From Akkermansia muciniphila (GTDB lineage: Bacteria; Verrucomicrobiota; Verrucomicrobiia; Verrucomicrobiales; Akkermansiaceae), in assembly GCF_030848305.1 (NCBI RefSeq), contig NZ_CP114598.1:124001-188000 (forward strand): a stretch of 64,000 nucleotides of DNA. The letters run 5' to 3'. How positions within the stretch are numbered: position 1 is the stretch's first letter; every line of letters starts with the position of its first letter. The notes beneath the pieces are model-generated. The model saw only the letters and a list, made by a program, of their open reading frames with translations. It was not told the DNA's origin and ran no database searches. The position numbers were made by a program, and so were the translations under genes. This document shows, piece after piece, positions 1 through 64,000 of the stretch.

Positions 1-175
1 ACCAATAGTAGATTTCCATGCGGTTGCATGTGGAAAGCACAACGCACTGATCCACTTCAGGAAGGGAGCGGATGCGCCTTCCCTCCTCCCGGAGCTTATG
101 GGCCGGCACGGCAAACCGCTCCCGTATTTCCACAGGGGCGGTCCGGTGATTCAAGCCTAAACAAACCATTCTCAT
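1..175 (-). CDS. hemA: Glutamyl-tRNA reductase, N-terminal part (runs off window)
   Basis: This is the first 58 residues of glutamyl-tRNA reductase, which reduces glutamyl-tRNA(Glu) to glutamate-1-semialdehyde, the first committed step of C5 heme synthesis. The segment reads GLNHRTAPVEIRER near the start and has the catalytic-cysteine motif LSTCNRMEIY (Cys50), both hallmarks of HemA. The ATG at 175 overlaps the stop of the upstream gene (TGATG), which implies translational coupling. A second in-frame ATG lies two codons later. The rest of the gene lies beyond position 1, so completeness cannot be judged. Confidence 0.93.
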   Translation of the reverse strand, partial: MRMVCLGLNHRTAPVEIRERFAVPAHKLREEGRRIRSLPEVDQCVVLSTCNRMEIYYW

Positions 176-933
176 CAGCTTACCAAGAAAATGCTCATGG
201 ATGCAATAAAGAGGACCACGCAACAGCACGCCAACATCCGTCCCGGCATGCCGCGGCGGTAAATAAACCACAGCAGGACGCTGTAGCCTGCCGTGAGAAG
301 AGAGACAATGGAGGTCTTGGCTGCATTGATGGGGAGATGCCCCCGCCATCCGAGCCATTCCCCGAGCAGAAGAAGGAGGAATGCCACAAGAATCAGGCGC
401 TTCATGCTGGCTTCCAGTGTACGGATGGGAGGAAGCATACGGCAGGTACCGGGAATCCGGCGGCTTTTGAGACATTCATTCTGCATGCAGAACGCCGCTC
501 CCGCAGCAGCAGCCAGGCCGCCGGCTCCGTAGGACATCATGGCTATACCCACGTGCGCCGTCACCCAGAAGTCATGCGTGCCCTGCACGTCCGCGCCGGC
601 ACGGCCTATCAGCAGAGAGAGAGCCGTCAGCACGGCAATAGCCGGAGCCGTAAAGATGCCAAGCATGGACATTCGGTAAGCACGTCCCAGCATCAGATAA
701 AAGAGGTTGATGCTCCAGGAAAGAAAGAAAAGCACCTCCGAAGCGCCGCGGATGGGGCACATTCCCGTCTGGTACGCTTTGACGCATAGCGCCCCTGTCT
801 GGAGAACAAAGAGGCACGCCATCCAAAGATGGGCATATAAAAACCGTTGTCCGGAAGCCAGCAGGCGCCATCCCAGCCCTGTGAAAGCCAGGGAGAGGAT
901 GAGAGAGGCAATGGCCCACCAGTTATCGTTCAT
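175..933 (-). CDS. CcsA/HemX-type cytochrome c assembly membrane protein
   Basis: An integral membrane protein of 252 residues with about seven to eight hydrophobic segments, the first starting at residue 5. It resembles the CcsA/CcmC/HemX superfamily of heme-handling proteins. Position directly before hemA, with overlapping stop and start codons, is typical of HemX, a family member thought to influence HemA level or heme handling. I do not see a clear WWD heme-binding motif, so a regulatory HemX role fits better than a full cytochrome c synthetase. The family call rests on hydropathy, length and context rather than a diagnostic motif. Confidence 0.75.
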   Translation of the reverse strand: MNDNWWAIASLILSLAFTGLGWRLLASGQRFLYAHLWMACLFVLQTGALCVKAYQTGMCPIRGASEVLFFLSWSINLFYLMLGRAYRMSMLGIFTAPAIAVLTALSLLIGRAGADVQGTHDFWVTAHVGIAMMSYGAGGLAAAAGAAFCMQNECLKSRRIPGTCRMLPPIRTLEASMKRLILVAFLLLLLGEWLGWRGHLPINAAKTSIVSLLTAGYSVLLWFIYRRGMPGRMLACCCVVLFIASMSIFLVS

Positions 934-953
934 AAATCCGGCGCGGAAATGGT

Positions 954-1748
954 TCAGGAACGCAGATCGCGTTCAATGACGGCGTATGCCTGGTGGTTAT
1001 GAATAGATTCAAAATTTTCCGCTTCCACCCGGTACCAGCTGAAGGCGGAATGACTCTGCGTTTTCAACGCCACGTTGCGCACCAGGTCTTCCACAAAGAC
1101 AGGGTTTTCGTAAGCCTTTTCCGTCACCCATTTTTCATCCGGCCTTTTCAGCACACTGAACAGGGAACAGCTCGCGCAGGATTCCACCAGATCAATCAGG
1201 TCTTCAATCCAGACGGGCCTGGAGGCGAAACGCACGGAATAAGTAACCAGCCCGCGCTGGTTGTGGGCTCCGTAAGAACTCATAGCTTTGGAACAAGGGC
1301 AGAGCGTCGTCACGGGGACGATGACTGTCAGTTTGAAATCAGCCAGTTTGTTGTTCGCTTCCGCCTCCATCTCAAACCGGACGACGTAATCCATAAGCCC
1401 TTCAATTCCGGTCACAGGAGCCTTTTTGGAGCGGAAAAACGGGAATTCCATTTCCACATGGGAACGGCGGGCGGACAGGCGGCGAAGCAGTTCCCGCGGA
1501 ATAGCCAAGGCCGTATGCACATCCAGCAAGGGACCATGCTGGTGCAACGCCTCCACAAAACGGCTCATATGGGTGCCCTTGAATTCTTCCGGCAAATCCA
1601 CCGCCAGAGAAACCGTCGCCACGGTGGACTGGATGCGGTTGAGCTTGTCCTGTATCTGGATGGGGAAGCGCAGCCCTTTAACGCCCACCCGGTCAATGGA
1701 AATATTGCGCGTATCCGCCTCGGACTGGGTATCTTTCAGTTCCTGCAT
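954..1748 (-). CDS. folE2: GTP cyclohydrolase FolE2 (type IB)
   Basis: Converts GTP to 7,8-dihydroneopterin triphosphate, the first step toward folate and related pterins. The 264-residue product has the GCYH-IB signatures GTHMSRFVEAL (about residues 58-68), CPCSK (about 150-154, including the metal-ligand cysteine) and SYGAHNQRG. FolE2 can use metals other than zinc, and no zinc-dependent FolE is in this window. It sits between rpsR and the CcsA-like gene on the same strand, 20 bp before the latter, so it is probably in the same transcript. Confidence 0.93.
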   Translation of the reverse strand: MQELKDTQSEADTRNISIDRVGVKGLRFPIQIQDKLNRIQSTVATVSLAVDLPEEFKGTHMSRFVEALHQHGPLLDVHTALAIPRELLRRLSARRSHVEMEFPFFRSKKAPVTGIEGLMDYVVRFEMEAEANNKLADFKLTVIVPVTTLCPCSKAMSSYGAHNQRGLVTYSVRFASRPVWIEDLIDLVESCASCSLFSVLKRPDEKWVTEKAYENPVFVEDLVRNVALKTQSHSAFSWYRVEAENFESIHNHQAYAVIERDLRS

Positions 1749-1855
1749 GGGGAAAGAGAATGATGGGTGGAAATAAAGCGGGAGTCTGCCCTGTTACCGG
1801 ACAAACTCCCGCCTGCAAAGACAATTCTACCGAAAGAGATTTTCCTTGGGGCTTG

Positions 1856-2101
1856 TTACGGCAGAAGGTTGATGGAACGGGCCCGCTTGATTTCACGGGT
1901 TACCTTGCGGTGCATTTTAGCGGACAGCCCAGTCACACGGCGGGGAAGAATTTTGCCGGTTTCAGAGGTGAACTTGGACAGGAAATCAGGGTTGAGCAGG
2001 TTGACCTGATCCATCGGGATGTCGAGACGACGGCGCGGCATCTGACGATTGCACGTGCGGAAACGAATACGGCGTTCTACAGTCTTGGGTTCAGTGGACA
2101 T
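1856..2101 (-). CDS. rpsR: 30S ribosomal protein S18
   Basis: The 81-residue product matches S18 throughout: [10 protein letters not shown] near the N-terminus, then [17 protein letters not shown] and [14 protein letters not shown], the rRNA/S6-binding core. S18 sits in the platform of the small subunit. It lies 32 bp after rpmG on the same strand. No rpsF or rplI is adjacent, so this is not the usual S6-S18-L9 operon. Confidence 0.96.
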
Positions 2102-2133
2102 AATAATGAAAATAATCGATAAGCTGAACGCGG

Positions 2134-2307
2134 TTAGCGCATTTCACGATGAAGCGTGCGACGCTTCAGGAAAGGATTGTACTTAATCTTTTCCAGGCGG
2201 CCGGGAGTACGCAGGCTTTTTTTATTGCGCGTGGTGACGTAGCGGGACGTAGGCTTTCCTTCGGCTTTGGCCTCGGTGCATTCGAGGATGATGATGTCTC
2301 TTGGCAT
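2134..2307 (-). CDS. rpmG: 50S ribosomal protein L33
   Basis: A 57-residue gene. The ATG at 2307 opens a product starting [19 protein letters not shown] and continuing [10 protein letters not shown], with [15 protein letters not shown] near the C-terminus, a full-length L33. It has one cysteine (Cys10) and lacks the paired CxxC motifs, so it is the zinc-independent C-minus form. It lies directly upstream of rpsR. Confidence 0.95.
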
Positions 2308-2340
2308 GATGAAAATGTGTTACGGGGGAGGATTTATACA

Positions 2341-3165
2341 CTATTCTTCGTCATCGTCAAGAGAAACAGATAAATCTACATCATTTTGTCCTCCCGCAAA
2401 GCCCAGGGCCACTCTGGGGCGGAACCTGGCATTCTGGCCTTTTTCCTTTTCCCACTGGGCCTGGCATTCCACAGTAAGCCGCGCAAAGGGGATGGCCTCC
2501 AGGCGCAGAATGGGAATGACTTTGTATGACATTTCGCAGATGCCATATGTTCCGCTGTCAATGCGGGCAAGCGCCTGTTCGATTTCATACAGGCCGTCCT
2601 GCTCCTTGGAAAGCAGGCTGAGCGCAAAATCACGGTCATAGGCGTCGCTGCCGGCATCCGCCTGGTGCTCCCCGGAGCCGGAAGCCTCACTGCCTTCCGG
2701 ATGATTCCGGAGAGTGTCGCGGGCCACGCCGCTCATGCTGTCCAAAGCCCTGTCGCGCAAGTCCATCAGATGCTGACGCTGCATCTGCACGAAGGGCTCC
2801 CATTCAGGATTGGCGGCCAGTTCCGCCTTGGCGGCGGCAATGGCTTCCGCCTGTTCGTCCGTCAATTCATTTTTTGCGGGAGCCGGAACCGGGGCAACGG
2901 GAGCGGAAGCGATTTTTTTAACCGGAGCTTTTTTGACCGTTTTCGGCGCCGGCTTTTTTTCCACCTCAACCGCGGCGGAGGCGTTGCTCTTGGCGGGGCT
3001 GGCGGCTTTTTCCGGTTCAGACGCCTTTTTCCTGCAGCACTTCTTCTTGGCGGGAGCCTCCAGGTCTACAGCGGTCTTGCAACCGGACTTCCCGCAGGTC
3101 TTTTTCTTGGGAGCCGGAACTTCCTTGGCGACGGTCTTGCTATTGGTTTTCTTGGGAGTAGGCAT
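2341..3165 (-). CDS. DksA/TraR-family protein with Lys/Ala/Pro-rich N-terminal tail
   Basis: The C-terminal half (about residues 125-255 of 274) resembles DksA/TraR secondary-channel regulators of RNA polymerase: a coiled-coil region followed by GTYGICEMSYKVIPILRLEA and LTVECQAQW. Only one cysteine remains of each CxxC pair, so the zinc finger keeps two of four ligands. The first 100 residues are a repetitive basic Lys/Ala/Pro segment (PAPKKK, APAKKK, KKAPVKK) like histone H1 tails, and the extreme C-terminus is acidic. I start at the ATG at 3165; an upstream in-frame ATG at 3204 would add 13 residues. No Shine-Dalgarno separates them. It is first in the chain leading to rpmG, rpsR and folE2. 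Confidence 0.8.
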   Translation of the reverse strand: MPTPKKTNSKTVAKEVPAPKKKTCGKSGCKTAVDLEAPAKKKCCRKKASEPEKAASPAKSNASAAVEVEKKPAPKTVKKAPVKKIASAPVAPVPAPAKNELTDEQAEAIAAAKAELAANPEWEPFVQMQRQHLMDLRDRALDSMSGVARDTLRNHPEGSEASGSGEHQADAGSDAYDRDFALSLLSKEQDGLYEIEQALARIDSGTYGICEMSYKVIPILRLEAIPFARLTVECQAQWEKEKGQNARFRPRVALGFAGGQNDVDLSVSLDDDEE

Positions 3166-3400
3166 AGGAGGTATCTCTATGGGCTGAGGTTGACAATATT
3201 TCACGAACAGAGGGCGGAACCAGCCCCGCTGACTAGACTATGAGACATTACAAACGCCCAAATGTTCATTCAAGAAAATTCAGCTGTGAAACAAGTCATT
3301 TTTCCCCTTCCCGCACCCGTTATTTTCCTGTCGGGATTTTAGGGGAAACATACCTCTTTTAACCTTTTCAACGCCCGGTAAAATTCTATATTGGCATTAT

Positions 3401-4360
3401 ATGACAGCTTCAACCATTCCCTCCATCGGCATTGACTTCGGAGGCACCTCCATCAAAATGGGGGTCGTCAAGGGCGCGGAAGTAATCGCCCACGCTCCTT
3501 CGATAGCCACTCAGGAATACGGCAATCCCGATCAACTGATTGAAGCCATAGCCCAGTTCGTGAATATGCTGCGGCTGAACCACCCGGAAGTGCAGGCCAT
3601 CGGCATGGGAATGCCGGGGTTCGTCAATTTTTACCAGGGGACCGTTTACACGCTTACCAACGTTCCCGGCTGGAACAACGTTCCGGTAAAGGACATGCTC
3701 CAGGCGGCCTGCGGACTGCCCGTATACGTGGAAAACGACGCCAACTGCATGGCTTATGCGGAATGGAAGCTGGGCGCCGGAAAAGGAAAAAGGCATCTGG
3801 TCTGCCTGACCCTCGGCACCGGCGTCGGCAGCGGCCTGATCGTGAACGGAGAACTTCTGCGCGGGGCTACCTGCTCCGCCGGGGAGCTGGGGCAGACGAG
3901 CATCGACTACCGGGGGCGCCTGGGCCATTACGGCAACCGCGGCTCCCTGGAGGATTATGTGGGCAACCGGGAAATAGCTGCGGATGCCCGCACGCTTTAC
4001 GCCAGCCACGGCATTGACAAGGCCATTGTGGACTGCAACCCCATCGCTTTGGAACGGGCCGCGTTGGCGGGTGATGAAGTGGCTGAACAAGTATGGCGGG
4101 ACCTGGCCGTAAAACTCTCCTGCGCCCTGATGAATTGCTGCTATCTCCTGAATCCGGAAGCCATCATCATCGGCGGGGGCGTGGCCAAGGCCAGAACCCT
4201 GCTTTTCCAGCCCCTTCAGGAAATCATGAAAGCCCAGCTCGCCGCCCCTCTGGTGGAATACCTTGAAATCCTTCCCGCCCAGTTCGGTACGGAAGCGGGT
4301 ATCCTGGGGGCCGCCCATCTGGCTCTCAACACCCACTTCGGAGAAACATTCCGGCCCTGA
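3401..4360 (+). CDS. ROK-family sugar kinase (glucokinase-like)
   Basis: A 319-residue ROK protein that probably phosphorylates glucose or another hexose with ATP. The N-terminal phosphate loop IGIDFGGTSIKMGV, the sugar-binding VENDANCMA with catalytic Asp, the LGTGVGSGL loop and a late IIGGGVA motif are all present. The usual zinc-binding CxCGxxGC motif is replaced by the stretch HYGNRGSLEDY, and the GExGH motif reads GELGQ, so both zinc-ligand sets are missing. Kinase activity is likely but substrate is uncertain. A TATATT box lies about 10 bp before the ATG. The next gene starts 5 bp after its stop. Confidence 0.85.
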   Translation: MTASTIPSIGIDFGGTSIKMGVVKGAEVIAHAPSIATQEYGNPDQLIEAIAQFVNMLRLNHPEVQAIGMGMPGFVNFYQGTVYTLTNVPGWNNVPVKDMLQAACGLPVYVENDANCMAYAEWKLGAGKGKRHLVCLTLGTGVGSGLIVNGELLRGATCSAGELGQTSIDYRGRLGHYGNRGSLEDYVGNREIAADARTLYASHGIDKAIVDCNPIALERAALAGDEVAEQVWRDLAVKLSCALMNCCYLLNPEAIIIGGGVAKARTLLFQPLQEIMKAQLAAPLVEYLEILPAQFGTEAGILGAAHLALNTHFGETFRP

Positions 4361-4364
4361 TCTC

Positions 4365-5333
4365 GTGTCTTCCTCCCAAATACTCAAACTCGCCTGCAAA
4401 CTGGAATTGACGGCGGAACAGGAACGGGATTTTCTGGACGCCATGCAGGCCGGGGACCGTTCCAGAAGTGCGCTGGTCATCACTCCGAAGGCTCCGAAAA
4501 GCTACCGGCCGCCCCTGCCGGCAGAAAACACGCCGCAGGAATGGGGGCATCCCTCTATCCTGGCGCTCCCTCCGGGAGAGGCGGAAACCAAACCCGGCTC
4601 CCTGCCGGACTACGAACGCGGCTATTACTATCCCCTGGATCTCTCATCCGTCTGGGAAACAGCCCCTCTGGCGCATCTTCCGTTTCGTCCGGAACGCTGC
4701 CTGGACATGTGCGCAGCTCCGGGAGGAAAAAGCATTCTGGCGCAGACGCGGGTATCTCCGCAGGAGCATGTTTCCAATGAGGTGCATCCGAAGCGCCTGG
4801 GCATCCTGCGCCATAACCTGCTTCGCTGCGGCTTCACCAATTTGTACACCCAGCGCCTGCGCCCGGACCAGTGGGCGGAACTGGCCCCCGGCTGTTTCGA
4901 TCTTATCCTGGCGGATGCCCCGTGCAGCGGACAGTCCCTGCTGGCTAAAGGAATTCCCAATCCCGGCTGTTTCAATTCCTCCGTCACCGGAGGCAACGCC
5001 AAGCGGCAGCGGGGCATTTTACTGGCCGCCCTCCAGTGCCTGGCTCCCGGCGGTTTCCTGCTGTACACCACATGCACCTACGCTCCGGAGGAAAATGAAC
5101 GCAATGTCCTGTACCTCCTAAAGCGCCATCCGGACCTTCACACCGTAACCGTACCGGAGCTGGAGCATTTCCGTTCCTCCCTGACGCAGGAAGCCTGCTA
5201 CCGGCTCATGCCCTTCCACGGAGCAGGAGCGGGAGGGTTCACCTGCCTGTTGCGCAAGGATGGAGACCATTCGCGCCCTCTTTCCCTGCCGGATGAATTG
5301 AAGGCATGGCCCATTCACGCCATGAATTGCTGA
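4365..5333 (+). CDS. RsmB/NOP-family RNA m5C methyltransferase
   Basis: A class I SAM-dependent enzyme predicted to make 5-methylcytosine in rRNA or tRNA. It has the SAM site DMCAAPGGKS, catalytic motif IV DAPCSGQS and motif VI TTCTYAPEENE, so both conserved cysteines of the RsmB/RsmF class are in place. I chose the GTG at 4365, just after the ROK stop; an upstream in-frame ATG at 4263 would overlap the kinase by about 100 bp and adds no recognizable sequence. At 322 residues it lacks the long N-terminal NusB domain of RsmB, closer to the RsmF/NOP2 catalytic core. Confidence 0.87.
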   Translation: MSSSQILKLACKLELTAEQERDFLDAMQAGDRSRSALVITPKAPKSYRPPLPAENTPQEWGHPSILALPPGEAETKPGSLPDYERGYYYPLDLSSVWETAPLAHLPFRPERCLDMCAAPGGKSILAQTRVSPQEHVSNEVHPKRLGILRHNLLRCGFTNLYTQRLRPDQWAELAPGCFDLILADAPCSGQSLLAKGIPNPGCFNSSVTGGNAKRQRGILLAALQCLAPGGFLLYTTCTYAPEENERNVLYLLKRHPDLHTVTVPELEHFRSSLTQEACYRLMPFHGAGAGGFTCLLRKDGDHSRPLSLPDELKAWPIHAMNC

Positions 5334-5340
5334 AAAAAAG

Positions 5341-5850
5341 ATGAAGATAGGCATTTTTTCCGACTTGCACGACCGCACAGACCATCTGGAACCAGCCATG
5401 CACCGGATGCGCCTGCTGGGCTGCGGGCATTTCATCTTCCTGGGCGACTGCACCACCCCGGAGAGTTTCCGGCGCCTGATTGAACTGACGGAGGATTTTC
5501 CTCTGGACGCCGTTCCGGGCAACAATGACTATGATGTGGAAATCATGCGGCGGATGGCCGCCGGTTCCCCGGCGGCGCGCCTGCATCCGGAACATGCCCT
5601 TATCACCCGGTACGGCATGAAATTTTCCCTTTCCCATTACCCCAAATACGCCCTGCGGGAAGCGCGCAACGGAGGCGCCGACGTCGCCCTGTACGGCCAC
5701 ACCCACCAGGCCGTGAGCGAAAAATACGGCAGCTGCCTGCTGGCCAATCCCGGAGAACTCCAGGGCAGAACCGGGCACATCGGCTTCGGCGTTCTGGATA
5801 CGGAAACCCGCACCATCAACCTGCATACCCTGGATTTTCACGAGCCATGA
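5341..5850 (+). CDS. YfcE/MJ0936-type metallophosphoesterase
   Basis: A 169-residue calcineurin-like phosphoesterase. Metal-binding motifs appear in order: IFSDLHD (near residue 5), FLGDC, PGNND, and GHTHQA near the C-terminus. This compact form usually hydrolyses phosphodiesters; the physiological substrate is unknown. It starts 7 bp after the methyltransferase gene and its stop overlaps the ATG of the NUDIX gene. Confidence 0.87.
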   Translation: MKIGIFSDLHDRTDHLEPAMHRMRLLGCGHFIFLGDCTTPESFRRLIELTEDFPLDAVPGNNDYDVEIMRRMAAGSPAARLHPEHALITRYGMKFSLSHYPKYALREARNGGADVALYGHTHQAVSEKYGSCLLANPGELQGRTGHIGFGVLDTETRTINLHTLDFHEP

Positions 5851-6227
5851 ACACGCTGGACGTCTGCTGCGCCCTGATTGAACTGCCCACCGCCCGGGGC
5901 CCCCTCCTTCTGGGCGCTAAAAAGAAAACGGGGCAGTCCAACGGGCTTCTTTACGAATTCCCGGGCGGGAAAGTGGAACCCGGAGAAAACGCCCGGAATG
6001 CCGTCATACGGGAAATACGGGAAGAACTGGGATGCGCCGTTGTCCCCGTCCGCAGGCTCACCCCTGTACGGCACCAGGAGCCTAAACGCGTTATCCGCCT
6101 CATCCCTTTTTGTGCCGTCTGGAACATTGCTCCCTGCCCCGCCCCCTGGAACATGAAAACCTGGGGTTCTTCTCCCGCAGTACGCTGGAAGAACTGCCCT
6201 GGGCGCCTGCGGACCGCCTTGTGTTAA
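5847..6227 (+). CDS. NUDIX hydrolase (MutT-like) with frameshifted C-terminus
   Basis: The N-terminal 90 residues are a normal NUDIX domain. The nudix box runs GGKVEPGENARNAVIREIRE then ELG, as in enzymes that clean up oxidised or deaminated nucleotides. After a run of five C at 6142-6146 the reading frame enters an unlikely tail ending at 6227. Reading on in the -1 frame from 6134 gives LEHENLGFF, LEELPWAPADR and a natural end at 6253, which is the expected MutT C-terminus. Adding one C to the run would restore a product of about 135 residues. The gene is therefore a recent frameshift mutant or carries a sequence error. Its ATG overlaps the preceding gene by 4 bp. Confidence 0.85.
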   Translation: MNTLDVCCALIELPTARGPLLLGAKKKTGQSNGLLYEFPGGKVEPGENARNAVIREIREELGCAVVPVRRLTPVRHQEPKRVIRLIPFCAVWNIAPCPAPWNMKTWGSSPAVRWKNCPGRLRTALC

Positions 6228-6253
6228 CGGAATGGCTGGAAAAACACCGCTGA
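6134..6253 (+). other. Out-of-frame C-terminal segment of the NUDIX gene
   Basis: This stretch, read one frame away from the open NUDIX frame, encodes about 39 residues with a NUDIX C-terminal character (LGFFSRSTLEELPWAPADR) and ends with TGA at 6251-6253. It joins the upstream domain naturally if one base is added in the C run at 6142-6146. Confidence 0.75.
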
Positions 6254-6926
6254 AAGCGCATTCCCTTCAAAATCAGCCGTTCCGAGGAAAAGTCCCCGCC
6301 CATGTCTGAAAAGATTGCAAAAACACCTTGGAACATTTTCTTCCATGAGGTATACAAGGCGGTGGCTGCTGCACTCGTCATTACCTGGCAAAGTGGCCCG
6401 GACCGATATTACAACCTAATGGGGGCAGCCCCGACGCAGGGCTGACTACGTCCTATACCGGAAAAGTCAAAACAGCGGCGGAAGTCCCCGCTCTATTGAG
6501 GCACGGGAACGTGGCTCACAGCCAGAGACGGTGCAGCGGTGTCTTTCCTTTTTCTCTGCAGAACAGCCGGGATTCTCCCCCCCTTTGGAGCAATACTCCC
6601 GGCCGTCAGATTTAACCGCCTTTTCCCGCTCTTTTCACTCCGCAGCATTTGCAGACACGGAGAAGCCATGTCTCAAGATTGAATGCGGGCGGAGGCAACT
6701 GCCTCCTTCAGATATTTCGGGAGCTTCCATTCCCGTTCTTTCCGTCTCACTGGACGAGAAAGAAAAAGGGCAAAGAACGCAATATTATTAGTTAATAAAC
6801 AGCAACTGTTAACAAACATAATAATCCCTTAGACATTTCCGGAAATCATGATAGGATCACGCTCTGTTGCGGAAAAGTTTTTAACATCCGTGCAACTTTT
6901 TCATTATTGCGAAGTATAATATAGTC
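6254..6926. other. Long intergenic region before macA
   Basis: About 670 bp with no convincing gene on either strand. The open frames here have no family features. The last 150 bp are AT-rich. They include an imperfect inverted repeat around 6790-6816 (GTTAA ... TTAAC) and a TATAAT at 6915-6920, only 6 bp before the GTG chosen for macA. I do not recognise a tRNA, riboswitch or other structured RNA here. Confidence 0.5.
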
Positions 6927-8324
6927 GTGAAGGGATTCATCAAACTCATCATTGTCATTGCCGTTCTCGGAGGCCTCTGGGTTGCCTGGGAACAGTGGAA
7001 AGGAAATGAAGCCATCCAGGTGGACTATCAGACAGAGCCCCTTGAAAAGGGAGACCTGATGATCACCATTGAAGCGACCGGCGTCACGGAGCCTGATGAA
7101 CTGGTAGACGTGGGCGCCCAGGTCAGCGGAATCATCATGGAGTTCGGCAAGGACCTGAACGGCAAGGTGGTGGATTATTCCAGCCCTGTAAAGGCCGGTC
7201 AAATACTCGCGGAAATCGACAAACTTCCCGTGCAGCTGGACGTTCAGAGGGCGGAAGCCTCCAAAGCGCAGGCCATTGCCGGCATCGCCCGCGCCAAGGC
7301 GGACATTCAGCAGGCCAAAGCCAAGCACCAGCAGGCCAGACTGGACCGGGAACGCGCGGAAAAACTGGGGCCGGGGGATGCCCTGTCCAAATCCAGCTAC
7401 GACCAGTATATTGCGGATGAAGAAACCGCCCGCGCCAACGTAGCCGTGGCGGAAGCCTCCCTGCAGGAAGCGGAAGCCTCCCTGAAACAGGCGGAAGCCG
7501 CGCTGAAAAAGGAAATGCGCAACCTGGAATACACCACCATCAAGTCCCCCGTGGATGGCGTCGTGGTCAAACGCCTGGTCAACATAGGCCAAACGGTGGT
7601 TTCCAGCATGAGCGCCTCCAGCCTGTTTTACATCGCTACAGACCTTTCCAAGCTGAAAATCTGGGCTGCCGTGAACGAGGCGGACATCGGCAGCATTCGC
7701 AAGGGGCAGGAGGTACTGTTCACCGTAGACGCTTTCGCCGGCCGCAAATTCAAGGGAACGGTGGACAAGATACGGCTGGACGCAACCATGACGTCCAATG
7801 TAGTCACTTACATCGTGGACATTGATGTTCCCAATCCGGACAAGCTTCTTATCCCTTATCTGACGGCAAATGTCCAATTCGTGGTGGAAGACATACGAAA
7901 CGCCTTCCTCGTTTCCAATGCGGCCCTCCGCTTCCGCCCGGAAACAGAACTGGTCAGCGCTGAACAAAAAGCGGCTTTTGACCGGATGCAGCCGGAACTG
8001 GCCGCTCCCGTCCGGGACGGTCAGAAGAAAAAAGCCGTGGTTTGGGAATTGCGGGACAATCTTCTTTATCCCCACCTGGTCACCAAAGGGGAAAGCAACG
8101 GCATGCTGACGGCCATTGCGGGAGAAACGCTCCGGGAAGGAATGAAAATCGTTTCCACAGCGCAGATATTGAACCGCTCCGAAAGTTCGGAAGACGGCTC
8201 TTCCGCCTCCGCCGGCGGGGAAAACCCGTTCGCGCCCAAGATGCCCCCGCGCCGCAAGCCGAGCACAGGCAACACGAAGACGCCCGCCCCGACTGGCAAC
8301 GGCGGCCCTCCCCCGCCTCCCTAA
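6927..8324 (+). CDS. macA: MacA/HlyD-type periplasmic adaptor of an efflux pump
   Basis: The periplasmic adaptor links an inner-membrane ABC transporter to an outer-membrane channel. It has an N-terminal membrane anchor (about residues 3-20), a barrel-sandwich domain, a long Ala/Glu/Lys-rich alpha-hairpin (about 95-195) and beta domains after SPVDGVVVKRLVNIGQTV. The 465-residue product is longer than typical MacA (about 370) because of an inserted segment and a Pro-rich C-terminal tail ending in five prolines. It starts with GTG at 6927. The ATPase, permease and outer-membrane genes follow on the same strand. Confidence 0.88.
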   Translation: MKGFIKLIIVIAVLGGLWVAWEQWKGNEAIQVDYQTEPLEKGDLMITIEATGVTEPDELVDVGAQVSGIIMEFGKDLNGKVVDYSSPVKAGQILAEIDKLPVQLDVQRAEASKAQAIAGIARAKADIQQAKAKHQQARLDRERAEKLGPGDALSKSSYDQYIADEETARANVAVAEASLQEAEASLKQAEAALKKEMRNLEYTTIKSPVDGVVVKRLVNIGQTVVSSMSASSLFYIATDLSKLKIWAAVNEADIGSIRKGQEVLFTVDAFAGRKFKGTVDKIRLDATMTSNVVTYIVDIDVPNPDKLLIPYLTANVQFVVEDIRNAFLVSNAALRFRPETELVSAEQKAAFDRMQPELAAPVRDGQKKKAVVWELRDNLLYPHLVTKGESNGMLTAIAGETLREGMKIVSTAQILNRSESSEDGSSASAGGENPFAPKMPPRRKPSTGNTKTPAPTGNGGPPPPP

Positions 8325-8390
8325 CCCGGAGAATCGCCCTCATTCGACCTCTTAATTACTCTTTTTTACCGCATCAAGCATTACAGCAAC

Positions 8391-9095
8391 GTGATCCGCT
8401 TACGTGACATAACCAAGGTATACCACCTGGGAGAAATAGACCTTCAAGTGCTCAAGGGCATCACTCTGGATATCAATGAAGGGGAATTCGTCTCCCTCAC
8501 GGGGGCTTCCGGTTCAGGAAAATCCACCCTGATGAATATCCTGGGCTGTCTGGACCGCCCGACCTCAGGCCATTACTATATTGCCGGGGAAGACGTCGCC
8601 AAATTCAACGCCGCAGAGCGCGCTACCCTCCGGAACAAGCGCATCGGATTCGTCTTCCAGAACTTTAACCTGCTCTCCCGTACCACGGCCCTGGAAAACG
8701 TGATGATGCCTGCCGTATATGCCCACCCTGCCCTCAGCATGAAAGCCATGCGCGAACGTTCCGTGGAATTGCTGAATTTGGTAGGGCTTTCCGACCGCAT
8801 GGACCACACCCCGGCCCAGCTTTCCGGCGGGCAGCAGCAGCGCGTAGCCATTGCCCGTTCCCTCATCAACAACCCCAGCATCCTGCTGGCGGACGAACCA
8901 ACGGGAAACCTGGACTCCACTACCTCCAAGGAAGTGCTGCACATGTTTAAGGACCTGAACCGCCAACAGGGAATCACAGTCATCCTGGTGACGCACGACC
9001 CCAAAATAGCCGCCTTCACGGACAGGGCCGTCAACATGGCGGACGGTCTTATCTGCGAAGGGATTTCCGATATGCTTAGCAAGGACGACGTATGA
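8391..9095 (+). CDS. ABC transporter ATP-binding protein (MacB/LolD type)
   Basis: A 234-residue ATPase with all ABC motifs: Walker A GASGSGKST, Q-loop FVFQNFNLL, signature LSGGQQQR, Walker B ILLADEPTGNLD and the switch histidine in VTHD. Sequence and neighbours place it in the MacB/LolD family, which uses mechanotransmission rather than substrate translocation across the bilayer. The start is GTG at 8391. Its stop overlaps the permease ATG (ATGA). Here the ATPase is a separate protein, unlike E. coli MacB where it is fused to the permease. Confidence 0.93.
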   Translation: MIRLRDITKVYHLGEIDLQVLKGITLDINEGEFVSLTGASGSGKSTLMNILGCLDRPTSGHYYIAGEDVAKFNAAERATLRNKRIGFVFQNFNLLSRTTALENVMMPAVYAHPALSMKAMRERSVELLNLVGLSDRMDHTPAQLSGGQQQRVAIARSLINNPSILLADEPTGNLDSTTSKEVLHMFKDLNRQQGITVILVTHDPKIAAFTDRAVNMADGLICEGISDMLSKDDV

Positions 9096-10456
9096 AATTC
9101 CTTCCTCTCCTTAAAACCTGCATCAGGGCCCTGGTACGCAATCCCATGCGCGCGGCCCTCACCATCCTGGGCATCATCATTGGCATTGCCGCAGTAATCG
9201 CCATGGTGGAAATCGGCCAGGGCTCCACGCTTCAAATTAAAAATACCATTGCCTCCATGGGGGCGGACACGCTGAATATCCGCCCCGGAGCCATCTCCAA
9301 AAGCGGAGTCAATACCGGCGCGGGCGGACGGGCCTCCCTGACCAACGCGGACTGCGAAGCCATCGCGAAGGACTGCCCCATGGTTCTGCGGGCTACGCCC
9401 GTGGTGCGCGCCAGCGGCCAGGTCATTTACGGCAACAAGAACTGGAGCCCGGAAACTGTAGAGGGCGGTTCCGTGGAATATCTGAAAATCAAAAGCTGGT
9501 ATGACATGGCGCGGGGCCAGCCCTTCTCCGAGGAAGATGTGGAACAGGCCAGGCGCGTATGCGTCATCGGCCAGACGGTGGCCAAGGAACTCTTCGGGGA
9601 GGAAGACCCGCTGGGCAAGGATATCCGCATCAAAAATGTCATGTTCAAAGTCATCGGCATCCTTCAGAAAAAAGGGGCCAATATGATGGGACGCGACCAG
9701 GACGACTCCATCATCCTCCCGTGGACAAGCATCCGTTACCGCCTCCAGGGTCTGGGCGGCGGTTCCGCCACCGCTTCCTCCGGCAAAAGCGCCACCACCT
9801 TCAACCGGGCGGATAAATACACCGCCAATTCCGTGGATTATTACACGGAAACTACGGACCAGCCCTACACGGACGCTCCCCATCCGCGGCGCTTCAACAA
9901 CATTGACTTCATCATGGCGCAAATTTCAGACCCGGAACGGTCCTCCGAGGCGATTGACCAGATTACGGAAGTGATCCGCGCCAAGCACAACCTCAAGGAC
10001 GGCCAGCTGGACGATTTCCGGGTATGGGACATGGCGGAAATGTCCCGCGCCATGAGCAGCACCACGGAAGTAATGACCAATCTGCTGATGATCGTGGCCA
10101 TGATCTCTCTGGTCGTCGGCGGCGTCGGCATCATGAATATCATGCTCGTTTCCGTCACGGAACGGACCAAGGAAATTGGCCTGCGCATGGCGGTGGGCGC
10201 CCGTCCGCAGGATATCATGCGCCAGTTCCTGCTGGAAGCGGTTCTGCTCTGCGTGGTAGGCGGCGCGCTGGGCATCATGCTCGGCAAGGCTATCTCCATC
10301 ATCGTCAGCCGCACCATGAACTGGGCCACCGCCTCCTCCCCGGAAGCCATGGCTCTGGCTGTAGGCGTCTCCGTGTTCATCGGCCTGGCCTTCGGATGGT
10401 ACCCCTCCTGGAAGGCGTCCAAGATGGACCCCATTGACGCCCTGAGACACGAATAA
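9092..10456 (+). CDS. macB: MacB-type ABC permease
   Basis: A 454-residue FtsX/MacB-family permease. One membrane segment near residues 20-45 (MRAALTILGIIIGIAAVIA) is followed by a large periplasmic MacB_PCD domain (about 45-300), then three C-terminal membrane helices with the family motif ERTKEIGLRMAVGARPQDI before the second-to-last pair. Works with the ATPase just upstream (4 bp overlap) and the adaptor and outer-membrane factor on either side. Substrates may be macrolides, peptides or lipids; sequence does not tell. Confidence 0.92.
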   Translation: MKFLPLLKTCIRALVRNPMRAALTILGIIIGIAAVIAMVEIGQGSTLQIKNTIASMGADTLNIRPGAISKSGVNTGAGGRASLTNADCEAIAKDCPMVLRATPVVRASGQVIYGNKNWSPETVEGGSVEYLKIKSWYDMARGQPFSEEDVEQARRVCVIGQTVAKELFGEEDPLGKDIRIKNVMFKVIGILQKKGANMMGRDQDDSIILPWTSIRYRLQGLGGGSATASSGKSATTFNRADKYTANSVDYYTETTDQPYTDAPHPRRFNNIDFIMAQISDPERSSEAIDQITEVIRAKHNLKDGQLDDFRVWDMAEMSRAMSSTTEVMTNLLMIVAMISLVVGGVGIMNIMLVSVTERTKEIGLRMAVGARPQDIMRQFLLEAVLLCVVGGALGIMLGKAISIIVSRTMNWATASSPEAMALAVGVSVFIGLAFGWYPSWKASKMDPIDALRHE

Positions 10457-10477
10457 CTCCTTACTCCTTCTTTTCCC

Positions 10478-11851
10478 ATGTCATCCACGTTCAAGCACCT
10501 CCCCCTTCTGGCCGCCTGTTTCCTTGGCTCCTGCATGGTGGGCCCGGATTTCCGGACGCCGTCCAATGACCTCCCCGCCACGTGGGAAGCGAACAGGCCC
10601 CCCCACAGTTCGGATAAAGATTTGCGTTCCTGGTGGAATATCTTTGGAGACCCCCAGCTCAACCGCCTGGTCTCCGCTTCCCTCAACAACAATCCGGACA
10701 TGACCGTGGCCCTGCTCCGCATCCGGGAAGCCAGGGAAAAGCTCCGCGTCTCCCAGGCCTCCCTGCTTCCCGCCGCAGACGCCAGCGCCGGATGGAGCCT
10801 GTCTCCGGACAGAGGTTTCCGCAGCTCCTCTTCCCAGAATTTCTCCCTGGGAGCATCCACCTCCTGGGAGCTGGACCTCTTTGGCGGCAACCGGCGTTCC
10901 ATTGAAGCCTCCCGCGCCACCCTCATGTCCACGGAAGCTTCCGCCGGGGCCGTGCGCACGGCCCTGCTGGCGGACGTCGCCACAGCCTACTTTGACTGGA
11001 TTACCGCCTGTGAACAGCTCCGCATCGCCCGGGAACAACTGGAAATCCAACGCAGCACCCTCACCATTGCGGAAAAACGCTACAAAACGGAATTCGCTCC
11101 CCGCCTGGATGTGGAGCAGGCCACCTCTACCGTCGCCTCCACGGAAAGCCGCATCCCCGCGCTGGAAGCACAGGTGGCCTCTGCTAAAAACCAGCTCGCC
11201 GTGCTGCTGGGCACCTACAATTCCCGTGTGGAACTGACGCTGCCCAAGGCTTCCGTCTTTGAAAAAACGCCCGTCGTTCCAGTAGGCCTCCCCTCCGAAC
11301 TCCTGCGGCGCAGGCCCGACGTTATCGCCGCTGAGGCGGACCTGCACGCGGCCGTGGCCAACGTGGGCGTAGCCGTAGCGGATCTGTACCCGCGCTTCAG
11401 CCTGACGGGTTCCCTTTCCAGCCGCGGCGGAGATTTCGGCCAGCTTTTCAGGGAAAACAACAACGCGTGGTCCCTGGGAGGGAATCTGCTCCAGCCCCTG
11501 TTCCGGGGAGGAGCCCTGAGAGCCACGGTACGCGCCCAGAAAGCCGCGGCGGAACAAGCTGCGGAAACTTACCGTAAAACGCTCATCACCGCCGTCTCCG
11601 AGGTTGAGGACGCCCTGATCGCCTATGGCAGCTATACTTCCCAGATGCAATACCTGCACAAGGAAAACAACGCCAACAGAGAAGCGTTCCAGCTCTCCCG
11701 CACCCTGTACATCAACGGCGAGACGGACTTCCTGAATGTGATCACCGCCCAGCGTTCCTGGCTCAGTTCGGAGGAATCCCTGGTCACCATGAAGCAGAAC
11801 ATCCGCAAGGCCGTCGTCCAGCTCGCGCGCGCCCTGGGCGGAGGGTGGTAA
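10478..11851 (+). CDS. NodT/TolC-family outer-membrane efflux lipoprotein
   Basis: The outer-membrane channel of the tripartite pump. It has a lipoprotein signal peptide with lipobox LGSC (Cys about residue 19), then MVGPDFRTP, WWNIFGDPQLN and NPDMTVALLRIREA typical of the NodT subgroup, and two repeated outer-membrane-efflux-protein domains. The 457-residue length is normal. It follows the permease by 21 bp and ends the transport operon. Confidence 0.92.
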   Translation: MSSTFKHLPLLAACFLGSCMVGPDFRTPSNDLPATWEANRPPHSSDKDLRSWWNIFGDPQLNRLVSASLNNNPDMTVALLRIREAREKLRVSQASLLPAADASAGWSLSPDRGFRSSSSQNFSLGASTSWELDLFGGNRRSIEASRATLMSTEASAGAVRTALLADVATAYFDWITACEQLRIAREQLEIQRSTLTIAEKRYKTEFAPRLDVEQATSTVASTESRIPALEAQVASAKNQLAVLLGTYNSRVELTLPKASVFEKTPVVPVGLPSELLRRRPDVIAAEADLHAAVANVGVAVADLYPRFSLTGSLSSRGGDFGQLFRENNNAWSLGGNLLQPLFRGGALRATVRAQKAAAEQAAETYRKTLITAVSEVEDALIAYGSYTSQMQYLHKENNANREAFQLSRTLYINGETDFLNVITAQRSWLSSEESLVTMKQNIRKAVVQLARALGGGW

Positions 11852-11872
11852 CCGGCAGCTCCCTCCAAAAGT

Positions 11873-11891
11873 CCGGGGTTACCATCCCCGG
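11873..11891 (+). terminator. Possible hairpin after the efflux operon
   Basis: CCGGGG pairs with CCCCGG around a 7-base loop, 21 bp after the outer-membrane-factor stop. There is no T-tract directly after it, so rho-independent termination is uncertain. Confidence 0.3.
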
Positions 11892-12057
11892 CAAATGGAA
11901 TACTGATTTTTCAACAGGGGACAGGGCAACAAGGGAATGACTGAAGAATCATTCTTTTGAGCCCTCCACGTTCAGATTAGAAAAGGCCGCAAGAATGGAA
12001 ACGAATAAACTATCCGGAAACTTCCGAGGGGATTTGAACAGATAGCCAGGGTTCAGG

Positions 12058-13194
12058 TTAAGAACACTTTTCAGCCACTTCTTTCATGACTGCGCTGATC
12101 AGGTTCCGGGTTTTCACGCCGGGCAGCACATTCAGGTCCATGCGGTTCATCGCGTAGCCGAAGGAAAGTCCGTAAGCCGGATCCGCAAAGGCATGGGACC
12201 CGCCCGCCCCGGCATGCCCGAAACCGCCGGAACCGAACAGATGACGCAGCTTGCGGCCCGTGGCGGGATCTGCGGGATCGTGCATGAAACCGCAGGAAAA
12301 GGCGGTGGGCGTTTTCAGCGTCAGGTCCGGCCCGTCAATGACGACGTTCCGCATCCAGCCGCGCACGGCGGACGGGAATACCCGGAGTTCATCCAGCCCC
12401 AGGCAGGCCTGGTAGAACTGCGCCATGCCGCGGGCGGAAGCCACGCCGCCGAAGGCCGGAGCTCCGGACGACCACGCTTCCGGCGCGTTCATCTGCCGCA
12501 CACTGTTCAACCCTATCAGAGTGTTGAACGCACGGTGCACGGGCGTGCCCTTGTTCATGTATTCCAGATAAAACGGCGTCCCCATGTTGGACATGTCCAT
12601 TTTGCCGGGATACAGCGTCGCCACGCGGTTCCATTCGGATTCCGGCAACTTGATGTAAAAGTCCAGATTCAACGGTTTGCGGATGTATTCCTCCCAGTAA
12701 CGCCACAGGCGTTCCCCGGTCAGCCGGAGCATGAGTTCATCAAGCATCACCCCGTAAGTATGCGGATGATAACCGTGCTCCGGCGGCTGCCACGCCGGAA
12801 CGGTTTCCTCCAGGGCGCGCGCGCAATCCTCATGGTCAAACACGTTTGCCGTCCGGGAAAAGGCCGCCAAACCGCATTGATGGGACATCATCTGCGCAAT
12901 GGATGCATAAGGAAGCGGGAATTCCGGCCACAGTTCCCCCATGCTCATCTGCGGCGAGGCTCCCTGCTGGTGCAGGGCCAGCAGAAGGGCGGCGGATGCG
13001 GCTCCCTTGGTGGCGGAGTAAACAGGCACCAGCGAATGTTCCGTCCACGGACGCGTTTCATCCGCTGCGGCAAACCCGGAATGCAGGGAAACAATCTCCC
13101 TTCCCTCCTGCCAGACAGAAACGGATGCGCCCAATTCTCCGTAATTACGAAAGTTTTCCTGAAAAGCTTCGGTTATCTGCCGGTAATCATTCAT
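12058..13194 (-). CDS. Serine hydrolase of the beta-lactamase/EstB family
   Basis: A 378-residue class-C-beta-lactamase-fold protein. The nucleophile motif SATK is at Ser60-Lys63 and the second motif is YHPHTYG with Tyr147, as in EstB-type esterases rather than true AmpC enzymes. No signal peptide is seen from the chosen start, so it may be cytoplasmic. Substrate is probably an ester or D-amino peptide. The frame stays open upstream to 13353, but the ATG at 13194 begins the family homology. It converges on the efflux operon. Confidence 0.8.
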   Translation of the reverse strand: MNDYRQITEAFQENFRNYGELGASVSVWQEGREIVSLHSGFAAADETRPWTEHSLVPVYSATKGAASAALLLALHQQGASPQMSMGELWPEFPLPYASIAQMMSHQCGLAAFSRTANVFDHEDCARALEETVPAWQPPEHGYHPHTYGVMLDELMLRLTGERLWRYWEEYIRKPLNLDFYIKLPESEWNRVATLYPGKMDMSNMGTPFYLEYMNKGTPVHRAFNTLIGLNSVRQMNAPEAWSSGAPAFGGVASARGMAQFYQACLGLDELRVFPSAVRGWMRNVVIDGPDLTLKTPTAFSCGFMHDPADPATGRKLRHLFGSGGFGHAGAGGSHAFADPAYGLSFGYAMNRMDLNVLPGVKTRNLISAVMKEVAEKCS

Positions 13195-13395
13195 TCCCTT
13201 AAAAGGCCCGGCGTTACTCCCAGGGTCCAAACAGGAACATACTCCCCTCCGGCTCCGAAGGCAAGCTCCGGCGCAGCCCATCCAGGAGAGGCTGCGAAAG
13301 TAAGCATTCGTCTTTCGCATGAGCGGCCAGGCATTTCCCGGCTCCCACTTCATCCGGCTCCTCCTTCGGAGAGAATTAAGAAAGCCGGAACCATG

Positions 13396-14064
13396 TCACC
13401 TTCTTTCCAGGGACAATACGCGCAGCCGCTTTTCCTCTACCCTGAACTTCACCTCCCAGCCAGAGAACAAAAGGCCGTAAACCCGTTCCGGATCGTCCTG
13501 ATACTGGGGGCGGGGATCCAAGGACAGCGTATCTTCCAGCGCAACTCTCTCTTCCGGAGACATGGAACTGCCAAAAGAATCGGGGATTTCCACGTCCAGC
13601 CGTTCATAGGGGACGGCCGTAAACCCTTCCGACGCCCCCGGGATGCAGTCCGCCAGAGGAACATAGGGTTTGATGTCCAGAATGGGGGTGCCATCCACCA
13701 AATCCACGCCGGAAAGATGCAATACCGGCCCGTCCAGAGGATGCAGTTCCACTTTTTCCAGCCTGACGGCAGACAATCCGATGGGATTGGGGCGGAACGG
13801 CGCACGCGTGGCAAACACCCCCATGCGCACATTACCCCCCAGCCGCGGCGGCCGGACCGTAGGACTCCACCCCTTATTCACGTTTTCACTGAACACCCAG
13901 ACCAGCCACAGATGGGAAAACCCTTCCAGCCCGCGAACGGCGTCCGGATGACGGAACGGAGGCTCAAATACCAGCCGCGCCCGCGCGCCCGGAACCAGGC
14001 CGCTCTGGCGCGGCACGCCAAATTTGGCCGGATAACACGTGCTGACGCGGGCGACGGGCTGCAA
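13396..14064 (-). CDS. trmO: tRNA m6t6A methyltransferase TrmO
   Basis: Adds a methyl group to N6-threonylcarbamoyladenosine at position 37 of certain tRNAs. The 222-residue product has the TrmO/TsaA signatures FATRAPFRPNPIGLS and DLVDGTPILDIKPYVP, plus an N-terminal region with PRQSGL and the ending expected of the C-terminal domain. The serine hydrolase gene lies downstream on the same strand after about 200 bp. Confidence 0.9.
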   Translation of the reverse strand: MQPVARVSTCYPAKFGVPRQSGLVPGARARLVFEPPFRHPDAVRGLEGFSHLWLVWVFSENVNKGWSPTVRPPRLGGNVRMGVFATRAPFRPNPIGLSAVRLEKVELHPLDGPVLHLSGVDLVDGTPILDIKPYVPLADCIPGASEGFTAVPYERLDVEIPDSFGSSMSPEERVALEDTLSLDPRPQYQDDPERVYGLLFSGWEVKFRVEEKRLRVLSLERR

Positions 14065-14120
14065 GCGGAAGCTGACGGTTAATCATTAATAGTTGCCGGC
14101 CTTTCTCCATCACGCTCTCA

Positions 14121-15395
14121 TCAGAAGCAGTGGAGCTGTTCTCCGAGCACTACGGCATCCACCTTCCCCTTCAGGGTTTTGCCCAGGAATGGGGTGTTGC
14201 GGGCGCGGCTGCGGAGCGTTTCATCCGTGACGGGCGTTTCTCCTTCCGGGTCAAACACCACCAGATTGGCCGGAGCCCCCTCTTCCAGAGAGACGGGGGC
14301 CAACCCCATCAGCCTGCGGGGAGAGTCGCTGCAGGCGCGCACCACCGTCCGCCAGGACATCTTTCCAGGTTCCACCAGATACTGGTAAATAGCGGGCAGG
14401 AACGTATCCAGCGCAATCATGCCCTGCGGGGCGACAATGAAATCCTGAAGTTTGGAAAACGGCGTGCAGGGCGTGTGATCGGAGACGATGCAGTCAATGG
14501 TGCCGTCATTCACGGCGGCAATCAGGGCATCCACATCCGACTGGTCGCGCAGGGGCGGCAGCGTTTTGTAGCAGGTATCGTACCGGCCCACGTCCTCATG
14601 CGTGAACAGGAGATGGTGAAGCGCCGCTTCCGCGCTCAGCCCGGCGGTTTTCGGCTTGCACCGGCGCAGGATATCCACGCTGCCGGCCGTAGAGACGGTC
14701 TGCACATGCAGGGAGTTGCCCGTATCCACGGAAAGGCGGATGATGGTTTCCAGCCCTATTTCCTCCGCACAGGAGGGGGACCCCATCAAGCCCAGACGGT
14801 AGGAGGTAGTGCCCGGGTGCATGGCCGCCCTGGCCGTCAGGGACGGCACGTCTCCGCGCAGGGCGAAAGTGAGGTTCAGATTGCTGGCGTACTGCATGGC
14901 GCGGTACAGCAGAAGCATGTTGTCCGGCGCGCGGTCCCCGTCCGTAATGAAACGGACGCCCTTGGCCCGCAGGGAATCATAGGAGGCCTGCTCTTCCCCG
15001 CCGTCCCCCTTGGTCAGGCACCCGGAGGGGATCACCTCCACCAGAGCATCCGTCCGGCATATTTCCATGAACGTGGTAATCTGGGCGGCATTGTCCATCA
15101 CGGGTTCGGTATCCGGCATCGCCATCAGTCCGGTCACCCCGCCATGCAGGGCGGCGGCAGTAGCCGTAGCCACACGCTCCTTGTCCTCCCGGCCGGGCTG
15201 GCACAAATGGGCATGGATGTCAAACAGGCCGGGCAGAACAAGCTTTCCGGAAGCGTCCAGCGTCTTTTCCGCGGCGCTTTCCAGAAGCGTTCCGGCAGGA
15301 GCTTTGGCTGTAATCACTCCCCCGGAAACCAGAAGATCCACCGGGGCGGAACCATCCGTCAGCCGGGCATTGCGAATAAGTACGGAAGTTTTCAT
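14121..15395 (-). CDS. pyrC: Dihydroorotase
   Basis: Forms dihydroorotate from carbamoyl-aspartate in pyrimidine synthesis. Amidohydrolase signatures are DIHAHLCQPG (zinc ligands near residue 60) and SDHTPCTPFSK near residue 312. Length (424) fits the class I bacterial enzyme. I use the ATG at 15395, six bases after the pyrB stop; a TTG two codons earlier would overlap less plausibly. Third gene of the purE-pyrR-pyrB-pyrC cluster's pyr part, so probably co-transcribed. Confidence 0.93.
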   Translation of the reverse strand: MKTSVLIRNARLTDGSAPVDLLVSGGVITAKAPAGTLLESAAEKTLDASGKLVLPGLFDIHAHLCQPGREDKERVATATAAALHGGVTGLMAMPDTEPVMDNAAQITTFMEICRTDALVEVIPSGCLTKGDGGEEQASYDSLRAKGVRFITDGDRAPDNMLLLYRAMQYASNLNLTFALRGDVPSLTARAAMHPGTTSYRLGLMGSPSCAEEIGLETIIRLSVDTGNSLHVQTVSTAGSVDILRRCKPKTAGLSAEAALHHLLFTHEDVGRYDTCYKTLPPLRDQSDVDALIAAVNDGTIDCIVSDHTPCTPFSKLQDFIVAPQGMIALDTFLPAIYQYLVEPGKMSWRTVVRACSDSPRRLMGLAPVSLEEGAPANLVVFDPEGETPVTDETLRSRARNTPFLGKTLKGKVDAVVLGEQLHCF

Positions 15396-15401
15396 GAACA
15401 A

Positions 15402-16328
15402 TCAGTGCTGGGTTTGCGGAGTGAGATGGTAAAGGATGGACATGCGGCAGGCGATGCCGTTTTCCACCTGGCGGTTGATCAGGCAGCGCTCGTAGTCCAT
15501 CGCCAGGTCACAGATTTCCACGCCGCGGTTGACCGGCCCCGGATGCATGATATACAGCCCTTCACCGGAAATACGCTTCAGGCGCTCTTCCGTAACGCCG
15601 TAAATCTTGTTGTACTCCCGGGCGCTGGGGAAGAAGGGGGCGTCCTGCCGCTCCTTTTGAACGCGCAGCAGGTAAATTACGTCCGGTTTCCAGGCAAACG
15701 CCTCATTGAAATCGGAAAAGCGGGGAATGCCGGAATGTTCGGTGCGCGGCACCAGGGAACCCGGCCCCAGGAAGGCCACTTCCATCCCCAGCCTCTTCAT
15801 CAGCAGGGAGGTGGAACGTGCCACGCGGGAATGCAGGATGTCCCCCACAATCAGAACGCGCTTTCCTCTCACCTCCGGAAACACCTCCCGGATGGTAAAG
15901 GAATCCAGCAGAGCCTGGGAAGGATGGGCATGCGCTCCGTCTCCGGCGTTCACCACACTGGCGCAGGTATGGCGAGCAATCACGTTCGGCAAGCCGCTGT
16001 TGTAATGGCGCACGATCACATAATCCACTTTCATGGCCTGGAGCGTGGCGATCGTGTCCTGTACGGATTCCCCTTTCACCACGGAAGAGGTGGACACCGT
16101 AAAATTGGTCACGTCCGCAGACAGGCGTTCCGCCGCTACCTCGAAGGAGGAACGGGTACGGGTGCTGGGTTCATAAAAAAGCGTCAGGACGGACTTGCCT
16201 TTCAGAGCGGGCACCTTTTTGACGCTTTTGGTAAAGAGCTCTTTCATCGGGCCGGCCGAATCCAGCAGCGTATGAATTTCCTCATCAGTCAATGAGGAGA
16301 TATTAAGAAGATCCTTGCGGGGATTCAT
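15402..16328 (-). CDS. pyrB: Aspartate carbamoyltransferase catalytic subunit
   Basis: Joins carbamoyl phosphate and aspartate. The carbamoyl-phosphate site YEPSTRTRSSFE, the central HPSQALLDSFTI and the aspartate site MHPGPVNRG are intact, and length (308) is normal. No regulatory subunit pyrI is adjacent, consistent with control by pyrR in the same cluster. Confidence 0.96.
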   Translation of the reverse strand: MNPRKDLLNISSLTDEEIHTLLDSAGPMKELFTKSVKKVPALKGKSVLTLFYEPSTRTRSSFEVAAERLSADVTNFTVSTSSVVKGESVQDTIATLQAMKVDYVIVRHYNSGLPNVIARHTCASVVNAGDGAHAHPSQALLDSFTIREVFPEVRGKRVLIVGDILHSRVARSTSLLMKRLGMEVAFLGPGSLVPRTEHSGIPRFSDFNEAFAWKPDVIYLLRVQKERQDAPFFPSAREYNKIYGVTEERLKRISGEGLYIMHPGPVNRGVEICDLAMDYERCLINRQVENGIACRMSILYHLTPQTQH

Positions 16329-16356
16329 GGGAAATGGAGAATGAATTGAAAAATTT

Positions 16357-16890
16357 TCAGTGGGAGGGAATGACTACGCAGTCCTCGCCGTCGGACTCCT
16401 TCATGCTTACGATGACCTTGGCTCCGGCATGGTCCAGCACATGGCCCGTGTAATCCGGCTGGATGGGAACTTCCCGGCCGCCGCGGTCAATCAGGCACGC
16501 CAGCTCAATGCGGGCCGGACGGCCGTAGTCGAAGAGGGCGTTCAGGGCCGCACGTATGGTGCGTCCCGTATAAAGGACGTCGTCCACCAGCACCACCCTC
16601 ATGTCATCCGTGGAAAACGGCAAATTGGAGGAACGGAGGGAGGGCCGGGCTTCCAGCTTGAAGATATCATCCCGGTACAGGGAAATATCAATAGAGCCGT
16701 ACTGGGCTTCCACACCCAGCTTCTTGACCTTGTCCACCAGACGCCGGGCAATCACGTCCCCCTGGCTGAGCAGGCCGACGATGGCGAGGGGTTCTCCTGG
16801 AAAACGGGCCACAATGCCGTGGGCCATGCGCTCAAGAGCACGGGAAATTCCCGGACCGTCCAATACGATTTCCTGTGAAGGAGGAGTCAT
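16357..16890 (-). CDS. pyrR: PyrR: pyrimidine operon attenuator / uracil phosphoribosyltransferase
   Basis: A 177-residue phosphoribosyltransferase-fold protein with the PRPP loop VVLVDDVLYTGRTIRAAL (about residues 92-109). In other bacteria PyrR binds pyr mRNA in response to UMP to control attenuation and has weak UPRTase activity. It precedes pyrB by 28 bp. I do not see a clear PyrR-binding anti-antiterminator in the 26 bp gap before it, so any RNA target would have to lie upstream of purE. Confidence 0.93.
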   Translation of the reverse strand: MTPPSQEIVLDGPGISRALERMAHGIVARFPGEPLAIVGLLSQGDVIARRLVDKVKKLGVEAQYGSIDISLYRDDIFKLEARPSLRSSNLPFSTDDMRVVLVDDVLYTGRTIRAALNALFDYGRPARIELACLIDRGGREVPIQPDYTGHVLDHAGAKVIVSMKESDGEDCVVIPSH

Positions 16891-16916
16891 CTGCCGGATG
16901 GGAAAAAAAGTTCACG

Positions 16917-17327
16917 TTACAGCCCCGCCAGCTTTAAAATGCGGTGGGCAGCCATGGCGGCATTGACGGGGGTTTTCTTATGCAGGCCAACCGTGGTGCA
17001 GGGCACGCCGCCGGGGCACTGGGCAATCGCCAGCAGGGCGTCAATACCGTTCAGGGGGCCTCCGGGAACCGGCACGCCGATAACCGGGAGGGAACAGCTC
17101 ATCACCACCACGCCGGGAAGGGCGGCGGACAGGCCGGCCACAGCCAGAATAACCGCCTTTTCTCCGCTGGCTTCCAGATCCCCCAGAAACCTGATCAGCT
17201 CCGGAAGGTCGCGGTGGGCGGACAGAACGGTTTCTTCATAAGGAACGTTCTCCTGAGCAAAATACTCGCGGGCCGGTTCCATAAAGGGCTTATCATTCGG
17301 GCTGCCGTAGATGACGATGACTTTCAT
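16917..17327 (-). CDS. purE: PurE-like N5-CAIR mutase / AIR carboxylase-family protein, short
   Basis: In purine synthesis PurE moves the carboxyl group of N5-CAIR. This protein has the phosphate-binding GSPND near residue 9, SAHRD with the catalytic histidine, and LPVIGVPVPGGPLNGIDALLAI followed by PGGVPCTTV. The usual GGAAHLPG loop reads AGLSAALPG, losing the conserved histidine, and at 136 residues the chain is about 25 shorter than typical PurE. It begins the cluster with pyrR-pyrB-pyrC 26 bp downstream. It could be a true PurE or a diverged paralog. Confidence 0.75.
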   Translation of the reverse strand: MKVIVIYGSPNDKPFMEPAREYFAQENVPYEETVLSAHRDLPELIRFLGDLEASGEKAVILAVAGLSAALPGVVVMSCSLPVIGVPVPGGPLNGIDALLAIAQCPGGVPCTTVGLHKKTPVNAAMAAHRILKLAGL

Positions 17328-17492
17328 GGCTGTATGTGCTGTTGTGAAACTTGCGGATTATGACCCCAAGCCCCCTGCCCTGGCAAGACTTAACCTGCAA
17401 AAAAATGAAGAACCCCGGTTGGAAATGAAAAACGGGAAGAAGAAAACGCCGGAGTCCCGGAACCGTTCCGGGGAACCGGCCCGGCATCCTTG

Positions 17493-18107
17493 TCATTCCT
17501 CCATTCCGGCTTCCCCCGTCCCTTCATCCTCTCCGGGAATCTTCAGTTTTCCGGAGAGGATATCCTTCCTGATCCGGTGAAGAGCCTTCAGCCTTTCCGC
17601 TTCACCCAATCCTTCCGTTTCCCGCATCAAGAATGAAGAAAACTGTACGGAACAATTCTCCAGCCGGTATTTTTCCAGAATACTTCCCCCCATCTTCATG
17701 TATTGGCCTCCGCACTCCCCGTAAGCATTCAGTATTTCATCCGCAGTCATCTTCTCCTTTTCCACCCGTTCCTGCAATTTCCTGAACTCCCTAATCATCT
17801 TCAGATGCATGGCGCGGTAATCGGAAGGGCATTTATCCAGCATCCCAATCCATTCGGGAGATTGAATATACTTGAGCGTGGCCACCAGAACCGCACGATT
17901 GTCCTTTTCCTCCAACTCCACAATGCACGTCCAAATAATACCCAGCTGCAAGTGTCTGGCTATAGCCTCCCTGTACGCCGCCACTTTTTTCCCTTCCTCC
18001 ATTTCCAAATCCACATTAGCCATGGAGGGCGCCGCAATATCCTGGGACATGCCGGAAAGCGTCATCAAAAACGCAGGAAGGATTCCCCACCGGAACAGAT
18101 TTAACAT
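17493..18107 (-). CDS. Secreted hypothetical protein
   Basis: I do not recognise a family. The 204-residue product begins with a signal-peptide-like hydrophobic stretch (about residues 5-20) and continues as a mainly helical, charged chain with four cysteines and an acidic tail. It stands alone between the FAD enzyme and purE, both on the same strand, with about 165 bp to purE. A G8/C8 tract and a possible -10 box lie about 110 bp upstream. Confidence 0.6.
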   Translation of the reverse strand: MLNLFRWGILPAFLMTLSGMSQDIAAPSMANVDLEMEEGKKVAAYREAIARHLQLGIIWTCIVELEEKDNRAVLVATLKYIQSPEWIGMLDKCPSDYRAMHLKMIREFRKLQERVEKEKMTADEILNAYGECGGQYMKMGGSILEKYRLENCSVQFSSFLMRETEGLGEAERLKALHRIRKDILSGKLKIPGEDEGTGEAGMEE

Positions 18108-18303
18108 GAAAACACGTTACAGAAATCTTTTACGCATGGTCAACAATATTCTTCCCTCCCGGGAAAAACAAGCCGGCTTCCATTTCCCGGCCTGATGATC
18201 CGGTTCCGGTATAATACAGAGGGGGGGGCGCAGGCGCGTACATCTATCCGGAAAAGCAGAAAACCTGCACCGCACTGATGACTGCCGACCGCTTGGGAAA
18301 AAC

Positions 18304-19896
18304 CTAGCGGGCCGCCTGCTGCGCCACGGCTTCCGCACAACGGCGTCCATCCAGGGCGGCGGAAACAATGCCTCCGGCGTAACCCGCCCCTTCGCCGCAC
18401 GGATACAGGCCCTCCAGACCGGAATGCTCCAGCGTGGCAGGGTCCCTTGGAATGCGCACGGGAGAGCTCGTGCGCGTCTCACAGCCAATGAGCTGGGCGG
18501 AAGCTCCGGCAAATCCCCGCCATTTACGGTCAAACTGCCGCAGCCCCTCCCGCATGCGCCAGACGATCCCTTCCGGGAGCAATTCATGAAGGGGATGGGA
18601 TACAATGCCGGGATGATAGCTGGTAGGCAGCAGGGAAGAAGAAACGCGCCCTTTCAGAAAATCCTCCACCTTCTGGGCCGGGGCTTTCTGCATGCCTCCT
18701 CCGGCACGGCAGGAAGCCGTCTCCAGCGCCTTCTGGTACGCCACGCCCGCCAGCGCTCCGTGTTCCCTGCAAAACGGTTCCGTATCTTCCGGATGCACGC
18801 TGACTACAAAACCGGCATTGGCAAATGGGGAATCCCTCCGGGCCAGAGACATGCCGTTGACCACCACCTCATCGTTTTCCGTGGCGGCGGGAACGATGAA
18901 CCCGCCGGGGCACATGCAGAAGGAGTGGACGCCGCGGTCCTGAATGGTGGTCGTCACGGAATAACGGGCCGCCGGAAGCTGCTCCGGACGCTTCTGCTCC
19001 GGCTTCAGGTGGTACTGACGCGCGTCCACAAACGCCTGGGGGTGCTCAATGCGTACCCCCACGGCAAAGGATTTCTGTTCCAGAGCCAGCCCCTCCGCCA
19101 GCATCATGCGGTACACGTCCCGCGCGCTGTGCCCGGTAGCCAGCAAAACGGAATCCGCCGCGAATTCCCGGCCATCCGCACAGGCCACGCCGCGTATGCG
19201 GCGGCCGTCCGCAGAACGGAGCAGATGCTCTACACGGGTATTGAAATGAACTTCCCCGCCCGCGCGAAGAATGGATTCCCTGATGGCTTTGACGACATTG
19301 GGCAGCAGGTTGGAGCCGATATGCGGATGAGCGTCCGTTAAAATTTCCCGTGGCGCCCCGTGGGCTACAAAAATCTCGTAAACCTCCCGCACGGGGCCTC
19401 TCTTGGTCGCGCGCGTAAACAGCTTTCCGTCGGAAAACGTGCCTGCCCCTCCCTCTCCAAAACAGTAATTGGAATCCTCCATCACCGTGCCGCGGCGCAG
19501 GATGGGTGCCAGGTCAAACCGGCGGGAAGAAACGTCCTTTCCCCGTTCCAGCACCACAGGCTTTATGCCCAGCTCCAAACAGCGGAGCGCGGCGAACATT
19601 CCGGCCGGCCCGAACCCGATGATCAGCGCCACAGGGGAGCCGGGACGGACGGGCGGATAGTCCCGGGAAGGAAGACGTTCCGGCGGCAGCTGTTCATCCA
19701 CCCCGACCAGCAGGCGAAGCTGGAAGAGAATTTTTTTCTGCCGGGAATCAATGGATTCCTTCACCAGCCGCAAATCCCTGATACGGGAGGGGGAAATACC
19801 CAGCTTCCGCGCCACGGCGGCGCGGCGCGCGCGCTCGCTGCCGGCCTTTTCCATCGGCAGAATCACATCCACCGTTATTCCTTCCCCTCCGCTCAC
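18304..19896 (-). CDS. FAD-dependent oxidoreductase (COG2509-type)
   Basis: A 530-residue flavoprotein with an N-terminal domain of about 80 residues followed by the dinucleotide-binding IIGFGPAGMFAALRCLELG and a GEGGAGTFSDGKL flavin motif, ending in GEGAGYAGGIVSAALDGRR. This fits the uncharacterised FAD-dependent dehydrogenase group near HI0933/BaiN, whose substrate is unknown. I choose the GTG at 19896, which overlaps the agmatine deiminase stop (GTGA); the frame is open upstream to 20007 but that stretch overlaps the upstream gene. Overlap suggests co-expression with agmatine deiminase. Confidence 0.82.
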   Translation of the reverse strand: MSGGEGITVDVILPMEKAGSERARRAAVARKLGISPSRIRDLRLVKESIDSRQKKILFQLRLLVGVDEQLPPERLPSRDYPPVRPGSPVALIIGFGPAGMFAALRCLELGIKPVVLERGKDVSSRRFDLAPILRRGTVMEDSNYCFGEGGAGTFSDGKLFTRATKRGPVREVYEIFVAHGAPREILTDAHPHIGSNLLPNVVKAIRESILRAGGEVHFNTRVEHLLRSADGRRIRGVACADGREFAADSVLLATGHSARDVYRMMLAEGLALEQKSFAVGVRIEHPQAFVDARQYHLKPEQKRPEQLPAARYSVTTTIQDRGVHSFCMCPGGFIVPAATENDEVVVNGMSLARRDSPFANAGFVVSVHPEDTEPFCREHGALAGVAYQKALETASCRAGGGMQKAPAQKVEDFLKGRVSSSLLPTSYHPGIVSHPLHELLPEGIVWRMREGLRQFDRKWRGFAGASAQLIGCETRTSSPVRIPRDPATLEHSGLEGLYPCGEGAGYAGGIVSAALDGRRCAEAVAQQAAR

Positions 19897-20948
19897 AGTC
19901 CCTCCTTCCCCGGCCGGGGCTGCTGCTGGGTGATGCAGTGGATGGCGCCGCCTTCCAGCACCAGCTTGCGGGCATCCACCCCTATTACCTGTTTTCCGCT
20001 GAAACACTCACGCAGAATGCCCAGGGCACGATCGTCATTCCGGGGCTGGTTGAATACGGGAACAATGACGGCCTCATTCACAATGAGGAAATTGGCGTAA
20101 CTGGCAGGGAGCTGGTCCAGCCGCCAGTCCTCCGCATGGAGGGGGTCCGGCATCGGCAGGGGGATCACCTCCACGCCGGAGCCGTCCACGCATCTCAAAT
20201 CCTGAAGGCGTTCATTATTCTCCGCCAGAGCGCGGTAATGGGGAGAGGAAGAATCCGTCTCCACAATGGAAACTACGGCATCCCGGCACACAAAACGCAC
20301 CATGTCGTCAATATGGCCGTCCGTATCATCCCCTTCAATGCCGGAACCGAGCCAGAAAACGGCTCTGACGCCCAGCATGCGCTTCAATTCCTCTTCAATC
20401 ATGGCCCGGCTCCAATCCGGATTGCGGTTGGGATTCAGCAGCACGGACTCCGTCGTCACCAGCAAGCCGTCCCCATTGCCCTCAATCGCCCCCCCTTCCA
20501 GAATCATGGAAGAACTGCGCAAGGGAAGCCCCAGCGCCGCTCCAATCAGGGAGGGAACTCCGTTGTCCAGATCCCACGGAGCAAATTTGCCGCCCCATGC
20601 ATTAAATTGCCAATCCGCCAGCATCAGGGAACCGTCCTTTACATCCTGAACGAAAACGGGGCCGTGGTCCCGGCACCACACGTCGTTGGTCGGGTGGTCG
20701 AACAGGCGGAATTGCTCCTCCCGCACTCCGGCAGCCTGCATCGCCCGCCTGATGCCGGGATAAAGGGGCGCCGCGGCATTCACGCACACAAGGGCATGCG
20801 GGGCAATGGCAGCGGCCACGCTCCCATAAGTCCTCTGCAATTCATCCAGCCCTCCTTGCCACAAATCCCTGCGGTGGGGCCAGGACAGCCAGACAGCATC
20901 CTGGGGCTCCCATTCAGCGGGCCAGCGTACATCGGGTTCCTTGTTCAT
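19893..20948 (-). CDS. aguA: Agmatine deiminase
   Basis: Converts agmatine to N-carbamoylputrescine and ammonia in the arginine route to putrescine. Family motifs of the guanidine-modifying superfamily are present: PTNDVWCRDHGP, ILEGGAIEGNG, GSGIEGDDTDGHIDD and a C-terminal LEGGAIHCITQQ with the catalytic cysteine. The ATG at 20948 gives a 351-residue protein starting MNKEPDVRWPAEW; an upstream ATG at 21002 would overlap the preceding gene. No N-carbamoylputrescine amidase is in this window. Confidence 0.92.
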   Translation of the reverse strand: MNKEPDVRWPAEWEPQDAVWLSWPHRRDLWQGGLDELQRTYGSVAAAIAPHALVCVNAAAPLYPGIRRAMQAAGVREEQFRLFDHPTNDVWCRDHGPVFVQDVKDGSLMLADWQFNAWGGKFAPWDLDNGVPSLIGAALGLPLRSSSMILEGGAIEGNGDGLLVTTESVLLNPNRNPDWSRAMIEEELKRMLGVRAVFWLGSGIEGDDTDGHIDDMVRFVCRDAVVSIVETDSSSPHYRALAENNERLQDLRCVDGSGVEVIPLPMPDPLHAEDWRLDQLPASYANFLIVNEAVIVPVFNQPRNDDRALGILRECFSGKQVIGVDARKLVLEGGAIHCITQQQPRPGKEGL

Positions 20949-20964
20949 GGAGGTATCGGGCGGT

Positions 20965-21360
20965 TTAACTGGGCTGGTCCTGAAATTCATAAGGCTCTTC
21001 AAAAGCTCTGCGGAAATTCATGAACCCCTTGAAATCATCCAGAGAGTCCTCCGGCTGTTTGGAAAAAACGTCTTCCTCAATCAGTAAAAAAACCATTTCC
21101 CCCACATTCTTTCCGTTCCTAATCCCCCATTCCTTCATCACGGTGGAAGCCATAGGCCCGAACTGGGCGAGAGCGTAATCCCGAAATCCTTCCAGCAGTT
21201 CCTGTCCGCTGACATGCCTCTGAGAGCCGTTTTCCCGCTCTTCAACACGCTGCATGGTAAAATCCAGCGCATCTTTCAGAAAGGAATACGCCCGTTCCGC
21301 AAAACGGGGATCCTTCCGTACAATACGGCTCACGGCATCTTCAAACGTAGGGGCGGTCAT
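20965..21360 (-). CDS. Minf_1886-family conserved protein
   Basis: A 131-residue protein of the Minf_1886 family, known mainly from Planctomycetes and Verrucomicrobia and of unknown function. Features seen are HVSGQELLEGFRDYALAQFGPMA and WGIRNGKNVGEMVFLL. It is rich in acidic residues at the end. It starts the agmatine deiminase/FAD-oxidoreductase chain, 16 bp upstream of aguA. A phylum marker more than a functional clue. Confidence 0.85.
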   Translation of the reverse strand: MTAPTFEDAVSRIVRKDPRFAERAYSFLKDALDFTMQRVEERENGSQRHVSGQELLEGFRDYALAQFGPMASTVMKEWGIRNGKNVGEMVFLLIEEDVFSKQPEDSLDDFKGFMNFRRAFEEPYEFQDQPS

Positions 21361-21692
21361 AGCGGCTCGCCGCTACCCTATACGGCTCCTTGTGAAAATC
21401 AAGATTTTTGGGAGCGTGCCGGCTTCAGAACCGCCCTCAGGGAAAGCATGGGAAAACGAAGGCGGCCGCACCTCCGCAGGAGCTGAAACGCCAGACGCCG
21501 CAGACGGAAAAACGCCCAGCCATGTTACAAAACCTTAAAAAACGCACGCGCCCGCATCCTGAATATCATGCTTTTGCACGGGATGCTCTCCGGCTGGCGG
21601 CAGATTTCACATGCTGATGCCGTCAAAAAGCCCTGTAAGCAGGAAGGAAACCTTGCCAGCTTCTGGTCCGTTTGTTATGAACGGAATACTTT
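21361..21692. other. Intergenic region between divergent genes
   Basis: About 330 bp between the Minf_1886 gene and the aspartyl-protease-like gene, which diverge. It should hold promoters for both, but I do not see a clear one. No gene or structured RNA is recognised. Confidence 0.5.
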
Positions 21693-23012
21693 ATGTTCCG
21701 TTCCTCCATCATGCTTCTGGCAACCATGCTGTGCGTTTCCTGCGTATCGCACCGGCCTATCCAGGACAGCAGTTCCCCGCCCATTGACGCGGCCAACCCC
21801 CTGGACGGCACCCCCGTGGCGCTGGCGTGGAGTTCCGGAACGCAATTAATGATGGGCGTGGACACGGGAGCAGTCCAGACCTCCCTGCTTTTCTCCCCCG
21901 CAGTGGAATCCATCGGCGCCCGCCTTCGCGGCAGGGGAGCCATGCGCACGGCCAACGTGCCCGTTTCCCTGAAAGATGACGAAGAACCCATTTCCCGGAA
22001 ACAGGACGTGGTGATGGCGGACCAGGCTCCGTATGACGGGTTGCTGGGCTGGGAATGCATCCGGAAATATGTGTGGAACATCAACTACCCCAAACGCTCC
22101 CACCGTTTTTTCAATAAACTTCCCTCCAGGATAAAAAACTGGAACAAGCTTTCCCTGATCCCCGGGTCCGACTACCCGCAAATCGCGGACAAGCACGGAA
22201 GGCGCATCATTCTGGATACGGGAGCCCCCCACGCCGTCTATATTTCCAAAAAACGCTGGAACGCCATTAAGCAGGCCTACCCGGACGCGTTCGTCAGCGT
22301 CTATTCCGGCTACAGCCCCGCCGCCGGCGGCTTTTACGCCCATGAATGCATGCATGTAAGCTCCTTTCAGCTGGGCCCCCTGGAATTAAAAAACATCCTG
22401 CTCTGCGAAAGCTTCGCCAACCCGGAAGTAATGGGCATCCCCGATGACATAGACATTATCCTGGGGTACGGCGCTCTGGCCGCGCGCCAGTTCTGGCTGG
22501 ACGGCCCGGGGAACGCCCTTTATTTCAGCTCCACCAGCCACCGGATGCCCGCCCCCGCCTCCTTCAACCTGATGGGAGGAACCTTCATCCAGGACCGCAA
22601 CGGGAACGGCCCCATGAAAGCTTACGTGGCTGAGTGGTCGCCCGCATGGGACGCCGGCCTCAGAACGGGGGACGTGCTTATTTCCATTAATGGAAGAAAG
22701 AATCCCTATCCGGACCTCGTAGAATACGTTACCACCCAGCGGGGGGCTCAGGCCAGCGTGGTGGTCCAGCGCAGGAACAGGCTGGTGCGCATCCAATGGG
22801 AAGTTCCGGCCGCCCCCCCCGCAGGGGACTATTACCCCACGCCCCAGGCCATTACGGAACAGGAATTCGAAAAACACGTCAGGCAGCAGGAAAAAAAAGA
22901 ACAAACCCAGCCACCCGCAGACGGCCAGCAGCCCCCGGCTACTGCCGGAGAAACTCCGGATGAAGCCGCTCCCGCACCTGACGGGAAAACGGACAAAGCC
23001 TCCGCTGCCTGA
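21693..23012 (+). CDS. Lipoprotein with two retropepsin-like domains and a PDZ domain
   Basis: An exported protein of 439 residues; Cys17 follows a hydrophobic leader and may be a lipidation site. Two DTGA motifs occur, with aspartates 57 and 175, and each is followed by a hydrophobic-hydrophobic-Gly motif (DGLLGWE near 115-121; DIILGYGAL near 254-262). This is the pattern of two tandem aspartyl-protease domains. A PDZ domain follows (about 295-370, with AWDAGLRTGDVLISINGR), then a Pro/Ala/Glu-rich tail. It is predicted to act in the periplasm or on the outer membrane. The AI-2E-type transporter follows 36 bp later. Confidence 0.75.
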   Translation: MFRSSIMLLATMLCVSCVSHRPIQDSSSPPIDAANPLDGTPVALAWSSGTQLMMGVDTGAVQTSLLFSPAVESIGARLRGRGAMRTANVPVSLKDDEEPISRKQDVVMADQAPYDGLLGWECIRKYVWNINYPKRSHRFFNKLPSRIKNWNKLSLIPGSDYPQIADKHGRRIILDTGAPHAVYISKKRWNAIKQAYPDAFVSVYSGYSPAAGGFYAHECMHVSSFQLGPLELKNILLCESFANPEVMGIPDDIDIILGYGALAARQFWLDGPGNALYFSSTSHRMPAPASFNLMGGTFIQDRNGNGPMKAYVAEWSPAWDAGLRTGDVLISINGRKNPYPDLVEYVTTQRGAQASVVVQRRNRLVRIQWEVPAAPPAGDYYPTPQAITEQEFEKHVRQQEKKEQTQPPADGQQPPATAGETPDEAAPAPDGKTDKASAA

Positions 23013-23048
23013 GCCAGACCAGCCAACCAGCCCTTTCTCCACACCGGC

Positions 23049-24359
23049 ATGAACAACGCGCAACACCAGAATACCCAGCCTTCCGCCGTCCCCGCCATTC
23101 CTTCCCCCTTCCAGAAAAAAACCTGCTGGCATGCCCTGACAGGCGCCTCCATTCTGGTGATGCTGTGCATCGCGGCTTTCGTCATTTTTGAAGTAGTGGA
23201 AGTTCTGGGGTTCCTGGAACCGGTGCTCCTGCCCATCCTGATTGCCGCCGTCGTGGCGTATCTGCTGGAACCTATCGTTTCCTGGCTGGTGCATTTCAGA
23301 TTCTCCCGCTCCTGGGCCGTAGTCACGGTCATGTTTGCGGCTCTGGCTGTCCTGGTAGGCTTTGGAGCCACGATTCTTCCTCCCCTGATCAGGCAAACGG
23401 ACGAACTGATCGACAACCGGATGGAGCTATGGGACAAAACCTCCGAACTGATTGACTCCACCATTGAAATACCTTTCATTTCCCGCACCATTGACAGTGT
23501 TTACAGAACCAGTCTGCGGGAACTGAATACCAGCCATTATACGGAGGCGGAAATCCATGACCTGAGAAACGCCCGGACCGCCCGGGAAAAACTGGGAGCC
23601 TACATGACCATCAACTCCTCCTTTTACCAGGACAAGCTGATGAGCTGGCTCACTTCCGGAGGGCGAGCCCTGTACAGCACCATAGGAATCATGGTCAGTA
23701 TCCTGATCACGCCCATCTTCGCTTTTTATTTTCTGCTGGAGGCGGACAAAATCAAAGAAAAATGGCCCAGCATTCTGCCCCTGAAAGTCTCCAAATTCAG
23801 AAAAGACGTGGTGGAGACCATGGAGGAAATCAACGGATACCTGATTTCCTTCTTCCGCGGACAGATGCTGGTGAGCATCATTGAAGGCATTCTGATCGCC
23901 ATCTGCCTGAAACTGCTCGGTCTGCCATACGCCATCACCATCGGCGCCGCGGTCTGCGTGCTGGGCATTGTTCCCTACCTGGGAATTATCACCGCCTTTA
24001 TCCCTGCGGTGCTGCTGGCCTGGTTCACATGGGGAGATTTCCAGCACGTGCTGATTGTTTCCGGCATCTTCCTGGCCGTCAACCAATTTGACGGATGGGT
24101 CATTCAGCCGAAAATCGTGGGGGATTCCGTAGAACTCCACCCGCTCACGGTCATGTTTTCCGTGCTGATCTGGACGCTCATTCTGGGCGGCCTGGTCGGT
24201 GCCCTGCTGGCTGTCCCCCTGACGGCAGCCATCAAGGTCCTCTACAAGCGGTACATCTGGCAGAATGCCAGCATGCGCCCCATGACGGAACCCGTGCTTC
24301 CGCCGGAACAGCCCGGCGAACAGCCTCCGGACAATCCCGAAGGTCCGGCCCGCGCCTGA
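23049..24359 (+). CDS. AI-2E family transporter
   Basis: A membrane protein of 436 residues with paired N-terminal helices after residue 35, a long soluble loop and four to five C-terminal helices. Motifs such as RFSRSWAVV, the conserved GIVPYLGIITAFIPAV and NQFDGWVIQPKIVGDSVELHP match the AI-2E exporter (PerM/YhhT) family. True substrates vary and are mostly unknown; some act as sodium/proton antiporters. The tail is Pro/Glu-rich. Confidence 0.9.
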   Translation: MNNAQHQNTQPSAVPAIPSPFQKKTCWHALTGASILVMLCIAAFVIFEVVEVLGFLEPVLLPILIAAVVAYLLEPIVSWLVHFRFSRSWAVVTVMFAALAVLVGFGATILPPLIRQTDELIDNRMELWDKTSELIDSTIEIPFISRTIDSVYRTSLRELNTSHYTEAEIHDLRNARTAREKLGAYMTINSSFYQDKLMSWLTSGGRALYSTIGIMVSILITPIFAFYFLLEADKIKEKWPSILPLKVSKFRKDVVETMEEINGYLISFFRGQMLVSIIEGILIAICLKLLGLPYAITIGAAVCVLGIVPYLGIITAFIPAVLLAWFTWGDFQHVLIVSGIFLAVNQFDGWVIQPKIVGDSVELHPLTVMFSVLIWTLILGGLVGALLAVPLTAAIKVLYKRYIWQNASMRPMTEPVLPPEQPGEQPPDNPEGPARA

Positions 24360-24415
24360 ACAGCCGCATCCTTCCAACCTCCTTTTCCAGAAAATATCAT
24401 CACACACCTGGCAAC

Positions 24416-25996
24416 ATGAATAAACCCGCATTACACCTGATGCTTGCCCTGGCAGCGGCGGCGGCCTGCCCGGCCGCAGTCACGCCCAAGGTCAAGCCTC
24501 CCAGAGCCATCGTCATGATTTACGCTGACGACCTTGGCTATGGAGACGTAGGCTGCTATGGAGCCAAAGGGATTCCCACCCCCTCTATCGACAGGCTTGC
24601 CGAGCAGGGCTGCCGCTTCACGGACGCCTATTCCACCACATCCGTCTGCACCCCTTCCCGCTATGCCCTGTTCACCGGGGAATACCCGTGGCGCAAGGAA
24701 GGCACGGGCATCCTGCCGGGAGACGCCGCCCTCATTATCGATACCAAGAAACCCACCCTGCCCAGGATGCTCCAATCCCACGGCTACAAAACCTACATGG
24801 TGGGCAAATGGCACCTGGGCCTGGGGGAAAAGGGGAAGAAAATTGACTGGAACAGGCATATCTCTCCCAGCCCGAACGAAATCGGATTTGACGAAAGCTT
24901 TATCTTCGCCGCTACGGGCGACCGCGTTCCCTGCGTGATTCTGGAAAACGGCAATGTCCGCAATCTGGACCCGAACGACCCCATTGAAGTATCCTACAAG
25001 CACAACTTCCCCGGGCTTCCCAATGGCAAGGACAATAAGGACCAGCTCAAACTCATGTGGAGCCACGGGCATAATCAGGCCATTATCAACGGAATTGGAC
25101 GCATCGGCTTCATGAAGGGAGGAAAAAGCGCCTTGTGGAAGGATGAGGAAAACGCCGATGTAATTACGGATAAAGCTATTGAATACATCCAGAAGAGCGC
25201 CAAAGCCAAGGAACCGTTTTTCCTGATGTTCGCCACGCATGACATCCACGTGCCGCGCTGCCCGGAAAAACGCTTTGTAGGCAAAAGCCGGCACGGCGTG
25301 CGCGGTGACGTGACCGTGGAACTGGACGACTGCGTGCGCCGCATCACGGACGCTCTGCAACAGGCCGGTCTGGAAAAAGACGCCCTGGTGATCTTCTCCA
25401 GCGACAACGGCCCCGTGCTGGATGACGGCTACAGGGATTTCGCCGTCCGGGACAATGCCGCCCATTCCCCTGCCGGCCCCTTCCGCGCAGGCAAATACAG
25501 CATTCTGGAAGGAGGTTCCCGTATTCCGTTCATCGTCAAATGGCCCGGCGTGGTCTCCCCCGGAACCACAAGCAAAGCCCTGCTCAACCAGATGGATCTG
25601 GGAGCTTCCCTGGAACAACTGCTGGCCTCCGGCAAGGCCAATTCCTTCCGTGACTCTGAAAACGTGATGCCCGCCCTTCTGGGCAAATCCGCCAAGGGCC
25701 GTGACTACCACGTCATCAACAGCACCGGCAAGGCGTTGGCGATACGCCACGGCAAATGGAAGTTCATTCCCGCCGGCGTTGCCATCCGCGACGGCATCAA
25801 CGGGGCCTCCGCGAAAATGAGCAAGTCCCCGGAAGGAGGAAGCCTCTTTGACCTGGAAAAAGACCCGAAGGAACTTGACAACGTAGCCGCCCGGCATCCG
25901 GACATTTGCGAGCAGATGAAAGCCAAGCTTGAGGAAATCCGCCAGAGACCCGAAACCAAGGCTGACCGGGAGGATCTGCTCCCCTTGGACGACTAA
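24416..25996 (+). CDS. Secreted arylsulfatase-family sulfatase (Cys type)
   Basis: Hydrolyses sulfate esters, probably on host mucin or glycosaminoglycan sugars given the likely organism. It has a signal peptide (about residues 1-20), the metal-binding ADDLGYGD, the formylglycine site CTPSR with Cys78, GKWHLG and a late SSDNGP. The cysteine must be oxidised to formylglycine by a sulfatase-maturing enzyme not encoded in this window. The ATG at 24416 gives 526 residues; the frame opens earlier inside the transporter gene but that part is not sulfatase-like. Confidence 0.92.
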   Translation: MNKPALHLMLALAAAAACPAAVTPKVKPPRAIVMIYADDLGYGDVGCYGAKGIPTPSIDRLAEQGCRFTDAYSTTSVCTPSRYALFTGEYPWRKEGTGILPGDAALIIDTKKPTLPRMLQSHGYKTYMVGKWHLGLGEKGKKIDWNRHISPSPNEIGFDESFIFAATGDRVPCVILENGNVRNLDPNDPIEVSYKHNFPGLPNGKDNKDQLKLMWSHGHNQAIINGIGRIGFMKGGKSALWKDEENADVITDKAIEYIQKSAKAKEPFFLMFATHDIHVPRCPEKRFVGKSRHGVRGDVTVELDDCVRRITDALQQAGLEKDALVIFSSDNGPVLDDGYRDFAVRDNAAHSPAGPFRAGKYSILEGGSRIPFIVKWPGVVSPGTTSKALLNQMDLGASLEQLLASGKANSFRDSENVMPALLGKSAKGRDYHVINSTGKALAIRHGKWKFIPAGVAIRDGINGASAKMSKSPEGGSLFDLEKDPKELDNVAARHPDICEQMKAKLEEIRQRPETKADREDLLPLDD

Positions 25997-26015
25997 CATC
26001 TATCCGAGCCAGACC

Positions 26016-26504
26016 ATGAGAGAATCCGCCACATGCTCCCAATGCGGCCACGGGTACACCTACCCGGCCGGGATTGACGCCAAAACCGGCATGCGCTGCA
26101 CGGCGTGCGGCGTTCTGATTCACGTCACAACGGGGCTTCCCTTCGGGGAAGCCCCCTCTTCACTATCCGGCCGCAAACCGGAAAACGCCATGAAAACGCA
26201 GTCCTCCCTGCCTCCCGTCAAGAAAAAGCGGCCGTCCTTCTCCGGACGCGATACTGACGAGCGCGGCATCCGGCAGGAACGTCTGCCGCAGCTGCCACCC
26301 GCTCCCCCCGGAGGCCGGATTCCCGCTGCATCATGGCTGGCGTGGGGGCTGTCCCTGATCGCGTTGATTCTGGCCTTTATCTTCCCCTCCTACGGGAACG
26401 GTTCCACAGATCCGCTGTACATGCTTCAACTCCTGCCCTCCATGATCTTCGGCTGCTCTGCGGCCATCCTTTTCATCCAGGGCCTGGCGGCCTTGCGCCG
26501 CTGA
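26016..26504 (+). CDS. Small zinc-ribbon membrane protein
   Basis: A 162-residue protein with an N-terminal zinc ribbon (CSQCGHGYTYP, then CTACG, four cysteines), a basic/Pro-rich linker and two hydrophobic helices at the C-terminus (about 105-160). Function is not known. It begins 19 bp after the sulfatase stop. An exceptionally stable hairpin (26132-26155) lies inside the coding region, just after the ribbon. Confidence 0.65.
   Translation: MRESATCSQCGHGYTYPAGIDAKTGMRCTACGVLIHVTTGLPFGEAPSSLSGRKPENAMKTQSSLPPVKKKRPSFSGRDTDERGIRQERLPQLPPAPPGGRIPAASWLAWGLSLIALILAFIFPSYGNGSTDPLYMLQLLPSMIFGCSAAILFIQGLAALRR
26132..26155 (+). other. UUCG-capped perfect hairpin inside a coding sequence
   Basis: GGGGCTTCCC pairs perfectly with GGGAAGCCCC around a TTCG tetraloop, one of the most stable RNA hairpin types. 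It is followed by CCTCTTC rather than a full T-run. It falls between the zinc ribbon and the membrane segments of the host gene. Confidence 0.7.
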
Positions 26505-26614
26505 AAAGAGGCAACACCTCTGAAACCATCCGGCTCAATACATCAGCGCTCCATCCCTAAAACAGACTGCCGGACCCCATACCTCTTTCCGCAAAACCGG
26601 GCTTTTAGACTTGC

Positions 26615-26629
26615 CTGTCAAATTGACAG
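26615..26629. promoter_or_regulatory. Perfect 15-bp palindrome before the FeoB-like gene
   Basis: CTGTCAA and TTGACAG flank a single central A, 28 bp before the FeoB-like start. The position and symmetry suit a repressor operator, for example for an iron or manganese regulator. It does not match the Fur or DtxR consensus that I know, so the regulator is unassigned. Confidence 0.4.
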
Positions 26630-26656
26630 ATTTTAAGTTACGTTCCGGTAAACGTT

Positions 26657-27907
26657 ATGGAACGGGAAACAGAGGCAAAGGAAAACCTGTGGAGAACCAG
26701 ACTGGATGCCGTCCTGATGCACAGAATATGGGGGTCCCTTATTTTCCTGGGCATTGTTTATATTATTTTCTTTCTGAGCTTCGCTATCGGGGATCCGCTG
26801 GTCAGGCTCATCCAGACGGGCACCCAGCTGTTCAGCGTCTGGGCCTGCCGCATGCTGGAACCGTGGCCCCGCCTGCAATCCCTGCTGGGGGAAGGCGTGG
26901 TAGGCGGCGTGGGCGGAGTACTGGCCTTTCTGCCCAACGTGGTTCTCCTCTTCGGGGCCATTACTGTGTTGGAAAACAGCGGATACATGATGAGGGTTTC
27001 CCGCCTGATGGGCCGCATCATGAAAATCATGGGATTGAACGGCAGCAGCTTTGCCCCCCTCCTGCTGGGATTCGGCTGCTCGGTTCCCGCCATCCTGTCC
27101 ACCAGGAGAATTGAAACGCGCAGCGACCGTCTGGTCACCATCGCCGTGCTGCCCATGATGAGCTGTGCGGGCCGCCTGCCGATCTACATGATGTTCGTCT
27201 CCGCCCTGTTTCCCTCCCGCCTGCAGGCCCCCGTTCTGTTCGGGATTTACGCCAGCGGCGTCCTGCTGGCGCTGTGCTGCGCCCGGCTTCTGAAAAACAC
27301 GCTTTTCAAGGCGCCCCAGAGGGATTCCCTCCACCACATGAAACGCCTGCGCCTCCCCTCCCTGCGGAAGGTGGGCATCTTGATGTGGTCGCGGGCCTTC
27401 ATGTATGTCCGGAAAGCGGGCACCTTCATCCTTGGGGCCTCCATCATCCTGTGGTTCCTGAACACCTACCCCAGGCCGGAAGAAGACACGGCGCCGATAA
27501 ACGCAGCGGCCATGGAACGTTCCTACGCCGGACAAATAGGCCATTGGATGGAACCCGTCACGCAGGTGGCCGGATTTGACTGGAAAATCAATTCCGCCCT
27601 GGTGGGAGCCTTTGCCGCCAAGGAAATCTTCGTCACCCAGATGGGCATCCTCTATGCGGTGGAAGACGGGAATTCGGGCCCGGCGGCCCAGCAGACATTG
27701 AACGCCCGCCTTAAAGCCAGCTACACCCCTCTCCAGGGCATCAGCATCATGATATTCTGCCTGATCGCCCTGCCCTGCATCGGCACCGTTACCGTCGCCA
27801 AAAGGGAAGCGGGCACCTGGTGGTTCGCTCTGGCGCAATTCGGCGGATTGACCCTCCTGGGTTTTGCAACGGCCACGCTGATCTACCAGACAGGGCTCCT
27901 TCTGTAA
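26657..27907 (+). CDS. FeoB-like ferrous iron permease lacking the GTPase domain
   Basis: The 416-residue protein covers only the membrane part of FeoB. The first gate is GVGGVLAFLPN and SGYMMRVSRLM, followed by LGFGCSVPAILSTR (about residue 137, with Ser where FeoB usually has Asn) and SCAGRLPIY. The second gate is AGTFILGASIILWF and GAFAAKEIFVTQMG, then LIALPCIGTV near the end. No N-terminal G domain, no FeoA and no coding space for them lie upstream. It may import ferrous iron or another divalent metal with a separately encoded regulator, or may have lost GTP control. Confidence 0.82.
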   Translation: MERETEAKENLWRTRLDAVLMHRIWGSLIFLGIVYIIFFLSFAIGDPLVRLIQTGTQLFSVWACRMLEPWPRLQSLLGEGVVGGVGGVLAFLPNVVLLFGAITVLENSGYMMRVSRLMGRIMKIMGLNGSSFAPLLLGFGCSVPAILSTRRIETRSDRLVTIAVLPMMSCAGRLPIYMMFVSALFPSRLQAPVLFGIYASGVLLALCCARLLKNTLFKAPQRDSLHHMKRLRLPSLRKVGILMWSRAFMYVRKAGTFILGASIILWFLNTYPRPEEDTAPINAAAMERSYAGQIGHWMEPVTQVAGFDWKINSALVGAFAAKEIFVTQMGILYAVEDGNSGPAAQQTLNARLKASYTPLQGISIMIFCLIALPCIGTVTVAKREAGTWWFALAQFGGLTLLGFATATLIYQTGLLL

Positions 27908-28230
27908 GGGCCAGCCATAAAAAACCGGGAGCAGGACGCGCCGCTGGAACCTTCCCTGTTTTTGCAAGTCGCCCGGGTATCCTTTTCCGTTTCTCCCCGG
28001 GAATCCCTCAGGCAGCCCCGCATTCCTCCGCGGGCCGGAAGGACGATATTCATTTCATCCCATAGCATGGCCGGCCTTTCCCCGGGTCCTTCTCCGTCAA
28101 TCACCGTACCGTATTCTTTCCTGTCCGCGGCAGCGTCCTCAATGTGGAAGATAACGTGGCCGCCTTTGGGGGCTGGATTGACATTGGAGGCTTGCCTCCC
28201 CCCTGTCCTGTTGATGGTTGGCCTCGTCAT
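27883..28230 (-). CDS. Possible small hypothetical protein
   Basis: An open frame of 115 residues, hydrophilic, with GGHVIFHIEDAAADRKEYG near residue 23. It overlaps the end of the FeoB-like gene by about 25 bp on the opposite strand. No family is recognised and no convincing ribosome site is present. It is the best coding candidate in an otherwise empty 480 bp interval. Confidence 0.25.
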   Translation of the reverse strand: MTRPTINRTGGRQASNVNPAPKGGHVIFHIEDAAADRKEYGTVIDGEGPGERPAMLWDEMNIVLPARGGMRGCLRDSRGETEKDTRATCKNREGSSGASCSRFFMAGPYRRSPVW

Positions 28231-28328
28231 CTCCTGCCGCTGCCAGCTTTCAGGCTCTTTAACCCCTAATTCACCCTATTTCAACTATACTGCCCCCTTT
28301 CATCATCACGGTTATCACTTCCACACAT

Positions 28329-28359
28329 AAAAAAAACGGAGGGATTATTTTCCCTCCGG
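28329..28359 (-). terminator. Rho-independent terminator of the TolA-like gene
   Basis: On the minus strand CGGAGGGA pairs with TCCCTCCG around a short AT-rich loop and is followed by a run of T. It lies 27 bp after the stop of the large minus-strand gene. Confidence 0.85.
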
Positions 28360-28385
28360 TTTGCGGATGCGATTGATGAAACCTC

Positions 28386-30695
28386 TTAAATGGTCTTAAT
28401 CACGGAAGACTCGTCATCTTCCCTGTCCTCGGCAGAAGCGGCCTTCTTGGCGGGAACAGGCGTCTTCTTGACCTTTTCCAGAGCCTTTTCCACCGCCGTA
28501 ATCACCTTGTCTTCCCCGGTTTTCTGGCTGGACAACTCATTATAAATCTTTTCCTTGGCCTCATAATCAGCCTTGGCGGCAGCATCGCCGGGGTTGGCCT
28601 TGAACTTGTCCTCCGCCTTGAACAAAGCTTCCTCCGCAGCCTGGAATTTTGGTTCCACCGCGTTTCTCTGGTCTTCCGCCGTCTGCTTGATGCGGCCCAG
28701 CAGGCGAATCACGTACGGGCGGTTGCTGAGCCTCTTGAATGCGGAAACCAGAAACTGGCGGCGTTCGCTCGTTTTGGCATCCGCAATAAGGGGATCAAAC
28801 AACTTGAGCGTGGCGTTGTCATCCCGGTCACGGTCCACGGAAAGTACGCGGAGAATGGAATCATGAGCCTGAGAACGCACCCGTTCATGCAGGGATTCGT
28901 CTTTCCATGCCTTGAACAGGTACGGCACGGCGTCATCCGTATTCCAGTCCCCCCAGGCCGTAATGATGGCAAGCGCCTTTTTGGGATCCTCCTTATAGCT
29001 CTGTTCCATCATGTCCAGCACCTTGGGATCCCCGGTGCGGGCCAGCAGCTTGTAGAGCATTTTAACATTTTCCTCCGGCATGTTTTTCTGATGCTGGAGC
29101 AGTTTGGAGGAAAGAGCCTTGCGCTTGGCCGGAGGAGCTCCGTCAATCAGGTAGCGGGCCGTACGGAAAGCGGAGGAAATCAAATCCGGGGAAGCATCCT
29201 TCTTCTGAAGGATTTCCATAACGTCGTCAAGGTCGTCCAGCTTCATGGCAAAGCGCATGTACTTGAGCACTACGGCCTGCTTGTCCTGGATCTTCTTGTT
29301 CTTGCTGTTGCTGATGGAAGCGTACAGGTCTTTCAGCATATCGCGCATGGCGGGGCTGGAAGACTTGGCCAAGAGGGTCACCATCATGGAATATTTTTCC
29401 TTGCTGTACCTGCCGACATTTTTTTTCATGTCTTCCACCACCTGACGGGCAATATTGTCATCCATCTGGGCCATGATGGAAACCAGGTGGGCGGCTCCGG
29501 GCCAGTTTTCCCTGTTGCCCTTGACTCCCCTCACATTGGCGAGCAGCAAAGCGGCATCCTCGGCATCGGGAACGACTTTCACATCCGGAACGCGGCTGAG
29601 ATTCTTGGAATCAAACAGACGGCTGCGGCCCAGTTTCCCGCCTTCCACTACCAGCGCATTCAGTCGGGCGTTCTCTCCTTCCACCTTTTCTTTCTTGCTG
29701 TTGGTGCTCCAGGCATAAATTCCTACGCCGGCAGCGATGACAACCAGGGCGCATACCCCATAAATAACCCCCCGCAGCAGGGACCTGGATTTATCCACGG
29801 AATCGACCATATCCCGGGCGGATTCCGTTCCGGCGGGAGGCTGAATACCGCCGTCGCCCGCCAGAGGGGCGTCGGCGGCTGGGGAAACTTCTGCGGTATT
29901 GACAGGCTGGGGAACCGCGGCGGGAGACACGGAAGAAGCGGGAGCGGCCCCCACAGGGGTTTTCAACACTTTCAGCTTGGGAACGGCGCTTTCCGGAGCG
30001 GCTACTGGCGGTTTCTCCGCCGCAGCGGGAGCGGCGGCCGTTTTGAAAACTTTCAGTTTGGGAGCGGTGCCCGCTGAAGCGGGTTCCGGAACAGACGGTT
30101 CCGGAGTCTGCACAGCCGCGGGCGCTACCCCTGCGGCCTGGGCCAGGGCAGCGGCCTGGGCCTCTGCCAGGGCTTTCTGGGCCTCCGCCACCTTGGCGAG
30201 GGCATCCTGAATCTGGGCATCCACGGACGGATCAGGCAAGGGGGCGGAAGCGGCTTCCTTTTTCTCCTGTTCCGCCGCAAGGCGCGCTCTTTCCTCTTCA
30301 GCGGCTATACGGGCTGCTTCCTTTTCCGCGGCAATGCGCGCGGCTTCGGCAGCCTCCTGTTCCGCCCTGATTCTGGCGGCTTCCTCCTCGGCAGCTATTC
30401 TTGCCGCCTCCTTTTCTGCGGCGATACGGGCGGCCTCCTGCTCGGCGGCCGCTTTTTCCGCAGCAATCCTGTCCGCCTCCGCCTGTTCCGCTGCACGGCG
30501 GGCGGCTTCCTCCTGTTCCTGAGCCAGCTTGGCCTGCAACTCAGGAGTGAGAAAACGCGGCTTGACAACCTCCACGCCTTCCGCGGCGGGAGAAACAAAT
30601 TTTACCTTGGGCCCAGCTGCGGGGGCTGCCGTTACTAAACGGCGCCGCAGCTTGGGAGGTTCTGGCGAAGACGGAGTTCCTGTCTGATCGGTCAT
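28386..30695 (-). CDS. Large TolA-like coiled-coil membrane protein
   Basis: About 769 residues. A cytoplasmic Pro/Ala-rich start is followed by a long Ala/Glu/Arg coiled coil with repeats such as AARIAAEKE (about 55-150), a flexible region with two copies of PKLKVxKT (xs F and L), one membrane helix (about 310-335, GVIYGVCALVVIAAGVGIY) and a helical repeat-rich C-terminal domain of about 400 residues ending in a Lys-rich tail. The coiled-coil part resembles TolA/IgA-protease-linker sequences, but topology differs because the helix comes after it. No enzyme motif is seen. It may be a scaffold. Function unknown. Confidence 0.7.
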   Translation of the reverse strand: MTDQTGTPSSPEPPKLRRRLVTAAPAAGPKVKFVSPAAEGVEVVKPRFLTPELQAKLAQEQEEAARRAAEQAEADRIAAEKAAAEQEAARIAAEKEAARIAAEEEAARIRAEQEAAEAARIAAEKEAARIAAEEERARLAAEQEKKEAASAPLPDPSVDAQIQDALAKVAEAQKALAEAQAAALAQAAGVAPAAVQTPEPSVPEPASAGTAPKLKVFKTAAAPAAAEKPPVAAPESAVPKLKVLKTPVGAAPASSVSPAAVPQPVNTAEVSPAADAPLAGDGGIQPPAGTESARDMVDSVDKSRSLLRGVIYGVCALVVIAAGVGIYAWSTNSKKEKVEGENARLNALVVEGGKLGRSRLFDSKNLSRVPDVKVVPDAEDAALLLANVRGVKGNRENWPGAAHLVSIMAQMDDNIARQVVEDMKKNVGRYSKEKYSMMVTLLAKSSSPAMRDMLKDLYASISNSKNKKIQDKQAVVLKYMRFAMKLDDLDDVMEILQKKDASPDLISSAFRTARYLIDGAPPAKRKALSSKLLQHQKNMPEENVKMLYKLLARTGDPKVLDMMEQSYKEDPKKALAIITAWGDWNTDDAVPYLFKAWKDESLHERVRSQAHDSILRVLSVDRDRDDNATLKLFDPLIADAKTSERRQFLVSAFKRLSNRPYVIRLLGRIKQTAEDQRNAVEPKFQAAEEALFKAEDKFKANPGDAAAKADYEAKEKIYNELSSQKTGEDKVITAVEKALEKVKKTPVPAKKAASAEDREDDESSVIKTI

Positions 30696-30698
30696 CAT

Positions 30699-31066
30699 GA
30701 TAAAATGGCTGGGAAATTGGGATGATTTTATACGATTCCGCTTCTCCCTGCAACCTCAAAATCCCGGCTGGAGAACGGGCGCGGGAACAGCGGCCGCATC
30801 CGGATCAACAGGAAAATTGCGGAAAAGGCTTCACCCGGGATATAACATGGAAACGCGTTTAAATATCCCTCAATTTCTCCTGCAAAATCATCAAAAAATC
30901 AATCCGTTAGCAATAAAAATCAGGAATAAAGTAAAGAGAACGCGACAGAACTTCAACAACATGCGCCCGTCATTTAAACATCCTCTTAAAAGATATTAAA
31001 ATATATATACTTTTTTCTTGCCAGACCAAAAATAATTGGTTAAGTAAATAATCACTCGTCAACATC
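30699..31066. other. AT-rich intergenic region between divergent genes
   Basis: About 370 bp between the TolA-like gene and the HTH gene. The last 120 bp are strongly AT-rich, with several TATAAT-like stretches near 30990-31010, and probably drive the HTH gene. No gene is recognised. Confidence 0.5.
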
Positions 31067-31447
31067 ATGAATTCCAACGACAGTACCAAAAACAGGAGGC
31101 GCTACACGCCCGAAGAAAAACAATCCGTTCTTGATTTCATTGCTGAACGGAAGACTCAAAACAAAAGGGGCGCCCAGAAAGAAGCCTCCGAACGGTTCGG
31201 CATCAGCACGGTGACCATCTCAAGCTGGATGAAGGCATCCAAGGTCAAGCGCGGCCGTAAACCCGGCACCAAAAATACAGCCGCTCCCAAAGCGCAGCCT
31301 CTCGCAGCCGCCCAGCCCGCCGACCTGCGCCGCCTGGCGGCCGTTCTGGAAGAAATCGCCGAACTTGAAGCCCAGACAGCCAAACTCGACACCCTGCGCG
31401 CTGAAGCGGAGGAACTCAGAAACAGGCTGACTGCCAAGCAGGCCTGA
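31067..31447 (+). CDS. HTH plus coiled-coil DNA-binding protein, transposase-OrfA-like
   Basis: The first 60 residues (RRRYTPEEKQSVLDFIAERK, then FGISTVTISSWMKASKVKRGR) form a helix-turn-helix like the N-terminus of IS3-type OrfA proteins. An Ala/Pro linker and a Leu/Glu coiled coil (about 85-126) follow. No OrfB transposase or inverted repeats are nearby, so it is probably a domesticated regulator rather than a live element. It has its own terminator. Confidence 0.7.
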   Translation: MNSNDSTKNRRRYTPEEKQSVLDFIAERKTQNKRGAQKEASERFGISTVTISSWMKASKVKRGRKPGTKNTAAPKAQPLAAAQPADLRRLAAVLEEIAELEAQTAKLDTLRAEAEELRNRLTAKQA

Positions 31448-31473
31448 TTGCTTTTACCGCTTTCTTTCTCCGG

Positions 31474-31513
31474 AAAACCGGCTTTCCCCAAAACGGGAAG
31501 CCGGTTATTTTCT
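31474..31513 (+). terminator. Rho-independent terminator after the HTH gene
   Basis: AACCGGCTTTCCC pairs with GGGAAGCCGGTT (one bulge) around a short loop, followed by ATTTTC. Located 27 bp after the HTH stop. Confidence 0.8.
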
Positions 31514-31565
31514 TTATGGAGATCGCGCTTGCCCCCCCGGAACAATTCCTTTAATATCCGCCGTT

Positions 31566-33701
31566 GTGACTCAACCCGCCCACATCGTTCCCGCGAGTCA
31601 GTCTGTGGAAGGCATGTATGCCGACTACTTTCTGGATTACGCCTCGTACGTCATTCTGGAACGGGCCGTACCCAAGATTAATGACGGGTTTAAACCTGTG
31701 CAGCGCCGTATTCTGCACGCCATGGACCGCCTGGACGACGGGCGTTATAATAAAGTGGCTAACATCGTGGGAGACACGATGAAATTCCACCCGCACGGCG
31801 ACCGTTCCATTGCAGACGCGCTGGTGGGTCTGGGACAAAAAGGGCTGCTTATCGACACGCAGGGAAACTGGGGCAATATTCTGACAGGCGACCCCGCAGC
31901 GGCCTCCCGCTATATTGAAGCCCGCTTCACCTCCTTTGCGCGTGACGTAGTATTCAGCCCCAAAGTCACGGAATGGCAGCTTTCCTACGACGGCAGGAAC
32001 AAGGAACCGGTCAGCCTCCCCGTCAAATTCCCCCTCCTTCTCGCTCAAGGGGCGGAAGGCATCGCTGTGGGTCTTTCCAGTAAAATTCTCCCCCACAATT
32101 TCAATGAACTGATTGAAGCCTCCATCGCCTACCTGCGCGGCCAGCCCTTCCAGCTTCTGCCGGACTTCCCGACCGGAGGCGTGATGGACGCCACCAACTA
32201 CCGTGACGGGGAACGCGGCACGGGCCGCGTCCGCATCAGGGCGCGCATCCTTACGGAATCGAAAAAACTTCTCCGCATCACGGAAATCCCGTTCGGCGTC
32301 ACCACGGAAATTTTAATTGATTCCATTGTCTCCGCTGCGGAAAAGGGAAAAATTAAAATCGCCCGCATTGAGGACAATACGGCCCAGCATGTGGACATTC
32401 TGGTCCATCTCCCGGCCGGGACGGACCCGGAGCAGACGAGGAAAGCCCTGTTCGCCTTCTCCGCCTGTGAAGTCAGCATCTCCCCGAATGCCTGCGTCAT
32501 TGTGGAGGAAAAACCCAGGTTCATGTGCGTCAGCGACATCCTGCGCTACAACACGGACTCCACCAAGGAAATCCTGCGCCAGGAGCAGGAAATACGCCTC
32601 AGGGAACTGAACGAGGCGTGGCACCAGGCAAGCCTGGAAAAAATATTCATTGAAAACCGCATCTACCTCTCCATTGAAGATTCCGAAACGTGGGAAGACG
32701 TGCTCGGCACCATTGACCGGGAATTGCAGCCGTTTGCATCCCAACTGCGCGCCCCCATTACCAGGGATGACCTGGTGAGGCTGACGGAAATTAAAATCAA
32801 GCGCATTTCCAAATTTGACGCCTTCAAGGCGGACCAGCACATCCGCCAGCTTGAAGAGGACATCGAACAAACGCAGAAGAACCTCAACCAGCTTACCAAA
32901 TTCACTATCCGCTGGTTTGAAGCCCTGCGTAAAAAATACGGCGCCGCCTATCCGCGGAAAACGGAAATTTCCTCCTTCGGTTCCGTAAACCGCGCGCAGG
33001 TGGCCGTGGCCAATGAAACGTTGTATATTGACGAAGAAGGCTTCGCCGGCTACGGCGTCAAGAAGGGGAATCCCGTCTGCAAATGCTCTACGCTGGATGA
33101 CGTGTTGATCATCGACAATGCTGGGGTGCTCAAAATCGTGCGGATTCAGGACAAATTTTTCGCCGGTAAAAATCCCCTTTATATTTCCGTCATCAAAAAA
33201 GGGGATGACCCCGTGTTCAACCTGATCTACCGGGACGGAAAAGACGGCCCCGTGTACGCCAAGCGCTTCCGCATAGGAGGGTTCACCAGGGACAAGGAAT
33301 ATCCGCTCACCCGGGGCGCGAAGGGAACGCGCATCTTCCATTTCTCCGTGCATGAAACGGAAGAAAACAGTTCCCAGATAAGCGTAAACGTTTACCTGAA
33401 AGCCGTTCTGAAACTCCGTAACCTGATCAGGCCCTTCCACTTCGCGGACCTGAGAATCAAGAACCGCGGAGCCCAGGGAAATATCATTACCAGGCATCCT
33501 GTGGAACGCGTCTCCCGCATCATGCCTCCGCCCAGATCCGGAAATGAGGAAACGGAGGGACAAACAACCGCTCCTTCCGCAACAGCGGAACGCCCGGAAA
33601 GCCCCCCCTCCACGGAAACGCTGCATACGGAAACAGCCCCCCATTTGGAGGAACCGCCAGCCGATCCGCCGCTGGAACAGGGCTCCCTGTTTGACTCCTG
33701 A
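31566..33701 (+). CDS. parC: Topoisomerase IV subunit A (ParC-like)
   Basis: A type IIA topoisomerase A subunit of 711 residues. The DNA-cleaving tyrosine is Tyr116 (SRYIEA), and the HPHGD motif lies about 35 residues earlier. The length and C-terminus without a GyrA-box match ParC rather than GyrA. The residue after HPHGD, aligned to quinolone-target Ser83 of E. coli GyrA, is Arg80. An acidic Pro/Glu tail ends the protein. The start is GTG at 31566. ParE is not in this window. Confidence 0.87.
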   Translation: MTQPAHIVPASQSVEGMYADYFLDYASYVILERAVPKINDGFKPVQRRILHAMDRLDDGRYNKVANIVGDTMKFHPHGDRSIADALVGLGQKGLLIDTQGNWGNILTGDPAAASRYIEARFTSFARDVVFSPKVTEWQLSYDGRNKEPVSLPVKFPLLLAQGAEGIAVGLSSKILPHNFNELIEASIAYLRGQPFQLLPDFPTGGVMDATNYRDGERGTGRVRIRARILTESKKLLRITEIPFGVTTEILIDSIVSAAEKGKIKIARIEDNTAQHVDILVHLPAGTDPEQTRKALFAFSACEVSISPNACVIVEEKPRFMCVSDILRYNTDSTKEILRQEQEIRLRELNEAWHQASLEKIFIENRIYLSIEDSETWEDVLGTIDRELQPFASQLRAPITRDDLVRLTEIKIKRISKFDAFKADQHIRQLEEDIEQTQKNLNQLTKFTIRWFEALRKKYGAAYPRKTEISSFGSVNRAQVAVANETLYIDEEGFAGYGVKKGNPVCKCSTLDDVLIIDNAGVLKIVRIQDKFFAGKNPLYISVIKKGDDPVFNLIYRDGKDGPVYAKRFRIGGFTRDKEYPLTRGAKGTRIFHFSVHETEENSSQISVNVYLKAVLKLRNLIRPFHFADLRIKNRGAQGNIITRHPVERVSRIMPPPRSGNEETEGQTTAPSATAERPESPPSTETLHTETAPHLEEPPADPPLEQGSLFDS

Positions 33702-33802
33702 AGCGTTGTGAATCGCTAAAATGGAGACATCCATGCCTGCTGATCCATTTTCGGCTTGCCACAACGGGCCATCTTCTGTAGATATGGGCACCTCATTACC
33801 AT

Positions 33803-33877
33803 GCCGCTTTAGCTCAGTGGTAGAGCACCCGCCTTGTAAGCGGACGGTCGTCAGTTCAAATCTGACAAGCGGCTCCA
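33803..33877 (+). tRNA. tRNA-Thr (anticodon TGT)
   Basis: A complete cloverleaf. The acceptor stem is GCCGCTT with AAGCGGC, the D arm is GCTC-AGTGGTA-GAGC, the anticodon loop CTTGTAA carries TGT, and the T arm is GTCAG-TTCAAAT-CTGAC. The CCA end is encoded. One mismatch (C-A) sits at the top of the anticodon stem. A terminator follows within 5 bp. Confidence 0.95.
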
Positions 33878-33881
33878 TCAT

Positions 33882-33912
33882 AACCCGCTCAAGGTCAACC
33901 CTTGAGCGGGTT
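33882..33912 (+). terminator. Terminator after tRNA-Thr
   Basis: AACCCGCTCAAGG pairs with CCTTGAGCGGGTT around a small loop. It begins 5 bp after the CCA end. The flanking sequence has only a weak T-run. Confidence 0.8.
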
Positions 33913-34217
33913 GCTTATTGTCAGGCGGGCGTCATTGGCCGTTCCCGCGAATTCCGGCGTGCCGCTTTTTAACGTTCATTATTCGTTAATATTTCCAGCG
34001 GAATGCAGCAGCAGACGGAAATAAAGCAGATGCAACATCTGGCATGAGAACCATTCCACTCACGGCCATATCCGTCAGCTTCCAGCAGCGAAGGGTCACT
34101 CCACTTTTGGAGCGGTAAGGAGGTTCCGTTGGCAACAACGCCGCCTCAGGAAGCCGTTTTCCCCCTTGAATACGCCTTTATTGCCGTTCCGCCCAACTGA
34201 AACCATGATTCGACCCA

Positions 34218-34799
34218 ATGAACACTACAGAAAGAACCATGGCTGCGGCCACCCTGCGCCTGGAAGACAGCCGCGTCACCGGGCCGGATTCCCTGCGCGT
34301 TTCCCGCCTTCCCGCCGCCGACAAGGGCGGCAAGTGGGAGATTTGCGGCATTTGCGACGGTATTGAACCGTCCGTGTTTAACAGATTGAAGGCCCTGCTG
34401 GATGCCGGAAGACGTGAAGAGGCCTGGGAAGGTTGTCTCCAGTACGTGCTGGATAATACCGCCGCCGTGCGTTCCTGGCTGGGTTCCGCCGCTTATCCTG
34501 GCGTTGAATTCATCCTGCGGGATCATTTTTTCAATTCCGGGAGCAGGAATACCGGGAAGATTTTGCAGCGCGCTCTGAATGTCCACGGAGCCGGTCTCAC
34601 GGTGGACGGGATTCCGGGAAAACAAACCCGTCAGATGCTGCAAACCGTTCTCGCCCGGACTGGAGAGTCCGCGTTTCTTTCCACTCTCTATGAACAGCGC
34701 AAGTCATTTTACCATTCTTGCAAACAGTTTCCCGTGTTCGGCACAGGCTGGCTGAACCGCAGCAATGAGGCGTACCGGTTCGCACAATCCCTGGTTTAG
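34218..34799 (+). CDS. GH108-like peptidoglycan hydrolase / peptidoglycan-binding protein
   Basis: The C-terminal part (about residues 110-193) matches the peptidoglycan-binding half of phage-type GH108 lysozymes: FNSGSRNTGKILQRALNV, LTVDGIPGKQT and FPVFGTGWLNR. The N-terminal part keeps a GGKWEICGICDG stretch where the catalytic EGGY/YGI region is expected, but the catalytic Glu is not in its usual place. It has no signal peptide, as in phage endolysins. It stands after tRNA-Thr and converges with three small genes. Confidence 0.65.
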   Translation: MNTTERTMAAATLRLEDSRVTGPDSLRVSRLPAADKGGKWEICGICDGIEPSVFNRLKALLDAGRREEAWEGCLQYVLDNTAAVRSWLGSAAYPGVEFILRDHFFNSGSRNTGKILQRALNVHGAGLTVDGIPGKQTRQMLQTVLARTGESAFLSTLYEQRKSFYHSCKQFPVFGTGWLNRSNEAYRFAQSLV

Positions 34800-34889
34800 G
34801 GGGAACCTGCAAAAAACTCCCGGAAAAGGAGGGCAGGAGAATTCAACCATCGTTGCGGCAACCTGCTTCCATGACATCCGGGCAAGGAA

Positions 34890-34927
34890 AAGCCTCCGTG
34901 CAGACATCCGCACGGAGGCTTCCTTTT
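34890..34927 (+). terminator. Bidirectional terminator between convergent genes
   Basis: AAGCCTCCGTGC pairs perfectly with GCACGGAGGCTT around an 8-base loop, with CCTTTT after it on the plus strand and TTTTCC on the minus strand. It sits between the GH108-like gene and the minus-strand gene ending at 34939, which supports both as real. Confidence 0.88.
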
Positions 34928-34938
34928 CATCAACAGGA

Positions 34939-35322
34939 TCAGGAAAACGCCCCGCCTCCCACAAACACTCCCAGCAGACGGCAAAACCGGGAAGCAGGCA
35001 ATTTTACCAATCTACCGTCCCCCCGCTTGCCATGCTGGGTCAGAATCCAGGGCAGGGAAAAAATCTCCCGTTCATAAGCCAGCAACTCCCGTACATCTCC
35101 CGCCAGGAAATGGAGATGCCAGGCATCACACCGGCCCGGTTCAAACCGGAATCGGACATCGACAATCTTTCCGAAAGGCGCGGAGGAATCCACCCTGCGC
35201 GCCATCAGGACAAGTTTGGGAGTACGGATATAGACATCCTGGAAGCGTCCGTCCTCCTCCATTTCCTCCACCTTCCGGCCTGCAGCCAAATAATAGGAGG
35301 CGGCGGCAAATAAAGCGTTCAT
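34939..35322 (-). CDS. Hypothetical protein, small
   Basis: A 127-residue product that starts with a short helical segment (MNALFAAASYYLAAG) and contains FRFEPGRCDAWHLHFLAGD in its middle. It could be a soluble phage-type accessory, but no family is recognised. It is the third of three small minus-strand genes after the tRNA and terminates at the bidirectional hairpin. Confidence 0.55.
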   Translation of the reverse strand: MNALFAAASYYLAAGRKVEEMEEDGRFQDVYIRTPKLVLMARRVDSSAPFGKIVDVRFRFEPGRCDAWHLHFLAGDVRELLAYEREIFSLPWILTQHGKRGDGRLVKLPASRFCRLLGVFVGGGAFS

Positions 35323-35437
35323 AACCAGATTTTATGCCATCACATCCGCCCTGGGCGCTGAATTGATCCCCCCGGAACGGCTCCTGAAAAGCCGTTTTTC
35401 CTGAAAACGCCGGGGCAAAAGATTGGACGGCGCCTAG

Positions 35438-35764
35438 TCACTTGCCCTGCCGGACTTTCCGGATAACCGGAGGGATCTCCGTTTTCGGCTGTTTCTGGAA
35501 GTAGGACAGATGCCCCGGTTCCAGCACCAGGCAGGAGCCGTCCCCGCATATCCGTGCCCGCTCCGCAGTCACGTCTACGGTATGCCCGCAGCCGGAGAGG
35601 AGGGAGGACGCCGCATAAGCCGCTCCGGTCAGAACCACCCACAAGAGCCGTTCCCACCAGGTCAGTCCGGGGCGGGTTCCGCTTTTTTCATAAGCGTCTT
35701 TCATGCCCTGTTTTCCTGCTTCCAGAGCTGCTTTCTTTTGTTCTTCCGTCAAATTGAGTTTCAT
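35438..35764 (-). CDS. Small membrane protein with lipobox-like site
   Basis: The 108-residue protein has a charged N-terminus (about 1-35), one hydrophobic helix (about 36-58, ending SSLLSGC, a lipobox-like LSGC), and a soluble C-terminal half with a CGDGSC stretch. This layout could suit a spanin-like or holin-associated membrane protein. It overlaps the upstream 42-codon frame by 4 bp (ATGA). No family is recognised. Confidence 0.55.
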   Translation of the reverse strand: MKLNLTEEQKKAALEAGKQGMKDAYEKSGTRPGLTWWERLLWVVLTGAAYAASSLLSGCGHTVDVTAERARICGDGSCLVLEPGHLSYFQKQPKTEIPPVIRKVRQGK

Positions 35765-35889
35765 TTGAAAGAGGGGGTGAGAGGTTCCAGGAATTCTCGC
35801 GCGTATTGCGCCGCAACGACTCCGCGGGAGAAAACGGCGTCACGGCCGGACTGTTGATTGCTATTCATTTTGTTCATTTTTTTGTTCAT
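35761..35889 (-). CDS. Very small upstream gene of the module (42 residues)
   Basis: Three in-frame ATGs (35889, 35877, 35868) open a Gln/Asn-rich start followed by VFSRGVVAAQYAREFLEPL and a stop overlapping the next gene (ATGA). The overlap suggests translational coupling. Its shortness makes it uncertain, but the coupling and lack of stops favour a real leader gene. Confidence 0.45.
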   Translation of the reverse strand: MNKKMNKMNSNQQSGRDAVFSRGVVAAQYAREFLEPLTPSFK

Positions 35890-36109
35890 TTCCCGGAAAC
35901 GGGCCTTTGCCGGAATGGGGCCGGCCCAACGGCATCAGGCCGCTCCCGGACACAAACCATCCTTGCCCTCCCCCTGGGACGGGAGCAACACGCCTGACAC
36001 GTCCGGAAACAGGAAATATTCCGCCAGATGCAAACGCCGGAATTTCCGCCGCGGATAATAAAATACCCTGTTGAAAACGGAACCGGTTCATGCTAGTCTC
36101 TTCCCTGCT

Positions 36110-36994
36110 ATGGCAAAACCGGCTCTGGGGAAAGGCTTTGACGCCCTTATCAATCAAAATCTGTCTCGTGAATCCTTGGCGGCTCCCCAGGCGGGAGACG
36201 TTGTGCATCAGCTATCCCATGCCGCCATTATTCCCAGCTCCCTGCAGCCGCGCGCCATCTTCACGCCGGAGCAGCTGGCGGAACTTGTAGATTCCATCAA
36301 GGAACACGGCATTATCCAGCCTCTGATCGTCCGTGAAACGCAAAGCGGCAAATATGAACTGATTGCCGGAGAAAGGCGCTGGCGCGCCTCCGGCATCCTG
36401 GGGCTGTCCACCGTGCCCGCCATCATCCGGGAGGCTTCCGACAAGGACGTGCTGGAACTGGCCCTGATTGAAAACCTCCAGCGGGAAAACCTCAGCCCGC
36501 TGGAAGAAGCCGCCGGCTACATGCGCCTGAAAACGGAGTTCCGCATGAAACAGGGAGACATCGCCAAACGCGTAGGCAAATCCCGCGCCGCCGTGGCCAA
36601 CAGCATGCGGCTGCTCGATTTGCCCCAGCCGGTTCAGGACATGCTGGGCAATACCTTTATCAGCGTAGGGCATGCCAAGGTACTTCTCTCCCTCAAAAAC
36701 AAGGACCAGCAAATCCAGCTTGGGCGCGACATCGTCAACAAGGGCTACACCGTCCGCCAGACGGAAAAAGCCATTCAGAAGATGCTCAACCCGCCGGAGC
36801 CGGCTCCCGCTAAAAAGCCGTCCTCCCCTCAGTACAAAAAAATTTCCGGCATTCTCGCCAAACAATTCGGAACTCCGGTGAACATCTCCGGCCAGGGTAG
36901 CCGGGGTTCCATCGAAATCACCTTCTCCAGCAAAGCGGAATTCATCCGCATTCTTGAGCTTCTGGGCCAGGACGAATGGCCTGATTCCAAGTAA
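36110..36994 (+). CDS. parB: ParB/Spo0J chromosome-partition protein
   Basis: Binds parS sites and CTP to help segregate the chromosome. The N-terminal ParB/CTPase fold has SIKEHGIIQPLIV and the GERRWRA motif, then ENLQRENLSPLEEA and a helix-turn-helix region around GDIAKRVGKSRAAVANSMRLL; the C-terminal dimer domain completes 294 residues. The ATG at 36110 is used; an in-frame ATG at 36071 lies upstream. No parA is adjacent, unlike most genomes, and no clear parS (TGTTTCACGTGAAACA-like) site is seen in this window. Confidence 0.9.
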   Translation: MAKPALGKGFDALINQNLSRESLAAPQAGDVVHQLSHAAIIPSSLQPRAIFTPEQLAELVDSIKEHGIIQPLIVRETQSGKYELIAGERRWRASGILGLSTVPAIIREASDKDVLELALIENLQRENLSPLEEAAGYMRLKTEFRMKQGDIAKRVGKSRAAVANSMRLLDLPQPVQDMLGNTFISVGHAKVLLSLKNKDQQIQLGRDIVNKGYTVRQTEKAIQKMLNPPEPAPAKKPSSPQYKKISGILAKQFGTPVNISGQGSRGSIEITFSSKAEFIRILELLGQDEWPDSK

Positions 36995-37014
36995 ATTTCC
37001 TTCCCCCTTTTTTC

Positions 37015-37959
37015 ATGACGCCCCGCATCGGACTTATCCTGTTTACGGCCCTGCTGATGCAGTGCGAAAATCCCGTAAAAACGCCCCTGCCCGGCGCGGA
37101 AACCATTCCCGCGCAGATCCGGCAGACGGACTGTTTCAATGGAGGAAATGCTCTGTTCCACGCCGCGCGGATAACGGAAATGGGGAACCGCGCTTCAGGC
37201 ACCCCCGGCTACCGCAGGCAGATGGACTACCTGAAGGAGGAACTGGCCAAATACGGCTGGACCTGCCGGGAACAGGCTTTTGAGAAGGAAACGCCCCAGG
37301 GTCCCGTCCGCTTCGTCAACCTGAGGGCCCGTTTTGGCAAGACGCCCAACTTCCTGGATCCGGTGCGGGGTCTGCTGACCTGCCACATTGACACCAAGCA
37401 GGGCATTGACGGATTCACCGGAGCCAATGACGGGGCCTCGGGAGCTGCGGCCATTCTGGAAACAGCCCGTATTCTGTCCGGAGAACCCGCACGCGCCGGA
37501 AATTTGGAGCTTGTGTTTTTTGACGGGGAAGAAAGTTTTGCGGAACATATGGACAGCGACGACGGGCTGTACGGTTCCAGGCATTACGCCTCCGCCATGC
37601 AACAGCCGCTCCCCAAATGGATGATCAATCTGGACATGGTGGGGCGGCAGGGTAAAAAGATACGCATCCCGTCCATGACGCCCCAATCCATGTACCGGGT
37701 TTATTCCCGCGCCATCCGTGACCTGGGTTATTCCACGGAGGAATGGGGGGTATCCGGCTATGCCATCCTGGATGACCACGTTCCCTTCATGGAACGCGGC
37801 GTGGATACGCTGAACCTGATTGACGACTTCCAGGACGGCAACTGGTGGCACACTTCCAAAGACAACATCGGCATTCTGGGAGAAAAATCCTTCCAGCAAA
37901 CCGGGGAAATGACCCTTCATATCCTCCGGCAACTGCTGCCTGACCAGCCCGCCACCTGA
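37015..37959 (+). CDS. M28-family peptidase / glutaminyl cyclase-like lipoprotein
   Basis: A zinc metallohydrolase of 314 residues with a lipoprotein-like leader (LLMQC). M28-type motifs are present: TCHIDTK, GANDGASGAAA, FFDGEES, NLDMVG and DDHVPF followed by WHTSKDN. The order fits bacterial glutaminyl-peptide cyclotransferase-like proteins as well as aminopeptidases. It starts 20 bp after parB. Confidence 0.8.
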   Translation: MTPRIGLILFTALLMQCENPVKTPLPGAETIPAQIRQTDCFNGGNALFHAARITEMGNRASGTPGYRRQMDYLKEELAKYGWTCREQAFEKETPQGPVRFVNLRARFGKTPNFLDPVRGLLTCHIDTKQGIDGFTGANDGASGAAAILETARILSGEPARAGNLELVFFDGEESFAEHMDSDDGLYGSRHYASAMQQPLPKWMINLDMVGRQGKKIRIPSMTPQSMYRVYSRAIRDLGYSTEEWGVSGYAILDDHVPFMERGVDTLNLIDDFQDGNWWHTSKDNIGILGEKSFQQTGEMTLHILRQLLPDQPAT

Positions 37960-37997
37960 CCAGACAGCTCTGACCCTCCAATTATCCCTATCCCGCC

Positions 37998-39980
37998 ATG
38001 TCCTTCAACTCTCCCTGGCTGCTGTGGGCTCTCTTTGCAGCCTCCATTCCCATCATCATCCACCTGGTCAACCGGTGGCGGCATCGTTCCGTCCCCTGGG
38101 CGGCCATGGAATTTCTGCTTCGGGCGGCCAGGGAAACACGCGGAACGAAAAAACTGCTGCACTACCTGATTCTGGCGCTGCGCGTGATGGCCGCAGCTGC
38201 ACTGGTAACGGCTTTTGCGCGGCCCCTGCTTGGAAGCTTCTTCGGCTGGGGAAGCTCCGGCTTGAACGAAGTCCTGCTGGTTCTGGATCGTTCCGCCTCC
38301 ATGGATGCCCGTCCGGACAAAACCAGCTCCCTGCGGGATGCCATCCCCCCTCTGGTGGAATCCACTTTCGCGCAGCTCGGCCACTGCCGCCTTTCCCTGC
38401 TTGATTCCGCCACCGGAACCGTTACCCAGATTCCCGCTCCGGAAGCCCTGACGGACCTGACTGTAAGCAAGACGACGGATGGCGGCGCAGATATTCCGGC
38501 ACTTCTGCAAAAAGCCATCCCGTACCTGGAAGAATCAGGCTCCGGAAAGACGGAAATCTGGATTGCCTCGGACATGCAGGCCTCTTCCTGGAAGCCGGAC
38601 TCCCCACTCTGGCCCGGTGTGCGCCAGAGGCTGGCCGCTCTGCCTCTGCCCCCCTCCGTCCGCATCATGGCCCTCCGCGACAGGCCGGCAAGCAACCGCG
38701 GCATCAGAGTCCGTCAGGCTCAGGTGAACAACGGAAAACTGGTGCTGGACCTGGAAGTGCTGCGCCAGGGGTTCAACCCCAACCAGCCGGAGAATGTGCC
38801 GGTGCAACTCTCCGTGGACAACTCATCCGCCTCCTCCACGCTGCAACTGGCAGGGGAAAGCGCCTCCATCCGGAAAGAGATCCCCCTGCCGCAGGGCAAG
38901 GAATCCGGCTTCGGCTTCGTTGCGCTGCCTCATGACGACTTCACCAGGGATGACATTTCCTTCTTCACCTTCGCCCCCAGGCCTCTCGCCAACATCCTGA
39001 TTTTCGGCCCTTCGGGAGAAGTGGGGAAAACCCTTTCCCTGATGTCCGCCCCTCCCGGCCTTACCAACAGGAAAGCCACGATGCCCGGCAATACGCGGGA
39101 GGCTCAGTCTCATCTGGCCACCCAGTCCATGGTCGTCTGGCATGGGCCGCCGCCGCGCGCGGAAATGGAGAAAAAACTCCAGACCTTCATTGAAGAAGGA
39201 GGAATAGTCCTCTTCCTGCCTGACGATACGGAACACGGAACACGGCATTCCTTCCTGGGCGTTTCCTGGGGCGCCACGGAGACGGCTGCGCCCGAACAAT
39301 ACTACCGTCTGGAAACGTGGGACCGGCAAAGGGGATTCCTCCGCGACGGTTCCGATCAAACGCCCATCCCCGCCAACCGTCTCCGCGCCGTGCGCAGGAA
39401 GCCCCTGCTGGGCAAATACCGTACCCTGGCCTCCTGGGATGACGGCTCCTGCGCCCTGGCCCAGGTCAGGGCCGGGACAGGTTCCGCCCTGTTCCTGGGG
39501 ACGCTGCCCAGATATTCCTGGTCCAACCTAGCGGACGGCCACCTGCTGCTCCCCCTGCTCCAGCGTATGGCGGACCGGGGGGCGGAACGCTTTTCCACCT
39601 CCATTTCCCTCCGGGTGAATGACGCCTCCCTGCCGCAATCCGCCACAGACACCCCCGTGCGCCTGGATAATGCCCAGGGGAGCCGTCCCTCCGGCTCTCC
39701 GGCCGATACGGCGGGCGTGTACCGCCTGGGAGCGCAGACCTACGCCGTGAACCGCCCCTGGACGGAAGACATGCCTGACCAGATTACGGATGAAAAACTC
39801 CGCCTCCTTCTGCCGGAAGCTTCCATCAATTCCATGCAGAGTGCGGCGGAAGCCCCCTCCCTGGTGCAGGAAGCATGGAAGCTCTTCCTGTTCTTCTCCC
39901 TCGCCAGCCTGCTGCTGGAAGCCCTCCTGTGCCTGCCCGGGCAGACGTCCAAACGCCCCTCCCCCACCACCCGCCCATGA
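37998..39980 (+). CDS. BatA/VWA membrane protein
   Basis: A 660-residue protein. Two N-terminal membrane helices in the BatA style (FNSPWLLWALFAASIPIIIH then LRVMAAAALVTAF) are followed by a VWA domain whose metal site is DRSASMD, then a large periplasmic region and a C-terminal helix (about 630-650). VWA domains mediate protein contacts in the envelope. Its stop overlaps the start of the next VWA gene (ATGA). Neither a MoxR ATPase nor a DUF58 protein, usual partners of such genes, is present here. Confidence 0.78.
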   Translation: MSFNSPWLLWALFAASIPIIIHLVNRWRHRSVPWAAMEFLLRAARETRGTKKLLHYLILALRVMAAAALVTAFARPLLGSFFGWGSSGLNEVLLVLDRSASMDARPDKTSSLRDAIPPLVESTFAQLGHCRLSLLDSATGTVTQIPAPEALTDLTVSKTTDGGADIPALLQKAIPYLEESGSGKTEIWIASDMQASSWKPDSPLWPGVRQRLAALPLPPSVRIMALRDRPASNRGIRVRQAQVNNGKLVLDLEVLRQGFNPNQPENVPVQLSVDNSSASSTLQLAGESASIRKEIPLPQGKESGFGFVALPHDDFTRDDISFFTFAPRPLANILIFGPSGEVGKTLSLMSAPPGLTNRKATMPGNTREAQSHLATQSMVVWHGPPPRAEMEKKLQTFIEEGGIVLFLPDDTEHGTRHSFLGVSWGATETAAPEQYYRLETWDRQRGFLRDGSDQTPIPANRLRAVRRKPLLGKYRTLASWDDGSCALAQVRAGTGSALFLGTLPRYSWSNLADGHLLLPLLQRMADRGAERFSTSISLRVNDASLPQSATDTPVRLDNAQGSRPSGSPADTAGVYRLGAQTYAVNRPWTEDMPDQITDEKLRLLLPEASINSMQSAAEAPSLVQEAWKLFLFFSLASLLLEALLCLPGQTSKRPSPTTRP

Positions 39981-42175
39981 ACCTGAGCCTCCACCCTACC
40001 GCATCAAGCGTCATCCTGACCGTCCTGGTTATGGCGGCCGGCATCTGGATAAGCCATATCGCCAGCAAACGCAACCGCCGGCCGCTGACATTCAAACTGG
40101 AAATCCTTCGCCTGGCAATCCTTGGCTTCATCTGCTTCCTGCTCTTCCAGCCGGAATGGGTCATCACCTCCGCCCCGCAGGAAAAACCCAAGGTTTCCAT
40201 TCTGGAGGACCGCTCCGGCTCCATGGAAACGCAGGATGTGGAAATATCCCCCCAGCATGTCGTCACACGCACGGCCTACGTGCAGGAACTGCTCAAGGGC
40301 AACAGTACGGAATCCCTTAACGACACGCATGTAGTGGAATACGCTACCTTCAGCGCATCTCCCTCTCCGGACTCCCCGGATTACGCTATGTCCGGTACAG
40401 ACCTGGCCAAACCGCTGGAGGACGCCATGCAATCCTCCGACAATCTCCGGGCGGTCATCATGTTCACGGACGGCAGCCACAACGCATCATCCTCCGTGCT
40501 GACGCAGGCCCAGCGCATGCGCACCAGGGGCATCCCCCTGTTCATCATTCCCGCAGGCAGCCCATCCCCCCTGCCGGACCTGGCCCTCCAGGACGTGAAA
40601 GCCCCCACCTACGGCATCATTGGGGAAACAGTGCAAATACCCTTTACCATTAAAAGCACGCTGGGCAAGGAAACGCGCGCCACGCTTGCCATGACTTCCA
40701 GGGATACAGGAAAAACCGTCACCCGCACGGTCACTATTCCGGCCCAGGGGGAGGTGTCCGACGCCGTTCTGTGGAAAATAGAAAAAGAAGGGGCGGAAAC
40801 GCTGGAACTCAAACTCCCCGTCCAGCCCCAGGAACGGATGCACAATAATAACGCCTCCTCCTTCAGCATCTCCGGCAGGAGGGAATCCATCAAAGCGCTG
40901 GTCATCGACACCCTGCCGCGCTGGGAATACCGCTTCATCCGGAACGCCCTGTACCGGGATCCCGGCGTGGACGTGCATACCCTGCTCTTTCATCCGGGAC
41001 TGGAAGAAATGGGGGAAGGCCCCGGGTACCTGGTCAAATTCCCGGACAAGATGGAAGACCTGGCCCGGTATGACGTCATCTTCATCGGCGACGTGGGGCT
41101 GGGCTCCAAAGGTTTGACGGCAGAACAGGCCTCCCTGCTCAAAGGCATGGTAAAAAACCAGGCCTGCGGCATCGTCTTCCTTCCCGGCTATCAGGGCAGG
41201 CAAATGGAACTCCTGAAATCCGAACTGGGAGATCTGATACCCGTTACATTCCTTAACGCCAAACCGGAGGGGACAACCCAGCCCTCCCCCTCCCCTCTCA
41301 TCCTGACGCCGGAAGGCCGCGGCTCCCTGCTCACCATGCTGGCGGATACGGAGGACGAAAACGAAGAAGTATGGCGCAATCTGCCGGGCTTCAACTGGTA
41401 CGCCCCCGTGGAACGGCCCAAAGCGGGAAGCACTGTCCTGGCCGTGCATGCGGCGGATAAGAATGCCTATGGCCGCATTCCCCTTATTGTCACCCAGTCT
41501 TACGGCCACGGGAAAGTCCTCTTCATGGGCACGGATTCCGCCTGGCGATGGCGGCGCGGGGTGGAGGACAAATACCATTACCGTTTCTGGAGCCAGGTAG
41601 CCCGCTGGATGAGTTACCAGCGCAACATGGCCGCCGGGGAAAGAATACGTCTGATTCCCACCCCGGAACGCCCCCGGCCGGGAGACACGCTGACCGTCAC
41701 CGCCATGGTTTCCGACAAACTGGGGGCCCCCCTCCAGAATGGAGAGGTTTTCCTGGACATTACGGCTCCGGAAGGGAGCTCCAGCCGCGTGCAAATGGAC
41801 ACGATGGACCATACATGGGGCTCCTTTACCGCCTCCGTTAAAATCAATCGCCCCGGCACCTGGAAACTCACCGCTTCATCTTCTGCGGAACCGGATAAAT
41901 CCGTTACGCTTTCCGTCATCACCATGAGTGAAACGCTGGAAAAAATCGGCAGCCCCGTCAATACCGCGCTCATGGAGGAAATGGCCTCCATCACACGCGG
42001 GCGCATGGTGAAAGCTGAGGAAATACAGCGGCTCATTAAGGAAATCAGGGATCTCCCGGTGCCGCCGCCCATGGAAACGCGCATCCTGCTCTGGTGCAGC
42101 CCGTATACGCTCTTCACCCTTCTCCTTCTGCTTACCCTGTTCTGGATAGGGAGAAAACTCAACGGCACCATTTGA
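39977..42175 (+). CDS. VWA-domain membrane protein (partner of the preceding gene)
   Basis: A 732-residue protein with two N-terminal membrane helices, a VWA metal site DRSGSME and MFTDGSHNASS, then a glutamine-amidotransferase-like region (VFLPGYQGRQ) and a C-terminal helix (LFTLLLLLTLFWIGRKL). It begins on the ATG that overlaps the upstream stop. The frame opens earlier but the overlap start is preferred. The pair probably forms an envelope complex. Confidence 0.76.
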   Translation: MNLSLHPTASSVILTVLVMAAGIWISHIASKRNRRPLTFKLEILRLAILGFICFLLFQPEWVITSAPQEKPKVSILEDRSGSMETQDVEISPQHVVTRTAYVQELLKGNSTESLNDTHVVEYATFSASPSPDSPDYAMSGTDLAKPLEDAMQSSDNLRAVIMFTDGSHNASSSVLTQAQRMRTRGIPLFIIPAGSPSPLPDLALQDVKAPTYGIIGETVQIPFTIKSTLGKETRATLAMTSRDTGKTVTRTVTIPAQGEVSDAVLWKIEKEGAETLELKLPVQPQERMHNNNASSFSISGRRESIKALVIDTLPRWEYRFIRNALYRDPGVDVHTLLFHPGLEEMGEGPGYLVKFPDKMEDLARYDVIFIGDVGLGSKGLTAEQASLLKGMVKNQACGIVFLPGYQGRQMELLKSELGDLIPVTFLNAKPEGTTQPSPSPLILTPEGRGSLLTMLADTEDENEEVWRNLPGFNWYAPVERPKAGSTVLAVHAADKNAYGRIPLIVTQSYGHGKVLFMGTDSAWRWRRGVEDKYHYRFWSQVARWMSYQRNMAAGERIRLIPTPERPRPGDTLTVTAMVSDKLGAPLQNGEVFLDITAPEGSSSRVQMDTMDHTWGSFTASVKINRPGTWKLTASSSAEPDKSVTLSVITMSETLEKIGSPVNTALMEEMASITRGRMVKAEEIQRLIKEIRDLPVPPPMETRILLWCSPYTLFTLLLLLTLFWIGRKLNGTI

Positions 42176-42225
42176 ACCGCAGGTTTCCCGCATCTGCCCG
42201 GCAGTTTTTTTCCCTTCCTTTCCCG

Positions 42226-43440
42226 TCATTTTTCCGCGGACTTCCCGTCCGCGGCAGCAGAAGCCGGCTGAGAAAATCTCAGCCTCAATCCCATTTTTTT
42301 CCAGGCGGCCGCCATTTCCCCCTGTACCTCTTCCGGAGTTTTGCCATCCAGCAAAACAGCACGCGCCTTCCCGCCGCCCTCCGCATCACGGACCTTCAAA
42401 TAGCTTCTGAGGCGCTCCGCCTTTCCGTTCCCTTCCAGATGGCTCCAGTAAACCATCCATAACAAATCGGCCCAATACTGAAGCTTTCCTTCCCTGGTGG
42501 GAACGCCATGCTCCGCGGCGGAATGCACGGCATCCCTGTCCAGCATGTCCGCCAGGGCCGGCAAAGCCTCTCTGCCCGTGCGGACGGCGCGCGGGACCAT
42601 CGTGGCCAGCCTTTCCGGAATCTTCCGGAGTACCAGCGCTTCCTTCTCCATGGGAAGAAAAGCCATGTACGCGGAAAAGCCGTCCACCAGCCAGTGGTCC
42701 CAATCCATGGACTGCGCCGCCCAGTGCGTGACGGCAAAGCGCGGATCCAGTTCATCCGGTTTCAGCAGCCTTCCCTTTTTATCGCGCAACAACAGGGCCG
42801 TAAAACTGGTAGGGGAAAACTTGAGATGCCCGTTCCGCAGGCCAGGCGCCCCGTTGAAATCCTCTTCCCGGAAACATACCCTCACCAGATACTTGCGGGA
42901 AGGCCGGCGGGCCACCGCCAGATTCAACGGAACAGACGCCAGGGCAGACAGAACGGTTTCAAAGCGCCGGGCCAGGGCCATACGCTCCGCTTCCGGCAGC
43001 TTTCCGGGAGACTCTATAATGAAATGATCCGTTTCATACATGCTCAATTCCTCCGTCTCCTGTACGGTTTTTACCAGCAGGAAACCGGGAACGGCCACCC
43101 TCTCCGGCCAGGGAACATCCCAATTCGGCTCCAGAGGAACGTATCGGCTGCCGGAATCTCCCTGCGCAGGAGGGTTCTCCGCCCCTGCATCCGTATCCGG
43201 AAGCGTCCCGTCAGACTTTGCCCATTCCAGAATATATTCCTGATCGGCTCCGGAAAAAATATTCCGGGGAACAGCCACCACGCGCCCGTCCTGAAGCTTC
43301 AAATCCACCTCCGCATCACGGACGGCCACCAGCACGGCTACGACGGTAGCGCTCCGGTCATTCGTCCAAATACGCGCCCGGGCGCTTCCAGCCAGGCTCA
43401 GCCCCGCCAATACGGACAGTATCTTTACAGGTACGGTCAT
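42226..43440 (-). CDS. SHD1-domain secreted protein with degenerate gluzincin-like domain
   Basis: From the ATG at 43440 this is a 404-residue exported protein. After a signal peptide it has an SHD1 (SLA1-type) domain, RIWTNDRSATVVAVLV through VPRNIFSGADQEYI, common in Planctomycetes-Verrucomicrobia proteins. The rest resembles DUF1570/MA-type metallopeptidases, but the zinc motif HExxH is THWAAQ and the following EG(L/F)AEY is DGFSAY, so it is probably catalytically dead. The frame is open upstream to 43713, but that part is not homologous. Confidence 0.68.
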   Translation of the reverse strand: MTVPVKILSVLAGLSLAGSARARIWTNDRSATVVAVLVAVRDAEVDLKLQDGRVVAVPRNIFSGADQEYILEWAKSDGTLPDTDAGAENPPAQGDSGSRYVPLEPNWDVPWPERVAVPGFLLVKTVQETEELSMYETDHFIIESPGKLPEAERMALARRFETVLSALASVPLNLAVARRPSRKYLVRVCFREEDFNGAPGLRNGHLKFSPTSFTALLLRDKKGRLLKPDELDPRFAVTHWAAQSMDWDHWLVDGFSAYMAFLPMEKEALVLRKIPERLATMVPRAVRTGREALPALADMLDRDAVHSAAEHGVPTREGKLQYWADLLWMVYWSHLEGNGKAERLRSYLKVRDAEGGGKARAVLLDGKTPEEVQGEMAAAWKKMGLRLRFSQPASAAADGKSAEK

Positions 43441-43627
43441 AGGGTTCCCTTTGCCCGCACAAGCTATCACATTGTCCCGCAGACGCAACCCTTTTTCCAT
43501 CCCCCTCTCTTCCAGAACCTGTTCCTTGAAAAGAATATGGGAAAGGAATCCTCCGCAGCCTGTCCCCCGGAGGGGTTGACACGCTCCGGCAAAACCCATA
43601 ATCTTAGGGAAGGAAGGAAAAGAAAGC

Positions 43628-43984
43628 ATGCATATCAGTCCCCTCAGAAAAAATATTCCGTTGACTGTCGTCACCCTGGCGGCCCTGGGCATCATGTTTT
43701 TCCTGTTCTTCATGCATCCCGCCTCTACGGAAGAATCACTGGAATTCTATGCGCCGGACGGCAACATCGCAGGCTCCTTCCGGGTGGAAATCACGCATGC
43801 GCCTTCCAACCCCGCCTATACGGAAGTAACAATCATCCCGGAAGATATGGAATCCTTCCAGCGGTTTTTGACCCAGTTCCGCAATAAACCCGTTACCGCA
43901 AAAATTCCTTCCTGCGGCAGCCACATCATTGTTCCGGGCCGGGACATGCAATACGACGGCGTCCTGCGCCTGACCGGACACTGA
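43628..43984 (+). CDS. Small membrane-anchored hypothetical protein
   Basis: A 118-residue protein with one N-terminal hydrophobic helix (about 10-30) and a soluble domain of about 85 residues. No family is recognised. It sits between the SHD1 gene and the convergent BASS transporter gene. Confidence 0.55.
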   Translation: MHISPLRKNIPLTVVTLAALGIMFFLFFMHPASTEESLEFYAPDGNIAGSFRVEITHAPSNPAYTEVTIIPEDMESFQRFLTQFRNKPVTAKIPSCGSHIIVPGRDMQYDGVLRLTGH

Positions 43985-44008
43985 GAGGGCGGGCAGACAA
44001 AGGTCCTC

Positions 44009-44989
44009 TTAAAGTTGCTCCCCTTTTCCCACATCCTTCGCCCACTTCCGGGCCAGGAAGGAGCAGACCATTAACTGGAGCTGGTGGAACACCATGATGG
44101 GAATCACCAGCAGTCCGATGGGGGCTCCGGCAAAAATCACGTTCATCATCGGAATGCCGGTAGCCAGGCTCTTTTTGGAGCCGCAGAAAATAATCGCAAT
44201 GCGGTCCTCGCGGGAAAAATGAAGCCTGCGGGAAAGGAAAGCCGTCAGCCACAGGGCCGCGGCCAGAAGGAGGCCGCAAAAAGCCAGGACCTCCACCAGG
44301 GAAAGCCAAGGCAGATTTTTCCATACGCCGTTAATCATCGCATGGCTGAACGCCGTGTAAATAACCAGCCAGATGGTGCTGTGGTCTGTCCAGGAAGTAA
44401 GGTTCCGGTGCGCGACCACCCATTTGCCGATCCAACGCTGGGCGAACTGGCCGGCCACAAAAGGCACCAGAATAATATAGCAGATGTTCAGAAAAGTGGA
44501 AAAATCCACGCCTCCTTCCCCTCCGCGAGACCACACCAGCCCCACCAGCAAGGGGGTGAGGAACACCCCCAGCAGGCTGGAAACGGAGGCGGAGCAAATG
44601 GCCGCGGCCACATTGCCGCCCGCCATGGAAGTGAACGCTATGCTGGACTGCACGGTGGAAGGCAGCATGCACACGTACAGCATGCCCATGCACAAATCCG
44701 GCCCCAGCACACGACTCCACAAGGGCATGCTGACCATGCCCAGCAGGGGGAAAATGACAAAGGTGCTCGCAGCCACCAGCCCCTGAAGGCGCCAGTGCAT
44801 CAACCCTTCCCATACGGAACGGCGGGAAAGCTTGGCCCCGTACAGGAAAAAAAGCAGAATGATGGCTGCATCGCTCAGGCGGCTGAACACTGTATCCCAT
44901 ACTCCGGAACAGGGAACCAGAATCCCCGCGCCCACACTGACGATGAGGCCGATAGTGAAGCGATCCAATTTGGCAAGGAATCCCGGCAT
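44009..44989 (-). CDS. Bile acid:sodium symporter-family (BASS) transporter
   Basis: A 326-residue membrane protein with about ten hydrophobic segments. The CMLPSTVQSSIAFTSMAGGNVAAA motif, the GSKKSLATG motif and LMVCSFLARKW at the end match YfeH-type BASS members. These carry organic anions or other solutes; substrate is not apparent. Confidence 0.85.
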   Translation of the reverse strand: MPGFLAKLDRFTIGLIVSVGAGILVPCSGVWDTVFSRLSDAAIILLFFLYGAKLSRRSVWEGLMHWRLQGLVAASTFVIFPLLGMVSMPLWSRVLGPDLCMGMLYVCMLPSTVQSSIAFTSMAGGNVAAAICSASVSSLLGVFLTPLLVGLVWSRGGEGGVDFSTFLNICYIILVPFVAGQFAQRWIGKWVVAHRNLTSWTDHSTIWLVIYTAFSHAMINGVWKNLPWLSLVEVLAFCGLLLAAALWLTAFLSRRLHFSREDRIAIIFCGSKKSLATGIPMMNVIFAGAPIGLLVIPIMVFHQLQLMVCSFLARKWAKDVGKGEQL

Positions 44990-45024
44990 GGAAAAGGGAA
45001 AAGGTCAATGCCGCCTCCGGCGTT

Positions 45025-46206
45025 CTATTTGAAACGCACAGCATGCTTCTTGCTCAGGCGCAGGACGCTGCCCGGAGCCAGTTCCAAAACGGCGGAGGGA
45101 TCTGTCATTTTCACATCATTCAACTGGATGGCGCCGGGCGCGAAATGCTCCTTGCGGAGAACACCATTGGATTTTTTCACCTGGAAAACGTTTTCAAACA
45201 GGAAGGAAACCAGGGCCAGGGCATTCATGCCGGCAGGCAGGGAGGCAATCTCCACTTCCGGCAAATCCGCGGCGGCCAAGTCCCTCTTGGAAAAACGGGT
45301 TTCCCAGTCAGAACGCGCGGCATCCGCAACGGCGGAATCATGATAGCGGGCCGTGATTTTCCAAGCCAGGAGCTTTTTGGCTTCCATCGGATGCAATCCC
45401 ATGTCCCGCTTCTCGCCCAGCAGCACCAGGTAATAGCGGTCCATCAGTTCGTCGCTGGCGCTCATCATCTTGCCGAACATCATCTCCGGCGCCTCATCCA
45501 CGCCCACGTAATTCCCGTAGGACTTGGACATCTTCCGCACGCCGTCCAGACCTTCCAGAAGAGGCATCGTCATGGCGATCTGCGGCAGCATGCCTTCCTC
45601 CTTCTGAAGGTCGCGGCCCACCAGAATGTTGAAAAGCTGGTCCGTCCCGCCCAGTTCCACATCCGCGCGGATTTCCACGGAATCCCAGCCCTGCATAATC
45701 GGATACTGCATCTCATGCAGACGTACCTCCCTGCCGCTCTCCACACGGGCCTTGAAATCCTCCCGGGCCAGCATCTGCTGCATGGTCACGCGGGAATTAA
45801 GCCTCAGCACTTCCTCATACGTCATCTTGCGGAACCAGTCCCCATTGTACACGATCTCCGTTTTGTCACGGTCCAGAATCTTGAACGCCTGCTTGGTATA
45901 TGTCTTCGCATTCTCCAGCACCTGTTCACGGGAAAGGGGGGGGCGGGTCACGGAACGTCCGGAAGGGTCGCCGATCGTGGCGGTGAAATCCCCGATGAGC
46001 AAAACAGCCTGGTGGCCAAGTTCCTGGAACTGGCGCAATTTCTCAATAGCCACGGTATGGCCCAAATGGATGTCCGGAGCAGTAGGGTCCACGCCCAGCT
46101 TCACGCGCAGGGGGCGGCCCAGCTTGAGGCGCTCCTTCAGCTCTTCGCGGCTGATCACGACGGCGGTACCGCCCATCAATATGTCTAATTGCTCATCTAT
46201 AGTCAT
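45025..46206 (-). CDS. tyrS: Tyrosyl-tRNA synthetase
   Basis: Charges tRNA-Tyr. The signature DIHLGHTV and KMSKSYGN are present, and the shared S4 RNA-binding domain is at the C-terminus. The ATG at 46206 gives 393 residues, typical of the TyrZ-type branch. A C8/G8 tract lies inside the coding sequence near 45936-45943. It lies downstream of the lipoprotein gene with about 260 bp spacing. Confidence 0.95.
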   Translation of the reverse strand: MTIDEQLDILMGGTAVVISREELKERLKLGRPLRVKLGVDPTAPDIHLGHTVAIEKLRQFQELGHQAVLLIGDFTATIGDPSGRSVTRPPLSREQVLENAKTYTKQAFKILDRDKTEIVYNGDWFRKMTYEEVLRLNSRVTMQQMLAREDFKARVESGREVRLHEMQYPIMQGWDSVEIRADVELGGTDQLFNILVGRDLQKEEGMLPQIAMTMPLLEGLDGVRKMSKSYGNYVGVDEAPEMMFGKMMSASDELMDRYYLVLLGEKRDMGLHPMEAKKLLAWKITARYHDSAVADAARSDWETRFSKRDLAAADLPEVEIASLPAGMNALALVSFLFENVFQVKKSNGVLRKEHFAPGAIQLNDVKMTDPSAVLELAPGSVLRLSKKHAVRFK

Positions 46207-46470
46207 TGATCTGGCGCATAGAGTGCCGGGGGCGCCGCGCCTTTTCAAGCCTATATCCTGTGCACGGCTCATCGAACGCGATCAGGGAGTTCCCGCCACC
46301 GGTCCCGACAGGAGGAAAAAGGAACGGAAGAACAGGAGCGGATTCCACCCCGGAGAGCGGAATAAACGACACCCCGGTGCAGGATTTTTCCCCGCGCGGC
46401 CCTCCCGCCTGTTCCATATCACAAGAATGATACCCGGCCTCCTTCCTGCTGCGGAAGCTCCCCGCAAACT

Positions 46471-46692
46471 CTACAGAAGCTGGTACAGGCGGGGATAGGA
46501 AGCGTGGTTGGCGGTTATGTAATGCGGGCGCGGCTTGGGAACCGGCCTTGTCCGCCTGTGATTCCAGCCGTCACGATCATGATGATCATGGCGCGGCGGC
46601 CCGGAACGGTAATAATCATGCTCGTGGTGGCAGCCTGCGGCCAGAACGATTGAGGCTGCCGCGGCAAAAACAGGAATGATGTTCATCTTCAT
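46471..46692 (-). CDS. Small His-rich lipoprotein
   Basis: A 73-residue protein with a signal peptide and lipobox AAGC (Cys about residue 21) followed by a His/Arg/Pro-rich mature part (HHEHDYY, HDHHDRD). The His cluster could bind metal ions. No family is recognised. Confidence 0.6.
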   Translation of the reverse strand: MKMNIIPVFAAAASIVLAAGCHHEHDYYRSGPPRHDHHDRDGWNHRRTRPVPKPRPHYITANHASYPRLYQLL

Positions 46693-46745
46693 CTTTCTTC
46701 ATGGTAAGACAGCCCGGCGACGGGAATGCGAACGGAAAAAGTCTG

Positions 46746-47108
46746 TCACCCGAGCAAACGCTCCCTGTTAACGAAGAAAACGGCCCCCAATACACATAAA
46801 AACGCCCACAGGTAATCCCACTTCCATTTTTCTCCGATGTAGAACAGGGCGAAAGGAATAAACACGCACAGGGTAATCACCTCCTGCATAATCTTGAGCT
46901 GGGCCACGTTAAGCCCGCCCGCACTGCCCAGGCGGTTGGCGGGAATCATGAAGCAATATTCAAAGAACGCCAATCCCCAGCTCATCAAAATAATCATCAG
47001 CAGAGGCTTGTCATCCGCCCCGGAACCCTTCTTCAGATGGCCGTACCACGCCCACGTCATAAAAACGTTGGAGACCACCAGCATGGAAATCGTTAACGCA
47101 ATCTTCAT
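46746..47108 (-). CDS. DMT-superfamily small membrane protein (DUF486)
   Basis: A 120-residue protein with four hydrophobic helices. The DUF486 features WGLAFFEYCFMIPANRLGS and FALFYIGEKWKWDYLWAF are seen. Function is unknown. It follows oppC by 18 bp and may be in the same transcript. Confidence 0.85.
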   Translation of the reverse strand: MKIALTISMLVVSNVFMTWAWYGHLKKGSGADDKPLLMIILMSWGLAFFEYCFMIPANRLGSAGGLNVAQLKIMQEVITLCVFIPFALFYIGEKWKWDYLWAFLCVLGAVFFVNRERLLG

Positions 47109-47126
47109 GATTTTTACTTAAAAATA

Positions 47127-48083
47127 TCAATCCCTGGAGGACTTGGGATCCAGAGCGTCCCGCAAGCCGTCCCCCAGGAAATTCAGCGCCAGCAGGGTAG
47201 CTGAAAACAGGAGCGCCGGGAACAGAAGCAATTCCGGACTAACCTCCATGCGGTCCGCACCTTCCTTAATCAGCGTTCCCCATGAGGAATTGGGAGCCTT
47301 CACGCCCAGCCCCAGAAAGGACAGAACGGCTTCCAGCAGCATGATGCCGGGAACGGCCAGCGTCGTGTACACGATGACGGTTCCGAACAAATTCGGAGCA
47401 ATATGGCGGAACAGAATTTTCATGTGACCAATGCCCAGGGAGCGGGCGGCTTCCACGAACTCCTGCCCTTTCAGCTCCATCGTCTGCGTGCGGACAATGC
47501 GCGCCAGCGTCAGCCAACCCAAAGCGCCGATGGCGATGAACAGGGGAATCAGCCCGGTCATGGGGCTCACCATTTCCACAGACCAGCCCGTCATGCCGGA
47601 AACCCACTGCGTCAGCCTCCGGGCCGGCTCCTCCACGGACAGGGAAAAAATAATCACCAGCACAATGAACGGCAGGGCAAAAAGCACATCCACCAGGCGC
47701 ATCATCAGGGCGTCCAGCCTGCCTCCGGCATAACCGGAAACCAGTCCGTACGCCACGCCGATCACCAGGGAAACGCCCGTGGCGACCACGCCCACCAGCA
47801 GGGAAATGCGGCCGCCGTACAACACGCGCGCCAGCAGATCCCGCCCAAGCTGGTCCGTGCCGAACCAATGCCCCCAGGAAGGGCTTTCCGCAATCCGGGA
47901 CAAATCCTGCACATTAGGATGCGGAAGCCACGGCAGCAGGGGCCCCAGAAAACAGACCGCCGCAATCAGCGCCAGCGCCAGCAGGGAAAACATGGCCGCC
48001 CGGTTGCGGGAAAGACGCAAAAAGGCGTCCTTCCACAGGGAGGAACCCTGTTCCTCCGTCCTGTTCCATCCTCTTCTTCTCAT
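47127..48083 (-). CDS. oppC: Oligopeptide ABC permease OppC
   Basis: An inner-membrane permease of 318 residues with five to six helices. The OppC N-terminal helix is followed by GTDQLGRDLLARVLYGGR and the EAA-loop EAARSLGIGHMKILFRHIAPN. The ATG at 48083 overlaps the oppB stop (ATGA); the frame opens further upstream only inside oppB. Confidence 0.9.
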   Translation of the reverse strand: MRRRGWNRTEEQGSSLWKDAFLRLSRNRAAMFSLLALALIAAVCFLGPLLPWLPHPNVQDLSRIAESPSWGHWFGTDQLGRDLLARVLYGGRISLLVGVVATGVSLVIGVAYGLVSGYAGGRLDALMMRLVDVLFALPFIVLVIIFSLSVEEPARRLTQWVSGMTGWSVEMVSPMTGLIPLFIAIGALGWLTLARIVRTQTMELKGQEFVEAARSLGIGHMKILFRHIAPNLFGTVIVYTTLAVPGIMLLEAVLSFLGLGVKAPNSSWGTLIKEGADRMEVSPELLLFPALLFSATLLALNFLGDGLRDALDPKSSRD

Positions 48084-49003
48084 GATTCCTTTCTCAATCT
48101 CGGGTTGACGGCCATTTGCACCAGGTCCACACCCAGATTGGCCGCGACGATCAGAATACCGTAAAACAGAACAAGGCCCTGGATGAGAAAATAATCCCGG
48201 TCCGTTGTCGCGTTCACGAAATGCTGGCCCATGCCGGGAACCTGGAAGCAGGTCTCCACCACAAAGGAACCGGTAATCATGGCGGCAAAAGCAGGCCCCA
48301 GATAGGAAAGGGCCGGAATCAGGCCGCCTCGCAAAGCGTGCTTCCAAACCGTACGGAAAGGCCCCGCCCCCTTGGCCCGAGCCGTCCGGATAAAATCCTG
48401 CCCCAGCACTTCAAGCATGCCGCCGCGCGTCAGGCGCGCCAGATATGCGGCATTCACCAGACCCAGCGTCAAAGCCGGGAGCACCACGCAACCGGGAGAA
48501 TCCCATCCGGCTACACTCAAGCCGGGCACATGCATGCCCAGAGCCACGCCCAGCACCGGAGCCACGACAAAGGCGGGAATGCAGATGCCGGCCATGGAAA
48601 CCAGCATCACCCACCAATCCATCCACCGGTTCTTGTACAGAGCCGCCACGATTCCGGCGGGAATCCCCGCCAGAATGGAAATAGCCATGCCTATGACGCC
48701 AAGCTGGAGGGAAACAGGAAATGACTGGCCGATCATATCCGCCACGCTGACGCCTTCCTTCACCAAAGACGGTCCCAGGTCGCCATGCGCCAGCATGTTC
48801 CACCAGTAACGCCCGTATTGAACCAGGGAGGGCTGATCCAGCCCGTAACTGGCCTGAAGCTGCTGGAGGACATGCTCCGGCAGCTTCTTTTCCCCCATGA
48901 AGGGGTGCCCCGGCAACAGGCGTATCAGGAAAAACGTCACGGTCTCCAGCACCAGCAGGACCAGAAGCCCCTGCCCCAGGCGTTTCAGAATCATCCTGGT
49001 CAA
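48080..49003 (-). CDS. oppB: Oligopeptide ABC permease OppB
   Basis: A 307-residue permease with a typical OppB start (ILKRLGQGLLVLLVLETVTFFLIRLLPG) and the EAA-type loop RTARAKGAGPFRTVWKHALR. Its start overlaps the oppA stop and its stop overlaps oppC, so the three are translationally coupled. Confidence 0.93.
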   Translation of the reverse strand: MTRMILKRLGQGLLVLLVLETVTFFLIRLLPGHPFMGEKKLPEHVLQQLQASYGLDQPSLVQYGRYWWNMLAHGDLGPSLVKEGVSVADMIGQSFPVSLQLGVIGMAISILAGIPAGIVAALYKNRWMDWWVMLVSMAGICIPAFVVAPVLGVALGMHVPGLSVAGWDSPGCVVLPALTLGLVNAAYLARLTRGGMLEVLGQDFIRTARAKGAGPFRTVWKHALRGGLIPALSYLGPAFAAMITGSFVVETCFQVPGMGQHFVNATTDRDYFLIQGLVLFYGILIVAANLGVDLVQMAVNPRLRKES

Positions 49004-50859
49004 GGCGCGGCCTCCTTCCCATGTTCCCGGTCGGCGTCCAGGCTGATATCCTCAAACAAATGGTTGTCCAGCAGCAGGGGACGCCACCCACGCACCTCCG
49101 GCCTCTTCAAATAGGACCGTTTGGCCCAATACAGGGGAATCACCGGGGATTCGGAAAGCATCAGCGCTTCCGCACGGGCCAGCAGGGCCATGCGCTTCTC
49201 CTGGTCTCCCGTGGCGCGGCTCTCCGCCAGCAGGCGTTCATACTCCGGATGAGACCAGCCCGTATTATTGTTCCCGGAGGCGGAACCCCACAAATCCAGA
49301 AAACTGGAAGGGTCCAGATAATCCCCGGACCATGAGGAGGAACTAAAATCATACTGCATGGAATTCTGCGCGAACTTGTAGGCCGTCCACTCACAGGAAC
49401 GGATATCCACATGAATCCCCAGATGCTTTTTCCACATGCCCTGGATGGCTTCCGCCATCGTCTTCTGAACTTCGCGGGATGTAGTCATCAGCTCCAGCCG
49501 GGGAAACCCCTTCCCGCCGGGAAAACCGGCCTGGGCCAGCAGGGAACGCGCTTTCTCCGGATTGAACTCCACCCCATGCGGCGTCTTGTATCCGGCGCCG
49601 TCCGGCGTAAAGCCGAAGCACGGCTGGCCGCCGCCGCACACCACATCCCGCACCAGGGCCTCCCGGTCCACCGCCAGGGAAAGGGCCCGCCTGACCCGGG
49701 TGTCATCCAGAGGCGCACGCGACGTATTCAGACGGTAAAAAATAGTCACGTAATAATCATCCTGGCAAAAATCATCCCCTCCGCGCTCCCGGGCATAAGC
49801 CGTCATCTCCGGAGGCACATTGTTGGTGACATGAAGCTTGCCGTTGAAAAACATGCGGGTTTCCGTAAAGCCGTTCACGGTAGGAAGAAAACGGACTCCA
49901 TTCAGCCGGACGGCGGAAGCGTTCCGGTACCGGGGATTGCGGCGCACCTCCACATAATCATTGAACCGGTGCTCCGCCATGAGAAAAGGTCCGTTCCCTA
50001 CGGCCGCTCCGGGCCGCATCCATCCCCCCGTCCTGTCCAGCATGCCGCCGCGGGCTTCCACGGCATGGCGGGGAACCGGGAACCAGGTGCAGTGAAGCAG
50101 CAGCAGGGGAAGCTGGGGCATCGGGGAACGCAGCTCCATCTCCAGGGTATAATCATCCGCGGCGCGCACGCCCACGCGGGCTTCCTCCCATAAATCCGGC
50201 TTTCCGGCCCGAACATCCTCCAACATCCGCGCCGCAATCTTCCGCGCTCCTTCCTCCGGCATCCCGGCCGGCCACTCCATCAGGGAAGGAGCATCCCGCA
50301 GAGCCTCCAGCTCACCGGCTCCCATGCCGTCCAGCCTCTCCCAATCCACCCCGGCCAACACTTTCTCATCCAACCCCTCTTCCCCGGCCAGCCGGGAACC
50401 GGGACCGCACAGCAGCAGGCTGCGCCTGTTCCGGTTATAGGCTTCCGCATTCTTCAGCGGATAAAGCATGTCCGCGTACCTCCCGCCAAACCCCGGATGA
50501 AGCAGGCGATGATAGGCATAAACGAAATCATGAGCCGTCACAGGAACGCCGTCGCTCCACACGGTTCCCTTCCGCAGGGCAAAACGCCACTTGTCCGCCT
50601 CCGGACTGTGCGTCCACGACTCCGCCACAGCGGGATGAAAAACGGCATCATCCCTGGAATCCCCGCGCAGCAGCCCCTCCATGACGGCATTGATCATCTT
50701 GAAATCGGAAACGGAAGTGGCGATGTGGGGGTCAAAACTCTGGGGCTCCGCATTATTGCCCACGATGAGCACTCCTGCCTCCTGAGCCCGTTCCACGCTC
50801 GTGCGCGTATCGCATCCGGCGAGCAAAAGCATCACACAGAACATCATGAACAGGCGCAT
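49000..50859 (-). CDS. oppA: Oligopeptide-binding lipoprotein OppA
   Basis: A 619-residue substrate-binding lipoprotein with lipobox LLAGC (Cys about 16). Family features include GNNAEPQSFDPHIA, FHPAVAESW and NTGWSHPEYERLL near the C-terminus. It captures peptides for OppBC. No OppD or OppF ATPase is in this window, so energy must come from ATPases encoded elsewhere. Confidence 0.93.
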   Translation of the reverse strand: MRLFMMFCVMLLLAGCDTRTSVERAQEAGVLIVGNNAEPQSFDPHIATSVSDFKMINAVMEGLLRGDSRDDAVFHPAVAESWTHSPEADKWRFALRKGTVWSDGVPVTAHDFVYAYHRLLHPGFGGRYADMLYPLKNAEAYNRNRRSLLLCGPGSRLAGEEGLDEKVLAGVDWERLDGMGAGELEALRDAPSLMEWPAGMPEEGARKIAARMLEDVRAGKPDLWEEARVGVRAADDYTLEMELRSPMPQLPLLLLHCTWFPVPRHAVEARGGMLDRTGGWMRPGAAVGNGPFLMAEHRFNDYVEVRRNPRYRNASAVRLNGVRFLPTVNGFTETRMFFNGKLHVTNNVPPEMTAYARERGGDDFCQDDYYVTIFYRLNTSRAPLDDTRVRRALSLAVDREALVRDVVCGGGQPCFGFTPDGAGYKTPHGVEFNPEKARSLLAQAGFPGGKGFPRLELMTTSREVQKTMAEAIQGMWKKHLGIHVDIRSCEWTAYKFAQNSMQYDFSSSSWSGDYLDPSSFLDLWGSASGNNNTGWSHPEYERLLAESRATGDQEKRMALLARAEALMLSESPVIPLYWAKRSYLKRPEVRGWRPLLLDNHLFEDISLDADREHGKEAAP

Positions 50860-51143
50860 GGCGGGATTCTGTCAGGTTTCCTTCCCGTACGCAAGGCTTC
50901 ACGTCAAGAAATACGGCGGCAAATCCACAACGGCCGGAGCGCCCGACCAGGAGCGGAAGGCCCCCCGGAACCTTTATCCCGCCCGGCTCTCAGTTCTGCG
51001 GCTTAACAATATATTTTCTTTCGTACGATCATCATACACATAAAATTTCACGGAAAGAAAGAAGCCCCTCTTCCTTGTTGGTCTTTTATAAAACGGGGGG
51101 GTTTATCCTGTTCCCCCGGTTATTCCTCCTCTAAATCTTTCCC

Positions 51144-53279
51144 ATGTTTAAATTCAAACACCGAACATCCCGTATCTTGACCGTACTCGTGGGGATAATC
51201 TCCATTCAGGCAGGAAATGCCGTCACCGCCTCGTGGCTCAGACCTTATATTAATGGTGAAGAAATAGTCGGAACTACGCTGGAAAGCCGTTACAGCGCGC
51301 CTGACGGAGAATCCGCCAATCCCGTAATCCGGTGGGAAAAAGCAGATGTCCGGGACGGAAAAACCGTAGTGGTTCAGCAGGGCCGTGATGCGGAATCCTA
51401 CACCCTGACGGACAAGGATGCAGGAAAATATTTCCGGATTATTGTGGGCTGCGGAACCAAAGACGCGGCTGCCAGCCAGTGGATCGGCCCGGTCATCACG
51501 GAAAAACAGGCGGAAAGCATCAATAACCGTTTCCATCCCGGCAGGAGCTACCGGGAAAATGTGGACGAGCTTCAAAAAGAACTATCTGAAAAACTCCGAA
51601 ACGCCGTATACTTTACCGTAAATACGGACAAGCTGCATGGAGCTCCCTGCGCGATGGCCGGAAATAAACGAATCCCTCTGCCCGAAGATATCAGACCTTT
51701 CCGGGAAAACGGGAAAATCTATATCAGCCAACCCTTTGTACAGGCCGTTTTCAACAGGGAACTGCCCGATGAAATCATGGAGGAAGCAGCCGGACAGAAA
51801 GCTTATGAAATAAATAATGTGGCCAGGGTTCTGCAACTCAACCTCTGGCTGGGAGACAAGGCAAAATCTCCCGTACCAAACTTTCGCATGCAGCCCATGG
51901 CGGAAGGGCTGGTGATTCTCTCTCCTGAAAAAGACATCTTCTCTCCAGTAGAAGACCGTGACCTGATTAATGAAGCCGTCAACGGACTCTTCGATTTCAA
52001 GGCCGATAATAAACAGTTAAAATGGTTTCGGGATGCCAAATTCGGCTTGTTTGTTCACTGGAACCCTTCTTCCCTGCTGGAACGGGAAATAAGCTGGGAA
52101 CGCAATGCTGCGCGTCCCAAAGACAGCGCCAGCGGCCATAACAATACTGTAGACTTTGAGTACGACTCCGCCCACCGCCGCTTCACCCCCAAGCAATATG
52201 ACCCCAGAAAATGGATGTCCGTCGCCAAAAAAAGCGGTATGAAATATGCCGTGCTGACCACCAAGCATCACGACGGCTTCTCTAACTTCCCCTCCGACTA
52301 CGACACGTTCACCATTGCCGCCACTCCCTACGGCAAAGACATCGTGGAACAATTCGCGGCGGCAGTTCATGCGGCCGGGCTCAGACTGGGATTTTATTAT
52401 TCTGGACGAGACTGGTACAATCCCTACTACTTGACCGACCAGCACTACCGCTATCTGGAATACTACTTCGGCCAGGTCAGCGAACTGCTCACCCGCTACG
52501 GCCAGGTGGATGTGCTCTGGTTCGACAGCCTGGGCAATAGCTCCCTCAACCAGTGGGATCCCCGCACTATGATGCGCCGCATCAAGCAGTACCAGCCGGA
52601 CATTCTGATCAACAACCGCATGAACAGCACCCGCGGAGGCAATAAGGAACCGCTGCCCGACGACCTGAAAGGGGATTTCCTGACGCCGGAATGCAAGCTA
52701 GGCCCCTTCAATACCCAAACGCCCTGGGAAAGCTGCATGACCGTAGCGGATATCCCCGGCACCCGCTGGACGGGCAACTGGTCCTACACATCCAAGGCAA
52801 TACCCAAGCCCGTCGAAACCTCTATCAGATTCCTGATCAATAACATTGTCAAGGACGGCAACCTGCTTTACAACATCGGCCCCACTCCACTGGGAACATT
52901 TGATCCGAAACAGACTGAAACTTTCCTGTCCATGGGAAAATGGATTGCTCTCTACAGGGAGGCTATTTACAACACCCGCGGAGGCCCCTACAGGGACCAG
53001 CCATGGGGAGGCAGCTGCTACAGGGCGGATCACAACGGCAAAAAAACCGTTTATCTTCACGTCAGCCCGCTGATTGCCCGACAAGGAAAAGAGCTAAAGG
53101 GAAATACCCCCCTGTTCATCAAAGATATCGGGGAAAAATTCACGAGAGCGACCCTCATTGTGGACGGCATCGGAAACGGAAAAGCCGTCAGGCTTGAAAA
53201 GGAAGGAAACCAGTACAAAATCACTTTGCCCGAGGGTGTCACCTGGGACAGGTTGGACACCGTCATCAAACTTCAATAA
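51144..53279 (+). CDS. GH29 alpha-L-fucosidase, secreted
   Basis: Removes terminal fucose, probably from mucin O-glycans. It has a signal peptide (about 1-28), an Ig-like N-terminal region (about 30-115, WLRPYINGEEIVGT), an extra N-terminal domain, then the GH29 TIM barrel from about residue 290 (AKFGLFVHWNP, HHDGFSNF) with nucleophile Asp461 in VLWFDSLG, and a C-terminal beta domain. At 711 residues it is longer than simple GH29 enzymes. The leader has a G7 run capable of a small hairpin about 45 bp before the ATG. Confidence 0.9.
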   Translation: MFKFKHRTSRILTVLVGIISIQAGNAVTASWLRPYINGEEIVGTTLESRYSAPDGESANPVIRWEKADVRDGKTVVVQQGRDAESYTLTDKDAGKYFRIIVGCGTKDAAASQWIGPVITEKQAESINNRFHPGRSYRENVDELQKELSEKLRNAVYFTVNTDKLHGAPCAMAGNKRIPLPEDIRPFRENGKIYISQPFVQAVFNRELPDEIMEEAAGQKAYEINNVARVLQLNLWLGDKAKSPVPNFRMQPMAEGLVILSPEKDIFSPVEDRDLINEAVNGLFDFKADNKQLKWFRDAKFGLFVHWNPSSLLEREISWERNAARPKDSASGHNNTVDFEYDSAHRRFTPKQYDPRKWMSVAKKSGMKYAVLTTKHHDGFSNFPSDYDTFTIAATPYGKDIVEQFAAAVHAAGLRLGFYYSGRDWYNPYYLTDQHYRYLEYYFGQVSELLTRYGQVDVLWFDSLGNSSLNQWDPRTMMRRIKQYQPDILINNRMNSTRGGNKEPLPDDLKGDFLTPECKLGPFNTQTPWESCMTVADIPGTRWTGNWSYTSKAIPKPVETSIRFLINNIVKDGNLLYNIGPTPLGTFDPKQTETFLSMGKWIALYREAIYNTRGGPYRDQPWGGSCYRADHNGKKTVYLHVSPLIARQGKELKGNTPLFIKDIGEKFTRATLIVDGIGNGKAVRLEKEGNQYKITLPEGVTWDRLDTVIKLQ

Positions 53280-53605
53280 CCCAACAGCATGCTATTCCCG
53301 CACTCTCTCCTGGACCGGATTTTTAATGCCGGAGAAGAGTGTTGCCGCCACACGACACTCTTGCTTAGCCCATATACCCGACCTGACGGAATCGGCAGCG
53401 AATCCTGACTTTCATCACTCCCGCAGCAGGATGCGCCGGCAACGCGTGCCGCAGGAAAACAGCGGCCTTCATGAGCCACCATGTCTCCTTTCCGTCATCC
53501 CTTTTGAGTAACCGGAGAAACAGAGGGAAAGCAAAAACCCCGCAACGGCAGAAAACCGTTGCGGGGCCGATTCCCAAATCAGGGGAAAGGAAAAAGCAGC
53601 TTTAA
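53280..53605. other. Intergenic region after the fucosidase
   Basis: About 325 bp between convergent genes. It contains a weak 8-bp hairpin (53335-53362) that may end the fucosidase transcript and the strong terminator of the thioredoxin gene (listed separately). No gene is recognised. Confidence 0.5.
53533..53566 (-). terminator. Terminator of the thioredoxin-family gene
   Basis: On the minus strand CCCCGCAACGG pairs with CCGTTGCGGGG and is followed by TTTTTGC. It lies about 40 bp after the stop at 53606. Confidence 0.88.
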
Positions 53606-54571
53606 TTATTTGCTCTGCGCTTTTTTGGCGGCGTCAATCTGGGCCTTGATCTTATCCTTGTTGGCAAGAACGCCGGCCTTGATGCGAGGGGCCTGCATCC
53701 CGATTTCCGTTCCCGGCTTCAATTCGGCCACCTTATCCAGAATCAAAACGGCGCCGTCCACATCACCGGTGGAATTCAGATAGGTTCCGAACTCCATCAT
53801 CAGCAACTGCTGCTGTGTTTCCGGCAGAAGCTTGTCACGGTCGGGATACGCCTTAACCACCTGAAGGGCTTCCGCAGGCGTCGTCTTGTCCGTCAGCTTG
53901 CCGGCAAGATAATTCTGCACGTCCTTCTGTTCCTTTTTAAGCAGGTCAGCATGGGCGTCTGCAGCTTTCAAGCCGGACTTGTCCTCTTTGTCCAGCTTCT
54001 TGATTTCCGCTTTCACGTCACCATAAAAATTGTCCACATATTCCTTAGGAGCCAGCTTGAGCACTTCCATCAAAGCGGCAACCTTCGCTTCATCCGTAGC
54101 AGCCTTGGCGACATTCGCTTCCGCGGCGCTTAGCGCTTCCTTGTTCTTCAGGGCATCCTGCATGGCTTTCATGACATCATCCCCGGAACGCCCCCCGACA
54201 AATCCCCCAAAAGGCTTGCCGGAAGCGTCCGCAAACACAACGGTCGGGAATCCCCGCACGCCGTACTGCTGGGCAAGTTTTTCATTGGCGGCTTTCATTT
54301 CCTTGGACTGTTCCTTGCCGCGCGGATAATCCAGCTCCACCAGAACGAAATTTTTCTGCGCTTCCTTCTGGAAGTCCGGCTTGCTGAATACGTTGGCGCG
54401 GAGCTGCATGCAGGGAGGGCACCAGTCGGAACCGGTGAACTCGATCATTAAATCCTTTTTCTGTTCGGCGGCCTGTTTTTTGGCGGCATCCATATCGGTA
54501 ATCCACCCTTCCGCGGCAAAACAGGGAGCGACGCAGGCGGCAACAACTACTGGCAGAATTTGTCTAATCAT
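53606..54571 (-). CDS. Secreted thioredoxin-family protein with extended C-terminus
   Basis: A periplasmic thiol protein: signal peptide (about 1-20), thioredoxin fold with active site WCPPC (Cys51, Cys54) and the cis-proline region GFPTVVFAD, then a roughly 170-residue helical extension unique in sequence. The CPPC site suggests reducing or isomerising activity. The ATG at 54571 starts the leader; upstream in-frame codons lack signal-peptide properties. Confidence 0.83.
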   Translation of the reverse strand: MIRQILPVVVAACVAPCFAAEGWITDMDAAKKQAAEQKKDLMIEFTGSDWCPPCMQLRANVFSKPDFQKEAQKNFVLVELDYPRGKEQSKEMKAANEKLAQQYGVRGFPTVVFADASGKPFGGFVGGRSGDDVMKAMQDALKNKEALSAAEANVAKAATDEAKVAALMEVLKLAPKEYVDNFYGDVKAEIKKLDKEDKSGLKAADAHADLLKKEQKDVQNYLAGKLTDKTTPAEALQVVKAYPDRDKLLPETQQQLLMMEFGTYLNSTGDVDGAVLILDKVAELKPGTEIGMQAPRIKAGVLANKDKIKAQIDAAKKAQSK

Positions 54572-54645
54572 ATCTACAATTTGATATTGTAAAATCGGAC
54601 AGCCCGCGTCAATCCCTTGTTCAATAATTTTTGGAAAATTCCAGA

Positions 54646-54678
54646 CGGAAAGCATTTCCCGGGAAAAAATGCTTTCCG
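54646..54678. repeat. Perfect 12-bp inverted repeat in a divergent promoter region
   Basis: CGGAAAGCATTT pairs with AAATGCTTTCCG around a 9-base loop (CCCGGGAAA). It lies between the divergent thioredoxin and carboxynorspermidine synthase genes, about 100 bp before the latter. It may be a protein-binding site or a leader hairpin. Confidence 0.5.
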
Positions 54679-54781
54679 GAAACCAAAGTCACAGCCGGGC
54701 CGAACCGAAGGGAAAAGGGTATTGTCGCACAAAATCAGGGGTTGCCTTTCAGCCTGTTTTCACTTATGTACTGAACCTATC

Positions 54782-56005
54782 ATGAATACGGTTTTAATCA
54801 TTGGAGCAGGCGGCGTTGGACATGTGGTAGCCAATAAATGCGCCCAGCTGCCGGACATTTTTCAAAGCATTCATCTGGCCTCCCGCACGAAAAGCAAATG
54901 CGATGCCGTTGCGGAGGACGTACGCTCCAGAACGGGCGTCAGCATCACTACCCATTCCGTAGATGCGGACGACGTGCCCGCTACCGTGACCCTCATCCGG
55001 GAAATCAAGCCGCAGCTGCTGATCAACGTGGCCCTGCCCTACCAGGACCTCACCCTGATGGAAGCCTGCCTGGAAACCGGCGTCAACTACCTGGATACCG
55101 CCAACTATGAACCCCGTGACGTAGCCAAATTCGAATACTCCTGGCAATGGGCGTACCAGGAGCAATTCCGCAACGCCGGGCTTTTCGCCCTGCTGGGTTC
55201 CGGCTTTGACCCCGGCGTCACCAATGTCTTTACGGCATGGGCCCTCAAGCATCACTTTGATGAAATCCATACGCTGGACATCATTGACGTCAATGGCGGC
55301 AATCATGGCAAGGCTTTCGCCACCAACTTCAACCCGGAAATCAACATCCGGGAAGTAACGGCGCCCTGCCGCCACTGGGAAGAAGGAGCCTTCCGGGAAA
55401 CCGCCCCCATGAGCATGCACCGGAGTTTCGCCTGCCCGCAGGAAGTGGGCACCTATGAAATCTACCGCATGTACCATGAAGAAATGGAAAGCCTGGTCAA
55501 GCACATCCCCACCATCCGCCGGGCTCAATTCTGGATGTCCTTCTCACCGAACTACCTCAAGCACCTGGAAGTGCTTCAGAACGTGGGCATGACCCGCATT
55601 GACCCGGTCATGTACAACGGAGTTGAAATCATCCCGCTGCAATTCCTCAAGGCCGTACTGCCGGACCCCGGGGACCTGGGCAAGACGACCAGGGGAAAAA
55701 CCTGCATCGGCAACGTCATCACCGGAATCAAGGACGGCCAATTCAAGGCTGTGTACATTTACAACATTTGCGACCATGAACAATGTTTTGAAGAAGTAGG
55801 TTCCCAGGCCATTTCCTATACCACCGGGGTTCCGGCCATGATCGGCGCGGAAATGATCCTTACGGGCAAATGGACTGGCGCGGGAGTCTTCAACATGGAA
55901 CAAAATGATCCGGACCCCTTCATGGACGAACTTAACAAGCGCGGCCTTCCCTGGCACTGCGTGGAGCTCACGGAAGAACAGGCCAAAGCCCTGCAAGTCC
56001 AATAA
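54782..56005 (+). CDS. Carboxynorspermidine synthase (saccharopine dehydrogenase-like)
   Basis: Reductively joins aspartate semialdehyde to putrescine or diaminopropane to give carboxyspermidine, the alternative bacterial route to spermidine. The 407-residue product has a Rossmann motif IIGAGGVGHVVANKC at the start and the family features NVALPYQDLTLMEAC, DTANYE and GSGFDPGVTNVF. The ATG at 54782 is preferred; the frame is open upstream only in non-coding sequence. No carboxyspermidine decarboxylase is adjacent. Confidence 0.85.
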   Translation: MNTVLIIGAGGVGHVVANKCAQLPDIFQSIHLASRTKSKCDAVAEDVRSRTGVSITTHSVDADDVPATVTLIREIKPQLLINVALPYQDLTLMEACLETGVNYLDTANYEPRDVAKFEYSWQWAYQEQFRNAGLFALLGSGFDPGVTNVFTAWALKHHFDEIHTLDIIDVNGGNHGKAFATNFNPEINIREVTAPCRHWEEGAFRETAPMSMHRSFACPQEVGTYEIYRMYHEEMESLVKHIPTIRRAQFWMSFSPNYLKHLEVLQNVGMTRIDPVMYNGVEIIPLQFLKAVLPDPGDLGKTTRGKTCIGNVITGIKDGQFKAVYIYNICDHEQCFEEVGSQAISYTTGVPAMIGAEMILTGKWTGAGVFNMEQNDPDPFMDELNKRGLPWHCVELTEEQAKALQVQ

Positions 56006-56066
56006 TAACCAACGGAAGCCTCATCATCAAGAGCACCCCAAAGAAAAAATGCATAAACAATAATAC

Positions 56067-56399
56067 ATGAAAGCGTACTTTTTTCTGGCGTTGGCTATTG
56101 TGCTGGAAACCGTAGCTACCTCCTTCATGAAAGAAAGCGAACAATTTTCCAAACTCCTGCCTTCCGCAATAACTGTCATTGGATATGCGGGCGCTTTCTA
56201 CTGCCTCAGCCTGGTATTAAAAAATATCCCGGTGGGCATTGCCTACGCCATCTGGTCAGGAATGGGAATTGTGCTGATTTCCATCATTGGATGGACTGTA
56301 TTTAAACAGCACCTGGACTTGCCGGCGATTTCAGGCCTGCTCCTCATCATCGCCGGGGTGCTGGTCATCAACATATTTTCAAACTCCGTCTCCCACTGA
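56067..56399 (+). CDS. Small multidrug resistance (SMR) transporter
   Basis: A 110-residue protein with four membrane helices and the invariant Glu14 that binds cations (LAIVLETVATSFMK). EmrE/SugE-type SMR proteins export quaternary cations or, in MdtIJ, spermidine. It follows the carboxynorspermidine synthase gene by 62 bp on the same strand. Confidence 0.93.
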   Translation: MKAYFFLALAIVLETVATSFMKESEQFSKLLPSAITVIGYAGAFYCLSLVLKNIPVGIAYAIWSGMGIVLISIIGWTVFKQHLDLPAISGLLLIIAGVLVINIFSNSVSH

Positions 56400-56625
56400 T
56401 GGAGAAAAACCGGAAGAGCGCTTCTCTTGCCAGGCAAGGGATGTTTTTTCTTCAGTCAACGGCCGCCGGAATAGGCAAACGCTTCTTTATTGAAAAAGAG
56501 CGAAACTCTTTCGGCGCGCCGTCAGCCAGCCCTCCGCAAGGGAACAGTACCATCGTGCGGTGCTTTTCCGGCGCACGCATAGTTTGCTGGTCGGGAAAAT
56601 AAACGGATTGCAAAAACGGAATGCC

Positions 56626-57609
56626 ATGAAATATCTTGCGCTATTTTTTATTTTTCTATTTCAGGCGGTACAAGCGCAGGACCCCGCCCCATGGAAAATC
56701 GCGATCATCGGCGATACGCATGACTCCCCCAAGCGCATGGAAGGAAGCGAGGGAGTAGCAGTCAACTTTATCAAAACCCTCTATGGGGAAATCCTGAAAC
56801 ACAACGTGGACATGGTCGTCCAGGTAGGGGACATGGCGGATATTGAAGGAAGCGCCCCCGTCAAGGGTCTGTCCAAACGCAAGGAACTCAACAACATTCT
56901 GAGGGAAAAAGGCATCCCCTTTTACGCCGTGCGCGGCAATCATGACTCCCTTCCTTTCCGGGCGGAACAATTCCGGGAACTCTTCCTGCCTACGCGGAAG
57001 CAGGGCGTCCAAGGGCTGGCCACCAGAAAACTGAACTACGGCATCCGCCATAAAAACGCTTCCCTGTATTTCATGGATATTGACCTCACCCCTGACCAGC
57101 TCGTGGACTTCAGCGCATGGGTCAAACGCAACAGAAGCAAGGCCAACACCGTTCCGCGGCACTGCCTGGTTTTCACCCACCGCACCCTGCAGACGCCCAT
57201 GCAATTCCGGGAATGCCTGTGGGGCCGTTACAATGACAGCGCGGCGGAACAGCAAAATATCTTTTACCGTAATCTCCGGGATGCCGGAGTGCGCTTCGTC
57301 GTCACCGGGCACCTGCACGCCCATGACCTGTATGTAATTACCTCCCCGGACGGAAAAAACACCCTTACCTCCCTGATCTGCGCCCCCGCGGGAAACAAGG
57401 TGCTCCCCTTTCCCTTTTTGCCGCCGGCAAAATCCCGGGTAAAAACCCTGCAATACCGCTCCGGCATCACGGCCTACTACATCCTGACCATTTACCCGGA
57501 TTCCATGACCCTAGACACCTACGCCGCCCCCAACAACGGCATTACCGACGAAGGCCCCCAAAGCGGAGAGTTCCACAAATTGAACTCCTATGCAATTCCG
57601 ATGGATTAG
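56626..57609 (+). CDS. Secreted calcineurin-like phosphoesterase
   Basis: A 327-residue metallophosphoesterase with a signal peptide (about 1-18). Metal motifs are IIGDTHD, VQVGDMAD, RGNHDS and a late TGHLHAHD. It acts in the periplasm or outside the cell on an unknown phosphoester. The ATG at 56626 starts the signal peptide; an in-frame ATG at 56560 precedes it. Confidence 0.83.
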   Translation: MKYLALFFIFLFQAVQAQDPAPWKIAIIGDTHDSPKRMEGSEGVAVNFIKTLYGEILKHNVDMVVQVGDMADIEGSAPVKGLSKRKELNNILREKGIPFYAVRGNHDSLPFRAEQFRELFLPTRKQGVQGLATRKLNYGIRHKNASLYFMDIDLTPDQLVDFSAWVKRNRSKANTVPRHCLVFTHRTLQTPMQFRECLWGRYNDSAAEQQNIFYRNLRDAGVRFVVTGHLHAHDLYVITSPDGKNTLTSLICAPAGNKVLPFPFLPPAKSRVKTLQYRSGITAYYILTIYPDSMTLDTYAAPNNGITDEGPQSGEFHKLNSYAIPMD

Positions 57610-57734
57610 AACATACCGCGGCCCCCGTTTCTTTCATAACGCGGCATCCCGGAATCTGCCTGCTCCCGTCTGCCATGCCCCCTGGCGTCCCTGGCGAAAC
57701 AATGAAATTTCCGGGAAGTTTCCAATCCTCCATG

Positions 57735-58109
57735 TTATTTCATATGCCCGGAGCCACGGGACTTGATCTTTCTATCGTGCTGGCGCCCCCGGCCGCCCTT
57801 ATATAAAAACTCCGTTTTTCCATCGCGGCCTACAGTCCGGTCAATCAGGTCTCCGATTTCCTGATCAGCGTACCCGGCCTTTTTAAGATATTTGACCACT
57901 TCACCAGCCTGCCCCGGATAAAAGCGGACCAGCATCTCCACAAACGCAGGCTCCAATCTCTTTTCCAAATGATACTTACCATTGTCATTGCTGTCTTCAT
58001 TACGGTATCCCGATCCACACAGCAGCCGAATTTGGAAATCGTCACGAGATGGCATCGCTGCGGCCCCCAGATGTCCTGCCTGTAAAATGCCGAAAAACTG
58101 AAATGGCAC
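57735..58109 (-). CDS. Possible small hypothetical protein or gene remnant
   Basis: The frame encodes a hydrophilic 124-residue product, with the most protein-like part HLEKRLEPAFVEMLVRFY through DLIDRTVGRDGKT. An ATG at 58055 would give a 106-residue version. In the neighbouring frame, just upstream, a Trp-rich stretch (57845-58330) also looks somewhat protein-like, so this could be a frameshifted remnant of a longer gene. No family is recognised. Confidence 0.4.
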   Translation of the reverse strand: MPFQFFGILQAGHLGAAAMPSRDDFQIRLLCGSGYRNEDSNDNGKYHLEKRLEPAFVEMLVRFYPGQAGEVVKYLKKAGYADQEIGDLIDRTVGRDGKTEFLYKGGRGRQHDRKIKSRGSGHMK

Positions 58110-58380
58110 CGAACTTCCATGATTTCGCGGCCGTCAAGACGTTCCGTTCCCTCTCCCCCTTCTCCATCATGGATGCGCCATGAACATATCCAATCCCACG
58201 ACTGGGGGGAAACGGGCATGTTCCACGTCTGCGGCAACAACCGTACAGGAAAACCATGCGACCTATTAAAAGGATTTTTTATATTGTTAACAACAGTCAC
58301 CATCAGACGCGAATGATATCCCATTGCCATTTTCCATTATTCAACAGCAAAAAATTCTAACATCCCGCAGCCTTTGCCTG

Positions 58381-59769
58381 CTACAAGATTCTGATGCTCT
58401 TCACGCCATAATACATTGCCGCGCCTCTGTTGACGTAGTCTTCCGGGTTTTGAGACAGGTCCACCCAGAAAATGAAAGAGCACCACGGGGAGGGAGGAGA
58501 GAGGGGAGGAACAATGATTTCCTGCATGCCGGCCTTTTTCTGCTCCAGAATCAGGCGGACGCGCTTTTCATGCTGCCCGAACAGAAGCAGATGATCATGA
58601 ATGGTTGAAAAAACACATATTCCGGACAACGCCAGAAAAACAGCCACAGTTATCTGCGGACGGGGCACGGCACCGGGGATGCCGTACCACATACGAAGAA
58701 GGGCCAGCACGCCGATACCGAACAGCAGGGTGGCGGAAAACATGGCATGGTCCGCCGGAATGACGGCGGCGGCGAAAGAAAGAGCCATGGCATAAGACGC
58801 CAGAATATATGCCGCCGCTATTCCAAAGGGAATTTTCCATGCCCGGAAAGAGTTCCGGTCTCTGTGGAATTTTTTCCAGAGAACCCAGGCAGCCGCCACG
58901 CCCAGCAACACCGGAAGAGCCAGGTATTCATGCATCCGGAGCAGGAGCGAAGGGAGAGCTTCCCATCTGCTCCAAAAACCGGAAAGGGGTTCCGCACAGC
59001 CGGGAGTGGCGGAATGCATCCGGGCGGAAATGCCGGGCGCAAGCAGCATGCACAGGGAACCTGCCACCTGAAACGCAAGACCCGCATAAAACCACAGGGG
59101 AAGTTTTTCCTTCCGCACCAGGCGGACAAAGACGAACAAGGCTCCCAGCAACAGCCAGGTTCCCGGAATATTGTTTTCATTGGTCATGCCCGCCGGAAAT
59201 CCCAGAACAGCCGCAGCGGCAAACTTTCCCCAGCCATTGTTCTTTCCGGCATCCCCTTTTCTCCCGGATTCCGCGTCTTCCAGCAAACCGCGGTACAGAC
59301 ACAGAAAGCCCAGCCAGACGGCGGCGCCCCAGGAATAGTTGGTGGCGCCGGAGAGCCAGTAAATCGTGACGCCGGGCCGGGCCGTGCACGTGAACAGGAG
59401 GAGAAGCCCCAATCCGAACAGCCGCACGTCCGGCCAGGAACGGGGATCCACCCTGCACCCGGAAGCCAGATAAAACATCATCAGCGCAAGGCCGACCTGC
59501 ACAAAGGGGTTGATCAACATGAAGAGCCATTTCCCCGCCGTCGCTACGGCAAAGGCCAGGTATTCCCCGATTCTGGGATTCCAGGTCATGTAGGAGGCTA
59601 CGCAGCGTTCCCAAACCATGCTGGAAGAGAAGCAGTGCTCCATGCCCGTCAGGGCATGATGATACGTGTCAGAAGTGAGAGGACTCCACCAGCTGAGCAG
59701 CGCCGTATATAATAAGGCGGCTGCGGTCAGCGCCCAAAACCACACCTTGGACGTGCGGGGGGACATCAT
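58381..59769 (-). CDS. DUF6056-family polytopic membrane protein
   Basis: A 462-residue protein with about ten hydrophobic segments. It resembles DUF6056/GT-C-like proteins with an early membrane-flanking Asp (WWSPLTSDTYHHA), WNPRIGEYLAF and a sugar-transferase-like layout. Function is unproven; it may handle envelope sugars. Its ATG overlaps the ftsZ stop (TGATG), so it is translationally coupled to ftsZ. Confidence 0.78.
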   Translation of the reverse strand: MMSPRTSKVWFWALTAAALLYTALLSWWSPLTSDTYHHALTGMEHCFSSSMVWERCVASYMTWNPRIGEYLAFAVATAGKWLFMLINPFVQVGLALMMFYLASGCRVDPRSWPDVRLFGLGLLLLFTCTARPGVTIYWLSGATNYSWGAAVWLGFLCLYRGLLEDAESGRKGDAGKNNGWGKFAAAAVLGFPAGMTNENNIPGTWLLLGALFVFVRLVRKEKLPLWFYAGLAFQVAGSLCMLLAPGISARMHSATPGCAEPLSGFWSRWEALPSLLLRMHEYLALPVLLGVAAAWVLWKKFHRDRNSFRAWKIPFGIAAAYILASYAMALSFAAAVIPADHAMFSATLLFGIGVLALLRMWYGIPGAVPRPQITVAVFLALSGICVFSTIHDHLLLFGQHEKRVRLILEQKKAGMQEIIVPPLSPPSPWCSFIFWVDLSQNPEDYVNRGAAMYYGVKSIRIL

Positions 59770-61214
59770 CAGCTCGGATCCGGTTTCCTTTTCCGCAGAG
59801 CGGGAGGCAGATCCAGGTCTTCCCCGTCCAGAATGAGAGGACGCACACGGGCAAAAAGGCCGTGGCCCGCACGCTCTTCTTCCCCTTCCTCCGGAGGCAA
59901 GCCCTCTTCCAGTTCCTTGATATCAGGCATCGTGTCTGATTCCAACTCCGCCTCCGTTTCAGAACTTTGCGCAACAGGCGCGGATTCCAGAAGCGTTTCC
60001 TGCGCATCCGGCATATCGGAGACAGGCCTTACAGGCACCAGTTCCTCTTCCAATTCACGTTCATCCCTCTTGGGGACGGGGACAGAAAGGTCCGGCTCCG
60101 GATGCCGTTCCGGTTCGTCAACCGGGGCAGGAGGCGCGGGCTGAATAATAGTTTTTCCCTCTCCGAGGAAAGATTTTTCCTCCGGCACAAGCACTGTCTG
60201 CGGCTCCGCCTCCCGCTGAAACGCAACAGACGGGGAAACAGACGGCTCTACCACAGGCACGACGCCCAGCACGGTCAGGGACAGGCGGTCTTCCGGCTGC
60301 TGCGCCACGGAAGCGCCGATGTGGAGGCGCACGCCCCTTCCCAGGATTTCCGCCACACCGTCCACCAGGTCTTCCAGACGCTGCAGCGTCAGGGAACCTC
60401 CGCCGCGCACCAGAACCAGGACATCGTCCACTTCTCCCAAACGTTTTTCCAGAAAAAGCGGTGAATGACGGACCTGGTCCAATATATCCGCCACGGACGC
60501 ATCCGCAGACGCTTCACCCACGCCAAAGGTGCAAATCCCTTTTCCCGTTCCGGCTACGCTGAGCAGGTCGTCCAGCCCCACCCGAAGCAGAGTTCCGGAA
60601 GAATTCAACAGAGACGGCACAATAAGCACGGCGCGGGCAATAAGGGCATTAACCACGGAAAAGGCTTCCAGCACCCCCTTGTCAGGGTCTATGAGGCTTT
60701 CCATGGCGTCATTATCAAACCGCAGCACCATGTCGGAATACAGGGCAAGCCGGGCCAAAGCTTCATCCGCCTGGGCAGCGCGCCGTTCCCCTTCAAACCT
60801 GAAGGGACGGATGACAACGCTGACGACATAAGCCCCCTGCTCCTTGGCCAGGCGGGCCGCTTCCGGAGCTACGCCGGACCCCGTTCCCCCTCCCAGCCCG
60901 GCGACAAGAACAGTCAACGCGCTGCCTTCCAAAGCACGGAGAATGGAAGATTCGCTTTCACAGGCCGCCTGAGTTCCTACGGAGGCATCTCCGCCGGAAC
61001 CGAGTCCCCTGGTAAGCCTGGCGCCCAAATGGACCTTGCACGGAACGGCTGAGGCGTTCAATAGCCGGGCATCAAGATTCATGGCGCAAACGGAAACTGG
61101 CTGGGGAGCCAGCAGCAGCACTTCCTCCATTACCTTGGTTCCTGCGGCCCCAATGCCGCACAGGCAGATTTTTCCGGGCAGGCCGGACGGCCCCTGGGGA
61201 GAAATTTCCAGCAT
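59769..61214 (-). CDS. ftsZ: Cell-division GTPase FtsZ, divergent
   Basis: The tubulin-like ring protein. The ATG at 61214 gives 481 residues. T4 is GLGGGTGSG (107-114), and MNLDARLL and TRGLGSGG match T2/T3. Two catalytic regions deviate: the T1 loop is GIGAAGTKV instead of the usual GVGGGGGN(A), and the synergy (T7) loop reads LRVGLDDL where most FtsZ have (I)NLDFADV, losing the first conserved Asp and Asn. A long acidic linker (about 340-465) ends in LDLPPALRKRKP, a conserved C-terminal peptide for FtsA binding. It follows ftsA by 25 bp. Confidence 0.88.
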   Translation of the reverse strand: MLEISPQGPSGLPGKICLCGIGAAGTKVMEEVLLLAPQPVSVCAMNLDARLLNASAVPCKVHLGARLTRGLGSGGDASVGTQAACESESSILRALEGSALTVLVAGLGGGTGSGVAPEAARLAKEQGAYVVSVVIRPFRFEGERRAAQADEALARLALYSDMVLRFDNDAMESLIDPDKGVLEAFSVVNALIARAVLIVPSLLNSSGTLLRVGLDDLLSVAGTGKGICTFGVGEASADASVADILDQVRHSPLFLEKRLGEVDDVLVLVRGGGSLTLQRLEDLVDGVAEILGRGVRLHIGASVAQQPEDRLSLTVLGVVPVVEPSVSPSVAFQREAEPQTVLVPEEKSFLGEGKTIIQPAPPAPVDEPERHPEPDLSVPVPKRDERELEEELVPVRPVSDMPDAQETLLESAPVAQSSETEAELESDTMPDIKELEEGLPPEEGEEERAGHGLFARVRPLILDGEDLDLPPALRKRKPDPS

Positions 61215-61239
61215 GGTTGTTAATTTGGATAAAGGTTGA

Positions 61240-62451
61240 TCAGGAGTTCTTCTTTCCGAAGAAGCCCAGCATCCGTCCCAGCCAGCTGCGCTGCTGCGGC
61301 AGCTCGGCATCCAGAATCTGGGCATACCGTATCAGGCCTATGGCCGTGCAGTAGCGCGGATCATCCAGGTAGGAAGGCGCTCCGTTTTTAACCAGCGTAG
61401 GCCGGCTGATGGCCACGCCGAACACGTGGGAGGCCAGTTCCCCCACGCCGCGCATCAGGCTGGCGCCCCCGCACAGGTAAACGCCGTGGCAGCGGTTGCC
61501 CTTGAAGGTGTCCTTGGGCAGGGAGGATTTGACCAGATTGAAAATTTCCAGCAGTCGGGAACGGATGATTTCATTCAGCACATTGCGTTCGATGGCGGCA
61601 TCCTTCATATGCCCGTCTCCACGCACGCGCACCATCTCGTTGGTTTTCCCGGAAAAGCTGTTGGCGTCCCCTTCCGTCTTCTTGAGCAGTTCCGCCTGGG
61701 CCAGAGGGATGCCGGTCATCAGCGTGATGTCGTTGGAAATGTGGTCGCCGCCCAGCGGCACGCATCCGGAGGCCACAAGCTGGCCGTCCAGGTAAAGCAC
61801 ATAGTCCGTCGTGCCCGCACCCATGTCAATAAGCAGGGCGCCTGCCTGTTTGACCTGCCTGTTAAGCACAAACTGGGCCGTGGCAATGGGGGCGAAAACC
61901 ACATCCGCAATATCCAGCGGGACTTCCCGCACGCAACGGAAAGAGTTGGTAATGCGGGATTTGATTCCGTGGATGATATGGCAGTCAATGTCCAGGGTTC
62001 TTCCTGTCAAGCCGGCGGGATTGGTCAGGTTTTCCTGCCCGTCCACGGAAAAGAGACCGGGCACTCGGTGCAGAACGAATTGTTCCGGCCCCAGGGCGAC
62101 GTCCCGGGCGATTTCCGTCACCTCGTCCATATGCTCCTGGGAAATAATGCTTTCATCCGGGGGAAGACGGAACGTTCCCCGGTTGTTCTGCCCCACAATA
62201 TGAGCCCCCGTCACGGACAGATAGACGGTCATGATATCCACGTCCGCATGGTCCTGGGCCATATTCCAGGCGTCGTAAATGCACTGGATGACCTTGGAAG
62301 TGTCTTCAATCTCTCCGCGAACCACGCCCTCGCTAGGAACCTCACCCACGCCGATGATTGTCACGGTCGCATCGGGCTTCACTTCGCCCACGACCATGCA
62401 AGTCTTGCTTGTCCCTATCTCAAGCCCTACGTGAATTTTTGTCTTAGCCAT
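61240..62451 (-). CDS. ftsA: Cell-division protein FtsA
   Basis: An actin-like membrane anchor for FtsZ, 403 residues. The nucleotide-fold motifs are HVGLEIGTSKTCMVV at the start, LIDMGAGTTDYVLY and VYLCGGASLMRGV, and the C-terminal amphipathic helix (SWLGRMLGFFGKK) inserts into the membrane. I use the ATG at 62451. It comes directly before ftsZ. The ftsQ and mur genes of a full dcw cluster are not in this window. Confidence 0.95.
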   Translation of the reverse strand: MAKTKIHVGLEIGTSKTCMVVGEVKPDATVTIIGVGEVPSEGVVRGEIEDTSKVIQCIYDAWNMAQDHADVDIMTVYLSVTGAHIVGQNNRGTFRLPPDESIISQEHMDEVTEIARDVALGPEQFVLHRVPGLFSVDGQENLTNPAGLTGRTLDIDCHIIHGIKSRITNSFRCVREVPLDIADVVFAPIATAQFVLNRQVKQAGALLIDMGAGTTDYVLYLDGQLVASGCVPLGGDHISNDITLMTGIPLAQAELLKKTEGDANSFSGKTNEMVRVRGDGHMKDAAIERNVLNEIIRSRLLEIFNLVKSSLPKDTFKGNRCHGVYLCGGASLMRGVGELASHVFGVAISRPTLVKNGAPSYLDDPRYCTAIGLIRYAQILDAELPQQRSWLGRMLGFFGKKNS

Positions 62452-62566
62452 GAAAATCAAGGAACTATCAACGTCCTCGCACCTGATAGCACATTACTTT
62501 TCATTATTCAAGAAAGCCTGCGCGAACATACGCAGAAAACGCGGTTTTCCTCCGCGCTGCCCCGGT

Positions 62567-63109
62567 TCAAAGGCCTGTGGGATGGCGCACCAGGAAGTGT
62601 CTGGTATTGCGGCCGTCCACTCTCCAGCGGGGGCCTTCTCCGCGGCGCCCGCTTCCCGTAGTGTCAAACCGGAGGCCGCAGATGACCATGAAGACGTGTC
62701 CATTCTTGGCATAAATGGAAATCCAGTCCCCGGCGCCTTTCTGCCCGTAATTCAGGAAAAGCCTGGAATGGCGGGTGGACGTAAGCAGACCGGCTTCCTT
62801 CAGCACAAAGGAAGTGCTGCCGGAACAGTCATAATGGGTATCATGATGCCTCCTGTGCCCCCCGCCCAGCCGGTACGGCTTGTTGACCAGGGAATTGGCC
62901 GCCGCAATGGCGCGCTTGACCTGCGAAGGGGCATTTCTGGGGGGAATGGCTTTCCCGTTGTGAAGCACGGCCGTCTTGCCGGGCACAAAGTGGTAGGCGG
63001 GAAGACGCGCAGGAGCTTCAACTTGTTGCTGGGAGGAGCAGGAAGAGAGAAAAAGGCCGGCCAAAAGGGCGCCAGCCACAGAGAGAGTTTTGTGGGCCGT
63101 AAATGTCAT
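62567..63109 (-). CDS. NlpC/P60-family lipoprotein peptidase
   Basis: A cell-wall hydrolase of 180 residues with a lipobox LSSC (Cys24) and a papain-like catalytic domain: Cys95 in YDCSGS, His138 in NGHVFMVI and a late polar residue region. These enzymes cut peptidoglycan stem peptides. The ATG at 63109 begins the signal peptide; an in-frame ATG at 63172 is earlier. It is 115 bp upstream of ftsA. Confidence 0.82.
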   Translation of the reverse strand: MTFTAHKTLSVAGALLAGLFLSSCSSQQQVEAPARLPAYHFVPGKTAVLHNGKAIPPRNAPSQVKRAIAAANSLVNKPYRLGGGHRRHHDTHYDCSGSTSFVLKEAGLLTSTRHSRLFLNYGQKGAGDWISIYAKNGHVFMVICGLRFDTTGSGRRGEGPRWRVDGRNTRHFLVRHPTGL

Positions 63110-63156
63110 GAGAATTATAAACTGCGGAATTCCCGCCTCCTTGGCAAGAAAATAAA

Positions 63157-63192
63157 TTTCCCCCGTCCACATTACATGGTAGACGGGGGAAA
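63157..63192 (-). terminator. Terminator after the phosphoglucomutase gene
   Basis: On the minus strand TTTCCCCCGTC pairs with GACGGGGGAAA around a 14-base loop, followed by TTTATTTTC. It lies between the mutase stop and the NlpC gene. Confidence 0.8.
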
Positions 63193-63206
63193 GAAATCAG
63201 CAATAT

Positions 63207-64000
63207 TTAGCCATTGGAACGGCTGTGGGCATCTTTTTCCACGGCCGTCCACAGGGAATCCAGGGAAGCCTGGACTTTCGCCAATGCTTCCTTCACAGGA
63301 GCGCCCGGTTTCCCGTGCCCGAAGAGGTAGTATTTAATCTTGGGTTCCGTTCCGGAGGGGCGCACCGCAAAACTGCGGCCGTCCGCCAAATCTACGAAAA
63401 TCATTTTTTCCGCCGGAATGGGATCGCCTTCCGCATCCACCATGTCTCCCTTGGAAAAGTCCCGGATGCCGCTGACGGCTACGCCGTCCACTTCCGTGGG
63501 AGGATTGGAGGAATAGGAAGCGGCGAGGGCGGCGATTCTGGCCGCGCCGTCCGCGCCTTCCATAACCAGCGATTTTCCCATTTCCAAATATACACCGAAC
63601 TGCTCAAAGAGTTCATGCAGCAGTTCCAGAAGGCTCTTGCCGATGCTTTCCGCATACGCGGCCAGTTCCGCAAAGATGATGGCGGCGGAATTGGCGTCCT
63701 TGTCCCGCACAAAGTCCTGGGCCAGGTAGCCGTAGCTTTCCTCCCCGCCGAAGACAAAGTAACGGCTGTATTCCAGACGCAGGGCGCGCGTCTGTTCTTC
63801 GCTCATCTTGCGGTAGCCCTCCCGTTTTTCCGCCGGAATGGCCTGCTCATATTTACCGAGTTTCTGGGCAATATACTTGAACCCCGTGAGGACGTTGACC
63901 ACTTCATAACCGAAGTGGTGGCCGATGGCGTCCTGAAGCCCCGTCGTCACAAAGGTTTTCACCATCACGGCGCGGGAACGGTTGGAGTCATTGATGATGC
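63207..64000 (-). CDS. Phosphoglucomutase/phosphomannomutase, C-terminal part (runs off window)
   Basis: The C-terminal 264 residues of an alpha-D-phosphohexomutase. It contains the sugar-binding FGGEESYGYL and the C-terminal phosphate-binding RPSGTEPKIKYYLF. The frame remains open to 64000; the catalytic serine and metal-binding loop lie beyond the window. It could be PGM (glucose-1-phosphate) or PMM; the GEESYG motif fits the glucose-1-phosphate group. Confidence 0.92.
   Translation of the reverse strand, partial: IINDSNRSRAVMVKTFVTTGLQDAIGHHFGYEVVNVLTGFKYIAQKLGKYEQAIPAEKREGYRKMSEEQTRALRLEYSRYFVFGGEESYGYLAQDFVRDKDANSAAIIFAELAAYAESIGKSLLELLHELFEQFGVYLEMGKSLVMEGADGAARIAALAASYSSNPPTEVDGVAVSGIRDFSKGDMVDAEGDPIPAEKMIFVDLADGRSFAVRPSGTEPKIKYYLFGHGKPGAPVKEALAKVQASLDSLWTAVEKDAHSRSNG

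Follow-up and report, generated by a model that had tools for sequence, protein, structure and literature searches.

Altered T7 and T1 loops in the FtsZ of Akkermansia muciniphila and their distribution in Verrucomicrobiota

Current models place both aspartates of the T7 loop, together with K+, at the centre of GTP hydrolysis and treadmilling by FtsZ, and mutants altered at one position fail in E. coli or S. aureus. In the 64,000-nucleotide stretch of Akkermansia muciniphila DNA analysed here (the window), the ftsZ gene encodes a protein in which the first of these aspartates and the conserved asparagine of the same loop are replaced. The 2.65-Mb genome, a single contig, has no other tubulin-family gene, and a second FtsZ was rejected on that ground.

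Family membership and gene setting

The window protein was assigned to FtsZ by domain, fold and tail. Its residues 15-318 align to B. subtilis FtsZ in a phmmer search (6e-44), and it scores 110.6 bits against Pfam Tubulin (PF00091, threshold 33). It falls slightly under the gathering score of Pfam FtsZ_C, and its 177.3 bits against the NCBIfam equivalog TIGR00065 are under the cut-off of 295.2; as this cut-off is a naming threshold, the shortfall is a sign of divergence, not of non-membership. The AF2 model (pLDDT 93.3) has an ordinary FtsZ core with a strand and then H8 at the place of T7/H8 in FtsZ, H8 beginning right behind the loop, and its best matches in Foldseek and VIA-align were all FtsZ (VIA-align Z 34-37 over ~305 residues). 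The protein thus combines the Tubulin/FtsZ GTPase domain and its signature, the FtsZ fold including the C-terminal domain, and a C-terminal peptide with an ftsA neighbour; the pattern DLD-P--LRK of this peptide is common to the whole order. Identity as a bacterial tubulin was rejected, since the window protein gave no phmmer match to BtubA/B at E 0.001, the gene is single rather than one of a pair, and the matches are FtsZ structures up to 6e-44.

Table 1. Features of the ftsAZ locus, with positions in the window
Feature	Position	Strand	Description
ftsZ	59769..61214	-	481 aa, starts MLEIS
C-terminal FtsA-binding peptide	59784..59819	-	DLDLPPALRKRK (aa 466-477), intact
T7 synergy loop	60564..60590	-	LLRVGLDDL; R211, G213, D215 and D216 correspond to N208, D210, A212 and D213
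Arg145	60780..60782	-	S. aureus R143, catalytic finger-like Arg, kept
T4 tubulin signature	60873..60899	-	GLGGGTGSG (GGGTGSG at aa 108-114), intact
Arg50	61065..61067	-	Position 48 (Q48R), on the H2 side of the GTP interface; Arg in 149/149 Verrucomicrobiales (named loci admitted partly by this residue), Gln in 8/8 outgroups
T1 loop	61131..61157	-	GIGAAGTKV (aa 20-28); G21A/S and N25K relative to canonical FtsZ
ftsA	61240..62460	-	~26 nt upstream of ftsZ; ordinary FtsA (TIGR01174, 312 bits, cut-off 176)

On the other side of ftsZ, a DUF6056 protein (58381-59769) is encoded on the same strand, and its start codon touches the ftsZ stop. The ftsAZ pair (59769-62460) lies ~600 kb from ftsW and a likely ftsQ (C1:792516-798449) and is thus separate from the dcw cluster; the whole genome yielded a single FtsW/RodA homologue. 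In several genomes of the genus Akkermansia, a tandem second ftsA is located directly upstream of ftsZ (G030:C73:3845-6299, also G002:C22, G006:C74 and G043:C91), and these second copies have 43-47% identity to the window FtsA.

Altered residues and their distribution

Residues are numbered here as in S. aureus/B. subtilis FtsZ, with window positions given separately as aa. The T7 loop, INLDFADV in B. subtilis (207-214), reads LRVGLDDL in the window protein (aa 210-217), which gives N208R, D210G, F211L and A212D and leaves D213 unchanged. The alignment of a profile of 93 relatives to solved FtsZs is gap-free within this loop. The T1 loop is GIGAAGTKVM in place of canonical GVGGGGNNAV; the informative changes are G21A and N25K, since ordinary FtsZs themselves vary at positions 22 and 24. 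An earlier note on this DNA had read both loops in this way, with the signature and the C-terminal peptide kept and ftsA adjacent, and the alignments and the gene map agree with it; they add that the second catalytic aspartate survives and that an extra aspartate has been gained next to it. Within the canonical NxDxxD arrangement, Asn208 and Asp210 are thus Arg and Gly, whereas Asp213 and the facing Arg143 are present, and the two residues of the canonical K+ site, the N208 side chain and Q48, are both Arg. Compared with S. aureus and B. subtilis FtsZ (PMC8936486; PDB 7ohk, 2vxy), the window protein shares the fold, T3-T4, D46, R143, D213 and an ordinary monomer architecture, but differs by Q48R, N208R, D210G, A212D, D97A, N25K and M226F. 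Position 97 is Ala in the window protein, and the R67-D97 salt bridge is absent from S. aureus FtsZ in the GDP state (PMC8936486). D187N was dropped as an oddity, as E. coli normally has Asn there. Sequencing error was rejected as the source of the loops, which 14 sequences of the A. muciniphila clade share.

To follow the changes, key positions were tabulated in an alignment of 184 FtsZs of the phylum, extended with 80 named loci and E. coli and then with five more sequences; eight sequences and the solved structures served as controls from outside the phylum. R48 and G210 each occur in 149/149 Verrucomicrobiales sequences, from Akkermansia to Prosthecobacter and Verrucomicrobium, a count in which the named loci (L211-L273) were admitted by these two residues and 98 anonymous genomes (of the genus, family and order) by taxonomy alone. 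Both residues are present in 98/98 of the genomes admitted by taxonomy and in 60/60 of a non-redundant set at <82% identity, and within the order they equal D46, G72 and E139 in invariance, also in the 60-sequence set. D212 is found in 143/149 and an acid (D/E) at 213 in 149/149, and position 208 is N, R, K, H or Q. Read at positions 48, 208, 210, 212 and 213, the window protein has R R G D D, Prosthecobacter R K G D D, Luteolibacter/Roseibacillus R N G D D, and Verrucomicrobium (sp. BvORR034; loci L269 and L292) R R G A D. Most Chthoniobacterales/Spartobacteria loci have Q R G D D. The outgroups (E. coli, B. subtilis, Acidobacteria, Atribacteria and CPR) have Q N D A D, and Opitutales have Q or K, N, D and A followed by Thr, Ser or Ala at 213.

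The remaining positions differ in reach. D97 is lost in most of the order and retained in 26/26 Opitutales and 8/8 outgroups, M226F is present across much of the phylum, and K25 occurs in 14/14 of the A. muciniphila clade, most of the remaining order having N at this position. The core carries 15 clade-specific changes; those that alter charge (Q48R, D210G, A212D) all fall on or next to the T7/H2 contact reported in PMC8936486. The alignment marks D210G as the older change, present throughout the order. N25K and G21A/S are confined to the A. muciniphila clade, and N208R is a recurring change. The earlier note had treated the change as particular to the window protein; most of it is ancestral, leaving only N25K/G21A and the clade's N208R as local.

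The gene evolves fast under constraint. Within the A. muciniphila clade, the dN/dS of the FtsZ core is 0.06-0.12, indicating purifying selection and leading us to reject a pseudogene, and core dN is about five times that of FtsA (FtsA has 97-99% identity where the FtsZ core has 82-95%). Between this clade and other Akkermansia, identity is 37% for the FtsZ core and 52% for FtsA, and against other genera of the family it is 37% and 51%; among those other genera themselves it is 83% and 75%, respectively. These comparisons describe a window-clade FtsZ that is fast-evolving yet constrained, not decaying.

Loss of an acid and gain of a cation partly go together. Of 132 non-redundant sequences, 78 lack only D210, 30 lack only D213, 22 have both acids and 2 have neither; an acid at 213 is kept in 78/80 sequences without D210, and Arg or Lys at 48 or 208 is found in 69/80 of these, in 13/30 without D213 and in 4/22 with both acids. 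All of these are counts of related sequences, and about six changes on the tree suffice for the loss of D210. Independent pairs relating D210 loss to a cation at 48/208 and to an acid at 212 gave no significant result, with three supported pairs. The coupling of cation gain to D210 loss is therefore suggestive only, and there are counterexamples: G210 is combined with Q48 in Chthoniobacterales, and R48 with N208 in Luteolibacter-like genera.

A proposed one-aspartate GTPase site and rival readings

In filaments of S. aureus FtsZ, the attacking water is placed by a swing of D210 and held by D213 together with the facing G72, R143 acts like an arginine finger, and a K+ in T7 is bound by N208, with Q48 of the next subunit in contact with both the K+ and N208 (PMC8936486). 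N208L, D210N and D213N each abolish assembly there, and Q48A and R143K reduce GTPase activity (PMC8936486); a changed GTPase cycle in the window protein is a fair inference because the three former mutations abolish assembly. In E. coli, Q47K (equivalent to Q48) and D212G fail to complement (PMC8936486, PMC5405962). Verrucomicrobium spinosum divides by binary fission, and its ftsZ is essential (PMC12283558).

We propose, with a probability of roughly 55%, that the window FtsZ is functional and that its GTPase interface has been rebuilt around one T7 aspartate, D213, rather than lost, with an arginine in the K+ site and a slower, less K+-dependent turnover. GTP would still drive head-to-tail assembly, and hydrolysis would proceed on D213 with the kept R143. 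The guanidinium of Arg48, with that of Arg208, would fill or neutralise the K+ site that canonical filaments have between N208 and Q48; turnover of GTP would then be slower and less dependent on K+, the filaments would live longer, and the C-terminal peptide, which is intact, would still let FtsA tether the polymer. Function in cells follows from relatives, since V. spinosum ftsZ is essential and its congeners (L269, L292) carry D210G, R48 and R208; the L292 ORF has 677 aa, near the 673 aa of V. spinosum FtsZ in PMC1845146, and the residues are those of the congeners. The window ftsZ is probably essential in Akkermansia as well. Judged from these residues, slower and less K+-dependent turnover is likely; slowness in particular is plausible by analogy, given the loss of the swinging Asp and the F226 that also occurs in the slow Spiroplasma FtsZ, if the two positions are equivalent. 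One T7 acid plus an arginine charge at the cation site would be the simplest account that gives all the invariant residues a meaning. Against it stands that single changes of this kind are damaging in canonical E. coli and S. aureus backgrounds.

A filament that binds GTP and assembles but barely hydrolyses it, its turnover left to other factors, is unlikely, though it has arguments on its side. D210, which positions the water in S. aureus FtsZ (PMC8936486), is absent, the window clade also alters N208 and N25, and M226F resembles the GTPase-lowering Phe of Spiroplasma FtsZ (PMC11987601), with equivalence of position assumed. However, D213 and R143 show little or no variation, which a pure scaffold would not need, and the conserved new motif points to retained catalysis. 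The suspicion in the earlier note that GTP use or turnover is altered is upheld in so far as the catalytic and interface residues are changed as it stated, but turnover that is absent altogether is unlikely given an order-wide invariant motif, a single copy, purifying selection and the essentiality in V. spinosum.

The accompaniment of D210G by A212D (143/149 Verrucomicrobiales, 14/14 Chthoniobacterales) would be accounted for if D212 did the work of D210 at canonical speed. We consider such a full relocation improbable: position 212 is Ala or Ser in other FtsZs and need not face the phosphate, and Verrucomicrobium-type FtsZs combine G210 with A or S at 212, yet ftsZ is essential in V. spinosum (PMC12283558). 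Because these proteins have G210 without D212, D212 is unlikely to be an obligatory substitute acid.

Relaxed selection, under which the FtsZ of the phylum would be losing its motor function as a step towards the FtsZ-free division of Planctomycetes and Chlamydiae, is very improbable. The FtsZ core is less conserved than FtsA between the window clade and its relatives, it scores under the NCBIfam cut-off, and far more degenerate FtsZs exist in some other families of the phylum; the low dN/dS, the invariance or near-invariance of G210, R48, D46, G72, E139 and R143, the single copy adjoining ftsA and the essentiality in V. spinosum all argue the other way. Misalignment, by which the canonical Asn and Asp would lie elsewhere in the T7 loop, as the earlier note had allowed, can be dismissed: single-residue insertions do occur just outside the loop (on the SSGT and AGTGKG sides), but phmmer, the profile and the 184 aligned relatives, many reading GLIN-x-G-LDEL, have no gap in it, and the strand and H8 of the AF2 model are at the expected places.

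Comparison with other FtsZ and tubulin systems

In beta-tubulin, the T7 catalytic acid is replaced and the nucleotide that it faces is not hydrolysed, and the protein alternates with a catalytic alpha subunit; the subunits of a window FtsZ filament, in contrast, are all identical. Among bacteria, verrucomicrobial FtsZs are some of the most divergent (PMC9871819, PMC1845146). A description from 2007 called V. spinosum FtsZ canonical but noted divergence at eight conserved positions (PMC1845146). It resembles the window protein in its long C-terminal extension and, through its congeners, in R48, R208, G210 and D213 (PMC1845146; PMC12283558), but it has Ala at 212, keeps N25 and is longer. Opitutales FtsZs likewise have F226 and have lost one T7 acid, but the opposite one: D213 is replaced, D210 is kept and Q48 is mostly kept. 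The FtsZ of Nitrosopumilus maritimus is also a natural FtsZ without the NxDxxD loop, but it has lost the GTP-binding signature and forms no polymer in yeast, and division in this organism is by Cdv (PMC3684127), whereas the window protein keeps the signature and has no other FtsZ beside it. Spiroplasma eriocheiris FtsZ is a natural slow GTPase (0.16-0.2 per min, partly ascribed to Phe at 226; PMC11987601), but its catalytic residues are intact.

Division in Verrucomicrobiales and Chthoniobacterales probably runs on a modified, not a broken, FtsZ motor. A wider formulation, that GTP hydrolysis in these two orders uses a single T7 acid and an arginine of the protein itself in place of K+ and that the sister order Opitutales kept the other acid, making two opposite single-acid solutions in one phylum, is possible but doubtful. 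Our search of openly readable literature found no work on Akkermansia FtsZ biochemistry or the verrucomicrobial T7 loop and no earlier report of the T7/H2 rewiring or of the opposite Opitutales pattern; the divergence and the essentiality in V. spinosum were already known. A whole clade, including gut Akkermansia and the cultivable Prosthecobacter and Verrucomicrobium, divides without the first T7 aspartate, and its natural, intact FtsZs allow the need for the second acid, for the cation and for turnover speed to be examined. Inhibitors and models developed with the E. coli or S. aureus protein may not carry over to Akkermansia. The proteins form a series of graded cases on a branch adjacent to Planctomycetes and Chlamydiae, which lack FtsZ.

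Elsewhere in the phylum, four genomes of 2.3-2.5 Mb from one family (L155, L156, L158 and L159; f8) have an extremely degenerate sole FtsZ with a barely alignable T7 and an altered tubulin signature (GGGMGSA, GGAMGSA, GGTTGSE), and their FtsA stays similar. In another family (L194-L198; f25), the only FtsZ match per genome has the shortened signature CCGGGT-[SA]G. A second FtsZ-like protein of ~370 aa with the signature TGGGTGNG is present in several Verrucomicrobiota that do not belong to the class of the window, among them L167 and L170 (f28 and f29).
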